Assembly (NCBI RefSeq): GCF_029873635.1
Contig: NC_080420.1
Span: 31,921,032 to 31,985,031 of the forward strand
From: Malania oleifera
Lineage: Eukaryota > Streptophyta > Magnoliopsida > Santalales > Ximeniaceae
Reading direction: 5' to 3'
Length of the DNA stretch: 64,000 bases
In this document: piece by piece, positions 1-64,000 of the stretch
How the letters are laid out: every line of letters begins with the position of its first letter
How positions within the stretch are numbered: the first letter of the stretch is position 1
Notes under the pieces: generated by a model
The model's database searches: none
What the model saw: only the letters and a program-made list of their open reading frames with translations
Told to the model about the DNA's origin: nothing
Translations under genes and position numbers: made by a program

Positions 1-635
1 TCACACCTAAATCATCCAAGGAGAACCAAGTAGTACATGGCCAATGTTCATGGGTGTGATGTCTCACCAAACATTATCAAAATAGTCACCCATTTCAGGG
101 GGTTCTGTTTTTGGTGGTGTGGGTGGTGTTGCAGGATGGTCACTAGAAAGTGGTGTCTGAGGTCTGGGATGACGACTGGAATTTCTGGAAACTGCCAAGA
201 GACAGCCATAGAATTCAGAAATGAGAAATGGAGTTGAGAGAGTTATAGGAGAGAATTAAACAGAAGAAGAAGAAGAGAAGGAGAAAAAAACAGATAAGAA
301 GCAAGAGGGCAGAAGGCTGCTGGGCAACAAAGGATTAGGGACAGAGCAGGAGATCAGAACAGAAAACCAGAGAACAAGAAAAGAAGAAAGAAGAAGCAGC
401 AGCAGAGAGGGAGCAGAAGTTACAAAACAAGGGGGAGAAGGAAAGAAGAAGCAGCAGCAGGGAGGGAGGGAGAAGTTACAGAACAGAGGAGGTGAAGGAA
501 AGAAGAAGTTGCAGCGGAGGGAGATAGTAGTTGCAGAACAGTGGGGAAAGGAAAAAGAGAAAAAAGGGGGAGGGGGGGAAGAAGATTGGAAAGAAAATAT
601 GGGGGAATTGAAATGGAATAAAGAGATTGTGGTTG

Positions 636-648
636 GGCTCTGATACCA
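636..648 (-). other. Primer-binding site (initiator Met tRNA type)
   Basis: The minus strand reads TTGGTATCAGAGCC here, the sequence complementary to the 3' end of plant initiator methionine tRNA used by most plant LTR elements. It sets the inner edge of the LTR at 651. Confidence 0.65.
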
Positions 649-650
649 AA

Positions 651-995
651 TGATGGGGGCAGCATCAATGTTCTGCAGCCATGGAGAAATTAGAAGAGAA
701 GGAGGAAGGGGAAGGGAGGAGAGAGGGAGATACCAGGGGGAAAACTCATGTTCAATTCTATTCAAATTCATCAACAACTGCCTACATCATGGCTTCACAC
801 ACTATTTATAAGAAAGGCTCTTTACAATTTACATAAATTACTCATAAACCCCTAAAATTACATTACATTACAAACATACCCTATTTTACACAAATATTAC
901 AAACAACCCCCAAATACACATAATCCTATACTAATTAATCTACTAACTTAACCCCACAATTCCTTAACCCAACTCTTCTTAATTATTTTCCAACA
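651..995 (-). repeat. LTR, 345 bp
   Basis: On the minus strand the segment begins TGTTGGAAAATAATTAAG and ends CCCCCATCA, the usual TG...CA form. A TATA box, TATAAATAG, lies at 802-810. The primer-binding site follows two or three bases after its end. Confidence 0.6.
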
Positions 996-1394
996 AGGAT
1001 ATTCCCAATATCTTACTTCTTGTCCTACTTCACAGTGTTTGAGATGGAGGAAGATAAGACACCCATTCCCATGGTTTTATAATTTTCAATTTTTGCAAAA
1101 TACATGGGAGTTGTGTGAGTGTGTGCGTGATGTTGTTTTTTTTTTTTCCCTAAATGAATTCCATGGAAATGGGTGATTGTTAGGAGTGTGAATTTTGCAT
1201 TAGTTGACTGAGGAGCAATTTTATAAGATTTTGAGTAAGGTGTTGTGAATGATGTTTATGGAGGTTTTGCATGGTTTCTTGACACATTGCTTTTCAAGAA
1301 AACATTGTTTTGGTTGCTAATGAGGTGCTAGATGATGCTAACATATGGGTTAAGGGGGGTATTTTTAAATTGCGTCTTAAGTAACCTTATGATA
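996..1394. other. No recognisable feature
   Basis: A/T-rich sequence between the LTR and a LINE. I see no gene and no clear repeat. Confidence 0.4.
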
Positions 1395-2690
1395 AGGTGT
1401 GTTGTTAGGGATATTGCCCTAGAATTTGTGGAATTGTGGAGGAAGGTAGCTGATCCTACCTAGAGCGACTTGGTTGTTGTTTTTGTCATTTATGATAAGG
1501 TGTGTTGGGGATTTCTTGAATAGGGTGTTGGAGAAGGGTTTTGGGGTGGTTGGGAGGAAATGGAATAAGGACTGCTTGTCTTTGGCCATCATGTTTGTGG
1601 TTGTTAATTGGTAGGCTAGGGATGGGTTTAGGGCCTCTCATGGGCCTCAAGAGGGAGAACATTTGTCTCTATTCTTGTTTACTATGGTGGTTGATGTCCT
1701 TGGTAGGATGGTCTTACACAGTTAAGCATTGGGTAAAAAGGGTTTAGGGTTGGTAGCATTGTGTGGAGGTTTCCTATCCATCATGTTGCATACAACACTG
1801 TTTTCTTATTGAAGGATGATGTTATGAAACTTTGGAAAGTTATTTTTTTATTGGAAAATTTGCAAGAAAAACTTAAGCTTGAAGATTAATATGACAAAGA
1901 GTTGCTGGCAGGGATTAACATGGGTTAACATAAGATTTAGGAGTTCAGTTGTTTTTGTGTGTAGTTTGGTTTTACTAAGGTCTTCTTTTAAGAGGTAATA
2001 ACTACCTATTTTTGGGAATGTTGTAGTGTTTGGGTAAAAGAGTACGATTAGAAAAAGGGCTTTAATTTCCTTTCTGGGTTGGGGGTGGGGGGTGGGGGTA
2101 GGGGTTGGCTGTTAGAATTAATGCCTTATTTTTTTAGCATTCCCAATTATTTTATCTCCTAAAGACTTCTCATTGGTGTTATAGAGAAATACGAGGGGAT
2201 GAGAGGTATCTTATGGTCAAGTGTAGATGAGGACTAGAGGGAATATTTAAGGTGGTGGGTACCTTGCTGAAATTAGGAGGAGGTTTGAGTCTTTAGAATT
2301 AGTGTTTGAAAATATACATTTCTTTGTTAGGAAAGTTGTTGTGGTGGTTTTATTGAGAAATGAAGTCCCATTGGCACAAGCTTATTAAGAGTATGATCTT
2401 CAGATATTGGTGGTATATCAAGGGGAGCATTTATGCTACTCCTATGAGTCCTTGGATGTTTTTCTTGCAAACCTCTCATGTGTTTTGCCTTTTACTCATT
2501 GCAAGGTTTGTAATGGTGATGCGATTTATTTCTTAAGGGACCCTTGGATTTGTGATGAATCTTTGGTAGCTTTACTTTCCCATCTATTTAAATTTTCTAA
2601 CCTCTACATGTCTCTTATGTCTTATTCTTTGGAGAGGAATTTTCTCTTATGTCTAGTTATCATGGGCTGAGCACTTCACACCTTATGGAG
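1395..2690 (+). mobile_element. L1-type LINE fragment, decayed
   Basis: Shifting frames show conserved pieces of a plant L1 ORF2. Near 1490-1700 is reverse transcriptase with traces of YDKVCWGF and LFTMVVDVLGRM; near 1780-1920 are 'HHVAYNTVFLLKDD' and 'LLAGIN', matching the segment around the catalytic Asp-Asp and the following SLAGIN block. Near 2490-2640 is the C-terminal region ('RDPWICDESL...LSHLFKFSN'), the stretch before the zf-RVT finger. Many stops and frame changes; 5' and 3' parts are missing. Not functional. Confidence 0.7.
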
Positions 2691-3380
2691 ATTTGTGCTA
2701 CACTAGTTGTAGCACACTAGCTTAACTAGCCAGCCAAAAGCAAATTGTGGTTTCAACATGTGAACAAATTTATAGCCATCTAATACAAAGTAAATAGAAG
2801 CCATAAGCAAAGATGAATGTGAACAAAAGTGATGGGGTAAGCTATAAAGCAGCTCAATTCGTTAATCACATCTTTGTAGGAAACGCTTGTTTGTTGAGGG
2901 ATGCAAGTATGCTAAACATGTTAAATAATTAGTAAGTTTTATAATGATTAATGAACACTCGCCCTTCTCAAAAAGGCTTTCTATGCTATTCTCACTCTAG
3001 CACTAGGAAACATCAAATTGACCAATGATTCATATACTCTATTTTCATTGAGGCATTATTCTACTCCAAGAATAAAACCTATACTAGTATTTACATCATG
3101 GTTACCCACACCTTTTGCAGAAGACAATTGGTCAAAAGCAAGCATAATCTCCTGAATAAGCTTGTCTCATTAGATCCTCCTTCACCTATGCAATCGACAT
3201 TCTCAGAGATTTTGATGCAAAACACCATTCAACTTTATCCACTAATGCTTCCATGTCTTCCATTGAAATCTTGCTGATTTCTTCATCGCTGACCTCTTCT
3301 AGTCTACTAAGGCTATGAGTTCTTTAGTGGTGCTCTTGTTGACTAACTTTAGTGTTAGTGATGAATGGCTTGAGGAAGAT
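2691..3380. other. No recognisable gene
   Basis: A/T-rich spacer between the LINE and the Gypsy remnant, without domain-like open frames. Part may be further decayed Gypsy sequence. Confidence 0.35.
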
Positions 3381-6200
3381 AATGTGGATCATAGGAATGC
3401 CCCTTTATCCAAGTCGTAGGACCAACCTCCTAAGAGGCCTTCTCAACTTTGGCCAAGATGAGGACTCGTCTTTCATATTTGCAAAATATTTTGACCTCAT
3501 AGTGACTTGATGGAATTTTACAAGCACCAAGTCACCTACATTGAAGTGCAACGGTCTTCTCCCTTGATTTGACCACTTTTTCATCTACTTGGAAGCTTTG
3601 TCTAGCTAGACTTGGTATCTTTTCGTTTCATCTCCATTCTTTGGTGGAGATGTACACCCTCAGACTCTTTCTATTGTACGACTTGTCCATTATCTGAGGT
3701 AATAGTGGCTTGTAGCGTGTAACAAGCTCAAAAGGACTCTTGTTGGTTGTAGAGCTTTTTTGGGTGTTGAAATAGAACTAAGACACTTCAAGTAGCTGCA
3801 CCCAATTTCTCTCATTGGTAGTGATAAGATGACGCAAGTACTTCTATTAGCTCGTTGAATCTCTGTCTGTGAGTGGTAGCTTGAAAAGATGTCAAGTTGT
3901 GAGGGGAGTTTCTTGTGAATATTGTATCTCGATTTCTGATAATGTCTAGAGGAACAACCAAATACTTAACAATGTGATTGAAAACAACTATGTTGTTTCC
4001 TATGCTGAGCAATACTACAATGTTGCTATACTCTATAATCATAAGATTCACAAGTATAGACCTTGTGTCCCCTATGCCCCCTATGACGAAGAATACTTCA
4101 ATGTTTTATACTTTATAATCACAAGATTCACAAGTATAGATCTTGTGTCCCCAACTCTGGATAGGTTGTTGATGAAGTCAAGTGTGACATTATCCTACTA
4201 TCTCATGTTGATGATGAAATCAAGTGAGACATTATCCCGCTATCTCATTGGTAGTTGAAGAGGCTTTGCTTTGTAGTCTTCTTTTGCTTGACCTTGTTTT
4301 GTTGGCAGGTGAGACTAGCTCGGGTATACTTAAGCACCTCATCATGCATGTGTGGCGATATATACTTTTGCTTCAACCAAAATTGATGCCGTTTGGGTGG
4401 CCTTCCCACATGGAGCCATGACTAGGATTGGATTTAAGAGGGGGTGATAAATTGGTCAAACACGAACCAAACCCAATTAATTAATGGGTTAGCCAGGTTC
4501 AAGTTGGGTACCTTCCGGGTCTTCCTTTTAATTACTTCAAAGTTATTGGATTCTATGTATATAAATTATGATATTTGATGCATGTTTGATGTATCGTGTG
4601 CGTGTGATAAGAATAGAGATAAGATACAAGTTGTTCGACCACATTGTTGAAACATTAAGGAGGAAAAAAATGATAAATAGGTTATAGTTGCTGTTTTTTA
4701 AATTCCATATCACTTTTCTTTTTTGAATATTAAAGAGAAAAATAATAAAAGGGTGTTGTTTTTTAATTTTAAGTCTTTAACTCACATTTGTTAACATATT
4801 AATGAAAAAAGAAATGATAAATTTAACTCTTGATGAAATATTAAAGAAAAAATTTAAAATAAAAAAATGTATATTTCTTAACGGATACCTATATATAACG
4901 CATTTATTAATTGGTTGGGTTTGGGTTTGTGGTTTACTCACCCATTTATAAACTAGTCAACTTGAATCTAACTCATTAAGTCCCACCTACCCAAACTCAG
5001 CTTGCCAGCTCATTTTGCCACCCTAGCCATGACACTAGTGACAACATCTTCCTCAGGTCATCAACTTGAGGCACAAAGAGCAGGTTGTCATTTGTAACCA
5101 TCTTGTAATCATCTATTAGCGGCAATCCATCTTGTAACAAAAACTGACACTCTTTGCCCTCTTTCGCCAACTTCATGAGGTTTTGGTACTAGTTCTTTGA
5201 CAAGGCTCTCTTTAATGCACTCTTGCATTATTGTGGTAACCTTACTTATTGTCAAGTATGTTACCAATTGTAAGACTTCAAACTTGGCCTTCCCAAGCAT
5301 CTATAGTTTGGTTCTTTTTATCAAACTCTGTTAGGGATTCTTGCCAATGGACTGGGGATAATTATGGTTGTGTAAGTAGTTGACAGCTGAGTTATCACTC
5401 TTCACCATGAACTTAGACCCCAAGTGGGTAATGCCGCTAGGCTTGTAAACAATGAATCACTGTTAGCATCTCCTTGGGCTGCAAACTTCTGCTCAAGGTC
5501 ATTGAGCTTACGGTTCTCATGCACACCAGGATGCCCATCTTGTAACAAGACTCCACTGAGGGGATAGTTTGATAGCTCAAGTGGCTTCATGATGCCTAGA
5601 AGAGCAATTGTTGAATCCTTTATCATGGCTTCCTTCATGTTGTTAAGGTCTCCCTGGCACTCTTCCATGGAGTTCCACCCATAACATTTGTTCAGCAATT
5701 TAATTAATGGGGTAGTCCTCAATTACCCAATAACAAACTCGCCATGGTAATTGGGGAGTCCAAGAAAGGAATGCAGCTCCTTAATTGTTGTTGGGATCTT
5801 CCAATGTTGAACACCTCTCACCTTCTCCATAGGCCATGTTTATCACGATACAACCCTGTTTAAGCACATGACCATGGAACTTGATACTCCTCTTATCAAA
5901 ATATCACTTCTCTTTCTTCACATACTGTTCTCTTTCACTTTTGTAGATGCTTTCCATGTTCCTCCAAGGTGAAATTATAGACAAAAATATCATCTGGGTA
6001 GGACCACAATGAACTTGTGGAGGTAGTCATGGAACATCTAATTCATTAGTGTGCAAAAAGTAGTTGGCGCATTCATATACCAAAGGGTATTGTCGAGAAT
6101 TTATATGCCCCGCGCTGCATCATGCAGGCAGTCTTCAGCTAAAATCCTATTTGTTTGGTCTGTATGACCTCCCAATTGGTCTACTCTCTTATTCATCTAG
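3381..6200 (-). mobile_element. Ty3/Gypsy remnant, Reina-like, heavily decayed
   Basis: The minus strand gives Gypsy Pol pieces in the expected order from high to low coordinates: reverse transcriptase around 6.0-6.2 kb, the RT/RNase H join around 5.4-5.75 kb ('RKLNDLEQKF' and nearby), and the end of the integrase around 3.5-3.9 kb ('FNTQKSSTTNKSPFEL'). The order and wording resemble Reina-type chromoviruses. Many breaks; no LTRs recognised. An old fossil, interrupted by a MITE at about 4.44-5.03 kb. It lies directly upstream of the DUF2232-like gene. Confidence 0.65.
4439..5031. mobile_element. Non-autonomous hAT-like MITE, copy 1
   Basis: An A/T-rich element of about 600 bp. Its right end CATTTTGCCACCCTAG is the inverse of the left end of copy 2 (TAGGGGTGGCAAAATAGG, near 9350); its own left end is diverged. 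Shared interior blocks in the same order as copy 2 include ATGATATATGATGCATG-like sequence, AGGAGGAAAAAAA and TATATTTCTTAACGGATAC. GGGGTGGCAAAA ends are typical of plant hAT MITEs. It has no coding capacity and lies within the Gypsy remnant. Confidence 0.6.
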
Positions 6201-6559
6201 ACTTAAGTAAACTTGGCTAATTTGGTGGAGCCTCTTAATGGCTCTTATTTTTCCAGACATTGTCCCCAATCCCTTTACAACTCCATTAGGGAAATAATCC
6301 AAAACATATGAGAAGCCAAAGCCAGTGAGAAGTTTAGAATCTGACAACTGTTTTGAGTGAATGTCATTGTTTGAAGTTTCTCTCATTTTATTCCCTTTAC
6401 TCAGATGTCCAAACAATACATCAATTGGAACCGGTTTTTGACTAACATGCATTTGATAAGTTTCTGACTACATTTTTCCATCTTAATAATGATTATATTT
6501 GTCTTGTATTCATTTTTCCAATTCACTGATACAAGTCAGGTGTATTTAATTTTGAACAG
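6201..6559. other. Spacer upstream of first visible exon
   Basis: Holds a minus-strand open frame (6189-6452) that I cannot assign; it may be decayed Gypsy sequence 5' of the reverse transcriptase. The last bases form an intron 3' end (polypyrimidine tract, then AACAG) before the exon at 6560. Confidence 0.35.
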
Positions 6560-8313
6560 AATTATTTTGGTTGCTTCTTCTCATTGCCAATAGTAATCTC
6601 CTCAATGAGATGGGGCATTGCAGCTGGGAGAAAAACTATGGTTTGTTACCACCCATGTCCCCCAGTTTTGTATATTTATATTTTAAAATTTTAAATGCTT
6701 GCGGAAGTTTTCTTTTTGTGACAATCTATTTCTTGGCAGGTGGCAACAGCAATGCTATTACTTGTCCTGTCTGGTCCAGTGAAAGCATCTACCTATTTGG
6801 TGAGCTTGTTTTCAAATTCTTTAGCTTCTTTCAGGATTCCTCATCTTGCACATAGTGTTTTCTTTATGAAACTACTTCGCATTTTTGTGCTTTTAGGAGA
6901 TTCCTATTGGGAACAAGTGCCAAGCTTTTAAACCATTTCCCCTAATGGTTTCCCCAATAGTTTATGATGAATTACATTTATAAAAAAATGTCAATCTATT
7001 CCTACACGAATAGATTCCCCAATATCTATTGCTTGTTTTCGAGGTATTTTTGATTATTTGTACAATGAGTGACCTTTGTTGGTGTCGATGAAAGTTTATG
7101 TAATCATGCAAGTTAAAAAAACTGTCTTTAGATTGTAGTTTGCTTTCTATGAAAAATGGAATCAATTCATGCAAGTTCATAAGACTGTAAAACCACAAAA
7201 AAATGTCTGCTTGTATGCATATGTAAGAAGTCCAGGATTGTCTATACGAGGTTCTATGTTTAAAAACAGCAAGACTGGTAACTCAACTCTATTTTCTTTC
7301 CTAAAGCATCTTATTTTTCATTATTCCAGTTTCTCTCATCAGAAATTAGTGAATGATGCGGAAGGACTGGCGATGCCATGCATAAAAAGTGAAGAGACTC
7401 AGAATGGCAGAAGCAAATAGAGCTTCTGCATATATTCACTCATCCATGAACATTTTCATTGTTTTTGTGGGCTTGATATTTTTATCACTAATTGACATAT
7501 TTATGCAGAGTTTCTGATGGTTACTTAAATTTTCAATATTTCTATTTTGCAGCTTATGCATGGTTTAGTTGGTCTAATGATGGGTTCTTTATGGAGGTAT
7601 GCGACAGCTGTATTGTGAATGCCCAGTTCTGGTTGATTCCCTCAAATAAGATAACCAGTCATTCCTTTTGCATTTTCTTAGGTTGGGAGCGAATTGGGGA
7701 CTTTCAATCTTTCTGTGCACATTTGTATTGTTTGCTCCTCTCCTTGAGTCCCATACTCCTGTCTATATGTCTGTTTTCCTAGGTTTGGAATTTCTAATGA
7801 GTATTTATCTAAATATTTAGATACGAGCAATGGGAGCACTGGGGTATGTTGCACTATCCTCATTCTTAATAAGGGAAAACATACTTGCTTTGGTAACGGA
7901 TTATCCTTTCTCTTTGAGACTTTGTTTATCCCAAAACTGCAAATTTAATAATTAAGTTCTTTCTTTTGCTTGTAGATCACCATCAACATACATGCTTCTC
8001 TCACCTACCTGTTGTCTTGCATTGGCATTAACATTATTCTGTCTATGGATGCAATATATGCCATATTTGGAACCCTGGTATCTTTTAACTCTTACCCCGC
8101 CCTCACACCCTGACCAAGAAATAAAAAATAAATATATTCTTGGTGTTCTTTTCATGCATGGAATACTAATAAGTTTTCCTTTTGATTTAACAGCTTCTGT
8201 TAAATTGTGGATTCTTTGTGTTCTTGCTACATATTTTGTATGCTGTGTTCCTTACAAGACTTGGAATGAAGATGATGTTAATACTGCCCAGATGGCTGCA
8301 GAAGGCTATGTAA
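6560..8313 (+). CDS. DUF2232-like multi-pass membrane protein, probably plastid (3' exons only)
   Basis: Seven exons with GT-AG junctions and matching phase: 6560-6640, 6740-6799, 7553-7596, 7682-7724, 7821-7892, 7976-8077 and 8194-8313 (TAA at 8311-8313), 522 nt, 173 residues plus stop. The product is hydrophobic and resembles plant predicted plastid membrane proteins of the DUF2232 type. Conserved stretches in order are SLPIVISSMRWGIAAGRKTM, LLLVLSGPVKASTYL, LMHGLVGLMMGSLWR, RAMGALGYVALSSFLIREN, TINIHASLTYLL, and a C-terminal hydrophobic span ending in TRLGMK and PRWLQKAM. I count about four or five membrane segments. Relatives have roughly 100 or more residues before this point, including a transit peptide, and no such exon is seen upstream; decayed Gypsy and LINE sequence occupies that space. 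Either a long intron reaches beyond the window or this is a 5'-truncated copy. The intact frame and clean splice sites favour a live gene. The biochemical role is unknown, and the family name is from memory. Confidence 0.72.
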
Positions 8314-9345
8314 TGGTAGCACTCCCTAGTTGCCATTTTCATCTCCATGGAATACCTTATTCTGAAGGTAGCTGAATATTAACTGCCGCCCAACTGCTTT
8401 CATTCTCAGGCACCTTGATAACTAAAACAGCATGATGGTAGTTATAGCTGTTTCCTCTTTTGCATCATTGAAACTGCCTAAAATCGACCTGTTTGACCTG
8501 CAATTTCTTTTAAGCTGTGACAGTTTGATCAGAATCTAAATGAATCGTGCATTACTTTTAACAAACACAATTTTTTAGAATATGCATGGTGATTTTTTGT
8601 CTTGCTATGTTCATATTTTTTATTTTTTGTTCATTTACTTGTATTCTGAGCATTGCAGTAACGGTGCAAGCAGGATTTGAGCAATTAGGTCTCACTGAAG
8701 TATATTTGGACAAAAAATCACTCGATGACTGGGGGAACCGAGACGGCATTCATGTTGGAAGGTGTTAGAAGCAAGAAACCACCAACGCAGGTGTGGATTG
8801 AATTGTATAGAAAAGATAAACCGCTGATGATACTGAGTCAAAATATATACCCAGATTTGTAGTACATACTGCATTGTTGGTGCAAGATGCTGCTTTGGAT
8901 ATTTGAAAAGAAAAAAGAGAGGATAACTTCAGCAGTAAACTTCGATTTGTTAGTTTGTAGAATAGAGAAGCTAGATATAAAGAGAGAAAAATGAGATAAA
9001 ATAGTTTTTCTCCTCTTATTCTGGTTCAAACAAAGTGATTTAGAATGTACATCGAGGCCCATTTAATGAGAGAAAAAAGAAAAAGAAAATATGAAAAAGA
9101 TTACCTCCAAAAGAAAAGGAGAAGAAAATAAACCGTGTAACAGATCAATAAACAAAAATGTATTTTTGTTATAGTAACGTTTATGTTTTTAAGTTATTAA
9201 CCATGTCAGAATAAAGTTTTATTTGTATTATTATTTGATATAAAGAGGGAGCATGATGAATGTTGATTTTTTTGTTTTTGGTTTTTTCAAGCAAACTTTT
9301 TTATCCAAATAGAGTTGGCAAGTATTTTTTAGTAGAGTGAGTTAA
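8314..9345 (+). other. 3' flank of the DUF2232-like gene
   Basis: Likely 3' untranslated region followed by A/T-rich spacer. AATAAA-like motifs occur near 9147 and 9212. An acceptor-like ATTGCAG near 8652-8658 precedes a moderately GC-rich stretch to about 8770, but it extends no conserved frame, so no exon is called. Confidence 0.4.
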
Positions 9346-9349
9346 GTAG

Positions 9350-9985
9350 GGGTGGCAAAATAGGTTGCAACCCAACAAGTGATCCATTAGCTGCCATTTT
9401 AAAATAGGTTTAGGTCTAAGAAGAATTGTCTCATTTATAAATAGGTCAATTCAAATTCAGTAGTTGGGTATCTGTTGGGTTGCCTGTTTAGTTTTTTATA
9501 AAAGAATTTTAAAATTTCTATATATGTATAAATAATGATATATGATGCATGTATTTTTTAAACAACTAAATATAAGTTATATAACTAATTTTTTTCACAT
9601 ATTTAGGAGGAAAAAAAATAAATTAGTTTTTAGTACTATTTTTTAAATTTCCATTCATTTTTTTTAAAATTAAAAAGAAATAAATTAGATAATAAATAAA
9701 TGTTATTAACTCACAAATATTAAGATATTAATGAGAAAAGAATGAGTGTTGTTTTTTTAAAAAAAGAAAATTTAACTCAGATTTAATGAAATTTCAAAAA
9801 AAAAAAATTAAAATAAATATAGTATATATTTCTTAACGGATACTTAGTGGATACTTCTTTATAATTTGTTTATTAATTGGGTGAGTTTAGATTTGTAATT
9901 TACTCATCATTGTAGATGGGTCAACCCGAAGTTTGAGTTGCACTCATTTATGATCCAACGCAAATTAGACCTATTGACTCATTTT
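9350..9985. mobile_element. Non-autonomous hAT-like MITE, copy 2
   Basis: Starts with TAGGGGTGGCAAAATAGG, the inverse of the right end of copy 1. It shares the interior landmarks of copy 1, including GATGCATGT, AGGAGGAAAAAAA, TATTTCTTAACGGATAC and TTATTAATTGG, in the same order and orientation. The right end is diverged. No coding capacity. Confidence 0.6.
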
Positions 9986-10957
9986 TTTGGAGGTTTTGAA
10001 GGGAATTTTGTTGATTGACCTCCAAAGAGGATTGGAGGGGAGTTTTACTTCATTGACTATCTATGTTTTTTAAAGAGACGTATTTTTTTTCACATATATT
10101 TATAACTCACTTCCTTTTCTATTAAAAAGAATAAATTAAAAGAAAAGAGTAGGATACTGAGTCAGTGTATTTTTCACATTTAGAATCGCTAATTAGGAAA
10201 AATTACATTATATAAAGGGGCAGCTGAATGGGTAAATGTGTCACTGAGGACATGACTCATTCTATCAATGCCGCTGCTCTATTGACAAATATAGATAATG
10301 CATCGCATTAATGAAGTAAATTTATTTGTATCATCAAAGATATGGATGATAATACAGTTAAATTTCGTCAATGGTGATGGAATTGTTAATTAAATCTTGT
10401 TGGGGTTACTAAACCTTCAAATTGTTTTGTTTTGAGTTACTGTACCTCAGCAAGTGTTGCAATGTCTATTATTGTGCTCAACACCAAGGCCTCTTAGTTA
10501 ACCCTACCAGCATGGAATATCCATGGCAGCCTTGAAACCCAAAACCCAAAACCCAACCCCCTCTCTCCAAATCAGTGGTGGCCCATGGAGGAGAGAACCA
10601 ACACAACCAACTCTCCTCTAACAAAACAAAAGAAGTAGAAAGAATTTTTTTAAAAAAAATAAAATGAAATAAAAGAATTTCCTTCTCTCCGATCATTTTG
10701 TTTTCACCAAAAGTACTAGAGGTGCTGATCTTAGTTAAAGACATTGATTTAACAAAACCACGCACATGCGCGCGTTTGTCAACTAATGACTTCCAAGTAT
10801 GGGTGAATTGGGTGATAAAAATGGTTCTCTTTAGGTATTATTTGACTCGGGTCAAAACCTTATGATAGTGATGAGTTCATGCAAATATTTGGATTAATCA
10901 CAAATGAGAAGATATTTAAATAGTCAAATTACACATAAGGGAGGATGAAAAGTAAAG
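9986..10957. other. No recognisable gene
   Basis: A/T-rich spacer. A minus-strand frame at 10478-10765 has no family resemblance. The AAACCCAAAACCCAAAACCC run near 10536 resembles but is not the plant telomere repeat. Confidence 0.4.
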
Positions 10958-13081
10958 TGTAATCCCAAGAGGGGGTGTGAATTGGGTTTTAAAAGTTTCT
11001 TTTAACTACTTTTATAGATTCTCAACTTATTATAAGTTTAGTACTCAAATAAGGATAATTTGATTTACAATATCAGTTAAAAATCAATATTCACTTTTAA
11101 AACTTTAAGAATGAGTAAATCAACTTGATCTTACAGTAATGTCAATTAACACCCAATCAATAAATTGATTCAATCAACACAAACCAATGATTCACAATGT
11201 AATGCTTTCAACTTTTAAATAATTCAATCCTTTCAACAAGATAACCAAAACAAGATTCACACTAAATAATGAATTCAACAAAACTTCCAATATTCAGCGA
11301 TTGAGTAACTCAAAGTAGAGTTTGATAAAAGTCTTGTTTTAAAGAAGCACAATTGAAAATTCTAATACTCTTCCAAAACTCAAATTTTAAATAAACTTTA
11401 AAATAATGGGTCTTGGATGTTAATCAATTAACGTACTCCCTTATGGTTTCCGCAAAAAAAGTATTGATCAACTAACGTACTCCTTTTTGGTTTCTGCAAT
11501 CCCAAGGTCAAATTAATTTTTGATTTATTTAATATCCAATCCACACAATTTATAGATTTGAAATTAACAACCACGCAGTTATATATGTGTAGAAAATTAA
11601 AGAGAGTTTAGGGAAAGAGAGTGAGACCGAGTTTTTTACGAGGTTTGACTTATACCCAGCCTACGTCCTCGTCTTAGGTAAGACCACCTAAGGATTCCAC
11701 TATAGCGTTCCTTTATAGGTGGAACAAACCGTTTACAATCCCTCCTTTAAGGTGGAGCCCCCTCTCAAAGCGATACGTCACACTTGGTACAACGATTCAA
11801 CCAACCTTGAACCGTCAAAAACTATAAGAGAAACAAGAAACAATTTGGTGTACAATGATACTCTCAAAAGAGTAGATTAGTACAATTGAAATCTATATAC
11901 TTCAATCAAAATCATAATATAGAAAGATGAAACTCAAGTATATATATCACCAGGGTTCTTTCTTAGGTTGAATAACTCAATAAAAATGCAAAGACTCGCG
12001 AGCTTTCTTAAAAAATCGCAGTAAGTAATTCAACAAGAGTATAGGCAAGGTAGCTTTGAAGAGTAGAAAGAATTTGATTGATTTGCTGCTTATAGGTTGT
12101 TGGTGTGTTTGATCCTTGGGTTTAATCATGTATTTATAGAGTTTAAAGAGTATTTTTCGTGTTGCCCAAGTTGCTTGGAGTATTTCTCAAGTTTTCACAA
12201 AGTTTAGAATTCAAAAACTCAATTTTGGAAACTTCTCGTTAGTTTTAAAAATCTAAATTTAGAAGGGTCAGACGCCTGAACTCAAGGGGTCAGTCACCTG
12301 GACTTTAAATTTCAGTGAATTTTGGAAGTCAATATAGGGTCAGGCACTTGGACTCATAGGATCAATTGCCTGAAGAGGTTATGTCTGCTTGTCAATCGCC
12401 TGAACAGACAAGGTCAGCTGCCTAACAGTTTTGACCACCCTTCAATATTTTGGTCATAACTTTTTTTAGATAACTACAAATTAGATGTTCTTAGTATCAA
12501 CAGAAAGTTAAGAGAAAATTCCACAACTTTTATGTTGAACACTTTTTACGATGAGGAGTTTTTGATAGATAAAAATATACATCAATGCGGATATAGAAAA
12601 AAATAACAGAATTTGGAAAATCCTGTTTGGTGTTTTTCATTCCAAAAATAATTTTAACTATTTTGAAATAACTTTTGACCTTATAAAAATATTTTTCAAG
12701 TATTTTAAAAGGTATCTAGGTCCAATTAATTAACCTAAGAATTTCATATATCCATATTGAAATTGTTTGAAGTATTTACATAAAGACTTCTTAAGACTTT
12801 GACATGTTAAGTACTTAGTCTTCATGTTTTTCCATCTCGAGTCTTGACTTCCAACTTCAATTCACTTTAAGCTTCATCAAATCATATTTGAATCCATGCT
12901 CTAATAGTATAAGCTTTATGAGATCTTCTTTCTTTGAAGTATAATCTTTCAATAATCCTTGTGTGCACTTGACCTTGTATTCACATATTTGAGTCCTGAA
13001 ATGTCATCATTTAACTAAATATGTTAAGTTTCCCTGATTTGTTATCATTAAAATAAGATTTTAAGCCTTGTAAGGTTAACA
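10958..13081 (-). repeat. Copia LTR (about 2.1 kb)
   Basis: On the plus strand it starts TGTAATCCCAAGAGGG and ends GTAAGGTTAACA, after a stretch resembling the 'TTTGTCATTATCAAAA...GTCAACA' terminus of the LTRs ending at 26468, 35196 and 45806. A block near 11630-11760 ('CCTACGTCC...GGATTCCACTA') corresponds to blocks in the LTRs at 43480 and 57696. All belong to one LTR group. Confidence 0.6.
12262..12432. repeat. Degenerate phrase array, near-palindrome TCAGGCGCCTGA
   Basis: About six imperfect copies of a GGTCAG-CGCCTGAAC phrase lie within 170 bp inside the LTR. They are separated by unrelated spacers of 15-50 bp. Confidence 0.6.
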
Positions 13082-14195
13082 ATATTTGCAATATCAAGAT
13101 CAATCTCAATAAGCATATCAGAATTCATGATCAATTTCAATATCATTCTCATATATCAAGATTAACTTAATATCACATCATGTCATAATTCAAGATCAAT
13201 TATTATACTCATATACATCATTTCATAGTTGAGCCAATATACATGTTTAGGTATGTCATGCTAGTGTCATGCTCAATTTTTGCCCAAAAATTCTCTCCCT
13301 TTTGACATCAATAAAAAAGAGTAAGATATCAAGAAAAATTTATAAATGCTAAGGCAAAGAACAATTATAAGTAAAAGTATATATCAAGTGAAGGCACAAA
13401 ACAGAAACTTTGCATTCATCATGTATAAAAAAAAGGCAATAAGTCCCCAAAATAACATAATAAAATAAAAACGATTTTATATTAGATTTTTCAGTAATTT
13501 TCATAAGTCATGATATCATTACATAACAAATCTAACTCCCCTTGAATGAAATGTATTTTATATTCAATAAATTTATAATATCATTCATGAAGTATAAACT
13601 ATGTATTCATGAAGGTGTCAAAATTATCAATCATGCTTTTGAATTTATCATGTCATGCTCACGCTTAATTTGCTTACATTCAGTTTTACTAAATTTTCTC
13701 TCCCTTTTTATATATATATAAAAAAAAAGCCGAAAGAAATATTATGCAAAAGTACTAAGGACAAAAAAAAAAATTCTACATTTAGATCACAAAATAAGGT
13801 CCATTAGTCAACATATATTTTAATCAAAACATGGTTATCTATTATTCATCATACCAAAAAAATATATATAACATAATTCAACATCAGCATGTTAACTTAA
13901 GATGGTCAAGAGAAAAACAAATAAAAGAACTAAGTACAACAAAATAATATTTCAACCCAACTTAGTGTTTAATTTCACAAAATATATAAGCATCTTGCAT
14001 TACCATTAGATTTGTATGCTCATGCTCATGCTTTCTTCAAACACTTATCCTTATTCCTTATTTGAAATTATTATACGATAAGCTCAATTTGTTTCAGATT
14101 TTCTTTTCTTTTGATTTCAGATAATTCTTTTGCATATGAATACCAAAATTTATATGACTTTTCAAATCTCAATACTTTTTAAGTTAAGCCTTGTA
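13082..14195 (-). mobile_element. 3' non-coding interior of the Copia element
   Basis: Very A/T-rich, with small local repeats (TATCAAGATCAAT-type) at 13082-13210 and purine tracts on the minus strand near 13290 and 13710 that could be polypurine primers. No coding domain. Contiguity with 23221 is implied by the LINE target duplication. Confidence 0.45.
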
Positions 14196-14208
14196 CAATC
14201 CAAGCTTT
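14196..14208. repeat. Target-site duplication of the LINE (left copy)
   Basis: CAATCCAAGCTTT, identical to 23208-23220. It borders the T tract that is the LINE poly(A) tail on the minus strand. Confidence 0.8.
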
Positions 14209-15037
14209 TTTTTATTTATTTATCAGTAAATGATAAATTATATTGATCAAATGGATATGTACAGAAACTTTGGGTATACCCGAGAGGAAGGAAGCAAAAA
14301 CTTCCATCAACAAGATCTACACTATTACATCAAACCTGGGCATTCCTAGGGGCAATAAGCCATTAAAACTAACTAAAATTATACCATAAACCAAAAATCA
14401 AATAATGCAAGAATTAAAATACCTTAGAACTCAAGCCATTGCCAGACAGAAAGCCATAAAAATGATGGATATCCAATCCAAGAGGAATCAAGGCGCAGCA
14501 CCCTCCAACAAGCAAAGTCGTTAAGACGATGAGCAGTGCAGAATCATTGATCACCCCTCAAGCTTGAAAAGGATCATCAACTTGGCCGGTACACCATCCA
14601 CAATGAGAAAGAAGAACAAGACTAAGATGAAGACAAGCAACTCGAACCACCTCTAAAGGAAAGCCATGATGATAACTAAAGACCAAGTAGCCACTTGGAA
14701 GCTCAAACCACCACCAGCACAAACCATAACAGAGGTTCAATCTGTCTTCCATAGAGAATCATAACCAGAAACCATGATAGAGAAACCATCCAATCATAAA
14801 ATCTGCATCATTTAATCTCCAGTAGATGTACCAGAAAAAAACCAATCAAAAGCCAAGATAAGCCATCCAAGAGAACTCTAATAGGATATCTCAAGAATAC
14901 AAGAAACTCCAACCACCTCAGAATAGTCCGAAAACCCATTGAGAGATTAGAAGGAGAAAAAGAACAGAAATGAAAATGGGAGGATAGAAAAGGGGAAATC
15001 GGGAAACACATTATTTCAAGAATCTCCAGCCTCAGAA

Positions 15038-15701
15038 TGTTGGGAAAATATTATATATGAACTAATTCTCACAAGTAAATCAATGGAGTAATGCAAACAA
15101 TAAAAAAATTGAGACACAAGAAATTTAACGTGTTTTCCTCAAATGTGGAGGTACGTCCACGGGGCACGGCTGTCCAAATCCACTATCACCAAAATATGTT
15201 GTACAAAGTGAATACAAAAGGCATATGTCTTACAAATACACAAGAGTGTATAAACAAAAGTAGCAAGATGGAAATGCCTCACCAAATATTCTGAACAAAG
15301 CTCCAAAGAACCAACCAAAAGACCACAATAAAAGAAATCCCAATATGCTGTAAATAATATGTAGCTGGAGACACACGAAGAAGAAGCAGCAGTAGCTTGC
15401 TGCAATGAAGAAGATGACCAACACTGGTGCATGGGCCTGCTGCAAGTGCTGGCTGCAGGCGTTGGGAGCTGGTGAGGAGAAAACAGAATGGAGATCGCAA
15501 CACTCTAAGAGAACCGAAAATCTGAATGAAAATAAAATATTGGGGCGGCCACTATTTTCGAATTTGTGCGTATGAAGCGCTGCTTGGGAGAAGCCTAGGA
15601 GCAGCTAGGCATGGCAGACAAGCTTCTTGAGAAGCCAAATAGCATTAAATAAAAAAAACTTTCCAATCTCTTGGGCCCCACAAGGATGGAAAAACCCAAC
15701 A
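15038..15701 (-). repeat. 3' LTR of the Tork element
   Basis: Starts TGTTGGGAAAATATTATA and ends AAAAACCCAACA. It aligns along its whole length with 19732-20397. The left flank CAGAA is half of the target duplication. Confidence 0.9.
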
Positions 15702-15703
15702 AA

Positions 15704-15716
15704 TCTCCCCCTCCCT
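15704..15716 (-). other. Polypurine tract
   Basis: AGGGAGGGGGAGA on the minus strand, next to the 3' LTR; the usual primer for second-strand synthesis. Confidence 0.7.
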
Positions 15717-18700
15717 ACTTATAGGAACAACTCCACTAATCCGGCCAAAACTCAACACTTCACATGCTTGTCTCTTGACAATGCTTTAGTCATCATATTC
15801 GAACCATTATCATCAGTGTGAATTTTGTCAAGCTGCAATAATTTCTTATCCAACACATTCCAAATCCAATGATATCTAACATCAATATGTTTTGACTTTG
15901 AATGGAAGATAGAATTCTTACTCAAGTGAATTGCACTTTGGCTATCACAATAAAGAATATACCTTTCCTGTTCCATCCCCAACTCTTTTAAGAATCTCTT
16001 CAACCAAAGCAATTCTTTGCAAGCTTCCGTAATGGCAATAAACTCGGCTTCCGTAGTAGATAGAGCAACACATTTCTGTAATTTAGATTGCCATGCCACA
16101 GCTCCCCCTGCAAAAGTCATCAAATAACCCGAAGTGGATTTTCTAGAATCAACATCACCGGCCATGTCAACATCCGTGAATCCATGGAGCATAGATTTAC
16201 CATTTCTAAAGCACAAGCACGCCTTTGAAGTGCCTCTAAGGTATTGGAGAATCCATTTTACCGCTAACCAATGCTCCTTTCCTGGATTAGAGAGAAACCA
16301 ACTAACAACTCCAACAACATAAGCTAAATCCGGTCTTGTGCAAACCATTGCATACATTAAGGAACCAACAGACGAAGCATAAGGAATTTTCTTCATCTCT
16401 TCCTTATCTTTTTCACTTGTAGGACTTTGTTTTGAACTAAACTTGAAGTGACTAGCAAGTGGGCAACCAACGGGTTTGGCTTTATCCATATTGAACTTCT
16501 CAAGCACTTTTTCAATGTAACTTTCATGAGACAACCAAATTTGTCCTTTTTTATGATCACAAAAAATTCTCATGCCAATAATTTGTTTTGCTGGTCCCAA
16601 ATCTTTCATAGCGAAAGACTTGCTTAACTCCAACTTCAATTTGTCAATCTTGGAGAAGTCCTATCCTACAATGAGCATATCATCAACATAGAGTAAGAGA
16701 ATAATATAAGTGTAGTCCAAATATTTTTTCACAAACACACAATCATCCGAAGAGGTTTTTGAGTAACCATGATCAATCATGAAAGAGTCAAATTTTCTGT
16801 ACCATCTCCGTGGTGCTTGCTTCAACCCATACAAACTTTTCTTTAATTTGCACACTAAATTCTCTTTCCCTTTTTGTTTGAAGCCTTCCGGTTGTTCCAT
16901 GTAAATTTCATTTTCCAAGTCACCATGTAAAAAAGCGGTTTTCACATCTAGTTGCTCAACTTCTAAATTCAAGTATGCTGCCAAGCCTAGAACAACCCGA
17001 ATAGATGACATCTTTACAATCGGTGAGAATATTTCATCAAAGTCAATTCCCTTTTTCTGACCAAAGCCTTTTACCACAAGCCTAGCCTTGTACCGAAGAT
17101 TCTTTCCATCATTTTTCAGCCTAAACACCCATTTATTTTTCAAAACTTTCTTTTCAGGAGGAAGTTTAACCAAATCATAAGTGTGATTGTTAACTATGGA
17201 ATTCATTTCCTCTTGCATAGCCTTCGCCCATTCAACTTTATTTTCATGGTTCATGGCTTCTTGATAACTGTCGGGTTCCCCTTGATCCGTTAGAGTAACA
17301 TAGTCACTTGATGGATATATAGATGAAGGTCTTGGCTCTCTTGAAGACCTTCTCAATTGAGCTTGCTCTTGAACTTGTTGCGCCCCCTCATTTTCATTTT
17401 CAACATCATTAGGAATTTCATCATTTCTAACATCTTCAAGAGGTGGAAGAACATCTTCTATATTTTCATCATGTGCCAAAGGTGGAGAAGGTAAGTCTAA
17501 GTCAACAAAATCATTCCCATTAGATTGTGGTTGCTCAATCGTGCCAAAATCTTCAATTGTTTGATCTTCAAAAAATACAACATCTCGGCTTCTAACAATT
17601 TACTTGTCAACCGGATCCCACAATCTGTATCCAAATTCATAATGCCCATAGCCAAGAAAAATACATTGCATTGTCTTGTCATCAAGTTTGGATTTTCATC
17701 TTTTGGAATGTGAGCAAATGCACAACAACCAAACACTTTCAAGTGATCATAAGTAACATCCTTACCTTTCCAAATTTTTTCAGGAACTTCACCAAGCAAA
17801 GGAGTTGAAGGAGAAAAATTAATCAAGTCCACCACCGTCCTCATTGCTTCACCCCAAAATGATTTTGGCAACTTTGCATGAGAGAGCATACATCTCATTC
17901 TCTCCAGTATAGTGCGGTTCATCCTTTCAGCAATACCATTTTGTTAAGGGGTTTTCTTGACGGTCTTTTGATGTCTAATTCCTTGGCTGTAACAATATGC
18001 ATCAAATGGGCCAATGTACTCTCCACCATTATCCGAGCGCACACATTTCACCTTCTTTCTAGTTTCCCTTTCAACTTTAACCTGAAAATGCTTAAACACG
18101 TCTAAGACTTGATCTTTAGTCTTCAAAGTGTAAGCCCAAACTTTTCTTGAACAATCATCAATAAAGGTAACAAAGTAAAGTGCACCACCATGAGATTTAA
18201 CTTTTAAAGGACCACTTACATCTGAATGTATCAAATCTAAAACATTATATTTTTTAGTAACAAACTTTGCACGAAAAGGAGCTCTATGTTGCTTATCGGC
18301 CAAACAATGAACACAAGCTTTAAGAGAGGTACCTTTCATCCTGGGTAGGAGCTTCCTTTTGAACAAAAACTGCATTCCTTTTTCACTCATGTGCCCAAGT
18401 CGCTTATGCCACAAATCGGTGGAAGAGTGACTTTCAATTGCATTTACAACACCATTACCAATTTTACCTTGCATCATATAAAGTGTATCGGTTTTCTTGT
18501 CTTTAGCCACCACCAAAGTACCCTTTGTGAGCTTCCATTTTCCATCACCAAAATGGTTGTCAAACCTTTCATCATCAAGCTTTCCGGTAGATATCAAATT
18601 TAGTCAAATATCGGGTACATGTCTCACATCTTTAAGCACCAACTTGCATCCCAAATTTGTTTCCAAACAAACATTTCCAATGCCAACAATTTTTGATAGA

Positions 18701-19716
18701 CCTTCATTTCCCATTCGAACAACTCCATAATTTCCTTTGGAATAAAAAGTGAAAAAATCTCCCCGAGAAGTGACATGGAATGACGCACCGGAATCAATAA
18801 CCCAATCAGTCTCTTGACTTGTCAAATTAATGCAACTTTCATCACAAACAACCATGAGATCACCATCAGATGCAACTAAAGTTGTGTCTTCATGCTTTTT
18901 CTCAAAATTTTTCTCTTTGTTTTGCTCCTTAAATTTCGATTTTCTACACTCCCTCTTCATATGCCCCTTTTTATGACAATAGTGGCACTCAATATCTTTT
19001 TTCGAAATTGAGCTGGACTAACCTCTTGATTTATCATTATGGTGAGAATATCTACTTTTACTTCTGCCTCTCCCCCGGTTTTTTGTCACAAGTGCCTCTC
19101 AATGAGAAGAGCCAACTGATTTTCTTCTAATTTTTTCATTCAACAAGCTGCAAGTTACTTGGTTCATAATAACAATTCCATCGGGAGCCGAATTACTAAC
19201 AGTCACAACCAAAGTCTCCCAACTTTCCGGCAAAGAGTTAAGAAGCATTAAGGCCTGCAATTCATCATCAAAAACTATTTTCATAGTAGCAAGCTGATTG
19301 ATAATATTTTTCATCTCATTCAAATGTTCGGTAATAAGACCACCATCTTTATATTTCAAATTCACCAATTTTCGAAAAAGAAAGGCTTTATTTGTAGCCG
19401 ATTTTCTATCATAAAGACCTTCTAATTTTTTCCACAATTCATGTGCCGAAGTTTCAGTAGAGACATGATGAAAAACACTATCATCAATCCATTGCCAGAT
19501 AACACCAATGATTTTCCTATTAAGCCTATTCCACTCATCATTACTCATGTCTTTAGGCTTTCGGCTATCACCCTCAATAGGCCCATCCAAATCTTTGCAA
19601 AATAAAAGATCTTGCATTTTTGTTTTCCAAGTTACCCAATTGCTTCCATTGAAGTTAATCATACGGCCAACATTACCATCCATGATTTACACAAATTTAA
19701 TGTGTACAAATAACAC

Positions 19717-19729
19717 GTCTTTGATACCA
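19717..19729 (-). other. Primer-binding site
   Basis: TGGTATCAAAGAC on the minus strand, two bases inside the 5' LTR; resembles the initiator methionine tRNA type (TGGTATCAGAGC). Confidence 0.7.
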
Positions 19730-19731
19730 CT

Positions 19732-20397
19732 TGTTGGGAAAATATTATATATGAACTAATTCCCACAAGTAAATTAATGGAGTAATGCAAACAAAAAAAA
19801 AATTGAGACACAAGAAATTTAAGGTGGTTCCCTCAAATGTTGAGGTACGTCCACGGGGTACGGCTGTCCAAATCCACTGTTACCAAAATATGTTGTACAA
19901 AGTGAATACAAAAGGCATATGCCTTACAAATACACAAGAGTGTATAAATAAAAGTAGCAAGATGAAAATGGCTCACCAAATATTATGAACAAAGTTCTAA
20001 AGAACCAACCAAAAGACCACAATAAAAGAAATCCCAATATCTTGTAAATAATATGTAGCTGGAGACACACAAAGAAAAAGCAGCAGTAGCTTGCTGCAAT
20101 GAAGAAGATGACCAGCACTGGTGCGTGGGCCTGCTGTAGGTGCTGGCTGCAGGCACTGGGAGCTGGTGAGGAGAAAACAGAATGGAGATCACAGCACTCT
20201 AAGAGAACCGAAAATCTGAATGAAAATAAAATATTAGGGCGGCCACTATTTTCGGATCTGTGCGCATGAAGCGTTGCTTGGGAGAAGCCTAGGAGCAACT
20301 AGGCACGGCAGACAAGCTTTTGAGAAGCCAAACAGCATTAAATAAAAAAAAAAACTTTCCAATCTCTTGGGCCCCACAAGGAGGGAAAAACCCAACA
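19732..20397 (-). repeat. 5' LTR of the Tork element
   Basis: Second copy of the LTR at 15038-15701, with the same TGTTGGG...CCCAACA ends, followed by the target duplication CAGAA at 20398-20402. Confidence 0.9.
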
Positions 20398-20639
20398 CAG
20401 AATAGACCGGAAATCCATTGAGAGGAAAGAAAGAAGGGGGAGAGAATTTTTTTTTTTTTAGTAAAAACATGTAAATAACTTAATATGAACAAAGTTAGCT
20501 CCAAATGAGCTAACAACCAACTATAGATCAGAATCCAATCCAGAAGAGAACAAGACCCTTCAACCAAGTATCCAAGAGCAGCACCTCACACAGAATTAGA
20601 CCCCAACACTGCATCTTACATTCTGATCCTCACTGCTCA

Positions 20640-21560
20640 CAACAGAAGTCCAGCAGCTCTATGCAGATCTGAAAGCTGTAACAAATCACAAACTTCCATC
20701 GCAGAAGAACCAATCCTGCAAGATAATTAGTAGACCCTGCACTTCAGACTGAATTAAAACACCAACACAGTACCTTCCAGATTGAACCTGAGACACTGGT
20801 TCACTAACACATTCCACAAGTTAAAACTCAGGTTTGAATTAGGAAACACCGGCAACCATACACCTCAGGTCACATTCTAAAGTCCAAAGCACACTACACC
20901 AGCATCAGAAAAGATCAGACCTGCAGGTATAGAGTATCAACCCTGAAAATTAAATTCAGTATCATGATAAAACCCTATTCCAACTACCATAGGGACTTAG
21001 CAGGCAACAAGAAACACTAACAGATCACAAAAGGTCCAGCAGCCCAATGCAAGATCTGAAAACACTAACAGATCACAATTTTCCAACACAAATGAGCCTA
21101 TCTTGCAGGAGACTGATATTAAATAATCTGCTGTCAATCAAAACAGTCCTCACTGCACACTCCCAACATTCAAGCCTCCAAAACTTCAAACTGAGCCATC
21201 AGTAATGGATCACACCAGATACATCTTCCAGCACTACCAGATTAATTCTGCAGCCCAAATGAACTAATAGCCACCAGATCACAAGCTTCGAGCACAAAGA
21301 CCAAACTTGCAGGAAGCTGAGAAGACTCTGCACTTCAGAACATAGCAACCACCACCCTCATCAACTCCAATCTCCTCAAGTTCTCCCATAGAGCCCAAGA
21401 CACCTAAATCCAAGCCTCAGACCACAATCTGTAGTCCAATGCACACTGCAACAGCATCAACAGAGGGTAGTACAGTTCAGACATGCAGGTACAGTGTGTC
21501 AATCCTGAGATTAAAACCTCGAGAAAACCCTACTTCACTACCACAGAGATACAGCAGCCT
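20640..21560 (-). repeat. Diverged tandem duplication in the LINE 3' untranslated region
   Basis: Two blocks about 550 bp apart share ordered phrases: 'GCACTTCAG', 'GTCCAA-GCACACT', 'CAGCATCA', 'CAGACCTGCAGGTA' or 'CAGACATGCAGGTA', 'TCAACCCTGA' or 'TCAATCCTGA', and 'AAACCCTA'. A partial third copy lies near 21000-21130. The sequence is CA/CAG-rich, unlike the surrounding A/T-rich DNA. Confidence 0.6.
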
Positions 21561-23207
21561 GGAAGAGTCATTCAGATCAACATATCTCAAACAAAATAAA
21601 TCATCAAAATAATCAACAGTTCAGACCTGCAGGCTGAGTCAATGAGAAAGCAGGCTGTACGAATCACAGCGATAAAGCAGGCTGGACAAATCACTATCAT
21701 ATCAACATAAGTTCAGACAAATAGTCAATCATCAACATCAAAACTGAATTAATGAGAAGGATGTGTCATCAACTGCAATCCTGCAACTACAGAATAGAAA
21801 CAAGGGGAACCACTGAAGACACCTGGAACTGAAAACTATTACTCCAGTCCCCATAGTAGGCCAACTCCAGAAGAAACCTTCAACTACAACTCAAAACCAT
21901 GCCTGTAATCAGGAGAAGACATTTCAGATTCATATCTTATATCCTTCTTTGTTTCTGTTATCACATGATCACTCACATCCTGCCAGTTCCCAAGCTTTTA
22001 TAAACCTAGAAAATCTGTCGAATACAGTTCTGTATGTATGCATTTGAATGACTCGAACGATGGCTTCTACAGGAGTGACCTTACCTTCAAATATCTTCTT
22101 GTTTCTGAAGTGCCATAAATAATACACTGTGGTAACAAAACAAACTTTTTTAGCCACTAATTGAACCCCCGTACCTCTAACTTCTTTATGCATCTTGAGT
22201 GTGGTTAATGCTCTTGTGATGCCCAACCAACTCCTCAGGTGACCCCAAACTGTAGTTGTAAAAGTACATTTAAAAAAGAGATGTTCTATTGTTTCCTCAT
22301 CCGTATTACAGAAACAACAAGAATGCTTAATCCCTTCCACATGTATATTATCAGTGGTGGCTAGTCTTCCTTTTGCACTAAGCTAGAGAATAAAGGAGTG
22401 TTTAGAGGTGCAACCATTCATCCATACAACATTAAACCACGGAACCTTACTTCCTTTCCTTCTCCAGAAATGATAGACTTCTGAACATGAGATCTTGTCA
22501 CCAATTACCCTTTTCCTTAACTGATAATTAGCTTCTCGTTGGTCTCTGCAATGCAGAAGTATGTTATTATTAAGTTCAATGATCATCTTAAACAAAGGAG
22601 AGTCCTCATGTTTAAAAGAAGCCTCCCAGATGTTACAGCCCCTCAAATAATTCTGATTTATCCATTTCACCCATAAAGAATCTTTTTTATCATGAATATT
22701 CCACAAAGTTTTTATGAGGATAGCTTTATTCCATGTTTTGAGATCAAAAACTCCCAATCCCCCTTCTTCTTTTGGTAAACACACAGCCTTCCAGGCCACC
22801 AAGGGTTTCTTCCTATCACCCCATAAAAACACCCTACACAGCTTAATAATATACTCTCTGACAGAGCTGGGAATGGGGAAAATTGAAAGCCAAAAGCACT
22901 CTGAACCCTGAATAACTGAGTTGGTTAATTCTAATTTCCCTGTATAGGAGATAGTATTCTTCGGCCAAGCACCAATATTATTGGATATCTTACTAATTAG
23001 TGGAGAGTAGTGCATAGCATTCGACCTAGTCGATGTTAGAGGAATGCCCAAATAACGAAAGGGGAATTCACCACGAGAAAAACTAGTTAACTCCATAATT
23101 TCATCAAGATCATTATCTCTAATACCTGCAGTAAAGATATTAGATTTAAGTTTATTAGCTTCAAGACCAGAACACTCTGAGAATTTCCTCAAACACTCCA
23201 TAAGCTT

Positions 23208-23220
23208 CAATCCAAGCTTT
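23208..23220. repeat. Target-site duplication of the LINE (right copy)
   Basis: CAATCCAAGCTTT, identical to 14196-14208. It marks the truncated 5' end of the LINE. Confidence 0.8.
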
Positions 23221-25403
23221 CTTGATTTGTGGCCAACAATTCCATTTTTGTATTCATTTATTTCAATGTTAACTAGTTCAATATCCTTGTATTAAATTGA
23301 ATTAAATAGCTTTCCATATATTGAACAAGGAGAAAATTTCTTCTTATATTTGAATTGGCTATCTTGAATCTTGTAGGCTATGGAGGCATCCCTTTCATTT
23401 TAATGTACATTTAGATTTCTTAATTTCTAAAAAGGGAATTACTAATCCTAATATCTTTGGAGTCCTTAGTTTGTGAACTAGGCTTTTTATCTAGGTACCC
23501 ATACTTTCTTGGGTCCGGATGGTTTACCAAGAGTTGATTCTTTTATTCTCCAAACTTGTCTAATTTTTACACCCTTTCTTTTTAATGGACATTCAAACTT
23601 AATGTGTCATTTCTCCTTATATAGAAAACATGTGGTATGTGTGTAAGCATTTGAGGAGGTGCTAGCATAATCTTTGGAGGCTTTTGCAAAGTATCCCATG
23701 TAGAGGTTCTTTTTCCTTGTATTCTCAACTCCATTGAATCCTATACCTTCTTTATTCAAGGACATTCTTTGTGCGCCAATCATTTTATCAAGATTTTATT
23801 TTCCTTAAGCGAAGTTATAAATTATTTTATTTTGATACTCAATTTTCTTTTCAAGGCAAAGTATTTCTGAATTTTTAATTCCTTTGCAGTTAGCTTGCAG
23901 CCTTACTACTTCTTTAGTCATCTGATTTATTTTGCTTGCAAATTTATCAATGACTAGGTCCTTTTCTTTTTCAATCGAAACTTGAGATCTTAAATCTTCT
24001 AGTTCTTTCATCATCTTTTCATTTTTACTTTCTAATCTCTTGATTTTTAGATCTTTTTCTCTTTTAGCAAGATTTTTAGATTCTAATTCTTTTATCACAG
24101 CTTCTTTCTTATTTTTCAATGAAGTATATCATTTAGTTACTTTAATTAAAATCTTATGAGCTTTGAATAATTCACTTTGTAGTTCTTCATAAGATGACAT
24201 ACTCTCATCATTGGATTCCGTAGATGAATCATCACTATAATCATTAAATGATTTGGATGAGGAGCTTTGTTCTTCATCATCGCCCCATGCCATAAAGCAA
24301 GCAACCTCTTGGTTACTTGATTCACTATCTGAACTACTTGTACTAATATTATCCCATGTAGTGGCTTTCATTGCCCTTTTCGTTTTCTTTTTGGAATCTT
24401 TCTTAAGTTGTAGACAATCCGGTTTTATGTATTCAACTTTCTTACAATTATAACATGTTGGAAGTTCAACTTTTGTTTTCTTCTTACCGATTTCCTATTC
24501 TTCATCTTCATTTGATTTTGAGTTCCGGATTTTTCTTGTAAATTTATTCTTCTTTCTAAGGATTTTTGCAAGTTTCTTGGGTATAAAAGCTATTTCATTT
24601 ACATCAATCTCTTCTTCATCTTCATCACTAGAGCTTTCACTTGAGGCTTTAAATGCAATGGATTCCTCATTTTTAGATTTTCCACTTCTTTCGTTTATTG
24701 CCATCTCATAAGTGAGTAGAGAACCTATTAATTCATCTAGGGAGGTATTTTTCAGGTTTCTTCCTTCCATGATTGCTGTGGCCTTTGGTTCCTATATCGG
24801 AGGAAGTCCTTTAGGGATTTTTCTAATCATTTCATATGTTGAATAATTTTTCCCTAAAACTTTTAAGGAATTTACTATGTGAGTAAACCTAGTATACATG
24901 CTAGTGATAGTTTCATTAGGATTCTTCTTAAAGGTTTCATACTTGCTAGTGAGCATGTCGATTCTACTATCTCTAACATCTATCATTCCTTCATAGGTTA
25001 CCTCCAGCTTATCCCAAATTTCTTTAACTGACTTACATGTCATGATCCTATTGAATTCATTGACATCTAAAGCACAATATAGTGCATTCATGGCACTAGA
25101 GTTTACTTGCATCATGTTATAGTCATTATCAGTCAAGTCTCGTTCTTCTTTAGGAACTTCTTTACCATCTACTAATTTAGTAGGAATGTAGTCACCATGT
25201 GTGACAACTTTCCATGCTTTCCAATCCATAGTTTGAATATATATTCTCATTCTTTGTTTCCAAAAGGTGTAGTTTACACCACAGAAAATAGGGGGTCTAA
25301 TTGAGGATTGTCTTTCAACAAAAGGGGATACACCTAGGTGTGCCATATAGATTTTTATGTAACTTTTAGTTCAGGATTTGCTATAACTTGACTCTAATAC
25401 CAA
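23221..25403 (-). mobile_element. Gag-bearing interior of the UBN2 Copia element
   Basis: From right to left: primer site, Gag N-terminus (about 24.8-25.35 kb) with the RPPIFCG-NYTFWKQRM signature of UBN2/DUF4219-type Gags, a Cys-rich zinc-knuckle area near 24.4 kb, an acidic Ser-rich stretch, and a Lys/Glu-rich likely coiled coil (23.8-24.1 kb). The same domain order occurs in the plus-strand element at 59.7-61.0 kb. Several breaks; not functional. Confidence 0.7.
25391..25403 (-). other. Primer-binding site
   Basis: TTGGTATTAGAGT on the minus strand, an initiator methionine tRNA-type site with changes, just inside the LTR at 25404. Confidence 0.55.
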
Positions 25404-26468
25404 TTAAAAAGTAAGGTGCAGGATCACTTGGAATACTCTCACTCAATATTATTTTTTAAGAGAATGATCAAGGGAGGAGTATTTTGGCTTGTATTTGATG
25501 GAAGAGCTCTCAAAAATTCAGAGGATATTTTCTTAATCAAAATCACTAATCTCTACTTAATCTTTGCAAATGAACACATATATATAGGCTCACTCAAAAA
25601 CATAAACGTTGGGACATAAGGGTAATAATTAAATTTGTTTTTTAAACAAGTTTAACCCAAATAACCCCATTTTACCCTTAATAACCTGTGGTAAAAATAG
25701 GCCAACCCGAGAGTTTCGGTCGCCCGATCCATAGGGTTGGTCGCCCAAACAGACACAAGTGAAAAGTTGAATTTCAACTTCGAGTGCCCGGGAAAACATT
25801 CGGGTGGCTAAACCAAGGTGATTTTCCAAACACTCGAGGTTCGGTCACCCGGTTATTAGTTCCATTTGCCGAACTTCATGATTTGATCACCCGGGGTATA
25901 TTTAAACTTGAAGTTCAGGTGCCCGGGAAAGGTGAAAAAGTCAACATTCATGGTTCAGTCGATCGTGAACGTTCAGTTCATTTCAGTTCGGTCGCCTGAC
26001 CTAAGTCAATCGGATTGACTTTTCAACACTTCAGTCGACCGAGGCGTTTTTAACGTGCATGGTTCGATCACCCAAAACCCTTTCAATTTAAGTTCTCAGT
26101 CTTGTTTTTGAATATAGATTCCCCTGTTTACATAGATAGTATTTGTAAGATAGTGGAGATTTTCCTAAGTGATTGTGCAAGGACCTGGGGTCTATCTAAG
26201 GTCTTTGAGCTTAAAGGTTCTACCATGCATGCTATGCATTAATTATTACATACCTTTTTCTTATTATTACAGACCCAACTGAAAATAAATATTAAATACA
26301 AATGTAAACACTTTTTCTTCATTTTCCTTGGAGTCACTGTATGCCACCAAGAGATATGATTCTTCTCCATTTCGTGCATAGAGTAATTATGTACACAAAC
26401 TTAGGGCATAGGTTAGATACAAAGGTATTTGTCTTTATCAAAATGGGATATGACCAATAGAGTCAACA
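25404..26468 (-). repeat. Copia LTR (about 1.07 kb)
   Basis: Right end ATAGAGTCAACA matches the group terminus at 35196 and 45806. The left part lacks the TGTAATCCCAAGAGGG start seen at 10958, so it is short for the group. It is flanked by interior sequence on both sides: a primer site and Gag on the left and a polypurine tract on the right. Confidence 0.55.
25700..26075. repeat. Degenerate phrase array, GGTCGCCCG type
   Basis: About eleven imperfect copies of a CGGTCGCCCG phrase (also GTGCCCGGGA and GGTCACCCGG) lie within 375 bp of the LTR. They are CpG-rich against an A/T-rich background. Confidence 0.65.
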
Positions 26469-27012
26469 TTCTCCCCCTTTTTGATGATAACAAATACTTT
26501 ATGCAAAAGTTGGTACAGCCATAAAAGGCTTCCCTTGAGAATATGCATAAAGGAAAGAAAGACATGCATTCAAATTAATTACCCAGTTTTGCCTACTTCT
26601 CACCCTTTTGGCATCAACAAAAGGGTGAGGATAGAAAAGATACGAGCATATAGGCTAGCAATGGATAATAATCATTCAAATACAAGACATAGTTTTGGGA
26701 AGATTTTTTTAAAAATTCGGCAGCATACAGTTTGAAAATAGAGCATTTCCCAAAAAAAAAAAAGATGTCTGTATAACAATGACTTGATTGATTTCAAGTT
26801 TACAATTATCTACATCAATCAACTCAAATAGTCTAGTATATCAATAAGTATGACTTTTAGCATCCAAAACTATAATATAATCATACAATAATGCACAATA
26901 AATAACAAAGAGAATCTCACAAAGTATAAAATATAACAATGATAGATTTAAATTTTCAGAGCCTTAGTTTTCTAAGATGAGTAGCTCCCCCTAAGAATAT
27001 GCATAGTTGAAA
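26469..27012 (-). mobile_element. 3' interior of a Copia element, right of its LTR
   Basis: On the minus strand this ends in a polypurine tract (CATCAAAAAGGGGGAGAA) against the LTR at 26468. The rest is A/T-rich and non-coding, in the style of 13082-14195. It is cut at 27013 by a Gypsy LTR. Its presence makes the LTR at 25404-26468 look shared by two element bodies. Confidence 0.5.
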
Positions 27013-28818
27013 TGTCACGCCCCGAACCAGCGGATGGGTCCCAGGTGTGATTTTAGTAACCTAACTTATCTCTGTATCATTAAAATATACATGATACTAT
27101 ACTAAATGAGGGTCCAACCATGTGGGGTAGGCGTAAACCCTATACACAATTACATACATGTCCATACACATCAAATACACAGCGAAAATGTTCTTTCTAT
27201 ACATACATCATACCATACCAGAGTCTATACATAACTAGAATATACGTTCTCAAAATACAGTACATACTCCGGGTGTCTACAAAACCCAATACTGACAACC
27301 TAGTTACAAAAACCCATACTTATACAGGTACTAAATGTAGCTAACCGACACCCACGCTTCTAGACGCTAGGATGCTAGTTTCGGCTACCTGAAAGGACCT
27401 TAAAAATATTTGTATATTCGAGGTGAGACACCTCTCAGTAAGGAAGAAAGCATGTTATATCAGTGTGTGGCATACAAGTGTTATTTTAACATAAAATATA
27501 ACACGATACAGTTCCAGTATTTTCACAATTCAGTTCCAATACATACGATACCAAATATACGGTCAGTGTCATCACACTCAAGCACACGATACCCTGTGAT
27601 AACCGAAGCCTCACAGTGATATCGTTGCTAGTACGGTGTCCACTCACACCCATCGGTGACCAGCCGAAACAAACTAGTGATATTTCACACCCTCGGATAT
27701 AAAGTCGGACGCTCTTGCCCACGGTAATTAGATGAGACATGGTGGCAGTGTACGGTAATTAGCTGCCCTTAACTACTTTACAAAACCTATAACAATTTTG
27801 GAACTCATGTTCCTATACTCATCAGCGTACGGTAATTAGCCGCCCCTAATTGTTTTACAAAACCTGGAACATTTTACATACAATAGTTCATTCCACACTT
27901 ATTTGAGCATACACAAATCATATCGTTTTCAGTTCAAGAAATATAGTTTAATATAAATACAGGTACGATCATCTCAATACTACAGTTTTATACAACATAC
28001 AATTTTCCAACAAAAATAGAAATGATACCTGAAATCCCCAATTTTCCCAAAAATCGTAACCCGAAAATCCCGCATTTTCACCTGATAGATTTTCCCAAAT
28101 AAGTGGTCAAAACATACATATGATTGTAAACTACAGGTTTACCGATCCCAATTTCAAAAATAACTGATATAAATAGAATCCCCTTACCTTTTCTCAAATA
28201 CCACAAACCCGAACTCTATGGCTCCAAAACTACGAATCGAGTTTCCAAAACCTAAACATCCAAGAACTATACTTCACTACAATTCTTACTACTACATATA
28301 TACCAAAACGAAACTGAAATTGGACCCTTACCTTAGTTTTGGGTCAAAACCGAAAATCCTCGAAATGAATTTCTGATCCGCTATAAACGTAGAGATTCCC
28401 TTCCTGATCCATGTGATAACATTGGATCGTTGATTCTGAAAATTGACGGCCTGAAATCCTAGAGAGAGAGAGAGAGAGGTTTTTAGTTTCTTAACCATTA
28501 AGCAAGTGAAAAGATATTTATAAACAAGTTGACCGGGTCAGACTTGTCAACGAGACGACATCCTTGTCGAAGGGCCGCAGAAGGAAGTTCGTTGATGCCA
28601 AGGTGGCCTCATCGATGAGCCTGAGATTTCAGGATTTCCCAAAATCTCTCGGCATCTCCCCGTTGACGAGCTACTGAATCTCGTTGCCGAACTAAACAAG
28701 AGGCTTCGTCGACAAGCAAAGAAGCCTCGTCGATAAGCCCTGCAAATTTTTGCCTTTTAAACTTTCCTTCTCTTTTCCTCACTTATTTAAGACACTTATC
28801 TAGGGTCGGGTTCTTACA
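27013..28818 (-). repeat. 3' LTR of the Gypsy element (1806 bp)
   Basis: Starts TGTCACGCCCCGAAC and ends GGGTTCTTACA. The first 585 bp or so align with 33890-34474. Confidence 0.85.
28545..28745. repeat. Degenerate phrase array, CCTCGTCGACGAGC type
   Basis: About eight imperfect copies of a CTCGTCGACGAA phrase lie near the end of the Gypsy LTR. The same phrase type is found in the Copia LTR at 58075-58285. Confidence 0.6.
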
Positions 28819-31800
28819 ACCTCCCATTTTTACAAAAATTTTGTCCTCGAAATTTGTAATCTCTCATTTACCAACTTAACTACATACCCAACACAAACCC
28901 GACTCTAGAAAGAGCAGGCGGCCACCCACATAGCAGCCCCATCCCAAATACATACATACCCTCACTTATGGTGGAGGAATACCGTGGTTACATACATACA
29001 CTGTCTCGAGAGCTCACAATATTACCAAACTCTCCCAGAGACTAACCACACAATGTTACTACAATAGCAGAATATTAGATACATACATACCTATACCGAT
29101 CCTGCTACGAAGCTACTATTCAGAACAACTGTGGATGTTTTCGGTGTATTTCCATCTCTAACTCCTAATAAGCTTCCTCAACTGTGTGATTCCGCCACAA
29201 TACCTTCACTAATGGTATCTCTTTGGTACGCAACTTCTGAACCTTACAGTCCAGAATCTAAATAGGTATCGCCTTATATGCCAAAACATCCCCAATCTCT
29301 AAAGATTCATAACTAATCACATGCGACGGATCCGACACATACCCTCTCAACATGGATACGTGGAACACATCATGGATCCTCGAGAGCGCTGGGGGTAGTG
29401 CAATCCTGTAGGCCATCGGATCCACTCGTTCTAGTACCTCGAATGGTTCAATATACCTCGGGTTCAACTTGTCCTTCCTTCTAAATCTTATCACCCCTTT
29501 CATCAAACCGATCCTCCGAAATATCTTACCCCTACCTGGAATTCCAACTCATGACGGCGAACATCCGCGTAACTCTTCTGCCGACTCTGAGCTGATTTAA
29601 TCCTATCCCTGATCAATCTGGCCTTCTCAAAAGCCTGCTATATAAGTTCGGACCCCAATATCTGCCGTTCACTGACCTCATCCAAACACAGAGGAGATCG
29701 ACACCTCTGACCATACAATGTCTTGAACGATGCCATCCTGATACTAGCCTGGAAGCTGTTGTTATAGGCAAACTCCACCAATGGTAGAAACTGAATCCAA
29801 CTACCACCGAAGTCTAATACACAAGCCCGTAACATATCCTCCAAGATCTGTATCGTCCTCTCTGACTGTCCATCAGTTTGGGGGTGGAATGTTGTACTGA
29901 AAGTAAGCTTCGTCCCCAGTGCTTCCTACAAACTCTTCTAAAATCAAGAAGTGAATCTTAGGTCTCGATCTAAAATAATGGACACCGGTACCCCGTGCAT
30001 TCTAACTATCTCCTACACATATAAATCTGCTAACCTACTCAAAGAGTAGCTAACCTTCATTGGTATAAAATGAGCAGATTTAGTAAACCTGTCCACGATT
30101 ACCAGATAGCATTTTGCCCATGTCTGGTGGTAAACCAGTGACAAAGTCAATGGAAATATGCTCCCATTTCCACTCCGGAATACTCAATGACTATAATGGC
30201 CTTGCCGGCCTCTGATGTTTAGCCTTTACCTGCTGACACGTCAGACATTCCTCCACAAATTGAGCAATCCCCCTTTTCATACCACTCCACCAAAAGGACT
30301 TGTGCAAATTCCGATACATCTTCGTACTACCCAAATGCACCATATACAAAGAACGATGCACCTCCTCCAGGATCATCCTCTTTATCCCCTTGTCGTTTGG
30401 AACACATAGCCTGGTCCCAAACCTCAACACACCCCCCTCGAAGATGTTAAAATCTGTAGCTAATCCTTACTACACTTTCTCTACAACCTCGACTAACTCT
30501 ACATCATTAGCCTCTGCGACTTTAATCCTATCAAATACTGTCAGATGGATCACCAAGTTAGCAATGAAAGCCTGATGATTACCATCCACCAACTCCATGC
30601 CAAGACTTTCCAGATCCCGTATGATATGATGCTGACCTACCACTGTAGATACTGACGCATGCTCTTACTTCCGACTCAACGCATCAGCTACCACATTAGC
30701 TTTCCCCAGGTGATAGCTAATCGTACAATTGTAGTCCTTGATCAGTTCCAACCACCTTCTCTGCCTCATTTTTAACTCCTTTTGTGTGAAAAAGTATTTG
30801 AGACTCTTGTGGTCCGTGAAGATCTTACCCTGTTCACTGTATAAGTAGTGTCTCCAGATCTTTAAAGCATATACTACCGCTGCCAACTCCATATCGTGCG
30901 CAAGGTAATTCTTCTCGTGCTCCTTGAGTTGCCGAGAAGCATAAGCAATTACTTTCTCTTGTTGCATGAGCACACATCCCAACCCCTTCAGCAATGCGTC
31001 GCTGTAAATCACAAAACTATCGTCCCCATATGGGATGGTTAAAATCGGAGCAATGACCAGTCGGTGTTTTAGCTCTTGGAAAGAGGCTCACACTCATAAT
31101 TCCAATAAAATCTCACACCCTTCCTTGTTAATCGTGTTATAGGACCAGATAACTTAAAGAATCCCTCCACAAACCACCGGTAGTGTCCAGCTAGTCCAAG
31201 GAAACTTCGAACATCCTATATATTCTTCGGTTTCACCCAGTCAACCACTGCTTCTATCTTACCAGTATCAACTGAGATACCACCCTTCAACATGACATGG
31301 CCTAGAAATGCGACCTAACTTAGCAAGAACTCGTATTTCTTTAGCTTAGCATACAATTTCCTCTCCTGTAGTACCTAAAGTACCAACCTTAGATGGTTTT
31401 CGTGCTCTTCTGAACTCCTAGAGTATACCAGAATATCGTCGATAAACATCACTACAAACTGATATAAGTATTCATGGAAAACCCTGTTCATTAGGTTCAT
31501 AAATACTGCCGGAGCATTAGTCAACCTGAAAGGCATGACCAGAAACTCGTAGTGACCATATCTGGTTCAAAAAGTAATTTTCGCCACATCCTTAGTCTTA
31601 ACTTTTACCTGATGATACCTTGACCGTAGGCCGATCTTCGAAAAGACCTGTGTTCCCTGCAGTTGGTCAAACAAGTCATCTATACGAGGCAATGGGTATC
31701 AATTTTTCACTGTTACCTCATTGATTTCATGGTAATCAATGCACATCCGCATCAGCTCGTCCTTCTTTTTCACGAACAACATTGGAGCTCCTCAGGGAGA

Positions 31801-33874
31801 AACACTGGGTCGGATAAAGCCCTTGTCTAGTAATTCCTATAACTACTCCTTCAACTCTTTAAGTTCAGCTGGAGCCATCCAGTATGAAGCTTTAGAAATC
31901 CGTGCCTTGCTTATGAGCAATTCAATAGTGAACTCCACCTCTTGATCTGGAGGTAAACAAGGAAAGTCTTTTGAGAATACATTCGAAAATTCATTAACCA
32001 CTAGGATATCTTCAAGTTTCAAATCGTCCTAAGGTGGTTCCTTTATACAAGCTAGGTACCCCTGACAACCCTCCAAGAGTAACCTTCTTACCTGTATAGC
32101 TGATAGAATTTGCGGCGTCGAACGCACACATGATCCCACGAACTCATACTTCCGCTCCCCAGGAGGTGAACATTACTACCTTCCTACGACAATCAATCAC
32201 CGCATAGCTAGAGAATAACCAATCCATCCCCAGTATAACGTCAAATCCACACATGTCGTACACTACTAGGTTCCCCGGTAGCAGCCTTCCCGAAATAACC
32301 ACTGAGCAGTTCTCCAATATCTTACTATAGATCGTTACATTCCCAGTCAGTGTAGCCACAAACAACCACTTATCCACTTGGGATTCAACCCCACACAGTT
32401 TCACAAAACTAGAAGATATAAACGAATGGGTTGCTCCTGAATCAAATAAAACAACAACTCTATTCAAAAGCAATAACATGGTACCTGTCACCACGTTCCC
32501 AACATGTTCCGTATCTGTTGGAGTAAGAGAGTGCACTCTTGCCAGAGCCGTGTTTGCCTGATAATTTCCTCGAGGCATCTGATTACTCCTATGGTTCTGG
32601 CTCTGTGCAGGCATATCGCTCCTCTGTGCCTGACAGTTTCGGGATATGTGGTCCAATTTGCCAGTGTTGTAGTAGTTACCCCAAAACGGCTAACATTCAC
32701 CATCATGCCATTACGGCACCTGGTGCATGGTGCGGAAGACGGATCCCCCTACGAACCCTGCCGTTCGGTATTCTAGCGATAACCTAAACTATAGTTCTTC
32801 TTCTTCTTCCACTATCCCCGTTGAGGACTAGTCTGAGAACCAAAAGATACTGGCCTTTTCTTCTATTCCTGTACCACCTCATCCCCCTAGAGGTCAGCCT
32901 CAACTATGGTGGCTTTATCCACCAAAACAGAAAACTCTCAAATCTGCAGCATCCCCACAAGCTTGCGGATGTCCTTCCTCAAACAATTCTTGAACCTCCG
33001 AGTCTTCTCATACTCGCTCAAGATCAAATATGGCGCAAAAAGAGATAGCTCGATATATTTGGCAGCATATTTTTGCACCGTTAGGGTTCCCTGAGTCAGG
33101 CTCAAGAACTCACCAGTCTTCGCATCACGTGTGGAAGTCGGGAAGTATCTCTAGAAGAATACCTCCTTGAAACGGCTCCAAGTCATATCAGATGGACCAG
33201 CTCTCTACTTCTCAAGAAGACTCACAGCCGTCCACCATCTTTCTGCTTCTCCTACTAGCTAAAAGGTAGAATAGAGAACCTTCTGCTAGTCAGTGCAGTG
33301 CAGAACTTCCAATATCTTCTCGGTCTTCTGCACCCAATTCTCTGCCACTATCAAATTGGGTCCTCCCGTAAACATTGGAGGGTGCATGCGAGTGAACCTC
33401 TCTATGGTACAACCTGTAGCAGTAGGAGAGTGCTCATATCTCCTAACACTTCGCCCAATCTCTCGCATAACCTGCCTCATCAAACTCCGAGGCATAGAAG
33501 GAGACCCATCACTTGCAGTCCCTTTGGAACTACTTTCTAAGTTGTTATCCTTGGGCTCCATTATGAAAATAGAATAGGAATCGGTTAGACTTCCTATATC
33601 CTACACAGTTAACACAATCATTGAAAACTAATCATGTCAACTACAACTCTCACGGGTCCAGATCTATCCTACCACACCGACACAAAGCCATCAATGATTT
33701 ACCGTGGTTTTACTGAAATCTTCATTCAAGGAAAAACACAGAACACTGCCAATGAGTCCTTGTTTAGCAACAAAACAACCCTCGAACTACTCTACTCATT
33801 TCCTACATCCTATACTCTGGTATGTACACAAAGCTACGCCTACCCAAGTCTAGAAGACCTAACAACCTGATTTT

Positions 33875-33887
33875 GCTCTGATACCAA
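33875..33887 (-). other. Primer-binding site of the Gypsy element
   Basis: TTGGTATCAGAGC on the minus strand, two bases inside the 5' LTR; the standard initiator methionine tRNA-type site. Confidence 0.8.
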
Positions 33888-33889
33888 GC

Positions 33890-34474
33890 TGTCACGCCCC
33901 GAACCCGCGGATGGGTCCCATGTGTGATTTTAGTAACCTATCCTGTCTCTGTATCATTAAAACATACATAATACTATACTAAATAAGGTTCTGACCCCGT
34001 GGGGTACACGTAAACCCTATACACAATTACATACATGTCTATACACATCAAATACGGAGCAGAAATGTTCTTTCTATACATACATCATACCATACCAGAA
34101 TCTATATATAACTGGAATATACGTTCCCAAAATACAGTACATACTTCAGGTGTCTACAAAACCCAATACTGACAACATGGTTACAAAAACCCATACTTAC
34201 ACAGGTACTAAACATAGCTAATCGACACCCATGCTTCTGGACGCTAGGATGTTAGTTTTGACTACCTGAAGGACTTGAAAAACATTTGTATATTCGGGGT
34301 GAGACACCTCTCAGTAAGGAAGAAAAGATGTTATATCAGTGGGTGACATACAAGTGTTATTTCAACATAAAACATAACATGATATAGTTCCAATATTTTT
34401 ACAATTCAGTTCCAATACATACGATACCAAATATACGGTCAGTGTTGTCACACTCAAGCATACAATACCCTGCT
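33890..34474 (-). repeat. 5' LTR of the Gypsy element (partial)
   Basis: Aligns with the first third of the LTR at 27013; the match is lost at about 34474. Confidence 0.8.
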
Positions 34475-35196
34475 AGTAAATGGATGAAGATTTGATTCCC
34501 TTAGTGGATGCCTTTAATTTGGTTAACAAGATGTCTTTTAAATAAGCACTTGAAGAATAGGAATTTATGATCATTAGTGCTTAAGCCTAGAGTAATGAAT
34601 GCTACTTGTTCAAGGTTTTTAAGGATGAGTTTAGGATTAAATGATATATAGTATGAGATGGATCCCCTAAATCACAAGCTTGTGCGATGGACAATGTATG
34701 CTTAACTTAAGATGTTGATATTAAAGTATGAGTTAAGCATTTGGAAATATTTACCTAGCAATGATGCCTTGTCCACTTGGAAGTGGCTTTTATTCAATTT
34801 TTGAATTTGCTTTCTAATCTTATGATTCTTAGTATGATAATATGTATAGTGAATACATATACTAAGATTTGGAATTTTAAGCATGCACCACTTCCCGAGC
34901 CTATAGTCATCATAACCCTTAAACCTAGGCACTAAGGAAGAAACAAATAATTATGTAATATATATTAAAACCATCCTTCCTCATCTACTACTGGATTTGA
35001 TTTCATGATTACCCACATCATTTTCCTATTTAAGTCTCGGGCACTTCTAAGTAAGCAATTAAAACATACGTGCCACATTGTTTTTACAAAATAAGCAGGT
35101 ATTGGTTAGAGTAATCTTGCACACAAACTCAGGGCATAGGTTAGATACAAAGGTATTTGTCATTATCAAAATGGGACATGACTAATAGGGTCAACA
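34475..35196 (-). mobile_element. Copia LTR remnant
   Basis: The last 75 bp or so (GGGCATAGGTTAGATACAAA ... GGGTCAACA) closely match the end of the LTR at 25404-26468. The remainder is A/T-rich and not clearly alignable. It joins the Gypsy element on the left and a LINE on the right. Confidence 0.5.
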
Positions 35197-36139
35197 AAAT
35201 TAGCAAATTGAAGGAGGATTTTGATATGGGACATAGACAATTTTTGAATTGTGGGCTTAATTGTCATTCTTTGAACTCCAAATTGCAAGATTATCTGAAA
35301 ATGTTGAAAGCAAAAGAAGATATGTTAAAGGAGAAGCCAAAAATTGATTGGTTTTAGGTATGCAAAAACAATAAGTTCTTCTTTAAATTTGTACAGGGCG
35401 TGAAATCTAAAATTCGGATTAGACCTTTAATTGATGCTAATGGGGTTTCTTTGACAACAAAAGAAAAGATCAATGACGAGCTTCTATCCTTTTATGCAAC
35501 TTTGTTAGGCAAGAAGAACCCTGAAATTATCACTTGCAATATGAGATTTAAGAAGTTAGCTCTAAATTTCAATTGGAATGAAGAAGACAAGAATAAGCTT
35601 TATAAAGGAAGTTGATGACCAAGAAATCAAGAATGCTATGTTTTCTTTTTCAAATGAAAAATTCCCTGGACTAGGTGGGTATGGTGCAAAGTTCTTTAAA
35701 CATTCTTGGAACATTGTTGGTGAAGATGTATGTTGCCATCAAATCATTTTTTTAAGGATGCTGAAATGCTTAGGAAAATCAACACAAACACTTTTAGTGT
35801 TACTGCCTAAAGTGAGAAATTCCTATTGCACTAGTGATTTCAAGCCAATAGCATGTTTTAATTTGATATATAAATGTATTACAAAGATTTTAGCTAATAG
35901 ACTTCAAGGATGTCTCCATACTTTTATGAATCCCAACTAAACAATTTTCATCAAAGGAAGAAGTATACAATACAATATATTATTAACCAAGTAGATGTTA
36001 CATCAATATCATCTTAACCAAACTCCTCTTAAATTTGCTTTGAAGGTGGACTTGAGAAAAGCATTTAATCAAAGTTCTCCTAAGTATTTTAATCTTGATC
36101 TCTTAGTAAGATCTTGCGTTTGGTATTTTTAAACTCTGA

Positions 36140-36418
36140 TGGATCGTTGAAGATGATGACCCAATATGCGCAAGGAGGTAAGGTTGCTCAAAGATAGGAG
36201 TTTTGGCTTTTGTTTCATCGAAAGTTTGAATTTTTTATAGCCTAAAGTTTGTTTTTCCTCCTTGCTCGTATCGAATCATCATTTTTGCATGCTAACGTCT
36301 CTATTTTGGCAAACTCTCCTTCTCTTTTTCTCATTCTCTCACTCTAGCTTGGGTGTGCAACCCTTCTCTTGTGCTCAATGTGCACCCCTTTTGCCTCCGC
36401 TTCTTTCTCCTTTGGCTT

Positions 36419-36452
<34 letters not shown>

Positions 36453-36895
36453 CCCCCCCCCCCTCTTCTTTAGAGAGTGAACCTACATTCCCTTTGCCTC
36501 TTCTTGTGTGTCTTGCTTTGAAGCCCAAGCCTCTTTAAATAGAGAAAAGTTAGGGGTTCTCTTCCTTTTCTCTTCCAAAAATATCCCTTATCTAAAAAAA
36601 AGCTCACTTTCATGTCCAAAAGGGGATGTTTGGACCCTCTTTTTACCCTATTCTTGTCCAATTTCAAATTAAAATGAGGATAAATCTTTTTTTTTTTTAT
36701 TAAATGAGTGTCTAATTACAAAATTAGGATCCTAAAATACCCTGAAAGCAAAATTTGTTCACTATAATGTAGGGAGAAAGAAATGAATTTTAATTATCTA
36801 CTCCTAAGCTTTTATTGACTCTTAAATTGCTCTTCCAACCCTTAATTAGTCCCAATTATAATTAAATTGACTTCGGATAAAATAGGGTGTCAACA
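36140..36895 (-). mobile_element. Probable solo LTR inside the LINE
   Basis: Non-LINE sequence between two LINE blocks. On the minus strand it starts TGTTGACACCCTATTTTATC, a start common in plant Gypsy LTRs. The other end is not resolved (about 36130-36150) and no target duplication was found. It holds a TC tract followed by a C tract. Confidence 0.45.
36416..36463. repeat. (TC)n-(C)n simple repeat
   Basis: About 17 TC units followed by about 13 C, inside the probable solo LTR. Confidence 0.9.
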
Positions 36896-38340
36896 ACTAA
36901 ATCTTTGGTTTGTAGTGTAACCCAAACAAATCTAAACTTTTCTACTATGGTATTCAAGTTCGCTTTGCTGCTGAAAATTCTGAATCCTTGGAGTTAAAGT
37001 GGGAACTCTTCCTATTAATATCTTAGTTTTCCATTGGTAAAAAAATAGAATTAGCAAATGGATTTTGATCTTCTTGTTGAGAAAATTACAGAAGAATTCA
37101 CTCTTAGACTCATTGATTTATTTCCTTGCTGGAAGGCTTCAACTAATAACATTTAAGGCCCATCCTTTTCCTTTTTATAAGAGATTGAAAGAAAGTTCAA
37201 AGCTGTCATTTGACATGGCAATGTCTAGAACACACAATATTGCAAGGTAGGTTGGGATAAGATATGCAAACCTCTTGAGGGAGGGGGTTTGAATCTTAAA
37301 TCAATGCTAGATTAGGGAGGTATTACTGCCCTCAAATTGCTTTGGTTTGTATACTCCTCTAAGAACATTTTGTGGGTTATACGGATCCATTCTTATAATT
37401 TGAAAGGCTACAAAATCTGACAAATGAAAACTACAATGAATAGTACTTGGACATGGAGGAAAATTCTGAATATAAGAGAGAAGGCTTATTAATATATCAA
37501 AATGAAAGTAGGAAATGGAAACATCTTATATTTTCTTCTATGGCAATTGGTTGGATATTTGTCCTTTGAGTAGGAATTAGATTACTCAACTTCATATTGA
37601 TTTGACTTATTTCTGAAAACCGTAGTTGTTGATTTTTGGGTAAGAGATAGATGGAATTGGCCTCATAGAGTCTCTAGAGTAGTAAATTAGTTACAATCAC
37701 ATTTATGCTTCTCTATAATTCCTAATGAAGAAGATTATGCTATTTGGTTGCCGCATTCTACTGATGTTTTGACTTTCAATTCAACCTAGAATCAAATAAG
37801 AGAAAGAGGACTTGTAGTTTCATGGAGCAAAGCTATACTCCTAAGCATGCTTTTGTAACATAGCCAACAATCCTAAACACACTAACTACACTAGAAAGTT
37901 ATTCTCTTAGGGAAAAAGTGCAAATTTCAATTGTATTTAATGTGACCAATCTTATAAAGTAGGAGATCATGTTTTCTTTGATTGTCCCACATCAAAGAAC
38001 ATTTATAAAAAAAATCATGTTCAACTCTAAATAGGTAGAGAAGTTTTAGCAACTCCTGGAGAAACTAAATTGGATTGCTTCCTTGGGCAAAAGCAAGGAT
38101 GGAATCATAAGTATAATCATATATAATCATGTGGGTTGTTGCCATCTACTATGTTTGAAAGACAAGGAATCTTATACTTTATGCAAGTAGTATTCTAAAT
38201 CCTGAAAATGTTGTTTAGAAAATTGTTAAACATGTTAAGCTAAGAGCAACTTGGTCCATAGGCTATTTTTTCACGTTGTTTTTCTTTTGTTGAATCTAGT
38301 TGTTGACTATTTTGTAATCCTCTTGAAATGTTCTTAACCT

Positions 38341-38475
38341 TTTTGCAAAGTGTTTTTTTTATATTTAATTATATTTGATATAAAAAATATAATAAAAATT
38401 TCTTTCGTTTTTCCTTTTCTTCTTATTTTACTAATAAAAATTCCTGATGCAAACATACTCAACAATAGGAAAAAG

Positions 38476-38533
<58 letters not shown>

Positions 38534-38997
38534 TATCTTTTCTTCTCCCTACTTCTTCCTAACCAATTATTAAATAAGATTAAGAGAAAAATACATTAAC
38601 CTTCCTTAAGATTTAATAAAAAAGGAGAAACACTGCCTAGAACCTTTTTTGAGATTTCAATAATTTTGTAAATCTTTTTTTAATATTTGTCAAAAAGATA
38701 CCAACCTTTACTTTTATATATATATATAGTAAAAAAAAAATTAGAGTTTTAAAGGATATAAGTATCCAAAAATAGGAGGGCAATTTATAAAAAATTTTAT
38801 CAAAATTTAAGAGAGGTAAATATCTTTAATACTAAAATTAAAAGTCAAAATATTTATAATAATTGAATACTAGAATTGACACTTGAAACCATATACAAAA
38901 TTCCAACTGGAACTTTTACCAAAGTTGAGAAATAACCCTAGCCAGACCCTCCCTACTCCCTGGTCCTCCTTCTCTCTCCGTCCCTGTCAGAGTGCCC
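38341..38997 (+). promoter_or_regulatory. Upstream region of the eIF3g gene
   Basis: A/T-rich DNA between the LINE and the eIF3g start codon. A TA tract lies at 38476-38528. Further TATA-like sequence at 38716-38729 is about 270 bp before the ATG. The last 60 bp are CT-rich, as in many plant 5' leaders. No transcription start can be fixed. Confidence 0.4.
38476..38528. repeat. (TA)n microsatellite
   Basis: About 25 TA units with one G interruption, about 470 bp upstream of the eIF3g start codon. Confidence 0.9.
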
Positions 38998-40636
38998 ATG
39001 GCGATAGACCGACCGGGTTCAGCTTCGACCCAGAATCCGATCCAATCAGGCAAGCTCCGATGGGGAGAGCTCGAGGAGGACGACGGAGAGGATCTGGACT
39101 TTCTGCTGCTTCCGCGCCAGGTGATCGGCCCCGACGAGAACGGCGTGAAGAAGGTCATCGAATATAAGTTCAACGAAGAGGGCAACAAAGTCAAGATCAC
39201 CACTACCACTCGCATCCGTAAGCTCGCCAAGGCTCGCCTCAGCAAGCGAGCTGTCGAGCGCCGCTCCTGGGCCAAGTTTGGCGACGCTGTCCACGAGGAC
39301 GTCGGCAGCCGACTCACAATGGTCTCCACCGAAGAGATCGTCCTCGAGCGACCTAGGGCTCCTGGTTTGTCTTGCTTTTTCTGTTTCTTTACGTACCAAT
39401 TCTCTTTTATGTTTCGAAGAGATTGGATTTTTCTTTGAATGCATGTATAGACGTGTGCTTGGCCTTGTTTGAATTGATATTGCAACGAAATCCTTTTATT
39501 TATATTTTTATTGTGAGTTTCAAATAGTTAAGTTGTTATTGCAGTGCAAATATTTATGTTGCTAAGCATTTTGTTGGAAGTAAAGGATTTTAGATATTGC
39601 CTGCCGCTTTAGTTCGAATTAGTTTTGCATTCAAAATTTTTATTTATGTTGTTATTGCAGTGCAAATATTTAAGTATGTTTTTTTTTTTTTTGAAACTTT
39701 GAATTGTGCACGAGTTTATTGATTCCATAGTTATGTTTAGGCAATCAATATGAAACTACCTGAATTTGAGCTATATTTGGGCTCTTTGTATCTTTGCCAA
39801 ACAAAAAAACAAAAAGATGCTGGAAATGTGTGATGGCCCTTGTCAGCGTCCAGCACAAGAACAATTTGCAACGAGTATTGTACCCCACTAGGTTCTTATA
39901 TCAGGCTTACTTTTTTTTTTTTTGGTTTATTCCTAGGTTTTTTGATGTGTGGCTTTTAAGATAATATGATTCGAAACCAATATCTGCACTTAAGTGATTG
40001 CCATGATGTATAGTTTCACTGTAGGCCTCTCCATCTCTGGCTCTCTACCACTGACTGTACAATGTAGTCCTTACTATGCCATCTTTCCAATTTTGATTTG
40101 GTTTATATTCATATTTATACATCCTACAGTTAAATGTAGAAAAGATAATCGCAAAACAACCCCGAAGAACTAAACCACCCAAAACAATTCTAAATCTACT
40201 AAACTTCTAAAATTAGAAAATTTTCCAATTCAATCAGCCGGAGAGGGGAACTTTGAGCTTTAGGGGAAATCCTAGGAATGTACAGGCTGGTGTTTTCCAT
40301 TTAAAGTAAGCTGCCGGCCTGCAAAGATCAAAATGCTGAAGGTGAGGATGGTAATCTGATTATTGTCCCAATGTTTTAAAAGGCGAAGGCATAAGGTGAG
40401 GCGTAAGCCTTTTGGAGAATTTAATTTTTATTTAAAAATACATAAATAAATTATATAGACTAAAAATATTATGAATTTTATTAGATAATTAAAACAAAAC
40501 ATGTTCTTTAAATTTTACCTCTAAAAAATAGTTTAGAGAGTCTGCCTTTGGGCTATTTGCCCATAAATTACAGGGCCACTGCCAGGTGCCCATCATTGAT
40601 TTTAAATATTTTACTCTAGTTCTATCTGTCTCTCAG

Positions 40637-40667
<31 letters not shown>

Positions 40668-43600
40668 AGATGACTCCCAAATGGAATGTAAGAGAGACCA
40701 TCTCTTAGTCGTTGTGGCCTAGAGTGAGGGAAGTTGCTTGCGAGGAGAGAAAGTTGCTGGAAAGAGGTTGCTTGAGATGATAGAGTCGCAGATGTATAGA
40801 TGATCTGATTTTGGTCAACAATCTAAAGTGATGTTGAAGATTTGAAGGAGTCCGCAAGAATGGGGAGAGAGTGAATGGTTGGATAGCAACAATAACTTGT
40901 CAAATGGAGGAAAGGAACTTGACTTGTTGAAGGGATGCATGCTATTTTGCCATAATAAGTTTTTTTTTTAAACATATTTTTATACTATTAAAATAAGATA
41001 TGTGTTCATCCCAAAAGGCACAAGCCTTTGATTTTGAGGTGTAAAAATCATGCCTTTTCAGCTGAGGTACACCCCAGCCCCAAAGGCGTACGCATTTTAG
41101 GATTTACGCATTTTAAAATAGCCCTCAATGTGTTTTGGCCCCAAAACACCTCAAGGCACACCTCAGGGACGCCTTTAAAAACACTGGGTTTTGCCATATA
41201 ATCGTAAATTTGAGGAAGATGTCCATTTGATAGTCTTAAATTGGGAAATCTAATTTGGTGTCTACTAAGACAGCTCAAAAGATTTCTAAGCTTATGAAAG
41301 ACATTCTTCCTAACCTAGATGATACGCCAAAGTTATTGGCTATATCTTTGTGCCAGAGGGAGTTAGCTAAAGGGGAAAAAATAATTACCATTTGTTCATT
41401 AAGGTGTGAGAGAGACAATTGAGATCCTCAAACCCTATTGGACAAGATGGGTTTTAAATTGTGAGTTTATTAGGGAAGGAAGTTAGGGTGTATGGTTCTC
41501 CTAAGACCTTCGAGAGAAAGAAGAAGATGATTCATAGTTGAAGAATTTAGAAACCTCAATAAATTATGTGGGGGTTGGGTTTTTAGGGTTTTTATTGGGG
41601 GTGGGGTTTTTTGGGTTTTTATTGGGGGTGGGGGGGGGGGGGGGTTGCAAATGGAAAGGTAAAGGGAGTCAAATAGTTAAAATATGAGGTTAATGAGTTC
41701 GAATTTTTGAGGGTTAGGAGATTTTAAAGAAAGGGGTTTGGTTTGGGAATTGGTGTCTAGATATTCTCTTGAGATATTGTTCTTGCAACAAATTAAGCTA
41801 GAATATGTAAATGGAGGAATTGATAGGGAATCTAGCCAGGTAGACGTAAAGATTGGGCTACTCTTTCTTTGTGAAGGACATTTGGGGGAGTGATGTTGTA
41901 GGATACTCGGGTGGCTACTTCAGTGGAACATTTTTGGTGGTTTTTTTTGTTGTTAGTGACTCAGTGCTAGTAGAGGTGTGGGGACAGGGGATAGTGGTGG
42001 TTCGCTTTCGTTCATTAGCCCTACTTGAGCTATCTTTAGATCCCAATTTTGGGAGGATATGGGGCCTGTTTTTTGGTTGTGTTGCCCTAGGTGAGTATTT
42101 GGGGGAGATATTAATGTGTTTTGGGGTCCCAACAGAAAATCAAGGAGGTGGGAGATTCTCTGCTGGCATGCAATTTTTTGGTAGGTTCAGTAATGAACGT
42201 GGGCTGAGAGATACTCCTTTGCAGAATGCTATTTTCAATTGGTTTGTGGGGGGATAGGATGGTGGCTAGTAGGTTAGTGGGAGGTTGAGTTTCTTGATCT
42301 ATCTCAAGAAGTTCTAGCTGGACCTGTTTCAAATCATTTTTCTTGTTTTCTAGACTCTAGAAAGAAGAAGAGGAGGCTTACTCCATTGCAATCTTGTGAA
42401 TATGTGGATGGATCATCATGGTTTTGGTCATTTAGTGAAGGAGACTTGGAGTAGGTGTGATGCTGCAGGTTGGGAGAGCTTTAAGTTTATGAAGAAACTA
42501 AGTGTATTAAAGAGGTGTTCAAGAAGTGGAATTTGAAGGTGTTTGGAGATGTTAAGAGTGGAAAAAATGAGTCGAGCAAGTTGAGTGTTCTAGACAGGAA
42601 AGAGAATGAGGAGGGGCTTTTTGTTGAAGAAGGAGTTGAGTGAGTTGCATTGAAGAATGAGTTAGAAAGTGTATTACTGAAGGGGCTCAAGACTTGGAGG
42701 CAAAAAAATTATTCCTTAGGAGTCCCTTTAGGAGGAAAGCCCTGCCCTTTAGATTTTTGGGAGCTAGTGGTGCCCAAAGTAGCCAAGCAGTTGGATGGGT
42801 GGAAAGGTGCTTTATTCTCTATTTAGGGTAGAACTACTCTTACACAGTCTCCATAATGATTAGGGTTCCTCCTTTCTTATTTTTTAGAGGGATTCTTTTT
42901 TTTTTTTGGAAATTTCATTTTAGGAGGGATTTGAATGGAGTTGGAGGAGCTTACTTCTTTGTTCATTGTCTTGGAGGGCAGCATTATCTTCAATAGGAGT
43001 GATGCTAGAACTTGGATTCTTCAGGGGATTATTTGTGCAAGTCTTTCTTACCTACTTAAGGTCAATGCGTCTTTCCTATTTTTTGTGGGATACTAAATTT
43101 TCTTTTAAGATAAAGCCATTTTTTTTTGTTTGGTGGCCTTTAAAGAGTTAACGCCAACAATCTACTATAGAGTAGGAGACATTCAAAAGTTGTCTCTAGA
43201 TATGTGTCTCATGATTCATGTGTGGGAGTAGCTTTGAGGATGCCTCATATTTGTGTTTACACTATTAATTTGCACGGGATTTGTGGAACAATGCTATTTG
43301 GTTTTCTCAGTGAAGTGTGGGTTTGCCCTAAATCAGTGGAACACTTTTTGAGTATTTCTTTTGTTGGTTTTGAGATGGGTAAGGATGTGGAGAGTTTGTG
43401 GAGATGTGCTTTTTGTGCTGTTTTATGGGGAATTTGGTTGTAGAGGAATGCAGGAATTTTTTAAAGAAAGAGTATCTTCTGTTAGAATTGGTGTATTCCC
43501 AAGAGAGGGGGGTGAATTGGAATTTTAAAACTTTTCTCCTAGGTTGAACTAGATGTCAGCTGAGTATTACAACCTAGGGTCCTTCTATTCAGTTCCAAAT

Positions 43601-46600
43601 ATACCGATAAATATAATATGCGGAAATTTAAATCAAGCGCATTATTCACATAATAACATACACGTACGGTAAATATAAAGTGTGACAATATACACAAACA
43701 CACGATATGTTATCGGGGTTCGCCTAACTGTGCCTACGTCCCCGCCTCTAGCTCGCAAGTTCGAGGATTCTACTAATAGCTCACTTAAGGGTGGAGCGAC
43801 ACCGATTACAATTAGGTCAAATTAACACAGGGCTGACCTCATCCTTAACCAGGTCAATTAGTGGGACTAACCTCAACCTACACGCCTTACCAGGACGACG
43901 CACCTAGCTTTCCTAACCGGGTCAAAGCCAATCCAGGACTATTCTAGGGCTAGTCTCCCTCTTTAGGCTCGTGCCTGGAAATACAACAGTATTTAAAAAT
44001 ACAACCAGATGGTACAATGAATATGCTTTCAAGTAAAGCAGATGTGTACCCAGATACACGCAATCACATACACCACAAATGATATAATATGTAAGCTCAA
44101 TGTGGTCCAATATTTCCACTCTCAGATATATGTATTTACTATTAGTGTAATAAGTGCGTGAGAGTATCAATCAAGCAATCTTTGTATCACAAGATATTCA
44201 ATCAATAAGTTCACACAAAGATGTCAAGTCTCAAGTATTTCAATCAGCAGGATGTCTCAAGCATGTAAATATCAAATGGTGTATATGCTTGGTTTGCAAA
44301 AAATGTGTAATTTTTGTATTCAGCAAATAATATATGAGTGAGTGAATATTACAACAAAGGTCACTATCACACAAACAAATATCTTCTCAAAGTTATATCA
44401 AAATAAATACCACAAGATATTTGAAAATTTTTTGAAGAGATTTTGCAATCCACAAACAAATATGAACTTCTCAAGATATTGCAATGGATATGCAATACTC
44501 AGAAGTTTAATATAAGTCTTCTTAGGTGAGACTTATTAACAAAGTCCCTTAAGAATACTTAGGTTTAGCTCTCAAGAAAATTATACCAAGCAACTAGAGC
44601 AAGGAGAGCAAACCTATGGAAACAAACACTTAATCCACTTACTAATAATGTAGGCACTAATAGAAGGTAAGCATGAGTGAATGAAGCTAAAAAATGAATA
44701 ATATATGTTTTTGGATTATCAGAGAATTCTCCCTAATCAAGGTAGCTTATGTCATGTTAATTTTTACAAATGATCACATATATATAGACATGGGAAGAAA
44801 TATGACCGTTAGGGACTTATTAGAAATTATTGGAAAAGTTTAATAACATTTAAAACATTTTAACCCTGTTTAAAAGATATTTAATCGCGGTAAAAATCAG
44901 GGCAACCCGAGAGGTCTAGTCGACCAGAAAGGTTTTGGTCGACCAGATCTCATATGGTTTGGTCGACAAGGAGTATTTTGAACTAAAGGCTCGGTCGACC
45001 GAAAGTGGGCGATTTCCCATTTCTCCGAGGTTCGATCAACTAGGCCATTTTGAACAGGCAAGTTCGGTCGACCAGACCGTTGGAATTTTTCCCGAGGACC
45101 CTCGATCGATTAGGTAGTTGGAGTACAAAAATGGCTCGGTCGACCAGATGGTCAAATTGTTAACCAGAGAGGGTTTCAGTCGACCAGGAGTTTTGAACTA
45201 TACTGGTTTGGTCGACCAGATGGTCAAACATTGACCTCAGGGGGTTTCGGTCGACCAAGGGATTTGAACTACTTTGGTTCGGTCGATCAGGACCTTGGTC
45301 AACTGTTGACCCAGACCTATTTCGGTCGACCGGGGCAGAATGAACTGCCTTGGTTAGTCGACCGAAAGTGCACAATGTGTGCATTTCGGTCTTATTTTGA
45401 AGCACACAAATCCTATTTAAGTGCTTAACAAGTATAGGTGCAATGGTGTGTGTTCCAGGGTTATTTTTGTCCAAAATTAAAGATACCAAAAAAGTCCGGT
45501 GTCGGTCGACCGAAACCCTAAGGTCATTCTAAGGTCATTTTGGGTTATGCTTGATTTGAGCTTACACAATACATCATGCTGATGATGCATGCAATTATTA
45601 CAAATTATAAGCCCTAATTACTATTACAGACCAATTACACAAATGAATTATATATTTACAACACAAAGTAATTGGGTCTTCAATCTTTACTTGCTCTTTG
45701 TGCATTGAGATCTGTCAATTTGAGTTCCTGCACATAATCTCAAACACCATTAGATATAACAGGTATTTGTCATTATCAAAACTGGGCGCGACCTATAAGG
45801 TCAACATTTTCTTTGGGATATAGTGTGGTATTTGGCTTCCCTTGTCTGATGGGATTTATTTGTGTCAAAGAAACCATGTTTCCTGTTTGCGTTTTTTTTT
45901 TTGGTATGTGTGTGGTTGTTTATGTTTAGGGGGTTTTGATTATGAGAATTGAGGAAGGGGAACGAAGGGTGACTTATGGGCTTCAACATTTTTATTTTTC
46001 AGAATTTGGTTGATTTTACTTTTCAGAATTTATCTTTTTGAAGTAGAGTCGTATCATGTGCAGTCTCCAGAATATATTTCTTTGACCCATGTTACTATGA
46101 CAAATTTCTGCATTGGCAATAAGGATTTCTGTTGCAATAATCGTTAGATTTACGGTTAAATTCAGATTTGACACAAAAAATGAATTTCTTTCAGTTTAAG
46201 TTCTCATCTGAACCCTTTTAAACTTGGAGCCTGAGTTGTTTCATTTGAAGATTGTAAAATGGTTACTGGTAAAACTCATTAAAAATAAAACATGTGGGAA
46301 GGCTCTAGAAAATTCTCTTACAATTTGGTTTATGGTTTGAAAAAATAACATGATTATACATTCTCATATAAAAAATATTATTGTTCATTTCTTTATTTCC
46401 TCTTTGAAGAAAGTTTTTGGCTTTGCCACAGTATCAAGTCATTGCAGTCTCACAAGTATATAGTTTGGAATTTTTGATGTGTTGGTTCAGTAGTCTCTTG
46501 TCCAGCTTTTGAACAGCCCTTGTAGTTTTTAGGTTTCAATTTCCCTTCAGGATTGCTTACTGTTTTAATTATTTTATGATGAGCTTTCCTCAAAATGTGT

Positions 46601-49600
46601 CTGTGTTGTAGTGCAGTGTGTGTTGCCTGAGTAATTTTGTTCTATTTTTTCCCTTGTTTTGATGAAGGTTTTCTTCATTCAATTTATTTTGATGATTTAA
46701 TATCGATGGCTTGTTCCTGTTGTGAGATGTAATACTGTCAGTGCTTTCTTTCGATTCAATTATTGAAAATATTTTCCCATGAATTCAAATTTTATAATGA
46801 AAAAAATAGCTGAATGGTCATGTACCATGAGATGTTTATTACATAATACATAAAAAGACTGCAAAACAAGGGAGTCCAAAAAATCTGCCAAAGGTGCCTG
46901 ATTACCCTACATTATCCAGACACATTTATGCTGCGTTTGGGAGCATGGATTTCAGACATTGGATTTGGATTTGGGTTGATTTGGACAAATTTTAATATAA
47001 TTTTATATTACATTTTATCCAAATTCAGGACGTATCCAAACATAGGGTTAATGTCTTTTTGCTGCTAATATTGTTTAACATAGTAGTAAGGAAACACCAG
47101 CCCTTTATTTGTCTCCCCAGATTGTCCTAAAGATTGCATGTGGCATGGTGCTTTGAGCTTTCTTAATATTTTTCCCAGTATCGTAGATTTTCTGAGCCTG
47201 TATAAGATCGATGACTGATCAAGGCATTTCCCACTTTCACAGTAACTTTACATGCAGAAACTGAATGATTTATCAGGATGCTAATGACCTCTTTGTTTTA
47301 GATACATATGATTGCTCATTACAACATGCTCAAGGAGCAGTGGACTAGTTTGCCATTTTTTGCCCACTGGCTCCCCAGCTGCATGCATCTGCTCCTAGCC
47401 TAAGTGATGTTATATTTGCAGCTCTAGTCTTTGAAGGTCTAACCCTATTAACATGATTTACTAAATAAAAAATTTTGATGTGATGAGACTTGACTATCGA
47501 TGTATCAACTATGTGAGGAACAAGTATTCACTGAGAAAGTCAAGAACAGATTTTTCATTTGGCAGGGTTAAAAAATTGTCTGTAATAATCTATCTTTGCT
47601 GGAAAAACATGGTATGAGTCCATTTTAGAGTGTTTTTTTTTTTGGATAGCAAGAGAAGAGATTTTATTAATAAGAGAAGAATTTACAAAAAATGAGAAAA
47701 CGATATTTCCCATCAAAATTCTGGAAAAAACCAGAAAAAAGAACTAAAAAAACAAGTAAATGCTATAAATATCAAAGCAAAAGTTCCTCTGATCCTCCTG
47801 AATTTCTGAAAAGCGAACTCCCTTAAAACATCAAAAGCCAATGCACCATAAAGAGGCCAAGTATTTAATCTTCTCGCAAACCAACTGCCAATTCAATTTT
47901 TTCCCTGAAAAAATCTGTGCATTATGCTCCAGCTATAATCCCCACAGTGCTGCAAATATACCCATTTCCAAAGAGCAGCCCTACCTTTCATCCAAAACCC
48001 TCAAAAGAAATAGTCAACATTCCTTCCACCAATGCTGGACAAATTCAAGCTTCTCCCAACATGCCAAATAATTTATTCCAGATGCTCCAAGCAAAATCAG
48101 TGTACGAACAAATGTGATGCCATTTTAGAATTCAAATAACAAAGCACACAGTCATATCGAGATGAGGCATTCAAAGTTCAAAGGTCTCCTGATTTGCAAC
48201 AGATTATTAGTTTTGATTCTATTAAGCACAGCCAGCCAAATGAAAGCCTTAATCTTTGGAAGAGCTTTGGTCTTCCAAATAGATGAGTATAGAGGAAAAC
48301 AAGAGTTGGAACAGGTCAAAAACTCTGACAAAGATTTACAAGAATATACCCTGAAATGATCCAAAGCCCAATGCCGAGTATCCCTAGCTGAATAAAGCTG
48401 ACAATTTTCAATAATTCCACTGTTTCTCACACATCCTTTGTTTCAGGTCTGGGTTGGACATTTTCCCCAACTATTTATTAAGAAAGAAGAAAGAGACTAC
48501 AAGGACAAGATTTCAACCAAATACAGTCAAAAAAATGAAGTCAACAAAGAAAATCAGTGAAGTGAAGCACTCTAGTCTCTTAGCGTACTAATGTAGGACG
48601 AGAAACGGCTATTTGGATGGATCATTTTTACCTAATTTGGAGGCCTATGTCAAAGAATAGGGTCAATAGTTTATTGGGTCCGAAACCCAAATGTGCTTAG
48701 TTTTTAAGTATGTGTGTGTAGTTTGCTTCTATGAGGATTGTGCATGTTGGGGGCTTGTTTGTTGTAGGGCAATAGTGAGGCAAGATAAATAATTCTACTC
48801 CCAACCAAGTTGAGAGAATGCTCTCTCTTAAAAATGCTTGCATTGCTCTCTAAGCAAACACAGCTTCAGCTTTTATTACTTGAATCAGCTTGACACCTTG
48901 ACATTGTAAACAAGTACTTTTTCCTCCATGAGGGCTGTTCTTCATTATTGTTTCCAATAAATTACCTAAGTATGTCAATCAACCAGATTAAAAATTTTTG
49001 CCAGCCGGAAAGTGGAGAAGGCTATGTTTTTTTTTTGAGGGATGTGGATGTGCATGCATGTGTGCGTATGCTTGTACCCATGCACGCGAGAGAGAGAGAA
49101 GGGGTTCATAAAATATGTTTGTATGAAATGTCAACCAGTATTCACTAGACATTTTCAGCAGATCCTTTGTATTTGTTGTTCATGACTATGCTGTTTTTAG
49201 ATACACTGCAAATTGCATCTGGGGAAATATAGTCAGCTCTGCTGATATTTATTACCAGCCACTCCATACTGCTCGTCTTTTCTCTTTTGGTGTCCGTGCA
49301 ATGTTCTGCCTTGAGACTGCTAGCTGCTTTCTTGTATTTAGGTGATTGTGGTGTTTGGATTTCTTTTCTGATTTCTTAGCAGCCTCCTTTCTCCTTTCCC
49401 CTCATATTTTATTCACTGCTTTTGTTGGGTGCGTGGACTCTCTCCATGCTTTTGACCTCCCTTTCCAATGGCATGCTTGGCTTTTTGTGTTACCTGATTG
49501 GATTTTTAAGATATTGATTATTATAGAAAATTCTTAAGCCATTTTAGTCAGTACTCTTTACCCTGTATCTGGATTCATATGAAGGGCTTCTAATTCATAA

Positions 49601-50487
49601 AAAAATTGTTTTCTAATTATTTACTTGACTGCAAGTGCAACTGTGGATAGCTCCTCTTAGAAAATTTAGTCATCATCTGTGCTGTAAATCTTGCATCTTA
49701 AGGGACAAGTGTTCGAGTGCCTTCATTCATCTGTAGGAATTCAATAACTCGTAGCAAATGGGGAAGCAGCTCTTATGTTCATCTGAAAATCTTGCAGTTT
49801 TTATTTTTATTTTTAATTTAAAAAAAATTTTTTTGGGTCAATTTTTTGTCCTGTTGCTGGGATATTTGTGCTTGTAGATATCTATGCCTTTTTTTCATAC
49901 ATCCTCTAGATATGAACATCCATGTTTCAACATTTTTTTATGTGCTGCCAACAGGTAGCAAGCCTGAAGAGACCAAGGCTGCAGGAGACTCCTTGGCTCA
50001 ACTTGGGAAAGGAGGTGCCCTTATGTTGTGTAGGACTTGTGGTAAGAAGGGTGACCACTGGACTTCAAGGTGCCCTTACAAGGACCTTGCCCCACCACCG
50101 GAAGGCTTCATTGATAAGCCCCCTGCATCAGAAACCACAGCAGCTGCTGCTGGAGCTGGCAAGACAACCTATGTTCCTCCGGGCATGAGGGCTGGTGCAG
50201 AGAGAACCGTACCTGATATGAGACGCAGGAATGAAGAGAACTCCGTTAGGGTCACCAACCTCTCAGAGGACACCCGGGAGCCCGACCTGCTGGAGCTCTT
50301 CCGTCCTTTCGGGGCTGTGAGCCGTGTTTATGTTGCTATTGATCAGAAAACTGGCATGAGCAGGGGATTTGGCTTCGTCAATTTCGTGAACAAGGAAGAT
50401 GCTCAAAAAGCCATCAACAAGCTAAATGGGTATGGCTATGACAATCTCATCCTCAGAGTTGAATGGGCCACGCCAAGAACAAACTAG
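38998..50487 (+). CDS. TIF3G1: Eukaryotic translation initiation factor 3 subunit G
   Basis: Two coding exons, 38998-39364 and 49955-50487 (TAG), 900 nt, 299 residues, close to Arabidopsis TIF3G1. The junction splits a Gly codon (donor GTTTGT, acceptor CCAACAG) and keeps frame. eIF3g is an RNA-binding subunit of the cytosolic eIF3 complex, which joins the 40S ribosome, aids scanning and can support reinitiation. Residues 1-123 hold the eIF3g N-terminal domain (KLRWGELEEDDGEDLDFLLL, GPDENGVKKVIEYKFNEEGN). Cys148, Cys151, His157 and Cys162 form a CCHC knuckle (CRTCGKKGDHWTSRC). Residues 218-299 form one RRM with RNP2 VRVTNL (220-225) and RNP1 RGFGFVNF (259-266). The chosen ATG gives MAIDRPG, as in plant orthologues. 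The frame is intact and appears functional. The single intron is 10,590 bp, swollen by transposons. The gene converges with the SSL gene downstream. Confidence 0.96.
40369..41186. mobile_element. Non-autonomous element with hAT-like inverted ends
   Basis: About 820 bp, in the eIF3g intron. The left end CAATGTTTTAAAAGGCG is inverse to the right end CGCCTTTAAAAACACTG. Subterminal copies of GGCG/CGCC words repeat inward, as in plant 'AAAGGCG'-ended hAT relatives. A CT tract of about 30 bp lies inside near 40634. No transposase frame and no clear 8-bp target duplication. Confidence 0.55.
43480..45806 (-). mobile_element. Solo Copia LTR, 2.3 kb, inside the LINE
   Basis: Plus-strand ends are TGTTAGAATTGGTGTATTCCCAAGAG... 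and ...ATAAGGTCAACA, the same group as the LTRs at 10958 and 57696. Flanks TCTTC (43475-43479) and TTTTC (45807-45811) form a 5-bp target duplication with one mismatch, and the LINE reading continues across. No interior is present, so this is a solo LTR, the usual product of LTR-LTR recombination. It is younger than the LINE. Confidence 0.75.
44905..45515. repeat. Degenerate phrase array, palindrome TCGGTCGACCGA
   Basis: About seventeen copies of a GGTCGACC phrase lie within 610 bp of the solo LTR. Part is organised as a 70-bp unit holding two phrases (45172-45239, 45240-45313, then a third partial unit) with a shared 'TTTGAACTA' between them. Confidence 0.8.
45991..47632. other. eIF3g intron sequence without a gene
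   Basis: A/T-rich intron DNA. Apart from the small MITE at 46931-47046 I see no feature. Confidence 0.5.
46931..47046. mobile_element. Small palindromic MITE, copy 1
   Basis: About 115 bp. The left part (GCGTTTGGGAGCATGGATTT ... GGATTTGG) and the right part (CCAAATTCAGG ... ATCCAAACATAGG) are inverted relatives around an A/T-rich centre (TTTTAATATAATTTTATATT). The centre is shared with the element at 51602-51720. Confidence 0.55.
47633..48470 (-). mobile_element. L1-type LINE 3' fragment in the eIF3g intron
   Basis: Minus strand. The zf-RVT start at 48.2-48.3 kb (WKTKALPKIKAFIWLAVLNR) is followed by decayed finger sequence (EKIKYLASLWC), a 3' end with TTATTAATAAAATCTC, and a poly(A) tail seen as T at 47634-47644. 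Only the last 0.84 kb or so survives. It is inserted opposite to the host gene. A second LINE-like 3' end (CTTTCTTCTTTCTTAATAAA on the minus strand) abuts at about 48475-48500. Confidence 0.7.
48501..49954 (+). other. 3' part of the eIF3g intron
   Basis: A/T-rich with T tracts. It ends in a polypyrimidine stretch and the acceptor CCAACAG at 49948-49954. Nothing else is recognised. Confidence 0.5.
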
Positions 50488-52097
50488 AATGTACTTTAAT
50501 TCTGAAACAAGCTTAAAGAATTGTTTTATTTATTATTTTTTAAATACTTAAAAAGTATATGCTGGACACTCGACCTCTTTTCAATTTGTCTCCGATGATT
50601 TGTTGTTGCAGGGTTTTTTGTTTGCTGGAGATCAATCTTATGTCTCTGTTGCTGGCATATTTTCAGCTAAATAATGTTTTAGTAACATCATTTTAGTTTA
50701 TTTTGGTCTTTTCCCCCACAATGTACCCTTTACATGTTTAGCTTTTCACTTGGTATGTAAATGAATAATTTTTTAATCAATAAATGATCAAAACACTAAA
50801 TTTTCACAATTTTCCAATAAACGAATGGTTTCTCAAAACTAAACATGTAGGTTTGTTTCCGATTTGGTTGATGGTCCAGATGAAAGAAGAGTGAAAAAAT
50901 ATAACCTATGCATGTTTTAGGTGTCACGGGTGGAGTATTTCATACTTTTGTAAAGGATTGTTTGGTACTCGTTAAAACACTCTTGCTTAGCTAGTTAGTT
51001 TATTGTTAAGCAGAAGCATTAAAAGCAATTTATAAAAGTAATGATACGCAAGCGGTAACGTAATTTATTAAATAAAATTTTCATTAATAATGTGTTGTCC
51101 ATGACTATTGTACAACCCTTTATCTTTTTTGTTTTTCCATTTTCAAAAATTGTTTGGTTAGTGCTCAAAAATTTTTTTTAATTTTGTAAACCTTTTATTT
51201 CTTACCTTGAGGCTGAGGGTGGGTGCATACAATTTGAATCTTTGATTAGGATTCTTATGGATTCAAGAAAAATATAGTATAAAATTTATATGGATTCAAA
51301 TCTAAGTCTCAAAATTCATGCTTCTAATGACATACTATCTTAAATAATTTTTGAAAAATTAGAAAGCGAACTGCATGTCTTTTTGTAGTTTTTTTTGAAA
51401 TATAGAAATAAAAAATGAAAACTATTTTCACAACTAAACAAACCATTTATTTTCTACATATTTTGCGCCAGTGTTTTGAAACTAAAATATACGTTAAAAC
51501 TTTTTTAATTCAATTCTTTGAAAAATAAAAAATAAAAAAAATATTTTTACTTTGCAAATAAATGATCCTAATATATTCTAAAAGATAAAAAGATATTAAC
51601 TCAATGTTTGGAGAGAAATTGAATTGAATTTATAGTGGATTTAGATAAAATTTAATATAAAATTATATTAAAATTTATCCAAACCTACCGATATCCAAAT
51701 TCAAGATACGAAATTCAGCGTAAGAGAATTTAAACACCCACTGTCCTCGTCCTAAAAACAAAATTTTAATTAAACTACAAACCATGTCATAACCACACAC
51801 AACACACCAACAAATCAAATGCAAACACATCAAGAAAGTTCACCAAAAAAGAGAAAAGGAAGAAAAAACAAATCTCATCTTGTGCTTAAGAGTTCATATT
51901 TGAAGTCTTATATTACTAATTAGCAACGGAATGCATTACAAAATTATACTAAATTTTTCTCGAATATTAATTAGTTCATATAAATCCAAATCAAATACTT
52001 AAAAATTCGTACTCCCACATAATTCAATTAAGCTAACAAAAAAAATAATTAAAAACACTAATCATCCAACGTAGGTTGAAAAAAGACCAACAAATAT
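50488..52097. other. Convergent intergenic spacer
   Basis: Holds the eIF3g 3' untranslated region (AATAAA-type signal near 50780) and, from the other side, the 3' end of the SSL gene. A/T-rich. A related inverted sequence near 51220-51320 and the MITE at 51602-51720 are the only structures seen. Confidence 0.5.
51602..51720. mobile_element. Small palindromic MITE, copy 2
   Basis: The A/T-rich core TTTAATATAAAATTATATTA is flanked by GGATTTAGATAAAA and TTTATCCAAACC-type arms. It is related to 46931-47046; the ends are diverged. Confidence 0.5.
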
Positions 52098-54463
52098 TTA
52101 AGCCAACACACCAACATAGGGCAGAACCACGGAGCCGACCCACAAGCTGTCCCATCTCTCTTCCACTTCGCTCACAGCCTCTAACCTGCTGTCAATATTT
52201 TCGCTCAGCACCTCCAAGACCTGCCCTTCATGACTCACCCTGAGGGGTACCCCTACAGCCGTTTGCCCCACAAAATACGGCACGTTCTGTGCCACCCAAA
52301 ACTCACCCTCTGCGTTCCTCTTCACGTTGTCGGGGTGCCCTTCCAGCTGCAGGAACAGTTCAGAGGTTTGGGACATGGGGCCTCTGAGCCAGTACCTCAC
52401 CACCCTCATTGCACTCGTCTCAGCCACTAAAACAAAGGCACTGTCCTTGCTAAGGGCCACTCCGTTTGCGAACGACAGCCCTCTCAGCAGCACTGTGACC
52501 TTATTTGTCCTTCGATCGTATTTCATTAGCCTTCCTGTTTTGTCCCCGCTAATCATTGCCTGCTGGAACTCCCTGCATTACACACAAATTTAATTAATAT
52601 CCTTTTTCTACACACACACACACACACACACACATATATTTCTACAATATTGAAATATTATGCAGCAAACTAGTCAAAAATATTGAAATATTTTGCATTT
52701 TGATGGCACAGAGCATTTTGCATGTGGGCTGTTCATTCACATATTTATGAATCGAAGACATACTGAGCCTTAATTTTGAAAACTGCAGCCAGCATAAAAC
52801 CCTAGCTAGCTGCCAATATTAATTAATGGAGGAATTAATCAGAAGAACGTAGTACTGTACCATTTATATGCATGCAGCTAGCTAGCCCTTACCATCTTTG
52901 GAAACGAGTGCTCGTGTCGGTGAAATACACTTCTCCCGTCTTCTCATCAACGTCCAGTGCATTCGTGAAGCGAAACGGCACACCTTCTGCCTCGCCGGAG
53001 AGCCGCCGTGCGACGCCGCCGCCCCGCCCCACCACCATCAGCCCCCAGTACGCGTCCGCTATGTACAGATCGCACGTCGCCGAGTCGAACTTCAGGCCCA
53101 GGGGCCTCCCGCAAGTTTGCTCCATCGCCGGGTCGGTTGATCCGTCGCCCTGATGACGGGTCTGTTGCGGTCACTTTCGGATCCGTGTGTCCCCACACAC
53201 ACCACGTATATTCGTCGTATCTGCTTCCTCCTTTTGTCGGCGCCCGGGCCCGTGCTAAATCATGTGCGGCCGACCCCTCCGACGTCCCCTTTTCCTTTCT
53301 CTTAATGCTCCATCACGCCCGTGGGCTTCTCGAATAGGTAGATGATTGGTTGTTGCATTATTTTTAAATTTCAAAACTAATAGTCAAGGATATTCCCCGC
53401 CAGGCCACCCCTTTGAACTTCCACCACCACATCAAGTTTCGTCCGTCCCCGTGGTGGGGGGTCGATTATATGAATCATTTTCCTTCAATTTATGCGATTA
53501 TGAACCATTTCTTTTGATATATTCAATGATATTAAATCCTTACTCACTATCTCCTTCCAAGTTATTTCAGATCTATCCCTACTCCTTCTATTGCCCCCAC
53601 AATAATTAAGTCATTCTTCCTCATATGTACAGTATAAGGCCTATGTTTCAAGTGTCCATACCATCTGAATCGTTCCTCCCTTATCATCTTCTATAGGAGT
53701 TACACCTAACTTAGGATGAATATGATCATTCCTTAATTTTTCTTTCAATGTTATATCATCCATTCATCTAAACATTTTCATCTCAACAATTTTTACTTTT
53801 TAAATATTATATTTTTTCGATAGCTAACATTCCGATCCATATAACATAACTGTCTTATAGCTGTCCTATAAAATTTTCCTTTCAATTTTAATGGTATTCT
53901 ACGATCACAACCATTTGAAATTGTCAACTTAAAATAAAGAGTAGAGATTATCTTATAAAAATAAATGAACAGTAGAGATAACAAAATCACAACTTAATAA
54001 AAAAAAAATCATGTGAGATTTAAATCTTATCATAAGAATATTGCAGATCACATCCGAGATTTTATAAATCAAATCGTTTAAATGTACTGAGTATGCATGC
54101 GTTTGGTTGATTTAAGTAAAAAAATATTTTGACATTATGGTATTATATTTAATAATATAGATACCTATTGGGAGAGGTAAAGGCGAAGTCGGCCCAAGCT
54201 GCACGGGAGGGTTCCCACTTGAGAATTCTGCCGTCGGAGACGCCGGTGTAAGGGCCTTCTCCGGCGCAGTCGAAGGCCACGCTCTCCGGCCCGACTGCAC
54301 CGCCGCTACTGCTTATCAGATCAATCTGCGTGTAGTGTCTGACGCGTTCCTGCTGCTTATACGCGCGCACAGCGGAATCAGGAAGAAAGGCCGCCATGCA
54401 CAGCATCATGAAGAAGAAGAAGAAGAAGAAGCAGGAGAAGGAAAAGGATGCAGTACAGCTCAT
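52098..54463 (-). CDS. Strictosidine synthase-like protein (SSL), secreted beta-propeller
   Basis: Three exons: 54463-54165, 53149-52893 and 52572-52098 (TAA), about 343 residues. Intron 2 (GT 52892, AG 52574-52573) is in phase; intron 1 is not (see findings). The start at 54463 gives a signal peptide (MSCTASFSF, seven Phe, MMLCMAAF), implying secretion or vacuolar targeting. Family blocks in order: GPESVAFDCAGEGPYTGVSD, GRILKWE, CGRPLGLKFDSATCDLYIAD, GVPFRFTNALDVDEKTGEV, YFTDTSTRFQR, SGDKTGRLMKYD, LLRGLSFANGVALSKD, GHPDNVKRNAEGEFWVA, SEVEERWDSLWVGSVVLPYV. This is a six-bladed propeller with the Str_synth region around residues 170-262. Such SSL proteins are not thought to make strictosidine; the substrate is unknown. 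A one-base phase mismatch means either a sequence error or a recent null. The exons are GC-rich compared with the introns. Confidence 0.88.
52610..52634. repeat. (CA)n microsatellite
   Basis: About 12 CA units in intron 2 of the SSL gene. Confidence 0.9.
53430..53960 (-). mobile_element. RTE-type LINE fragment in SSL intron 1
   Basis: The minus strand gives CDRRIPLKLKGKFYRTAIR near 53.85-53.93 kb, the signature after the reverse transcriptase core of plant RTE elements. It is followed by decayed 'RWYGHLKHRP' near 53.66 kb and a trace of the RRIHVADP tail region. Many stops. A separate lineage from the L1-type LINEs elsewhere in the window. Confidence 0.7.
54410..54430 (-). repeat. Coding (TTC)7 microsatellite
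   Basis: Seven TTC codons in frame, a Phe run that forms the hydrophobic core of the SSL signal peptide. Confidence 0.85.
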
Positions 54464-54586
54464 TGTTGTTGAGGTTGATGAAGAGAAGTCCTTGTTGATG
54501 AATGGTAGTTTAATGGGAGACCGGAGGGGAGTGAGAAGGAGAGAGACTTTTGCTAATTGCATATGAAGTGATGCATGACGCGTGCC

Positions 54587-54596
54587 TATATATATA
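54587..54596 (-). promoter_or_regulatory. TATA box of the SSL gene
   Basis: TATATATATA on the minus strand. Transcription would start about 30 bp on, near 54565. That leaves the upstream in-frame ATG at 54562 almost no leader, so the ATG at 54463 (about 100-nt leader, good signal peptide) is the likely start. Confidence 0.65.
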
Positions 54597-54599
54597 GGC

Positions 54600-56240
54600 G
54601 TTGAGGTCTTCGATTATAAGTAGGATACGAAGTTATCCGAAGAAGACGGAGTTGAGAACTAATCTAAATTGAATTATCGAATAGGATTGGAGTCGGCCGG
54701 CCCGAGGCGAACCGCTCTTCGCGGCCCACCAATTCTTAGGATTCCGCAATCACCCCTCCCCAAGTACGTAGTGGTGCCCCATTTCTATCTGTGCCCCCCC
54801 TCCCCGCTCATCCTTTCTTCTAACTGATTCCTTCATTGCATGGGTGGCTTATTTTCTGTGCTCTCCCCGTTTAATTCTCCTTCTGCCATTGGATCAACCC
54901 CTGCGCGTGGACCTTTTTCTCCCCATTTTCTAGCTTTTAACCACTAATGCGCTTCTGGCCACACCCAAAAACCTCCCTCCCGCTTTGCCCCGATTTGTCG
55001 CCCACCTTCCCCGTTCCCCATCTTTCCTCCCGGCCACATAGCTTGGGGCTTTTCCTTCTTTTTCAGTGTGTATCTTTTTCTTCCTGCTTCACAATGTGCA
55101 CTGTTGCTTCAGTATTCAAACTCTCTCTACACAAAGTGCCCCTCCCCATTTTCCGCTGTGTGAAATTTCCCCCTTAAGCTTGGGTCCCCCCTTCAAATTC
55201 ATGGACATTCCTGTCCTGATAACCATACTCCTCCTCATGTTGTATGCCTTAGCTGCGCTTGATACCCTGAAACTACGTGTTCAAATTACTAGCCCCACGC
55301 GATTTAAAGCATGAATGCCTCCCCTTTAGGTTTTCTTCTTTTCTTGCTCACGCAATTCCTGGTGGATATGGGCCACCCCTAATTACTTGCGTCGGCCGGT
55401 CTTGGCACTTGGCAATCTGGCAAATGTAGAAGCTCAAGTGATTTAACCTCAATCACTCCTACAGCTCAAGCGCTCTGCTTGCCCCCTTCCCCCCCCCTTG
55501 GACTTTGCCATTAATTTGATTTACAATTTTAACTTCACGTTTGAAATCGTTAGAATCATAGTCTTGCTTTTTCGCAGTATTCCGTTGACATCACTTCATC
55601 TTCGCCCACGTCCTTCGCTTGAAGGGGCGTCCCCTAAACATTCAGATTGGAGGCGCCCTCTGAAGCTTCTTGGTGGTTCCTGATTTAGTTAGTGCATGGC
55701 TCACTGATCCACACTTAGAGAGTGCACTGAACCTATACTTGTTTGCGGTTATGGACTTGATCCGACCCCACAACCTGACGGCTTTGAATCTTATGTGTTT
55801 CGTTGTTGGATGAACCCACTAAGCGATCTCTGGAGTTCGAGAAGCAGTGGAGACTCTCCCGGAAGACATCTGTGGTACACACCCGAGAAACACGAACAAA
55901 GCACAGTTGTTGGGCACTCGCACCATTCCCTACAGTCGGCACATTAGTAGAAAGACAAGGGGGACCACCTCTGCTTTCCTCAATGAGGAGGCATCTGCGT
56001 TTCGCCCTCGGTTCGTCCTAGTTTTGTACAGCAGACGGTTTGTACTCAACTCTTGCCTCAGTGCTATACGCGCCACATGCTGGGTTTGTTATCGCTCGCG
56101 AGCTAAGTCTCTTGGACCTTACCCTAAATACCAATTAACTCTGCACATCAAAGAACCCCTTTAATTCGTAGGTCATCTCAGTCTGACTAATACCCATTTC
56201 ATACCCAATACCGCTGATAGACTCACCCACTCTAGAATCC
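54600..56240. other. GC-richer block without recognised genes
   Basis: Pyrimidine-rich on the plus strand (54.75-55.3 kb: runs such as GTGCCCCCCCTCCCCGCTC), then mixed, GC-balanced sequence to about 56.2 kb. Base composition is unlike the A/T-rich flanks. Open frames (for example 55847-56164) match no family I know. Possibilities are organellar DNA, an unknown repeat or part of the SSL upstream region. Confidence 0.35.
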
Positions 56241-57179
56241 ACTTGATCGCTGAACGAATGCAATATGAAGTGGCCTGGACAGATGTAGTTTAGCAGATAG
56301 CAAGCTATTAAAAGAAGCCTATTTACTAGATGAAAGCCGATTCCACTTTGATAGACTTACGAGTCTTGTGATTCCAGAGGATTATGCATTAAAAACTGTG
56401 ACCTTTGGATTGCAAAAGCCAAAAACATAGGTCGTGGTACAATGAAGGTGGTATTGCAACTGTCGACACTATCTTGTAAAGGCTTGGCATTCAGCAACAC
56501 CTTGAACAATTCTGCCCCATTTGATTTGACATGTGAGATTGCAGTGGACAGCCCATTGGGCCTACTGCCATGGTGCTCCTCCTGTGCTTGCTTGATACAT
56601 ACGGATTATGCTCTTTTGGGCAAATCGTGATATATTTGCACCGAGTAAGATAAAGACCATCGTCATTGCATCTAAGTGTTTCTACACCAAGGAAAAAGTT
56701 AAGAAGACCAAAGTATTTGATAGCAAATGCTTCTTTTAAGCATACGAAATCAAATTACGTGTGTGAGGAAGGCCGAAACTTGATCCAGTGGATAATACGT
56801 CATCAAAGATTATTACAACACAACACATGAGTATTTTTATTTTTTTTTGTTTGTTAAGAACCAATAGTCAAGTATCGCTTTGCGTCATGAAGTGTAACTG
56901 ACTTTAGCTTGTCTGAAGTTCAGAAAACCAAGATCAGGAAAGCTTTTGTTTACATACCTATAGTGATTATGTAACTTACAGACATTGACTTAGAATTGAG
57001 GATTAATGGCAACCTTGTGGTTGAGTCTATAAAAATTCTCCTCGAAGATTCACTGTGCAAAAATTGCATTTTGCCAGTATCAATTGGTGAATGGGCCAAT
57101 CATGAGAAAACTGCAATTGAATAGAACCATTTAAATTGTGGCATGCTTAATAACTAGGCTAAAGGTTCCTTGAAAAAAA
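56241..57179. other. No recognisable gene
   Basis: Mixed-composition spacer before a Copia fragment. It may be decayed Copia sequence, but no domain can be named. Confidence 0.35.
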
Positions 57180-57447
57180 TCAGTCCTTCTGTTGTGGAAG
57201 CCTTTGGGACTAGTCGAGCGTTATGATGCTCGAGTTCTCCATCACCTTGCTTTTAACTCGGGTAAACCCAACGATATCCCACAATATTTGTACCTAGTGA
57301 GTGTAGAACTAAGGACCAAGCACCATTTTGTAGCAATGCATTAAATTCTTTTTTCATAGCTTCTCCCCAAAGAATTGATTTTGATGCTTCAGTACAAGAG
57401 CTCAGTTGTAGTGACCTGTAAAATTCGTAAAATTTCTCTGATGCCAC
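57180..57447 (-). mobile_element. Copia reverse transcriptase fragment
   Basis: The minus strand shows the start of a Copia reverse transcriptase (AMKKEFNALLQNGAWSLV, NIVGYRWVY) followed by decayed sequence resembling the ARLVAKG block. Very incomplete, with several breaks. Confidence 0.7.
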
Positions 57448-57695
57448 ATATAATATCCGAAAAATTCAATTTATAAAAAATCACTGATATAGACAGCGGA
57501 AAACCTCCATATACTAATCTACCTCATCTCGATAATAATATTTTCCAGTAGCACAATTAATATCCCTAAACTTCGGGATTCATCAAAACATAATTTATTT
57601 AATATCTATTCTAAATAGAACCTTCTATCCCACCCACGCTTCCCCCACTCGCTATTTGATTGCCTAATCTTTTAATGGCGTTTGAAAATGTTATA
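57448..57695. other. Unassigned A/T-rich sequence, possibly LTR debris
   Basis: Contains GACAGCGGAAAACCTCC and similar wording reminiscent of plant Gypsy LTRs, but no ends or partner copy are seen. Confidence 0.3.
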
Positions 57696-59636
57696 TGTTA
57701 ACTCTATGAGTCAAATCCTGTTTTGATAATGACAAATCACTTGATATTTGACCTATGCAATTGAGTTTGTAAACAGGACCATGATTTAGAATCCACGAAT
57801 GGTAAACTTGTATGGAAGCCACAAGAAACCTAAAGAACATATCACTTGGCGCAATCTATGGAACTAGAGGAATGAAAGGATGATGAAGCAAACTTTAAGT
57901 TCAAGATCTTCAATGGAATGGGTATTTAGAATTGAATATATTTACATATATCATATGATATAACTCGAAGCTTAAACAATTCCCTAGACAGACCTTAGGA
58001 CTCATGCATTTCATGGATGATACATTTACAGTAGCTCTAGGTTGAATAAATTTTTCGAGGCAAATTTAAGAGGCCTCGTTGACGAACCCAATGGTCTCAT
58101 CGACGAATGTATAAAGGCCACTCGGTGATGAACAGTGTTGTCTCGTCAACGAAAAAATACCAAGAGCCTAAAATGTTTAGATAGTGCTCTTGTCGACGAA
58201 CTCATGGCCTCATTGACGAACGAGTGTTATACACTCGTCAACGAACTTACCCATTCGTCGACAAAGGTCGAGACGCTGATTCACGTTTCGGCATGGACAC
58301 AAATGAAAACTCTTGTTTTTAAATGATCCAATGGGCAGGATTTAATCTAGGGTCGAGAACACTTATAAAAACGATCTCTAAACCCTAGAGCACCACTTTT
58401 TGCCTATCTTTTGAGAACCTTTAGCATATTGCATCAATCTTGGGCATACCTTTGGGAAGTTTGAACATATTTGTAAGAATCGTTGCCCTGCACTTCAAGA
58501 AGTCACCGTGTCCTCACAGGGCATTCACATATTCAAGATCCAAACAAATACACGTACAAAACTTCTGCTACATTGATTGAATTTGAGGCTCGAGAAAATA
58601 TTTATTAAGCTTTCAATTTTTTATTCAGTCGAGTCATCTTCTCATTATTCGTTTATCGCAAAATCATTTTTGGAGCAAGAAACTTATTTTCCCATAGTTA
58701 ATTATTTGAAAAATCTTTTGGGAATAGTATTCTAAAGTTTGAATCCTTGTGATATTCAAAGCTATATTTTTATCCAAAGAGACCTATCTTATTGGTGTAA
58801 AAAGTATTTGAAAAATATTGTTTAAATCTTTGAAATATTCAAAGTCTTATTTTTATTCAAAGATTTAATCTTATGAGTTATTTGACAGCAAGAACTTAGA
58901 TTTGCATAATATTCAAGTTTTTTTTTTAAGGATCTTATTTTGGTATTCTTGCATAAAGTGATTTGAAATCAAACCCTAAGTTCTCCAAAACATTTATTTA
59001 TAAAAATTATTTTTGGGAGATATTGAGTAAAGAGTAGATTTGTGAAGCATATCGTTCTTCTTATAAAGATCATATTATTACATACATACTGAGCTTCAAA
59101 TATTTATCATATGATTATGTGTTAGGATTTATCTTGTACTCACTAGCTTGATTAGAAGCACTTTTGAGTTGCAGAAATTGTAATATTTATTTTGTATACA
59201 TGGTTCGGTTTGTGAACCGAGATTGAGGAGAAAGTTACGTCTCTTGTAAGAAGCAGGTTGTGAGGGAAGCTCATTTCCAATTAAAGGAGCGGATTTTTAG
59301 TGGAATCCTTGAGTAGATTGCTCAAGGCAAGGACGTAGGCTGGGGTAGGCCGAACCTCGTAAAAATCGTGTGTCTTCTCTCTTCCCTTAACTCTTTTTTA
59401 TTTCTGCTTACATTTAAATTATATGTTTATTGTGTATAACATGAACATTTGATAAGTTTGTGTGTAATTGGGTAAAATTGTATACTTGATAAACACACAC
59501 ATTAAATTGATTAATTGTGAAACATTAAGTTAGGTATTAAGTAGATTGCAAGCTTGTAATTGATAGTTTGCAAAATTAGAAATTAAAGGACCTATTTTTG
59601 AAAATACCCAATTCACCCCCCTCTTGGGATAACACA
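57696..59636 (+). repeat. 5' LTR (about 1.94 kb)
   Basis: Starts TGTTAACTCTATGAGTCAAA and ends CCTCTTGGGATAACACA. These ends and the 'GGATTTTTAGTGGAATCC...GACGTAGGC' block near 59290-59340 correspond, in reverse, to the LTRs at 10958 and 43480. Confidence 0.7.
58075..58285. repeat. Degenerate phrase array, CTCGTCGACGAA type
   Basis: About ten imperfect copies of CTCGTCGACGAA (also CATTGACGAAC and CGTCAACGAA) lie within 210 bp of this LTR. It is the same phrase type as in the Gypsy LTR at 28545-28745. Confidence 0.65.
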
Positions 59637-61065
59637 GTAATTCACACTTTGTATTAGAGCTGGTTTACATAGACTTAACCTTTATTTTTGTAAAAGATCA
59701 AAATGGCACACACCGGTGTAACCCTATTTGGTGAGGGACACTCGTCTACTAGACCACCAATTTTTTGTGATGTAAATTATACCTACTGGAAACGAAAGAT
59801 GAGTATATATTTTTTAACTGTTGATTGGAAAGTGTGGAGAATAATTTCTAAGGGAAATCATGTTCCTGTGAAATTAGTTTATAAAGTTAATGTACCAAAG
59901 ACAAAATATAAGTACACTGATGATGATTGGAAATCTGTTCAAATAAATGTTACTGTTATAAATCTTCTATTTTGTGCACTAGACGTTAATGAGTTTAATA
60001 GGGTAATGACTTATAAAACTGCTAAGAAAATAAGAAAAAAATTACAAGTAACATATGAAGGCACTAATTAAGGAAGTAAAAGATAGTAAGATAGATATGG
60101 CTGGACTAGTGAAATGAAAATAAAAAACCTTTGAAATGACTGTGTGATGAGTCTATTCATCCATGTGACAGATTCACTACATCACGGAATTCATTAAATA
60201 CTCTTGGCAAATCTTACCCTACTTATGAGTTGATTAGGAAAATCCTTAGGGGACTACCGCCAGTATGGGAAGCTAAAGCTACTGCTATAACCGAAGGAAG
60301 GAATCTGAAATAGATGTCAGTTAATGAATTGATCGAACTGCTCATCACTGCTAGCGATAAATGAGAGGAAAAAAAGCCGAATAAATCAAAGAGAGTTACA
60401 ACTCTTAAGACACCATCTAGTAGCTCTAGTGAAGGAAATGACTTAGAATCAGAAGATGACATGACTTTTCTAACAAGGAAGTTTGGAAAGTTCTTGAACA
60501 AGAATAGGAAGTTTAACAAAAAATTTCGGACCTCGAAATCAAAAAGTGGAAAGTCTAGCAAGAGGAGGCAAAAGGATGATCTTCCTACATGCTATAACTG
60601 TAGAGAAGTTGAGCATAAGAAGCCAGATTGTCCCCAGTTGAAGAAAGTGTCCAAGAAGAAGAAGAAGACACTAAAGATTGATTAGGATACTCATAGTACT
60701 AGTAGTTCAGAATCTGAATCTAGTGATAACCAGATTGCAAATCTGTGTCTGATGGCTCACGAAAACTACGAGGTACAATCTTTTTGCTTTGATTCATCTT
60801 ATTATTCCAGTGATTTTGAAAATGAAAATAACATGCTTTCTTATGATGAATTGCAACAATAATATTTGAACACTCTTAAAATGTTTGAGAAGAAAATTAA
60901 GAAAATTTTTGATTTGAAATGTAAAGTAAATGAACGATTTTTGAAAAATAGAATGAGTCTCGTGCATACGTGATAAAAGAAAATAATTTAAAAATGGAGG
61001 AATTAAAAAGAAGTTTGAAAGAAAATTCTAAAATTATTTATAAATTCAGAATAACTTTGAAAGAC

Positions 61066-61560
61066 TTCTTGGGGCAAGAGAGCTGTCAGAGAGATCGGCG
61101 GCGAGGCGTGGTCGCGACAGCGATGGCATGGTCGCGACAGCAATGGTAGCGATCTGGTGGTCTGCTATGGCAATATCAGTGCCGGCGAGGAGAGACGACT
61201 CCGTGCTGTTTTCCGGGAGATTATGAAGCTGGAGGCAAGGGAGTCGGGGATGCGGCGCTGGAAAAATATTAGGGCTTTGGGGAGGGAAAAAAAAAATTCT
61301 TGTGCAGGGTGTCTGTTGTTGCCAGTAGAAGGGCTGGCGGCGTCGTCGTTTGGACGAGGGTTGGTAGTTTCTTCGCCATCGTCTTGTGGTTCCTTCGTCG
61401 GTGCTGCGGTAGCGGAGCTGGTGGTGAACAGATTCACCGAATAATTGGAGCAGAGATCCTACGAATCTTTCTCCGATAACCATGTTAAATCTGTAATGAT
61501 TTATTTTCTCTGACTTTCTAATCCGTAACACAAATATCACTGAGCTATCCTTCCTAAATC
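61066..61560. other. GC-rich insert with a primer-site-like end
   Basis: An abrupt change to GC-rich sequence after the Copia Gag. Near 61478-61492 the minus strand reads ACATGGTTATCGGAGAAAG, close to the TGGTATCAGAG primer site. The block may thus be the leader of another LTR element on the minus strand, with its LTR to the right. Open frames on both strands are not assignable. Confidence 0.35.
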
Positions 61561-62230
61561 ACATTTTCTAACAGCACAAGCCAATAAAGACAATCTAAAT
61601 CTCCTAAAATATTTGAATTTGCCCATAAACTTGTAATTATCTTATTAAATAAAATTTAAACATGTAATTTTTTTACTTTACAATTCCCCAAAGTACCTAT
61701 CATAGTATCATTCTTAGTTAAATCCTTTTGGTTTGGATCATGTGGCAATTAAGGGATGATTTGCTTTTAGTGATACCTCTTTTTGTGCATTTAGGTGTTA
61801 TACCATAGCTCAAAGCGGTCTATTAACCTTATGAGATTTTGATAGCGGCCCATCATGACCTACTTTTGCTCGACTTCATATACATGAGAGCTTTGTGCAT
61901 TGACCTACCTTATTATTATTATTATTATTATTATCATCTATTTCCAGTGCTTCGACATTCAGCTTAACTAAACCTACATGATTGAGCCTTTAATATCCTC
62001 GTAATCTCAATAATAAGCCCACTAAAATCACCCAAACAATTCTAGTCAAAGTTTTTATTTTTAAATTCTCTCTTCATTTCTTATGGTTTTGATTGTTTCA
62101 TGTGATTCTTTTCCTTTCCTTGGGCATATCTTCCCTTGATTTTTTTTTTTAGCAGTATAAATAATTGGGTAATAATGAATATTTAAAAAAAAAAAAAAAA
62201 TGGGCATGGTTTGATTAGAACTAGATGAAC
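61561..62230. other. No recognisable gene
   Basis: A/T-rich spacer with a TTA microsatellite at about 61909-61936 and long T and A tracts. Confidence 0.5.
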
Positions 62231-62239
62231 ATTACTTCG

Positions 62240-64000
62240 ATTAGAGTAGTACTATACTTACCATCCAAAGACAACAGTATATGATGCAAAAAATAAAAAT
62301 AAAAAATTAAATTAAATTAAAAATTAGAACAAAAAAATTTAAAAATAAACAAAAACACCTTATTGCCACTTGCCAAAAATTAACTAAATCCTTAATGATA
62401 AAACATTTACATCCAAGTTAAAATTGTTAAAAAATTAACTAATTCCTTAATGATGACTACCAAAAAAAAAAAAAAAATTATCATTAACTAATTCCTTAAT
62501 GTTGACTACCAAAAAGTGAGGGCTGCTTTTGAAAATAATATAACAAAAAAAAAAAAAAAATTAAAAGTTAAAATCACAAACTAAAAATAAATAAAAACAC
62601 TTATGGCGAGTTGCCTGGGTTCTCTGTAGATTGGAAAATAATAATAATAATAATAATAATAATAATTGCATTTGCATTATCATCACATGCTTGTATTCTT
62701 AGCACAATGCAATGAAACAAGAATAAGAACTAGATGCATGCAAGCCTTGGAAAGTGAGGATGCTTTTGAATAAAAAAAAAAAAACTTTATCTATTCTAAA
62801 GCAAGAATAAAAGAAAAAACTTTTATCATCACTTGCTTGTAAATACAATGAAAACAAGAAATAGAAATAATCAATGGTGAATTTGGGACTTACGTATTAA
62901 TGCAAGTTAAAGCTCATGCATAAAGTACTTTTAATTTTTTTTTATTTTGTAGGATTAATTTATAATTATTCACTTATAATCATAAATTATAATATTAGAG
63001 CTCTAATCATTACTCAAAATAAAAAAATTGAAACCTATGTTAGATTTCCTCCTTAGTTGCACTTCTTTTTTACTTTTTATTTTAATTTAAAAATAATCTT
63101 CCAAATTTTATTTATTTGAACTTGGACTTTATATGGTAGTAAGCTGACTCGGTGCAATCTCAAAGAGACCTACTACTTTAAGTCTTTTATAAATATAATA
63201 TATAAGAAGGTTTTTGTCAATTGAGCGAGGGTGAGTTGTAACTTTTTTTTAAAATTTTTTTATTTTTTGATTACATAGGAATTCCAGCCACTAACAAGCC
63301 CTTCAGAATCCCTGATGCGGCACCAAACCTGCAAATTAAACTCCTCCCCTCGGAGGGTGTGTTTGTAACGGATAGTGGGCCAGTCGCTCTGTCTCTGAAG
63401 AGAGTAAATTTAGCTCAAGGACAAAACATTTGTTTGCAAGTCCTTGTCAAAAAATGAGGATACTTTTGAAAATATATATATATATATAAAATCAAAATTT
63501 AAAATTAAAAAAAAAATCAACAAATTCCCTTTATCAACACTTGCTTGAGTTCTTAGTATAACGTAATACCAAAAATTAAAAAAAAAAAATGACGATTGCC
63601 ATGACAACAAAGCATTTGCATCCAAATCCTAGCCAAAAGTTAAGGGTACTTTTGGAAAATAAATTTAAAAATTAAAAATTAAAAATAGGGACAATTTATT
63701 GTCACTTGCTTGTATTCTTTGTATAAGGCAATGAAAACAAAAACCCAAAAAAAAAAAAAATTTTTTAAGGACAAAGCATCATTTGTATTCTAAGTACTTA
63801 CCAAAAAGTAATGTATACTTTTGAAAAAAAAAAAAAAAAAAGTAAAAGTAAGAATAAATAAAACACTTTATCATTAGTCATTACTTGCTTAAATTTTTAG
63901 TCATGGCAATAAAAGCAAAAGACAAAAATAGTAAGGAAGAAATATTTGCATTTAAGCCCTTGCCAAAAAGTGAGAGCATTGGGGTGAAGGAGGTACCAAA
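62240..64000. repeat. Degenerate A/T-rich tandem repeat, unit about 160-185 bp
   Basis: Ordered landmarks recur: 'GAGGATACTTTTGAAAAT' (near 62520, 62757, 63457, 63643, 63810), 'CACTTGCTTGTATTCTTAGTATAA' variants, 'GCAATGAAAACAA' and 'AAGCATTTGCATCCAAG'. Spacing in the last 550 bp is about 185, 167 and 160 bp. Units are separated or interrupted by A tracts and an AAT microsatellite (62637-62667). The array reaches the window end. Confidence 0.65.

Follow-up and report, generated by a model that had tools for sequence, protein, structure and literature searches.

A single U3 module, composed of eight TCGTCGACGA boxes in an ordered spacing around a polar TACCGAGAG motif and lying upstream of the TATA box, occurs in many Gypsy-type LTRs and in one Copia family of the Sirevirus type. 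This was observed in a stretch of 64,000 nucleotides of Malania oleifera DNA (the window) and in further stretches of the same genome (labelled L001 to L042). The best overall explanation, held with slightly better than even confidence, is that an enhancer-like module born in Gypsy LTRs entered this one Sirevirus family.

Box arrays in the window and across the genome

The repeated unit is a perfect 10-bp palindrome, TCGTCGACGA, which contains three CpGs. The initial annotation had reported phrase arrays common to a Gypsy and a Copia LTR of the window (Table 1), and this was confirmed by box counting: 7 CpG-tolerant boxes were found in the window Copia LTR (500 shuffles: mean 0.29, maximum 2) and 6 in the window Gypsy LTR (500 shuffles: mean 0.27, maximum 3). 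The window lacks an exact CTCGTCGACGAR; six matches with one mismatch were found, one in the Gypsy array and five in the Copia array, against a mean of 0.03 and a maximum of 1 in 100 dinucleotide shuffles. Box counts being far above those of the shuffled sequences, the chance similarity that the annotation had named as a possible refutation is excluded. Its LTR borders and superfamilies were also read correctly, with the corrections that the Gypsy LTR runs on the minus strand and that its array has the limits given in Table 1. The words it quoted are mostly CpG-decay forms of TCGTCGACGA, and the exact phrase it proposed, CTCGTCGACGA(A/G), is absent from the window.

Table 1 Positions of the LTR features and of the associated sequence elements in the window.
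Feature	Position	Strand	Basis or remark
Third Sirevirus-type Copia LTR, CGGGCGACCG-like boxes	26468 (start) to ~25400 (approximate)	minus	AGGGGGAG 10 bp before start
Ty3/Gypsy 3'LTR (TG...CA)	27013-28818	minus	LTR ends and purine tract
TATA-box region TTTATAAATATC, window Gypsy; TATA 21 bp past last box	28513-28524	minus	Consensus match only
Decayed TCGTCGACGA box array, U3 of window Gypsy LTR	28543-28737	minus	
Central motif TGCCGAGAG, window Gypsy, one change from TACCGAGAG, 5 bp past preceding box	28646-28654	minus	
Other Sirevirus-type Copia LTR, type II boxes GGTCGACC	45806 (start) to 44301 (reading stop, not LTR end)	minus	
Copia 5'LTR (TG...CA), Sirevirus type	57696-59646	plus	Primer-binding site adjoins
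Eight-box array, U3 of window Copia LTR, spacing 21,25,21,47,20,25,20	58075-58265	plus	
Central motif TACCAAGAG, window Copia, 5 bp past box four	58158-58166	plus	
TATA-box region CTTATAAAAAC, window Copia; TATA 99 bp past last box	58362-58372	plus	Consensus match only
Primer-binding site CTTTGTATTAGAGC, window Copia	59647-59660	plus	
Copia-type gag fragment	59694-60068	plus	PF14223, 9.4e-4, below curated cutoff

Changes of CG to TG or CA account for 80 of the 94 departures in the Copia boxes and for 89 of the 104 in the boxes of the other arrays, shares that are somewhat inflated because the box finder charges such changes half. The CpG observed/expected ratio is 1.1-1.6 in the four arrays tested as against 0.56-0.96 in the rest of the same LTRs.

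Across the whole genome, the intact 12-mer CTCGTCGACGAG is matched 56,957 times on the plus strand and 56,624 times on the minus strand (reversed control: 112 and 101). Because CTCGTCGACGAG reads identically on both strands, these counts share sites, and the total falls somewhere from 56,957 to 113,581. Box pairs 14-44 bp apart, larger spacings falling outside the search pattern, number 25,387 with none in the control. The 100 places listed for this pattern consist of 97 plus-strand pairs and 3 repeats of a pair on the other strand, and the spacings of all 97 are 19-21, 24-26 or 43-44 bp. A lone exact CTCGTCGACGAG at 1501-1512 of L008 stands outside any array, inside a reading frame that resembles a Gypsy pol fragment; some genomic matches are therefore no LTR boxes.

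In the interior of the window Gypsy element, an RNaseH domain (PF17917, 5.6e-32) was recovered by domain profile search. The second LTR of this element could be aligned over 583 bp only (33890-34472; 90.4% identity over 584 aligned columns), and no second array of the element was found in the window. Near this other LTR, a Sirevirus-like LTR starts at 35196 on the minus strand. A GA/CT microsatellite downstream of the TATA box was seen in many array-bearing Gypsy-type LTRs; by eye it lies shortly 3' of the TATA region in L001, L002, L004, L006, L013, L027 and the window (28461-28478).

The census of the stretches, which left out L005 and L007 (overlapping L004 and L006) and L029 (repeating the window), yielded 27 arrays with four or more boxes, eight of which are those of the Copia family, in the window copy and in seven relatives retrieved as such. 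Fifteen of the 19 arrays outside this family reside in Gypsy-type LTRs, namely those of the window, L001, L002, L003, L004, L006, L013, L020 (4789), L027, L037, L038, L039 and L040 and two in L042; the other four, to which no superfamily was assigned, are those of L015, L041 and two in L020. None of the 19 could be shown to be another Copia. Gypsy pol domains support the assignment in the window and L004 (PF17917), L027 (PF00078) and L002 (PF24626), while the remaining carriers were assigned by LTR similarity; two pieces that read like Gypsy integrase had no Pfam match. The loci were chosen by position (L001-L008 being the first places listed on C1 and L009-L028 spread positions set by hand) or, for six of them, by hand from the pair list, and therefore do not sample the genome at random. 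Nor do all LTRs carry the array: upstream of 17 primer-site-like matches, taken from the window and L009-L028, a stretch of up to 2.6 kb (under 1.4 kb for several) contains no more than one box in 14 cases and six or more boxes in three, all of them in L020.

Two apparent exceptions were considered and rejected. L006 might be taken for a Copia element with a Gypsy LTR, but its Gypsy-type LTR directly adjoins a Copia gag of opposite sense; the arrangement was interpreted as a nested insertion, and L006 was therefore left out of the Copia count. This nested insertion, at about 1789, is of a kind that could bring both superfamilies together. L024 might be taken for a Gypsy LTR with type II boxes, but its ends suggest a Sirevirus LTR just inside the end of a Gypsy-type LTR. 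In L015, a variant array (3971-4116) has TCGTCGACTAG boxes and a different central gap, and is possibly an intermediate or another box type.

Spacing order and polar central motif of the arrays

In promoter orientation, the fuller arrays consist of four boxes, a central motif and four more boxes, some arrays being incomplete at the box threshold used. The order of spacings seen in the window Copia LTR recurs in L013, a Gypsy-type array with two extra boxes upstream (20,24,20,46,20,24,20), as well as in L001 (21,25,19,47,19,24,21) and L002 (21,24,21,51,20,24,20). When the L013 spacings were permuted, only 0.95% of the permutations fitted the Copia order equally well.

The central motif TACCGAGAG, or a form one or two bases off, lies exactly 5 bp past the preceding box in 7 of 8 Copia rows and in 10 of 12 other rows, the latter comprising nine Gypsy-type rows and three without a superfamily call (two in L020, and L015). 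It sits on the strand leading to the TATA box in both sets, and is exactly TACCGAGAG in the Copia relatives L032 and L034. The offset differs in L030 (Copia, 7), L004 (2) and L015 (23). As the motif had first been chosen by eye from Copia and other arrays, the seven later-fetched arrays of L037-L042 were examined: mismatches at +5, for the best gap and strand, were 5 (L037), 0, 2, 1, 3, 2 and 0, so that six of the seven have at most 3 mismatches in 9 and L037 does not fit. L015 has 7 mismatches at +5 on both strands in the same test.

The likeness was further measured independently of any motif, as the longest run of bases that the central gap of a Copia array has in common, at the same offset, with any of 11 rows labelled Gypsy. 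In the five of eight Copia copies covered, the run was 12 bases in L034 and in L032 (0 of 5000 shuffles each) and 11 in L036 (1 of 5000); the window copy gave a weak result (8 bases, 58 of 5000) and L030 an unremarkable one (6 bases, 594 of 5000). Genome-wide, AATACCGAGAG has 4,310 and 4,320 matches (control: 165 and 185), and at least 7 of the 23 matches listed on C1 below 3 Mb stand at this exact offset from a listed box. In 10 of the 11 rows labelled Gypsy, a TATA box stands 9-21 bp past the last box; none was found in L004.

The Copia carriers and their Sirevirus kin

A genome search with the Copia LTR (query of 1,956 bases) returned 50 matches from 40 scored candidates. Of these matches, 33 cover 1,700 or more of the query bases, and their identity, the window itself aside, is 83-87%. 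The array was present in all eight family copies read, with the TATA box 99 bp downstream of it in each; in seven it lies 349-368 bp past the LTR-start motif, which was not found in L033. A CpG-degenerate 27-mer specific to the family has 75 and 64 genome matches and none in the control. The array is fixed in this Copia family as far as copies were read. The gag domain that is weak in the window is strong in its relatives (PF14223 by domain profile search: 1.2e-13 in L032 and 2e-9 in L031). The primer-binding site reads TTTGGTATCAGAG(C) in L031 and L032, and going by the published Sirevirus site it is probably of the initiator-Met type. A short tandem repeat with a 20-bp unit containing GTCGCGAC was seen 3' of the gag fragment, at 61101-61146.

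Sireviruses are recognised by a purine tract, an AT/TG attachment site, a flanking inverted repeat and a polyC-rich signal at the LTR 3' end, according to the available part of Bousios et al. (2010, PMC2829016). Upstream of its LTR, L036 has five exact AGGGGGAG purine tracts, of which the last begins 10 bp from the LTR and is followed by AT/TG, and an inverted repeat around the purine tract can be discerned by eye (left arm TATCATCATCAAAA, LTR arm TTTTGATAATGACA); L032 has one-mismatch AGGGGGAG copies only. A C-rich signal, CACCCCCCTCTTGGGAT, was likewise noted by eye at 59614-59630, near the 3' end of the window Copia LTR. The junction of 5'LTR and primer-binding site in L031 and L032, CA/TTTGG followed by TATCAGAG(C), is one base off the published CA/ATTGG followed by TATCAGAGC. 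By most of the criteria tested, the Copia family of 57696-59646 is a Sirevirus.

Sirevirus LTRs have been described as carrying repeated-motif (RM) boxes, which are palindromic, high in copy, clustered in the upper half of the LTR upstream of the TATA box and form CpG islands (Bousios et al. 2010, PMC2829016). In the portion of that paper available to us, RM boxes are delimited by at least eight palindromic copies, a start 200-400 bp into the LTR and a place upstream of the TATA box; they bear a CGG-CCG signature, with Tnd-1 as the listed exception, and are called Sirevirus-specific, the elements analysed being Ty1/copia. The window Copia array has eight boxes, starts 381 bp into the LTR and precedes the TATA box by 99 bp, in agreement with the copy number, start and position of RM boxes. 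It departs from them in that its boxes are TCGTCGACGA, devoid of the CGG-CCG signature, and the restriction to Sireviruses does not hold for boxes of which 15 of the 19 arrays outside the family lie in Gypsy-type LTRs.

The other Sireviruses read in this genome were found to carry other boxes in the same LTR region, with different sequence mid-array by eye. The window LTR starting at 45806 is dense in GGTCGACC boxes (10 within 400 bp, spacings mostly 32 and 39-43 bp), as is a Sirevirus-type LTR of L024 from 7946. These type II boxes equal the Vitis Sirevirus RM CGGTCGACCG given in the part of PMC2829016 at hand, and have 37,462 sites in the genome (reversed control: 256); of the 18 type II pairs listed genome-wide, 14 are spaced at 32-33 or 38-42 bp and 4 at 19-24 bp. 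Copia-side LTRs of the window (26468), L022, L025 and L019 show further variants, CGGGCGACCG-like and CAGGCGACTG- or AGCCGACTGA-like; box sequence therefore seems to diversify by family. The Copia family can thus be described as a Sirevirus in which a Gypsy-type array takes the place of the boxes that the kin read here have of their own.

Origin, possible function and meaning of the shared module

Sister Sireviruses differ in their boxes, while the Copia family matches the Gypsy arrays in box, spacing, motif, offset and polarity. The initial annotation had left a choice between exchange of an LTR module and convergence, to be settled by whether the arrays align beyond the phrase itself. Spacing order and central motif do align, and this agreement, together with that of offset and polarity, favours exchange or common ancestry of the module. 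The spacers, in turn, lie near background: their likeness between Copia and group A (seven arrays) is 0.332 against a null of 0.292, with 51 of 500 coherent permutations as high, and between Copia and group B (four arrays) 0.362 against 0.286, with 5 of 500 as high, each group including one array without a superfamily call. In the stretch past the central motif, Copia and group A agree at 0.20, below the null of 0.28. As the likeness between groups A and B is itself only 0.389 (simple-shuffle null 0.291), spacers are close to saturation among the Gypsy arrays as well and therefore cannot decide between exchange and convergence. BLAST of the Copia LTR and gag region returned related Copia-type sequence and no Gypsy LTR homology outside the array, and no exchange breakpoint was found. 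With spacer likeness weak and neither outside homology nor a breakpoint, exchange is therefore favoured and not proven; on comparison of the arrays, we rate passage of the module between the superfamilies by exchange at an even chance or marginally above it.

In such an exchange, the module would have originated in Gypsy LTRs and been carried into the Sirevirus family by an old event of recombination or template switching, to the same part of the LTR that holds the palindromic boxes of other Sireviruses. Template switching is reported to make complex LTR elements in Triticeae, with two elements sharing one LTR (PMC1950507, as far as available), which might be a way in which segments of different LTR elements become joined; in the same available part, the Triticeae case is unlike a small promoter module crossing superfamilies. 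It is in our judgement evenly balanced whether the complete module crossed from Gypsy to Copia/Sirevirus in one plant lineage and still worked, with both superfamilies, in thousands of LTRs, depending on one host DNA-binding factor.

Alternatively, a Sirevirus could have turned its own palindromes into TCGTCGACGA and arrived at the same layout because the same host factors require it. Palindromic box arrays already occupy this LTR region in Sireviruses (PMC2829016, available part), the spacers are close to background, and the persistence of boxes, spacing and motif among Gypsy arrays despite eroded spacers suggests that the layout is under strong constraint; the 4 of 18 type II pairs at 19-24 bp further indicate that type II arrays are not wholly foreign to the spacing. 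Such convergence would nonetheless require the joint appearance of eight boxes, seven spacings and a polar motif independent of them, whereas the other 14 type II pairs are spaced differently and sister arrays differ mid-array by eye, and we consider it unlikely, if well short of negligible. The same spacing and motif devoid of LTR homology would also result had Gypsy and Sirevirus LTRs each taken the module from a host promoter or satellite. The preponderance of Gypsy-type LTRs among the carriers outside the Copia family (15 of 19) speaks against such independent capture, and no host source was seen in passing in the less than 0.1% of the genome read; we regard it as improbable. Chance likeness is rejected by the shuffle tests and the reversed-pattern control. 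The annotation had further allowed that one array might be an inserted piece of the other element, and nested insertions do occur here, L006 having a Gypsy-type LTR beside a Copia gag. As a recent event this is excluded by the TATA box standing 99 bp past the array in all eight Copia copies, and 33 of the 50 LTR matches are near full-length. Chance and recent insertion of one LTR into the other are together given practically no weight.

With its location in U3, its fixed spacing and its palindromic boxes, the module would seem to be a promoter-proximal, enhancer-like U3 element bound by a dimeric host factor. A host DNA-binding protein, probably dimeric given the perfect palindromy of each box, would bind the boxes on their fixed spacing, and a second factor would bind at the central motif; together they would switch the LTR promoter on. 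The palindromes might instead act as RNA hairpins or as targets of small RNA or methylation and not as protein-binding sites. RNA of the arrays folds better than shuffles (z of -3.84 for the window Copia array, -4.33 for L013 and -4.11 for the window Gypsy array), hotspots of small-RNA mapping coincide with the palindromes of Sirevirus LTRs in maize according to the available part of PMC5311732, and the four arrays tested exceed the rest of their LTRs in CpG observed/expected ratio. A palindrome array is, however, expected to fold well whatever its role, and the quantised spacing and the site upstream of the TATA box point to proteins on DNA, which makes a purely RNA- or methylation-based role rather doubtful. 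In view of the better-than-shuffle folding and the maize hotspots, a silencing role may coexist with protein binding.

Repeated short cis elements are known to drive the promoter in the LTRs of tobacco Tnt1 and Tto1, and compared with the present module these activator boxes are few in copy, different in sequence and confined to single families. Box I of Tnt1 is named in PMC2829016 (available part). As far as the accessible text of that paper goes, the TCGTCGACGA boxes differ from the Sirevirus RM boxes in the missing CGG-CCG signature, in a fixed spacing of four boxes, motif and four boxes that its account does not describe, and in residing mostly in Gypsy-type LTRs when RM boxes are called Sirevirus-specific. 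The maize Sirevirus palindromes (Bousios et al. 2016, cited in PMC5311732) likewise lie in the cis-regulatory part of the LTR, and the portion of PMC5311732 available treats them in Copia families and mentions no shared Gypsy module. No paper was found with TCGTCGACGA and "retrotransposon" together, which is weak evidence, most subscription papers and preprints being beyond reach; among the matches listed, searches with TCGTCGACGA alone gave no retrotransposon title, and searches on shared or exchanged LTR motifs gave nothing on point beyond PMC2829016.

Overall, palindromic LTR boxes are known as a Sirevirus feature, and here a form with a rigid layout is found mostly in Gypsy-type LTRs, plus one Sirevirus family. 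If exchange is true, retrotransposon promoters evolve partly by swaps of modules between superfamilies; if convergence is true, one host factor imposed a common eight-site layout on elements that are only distantly related. On either reading, one genome would hold more than 50,000 intact sites for a host protein, and the boxes could serve as bait to find it.
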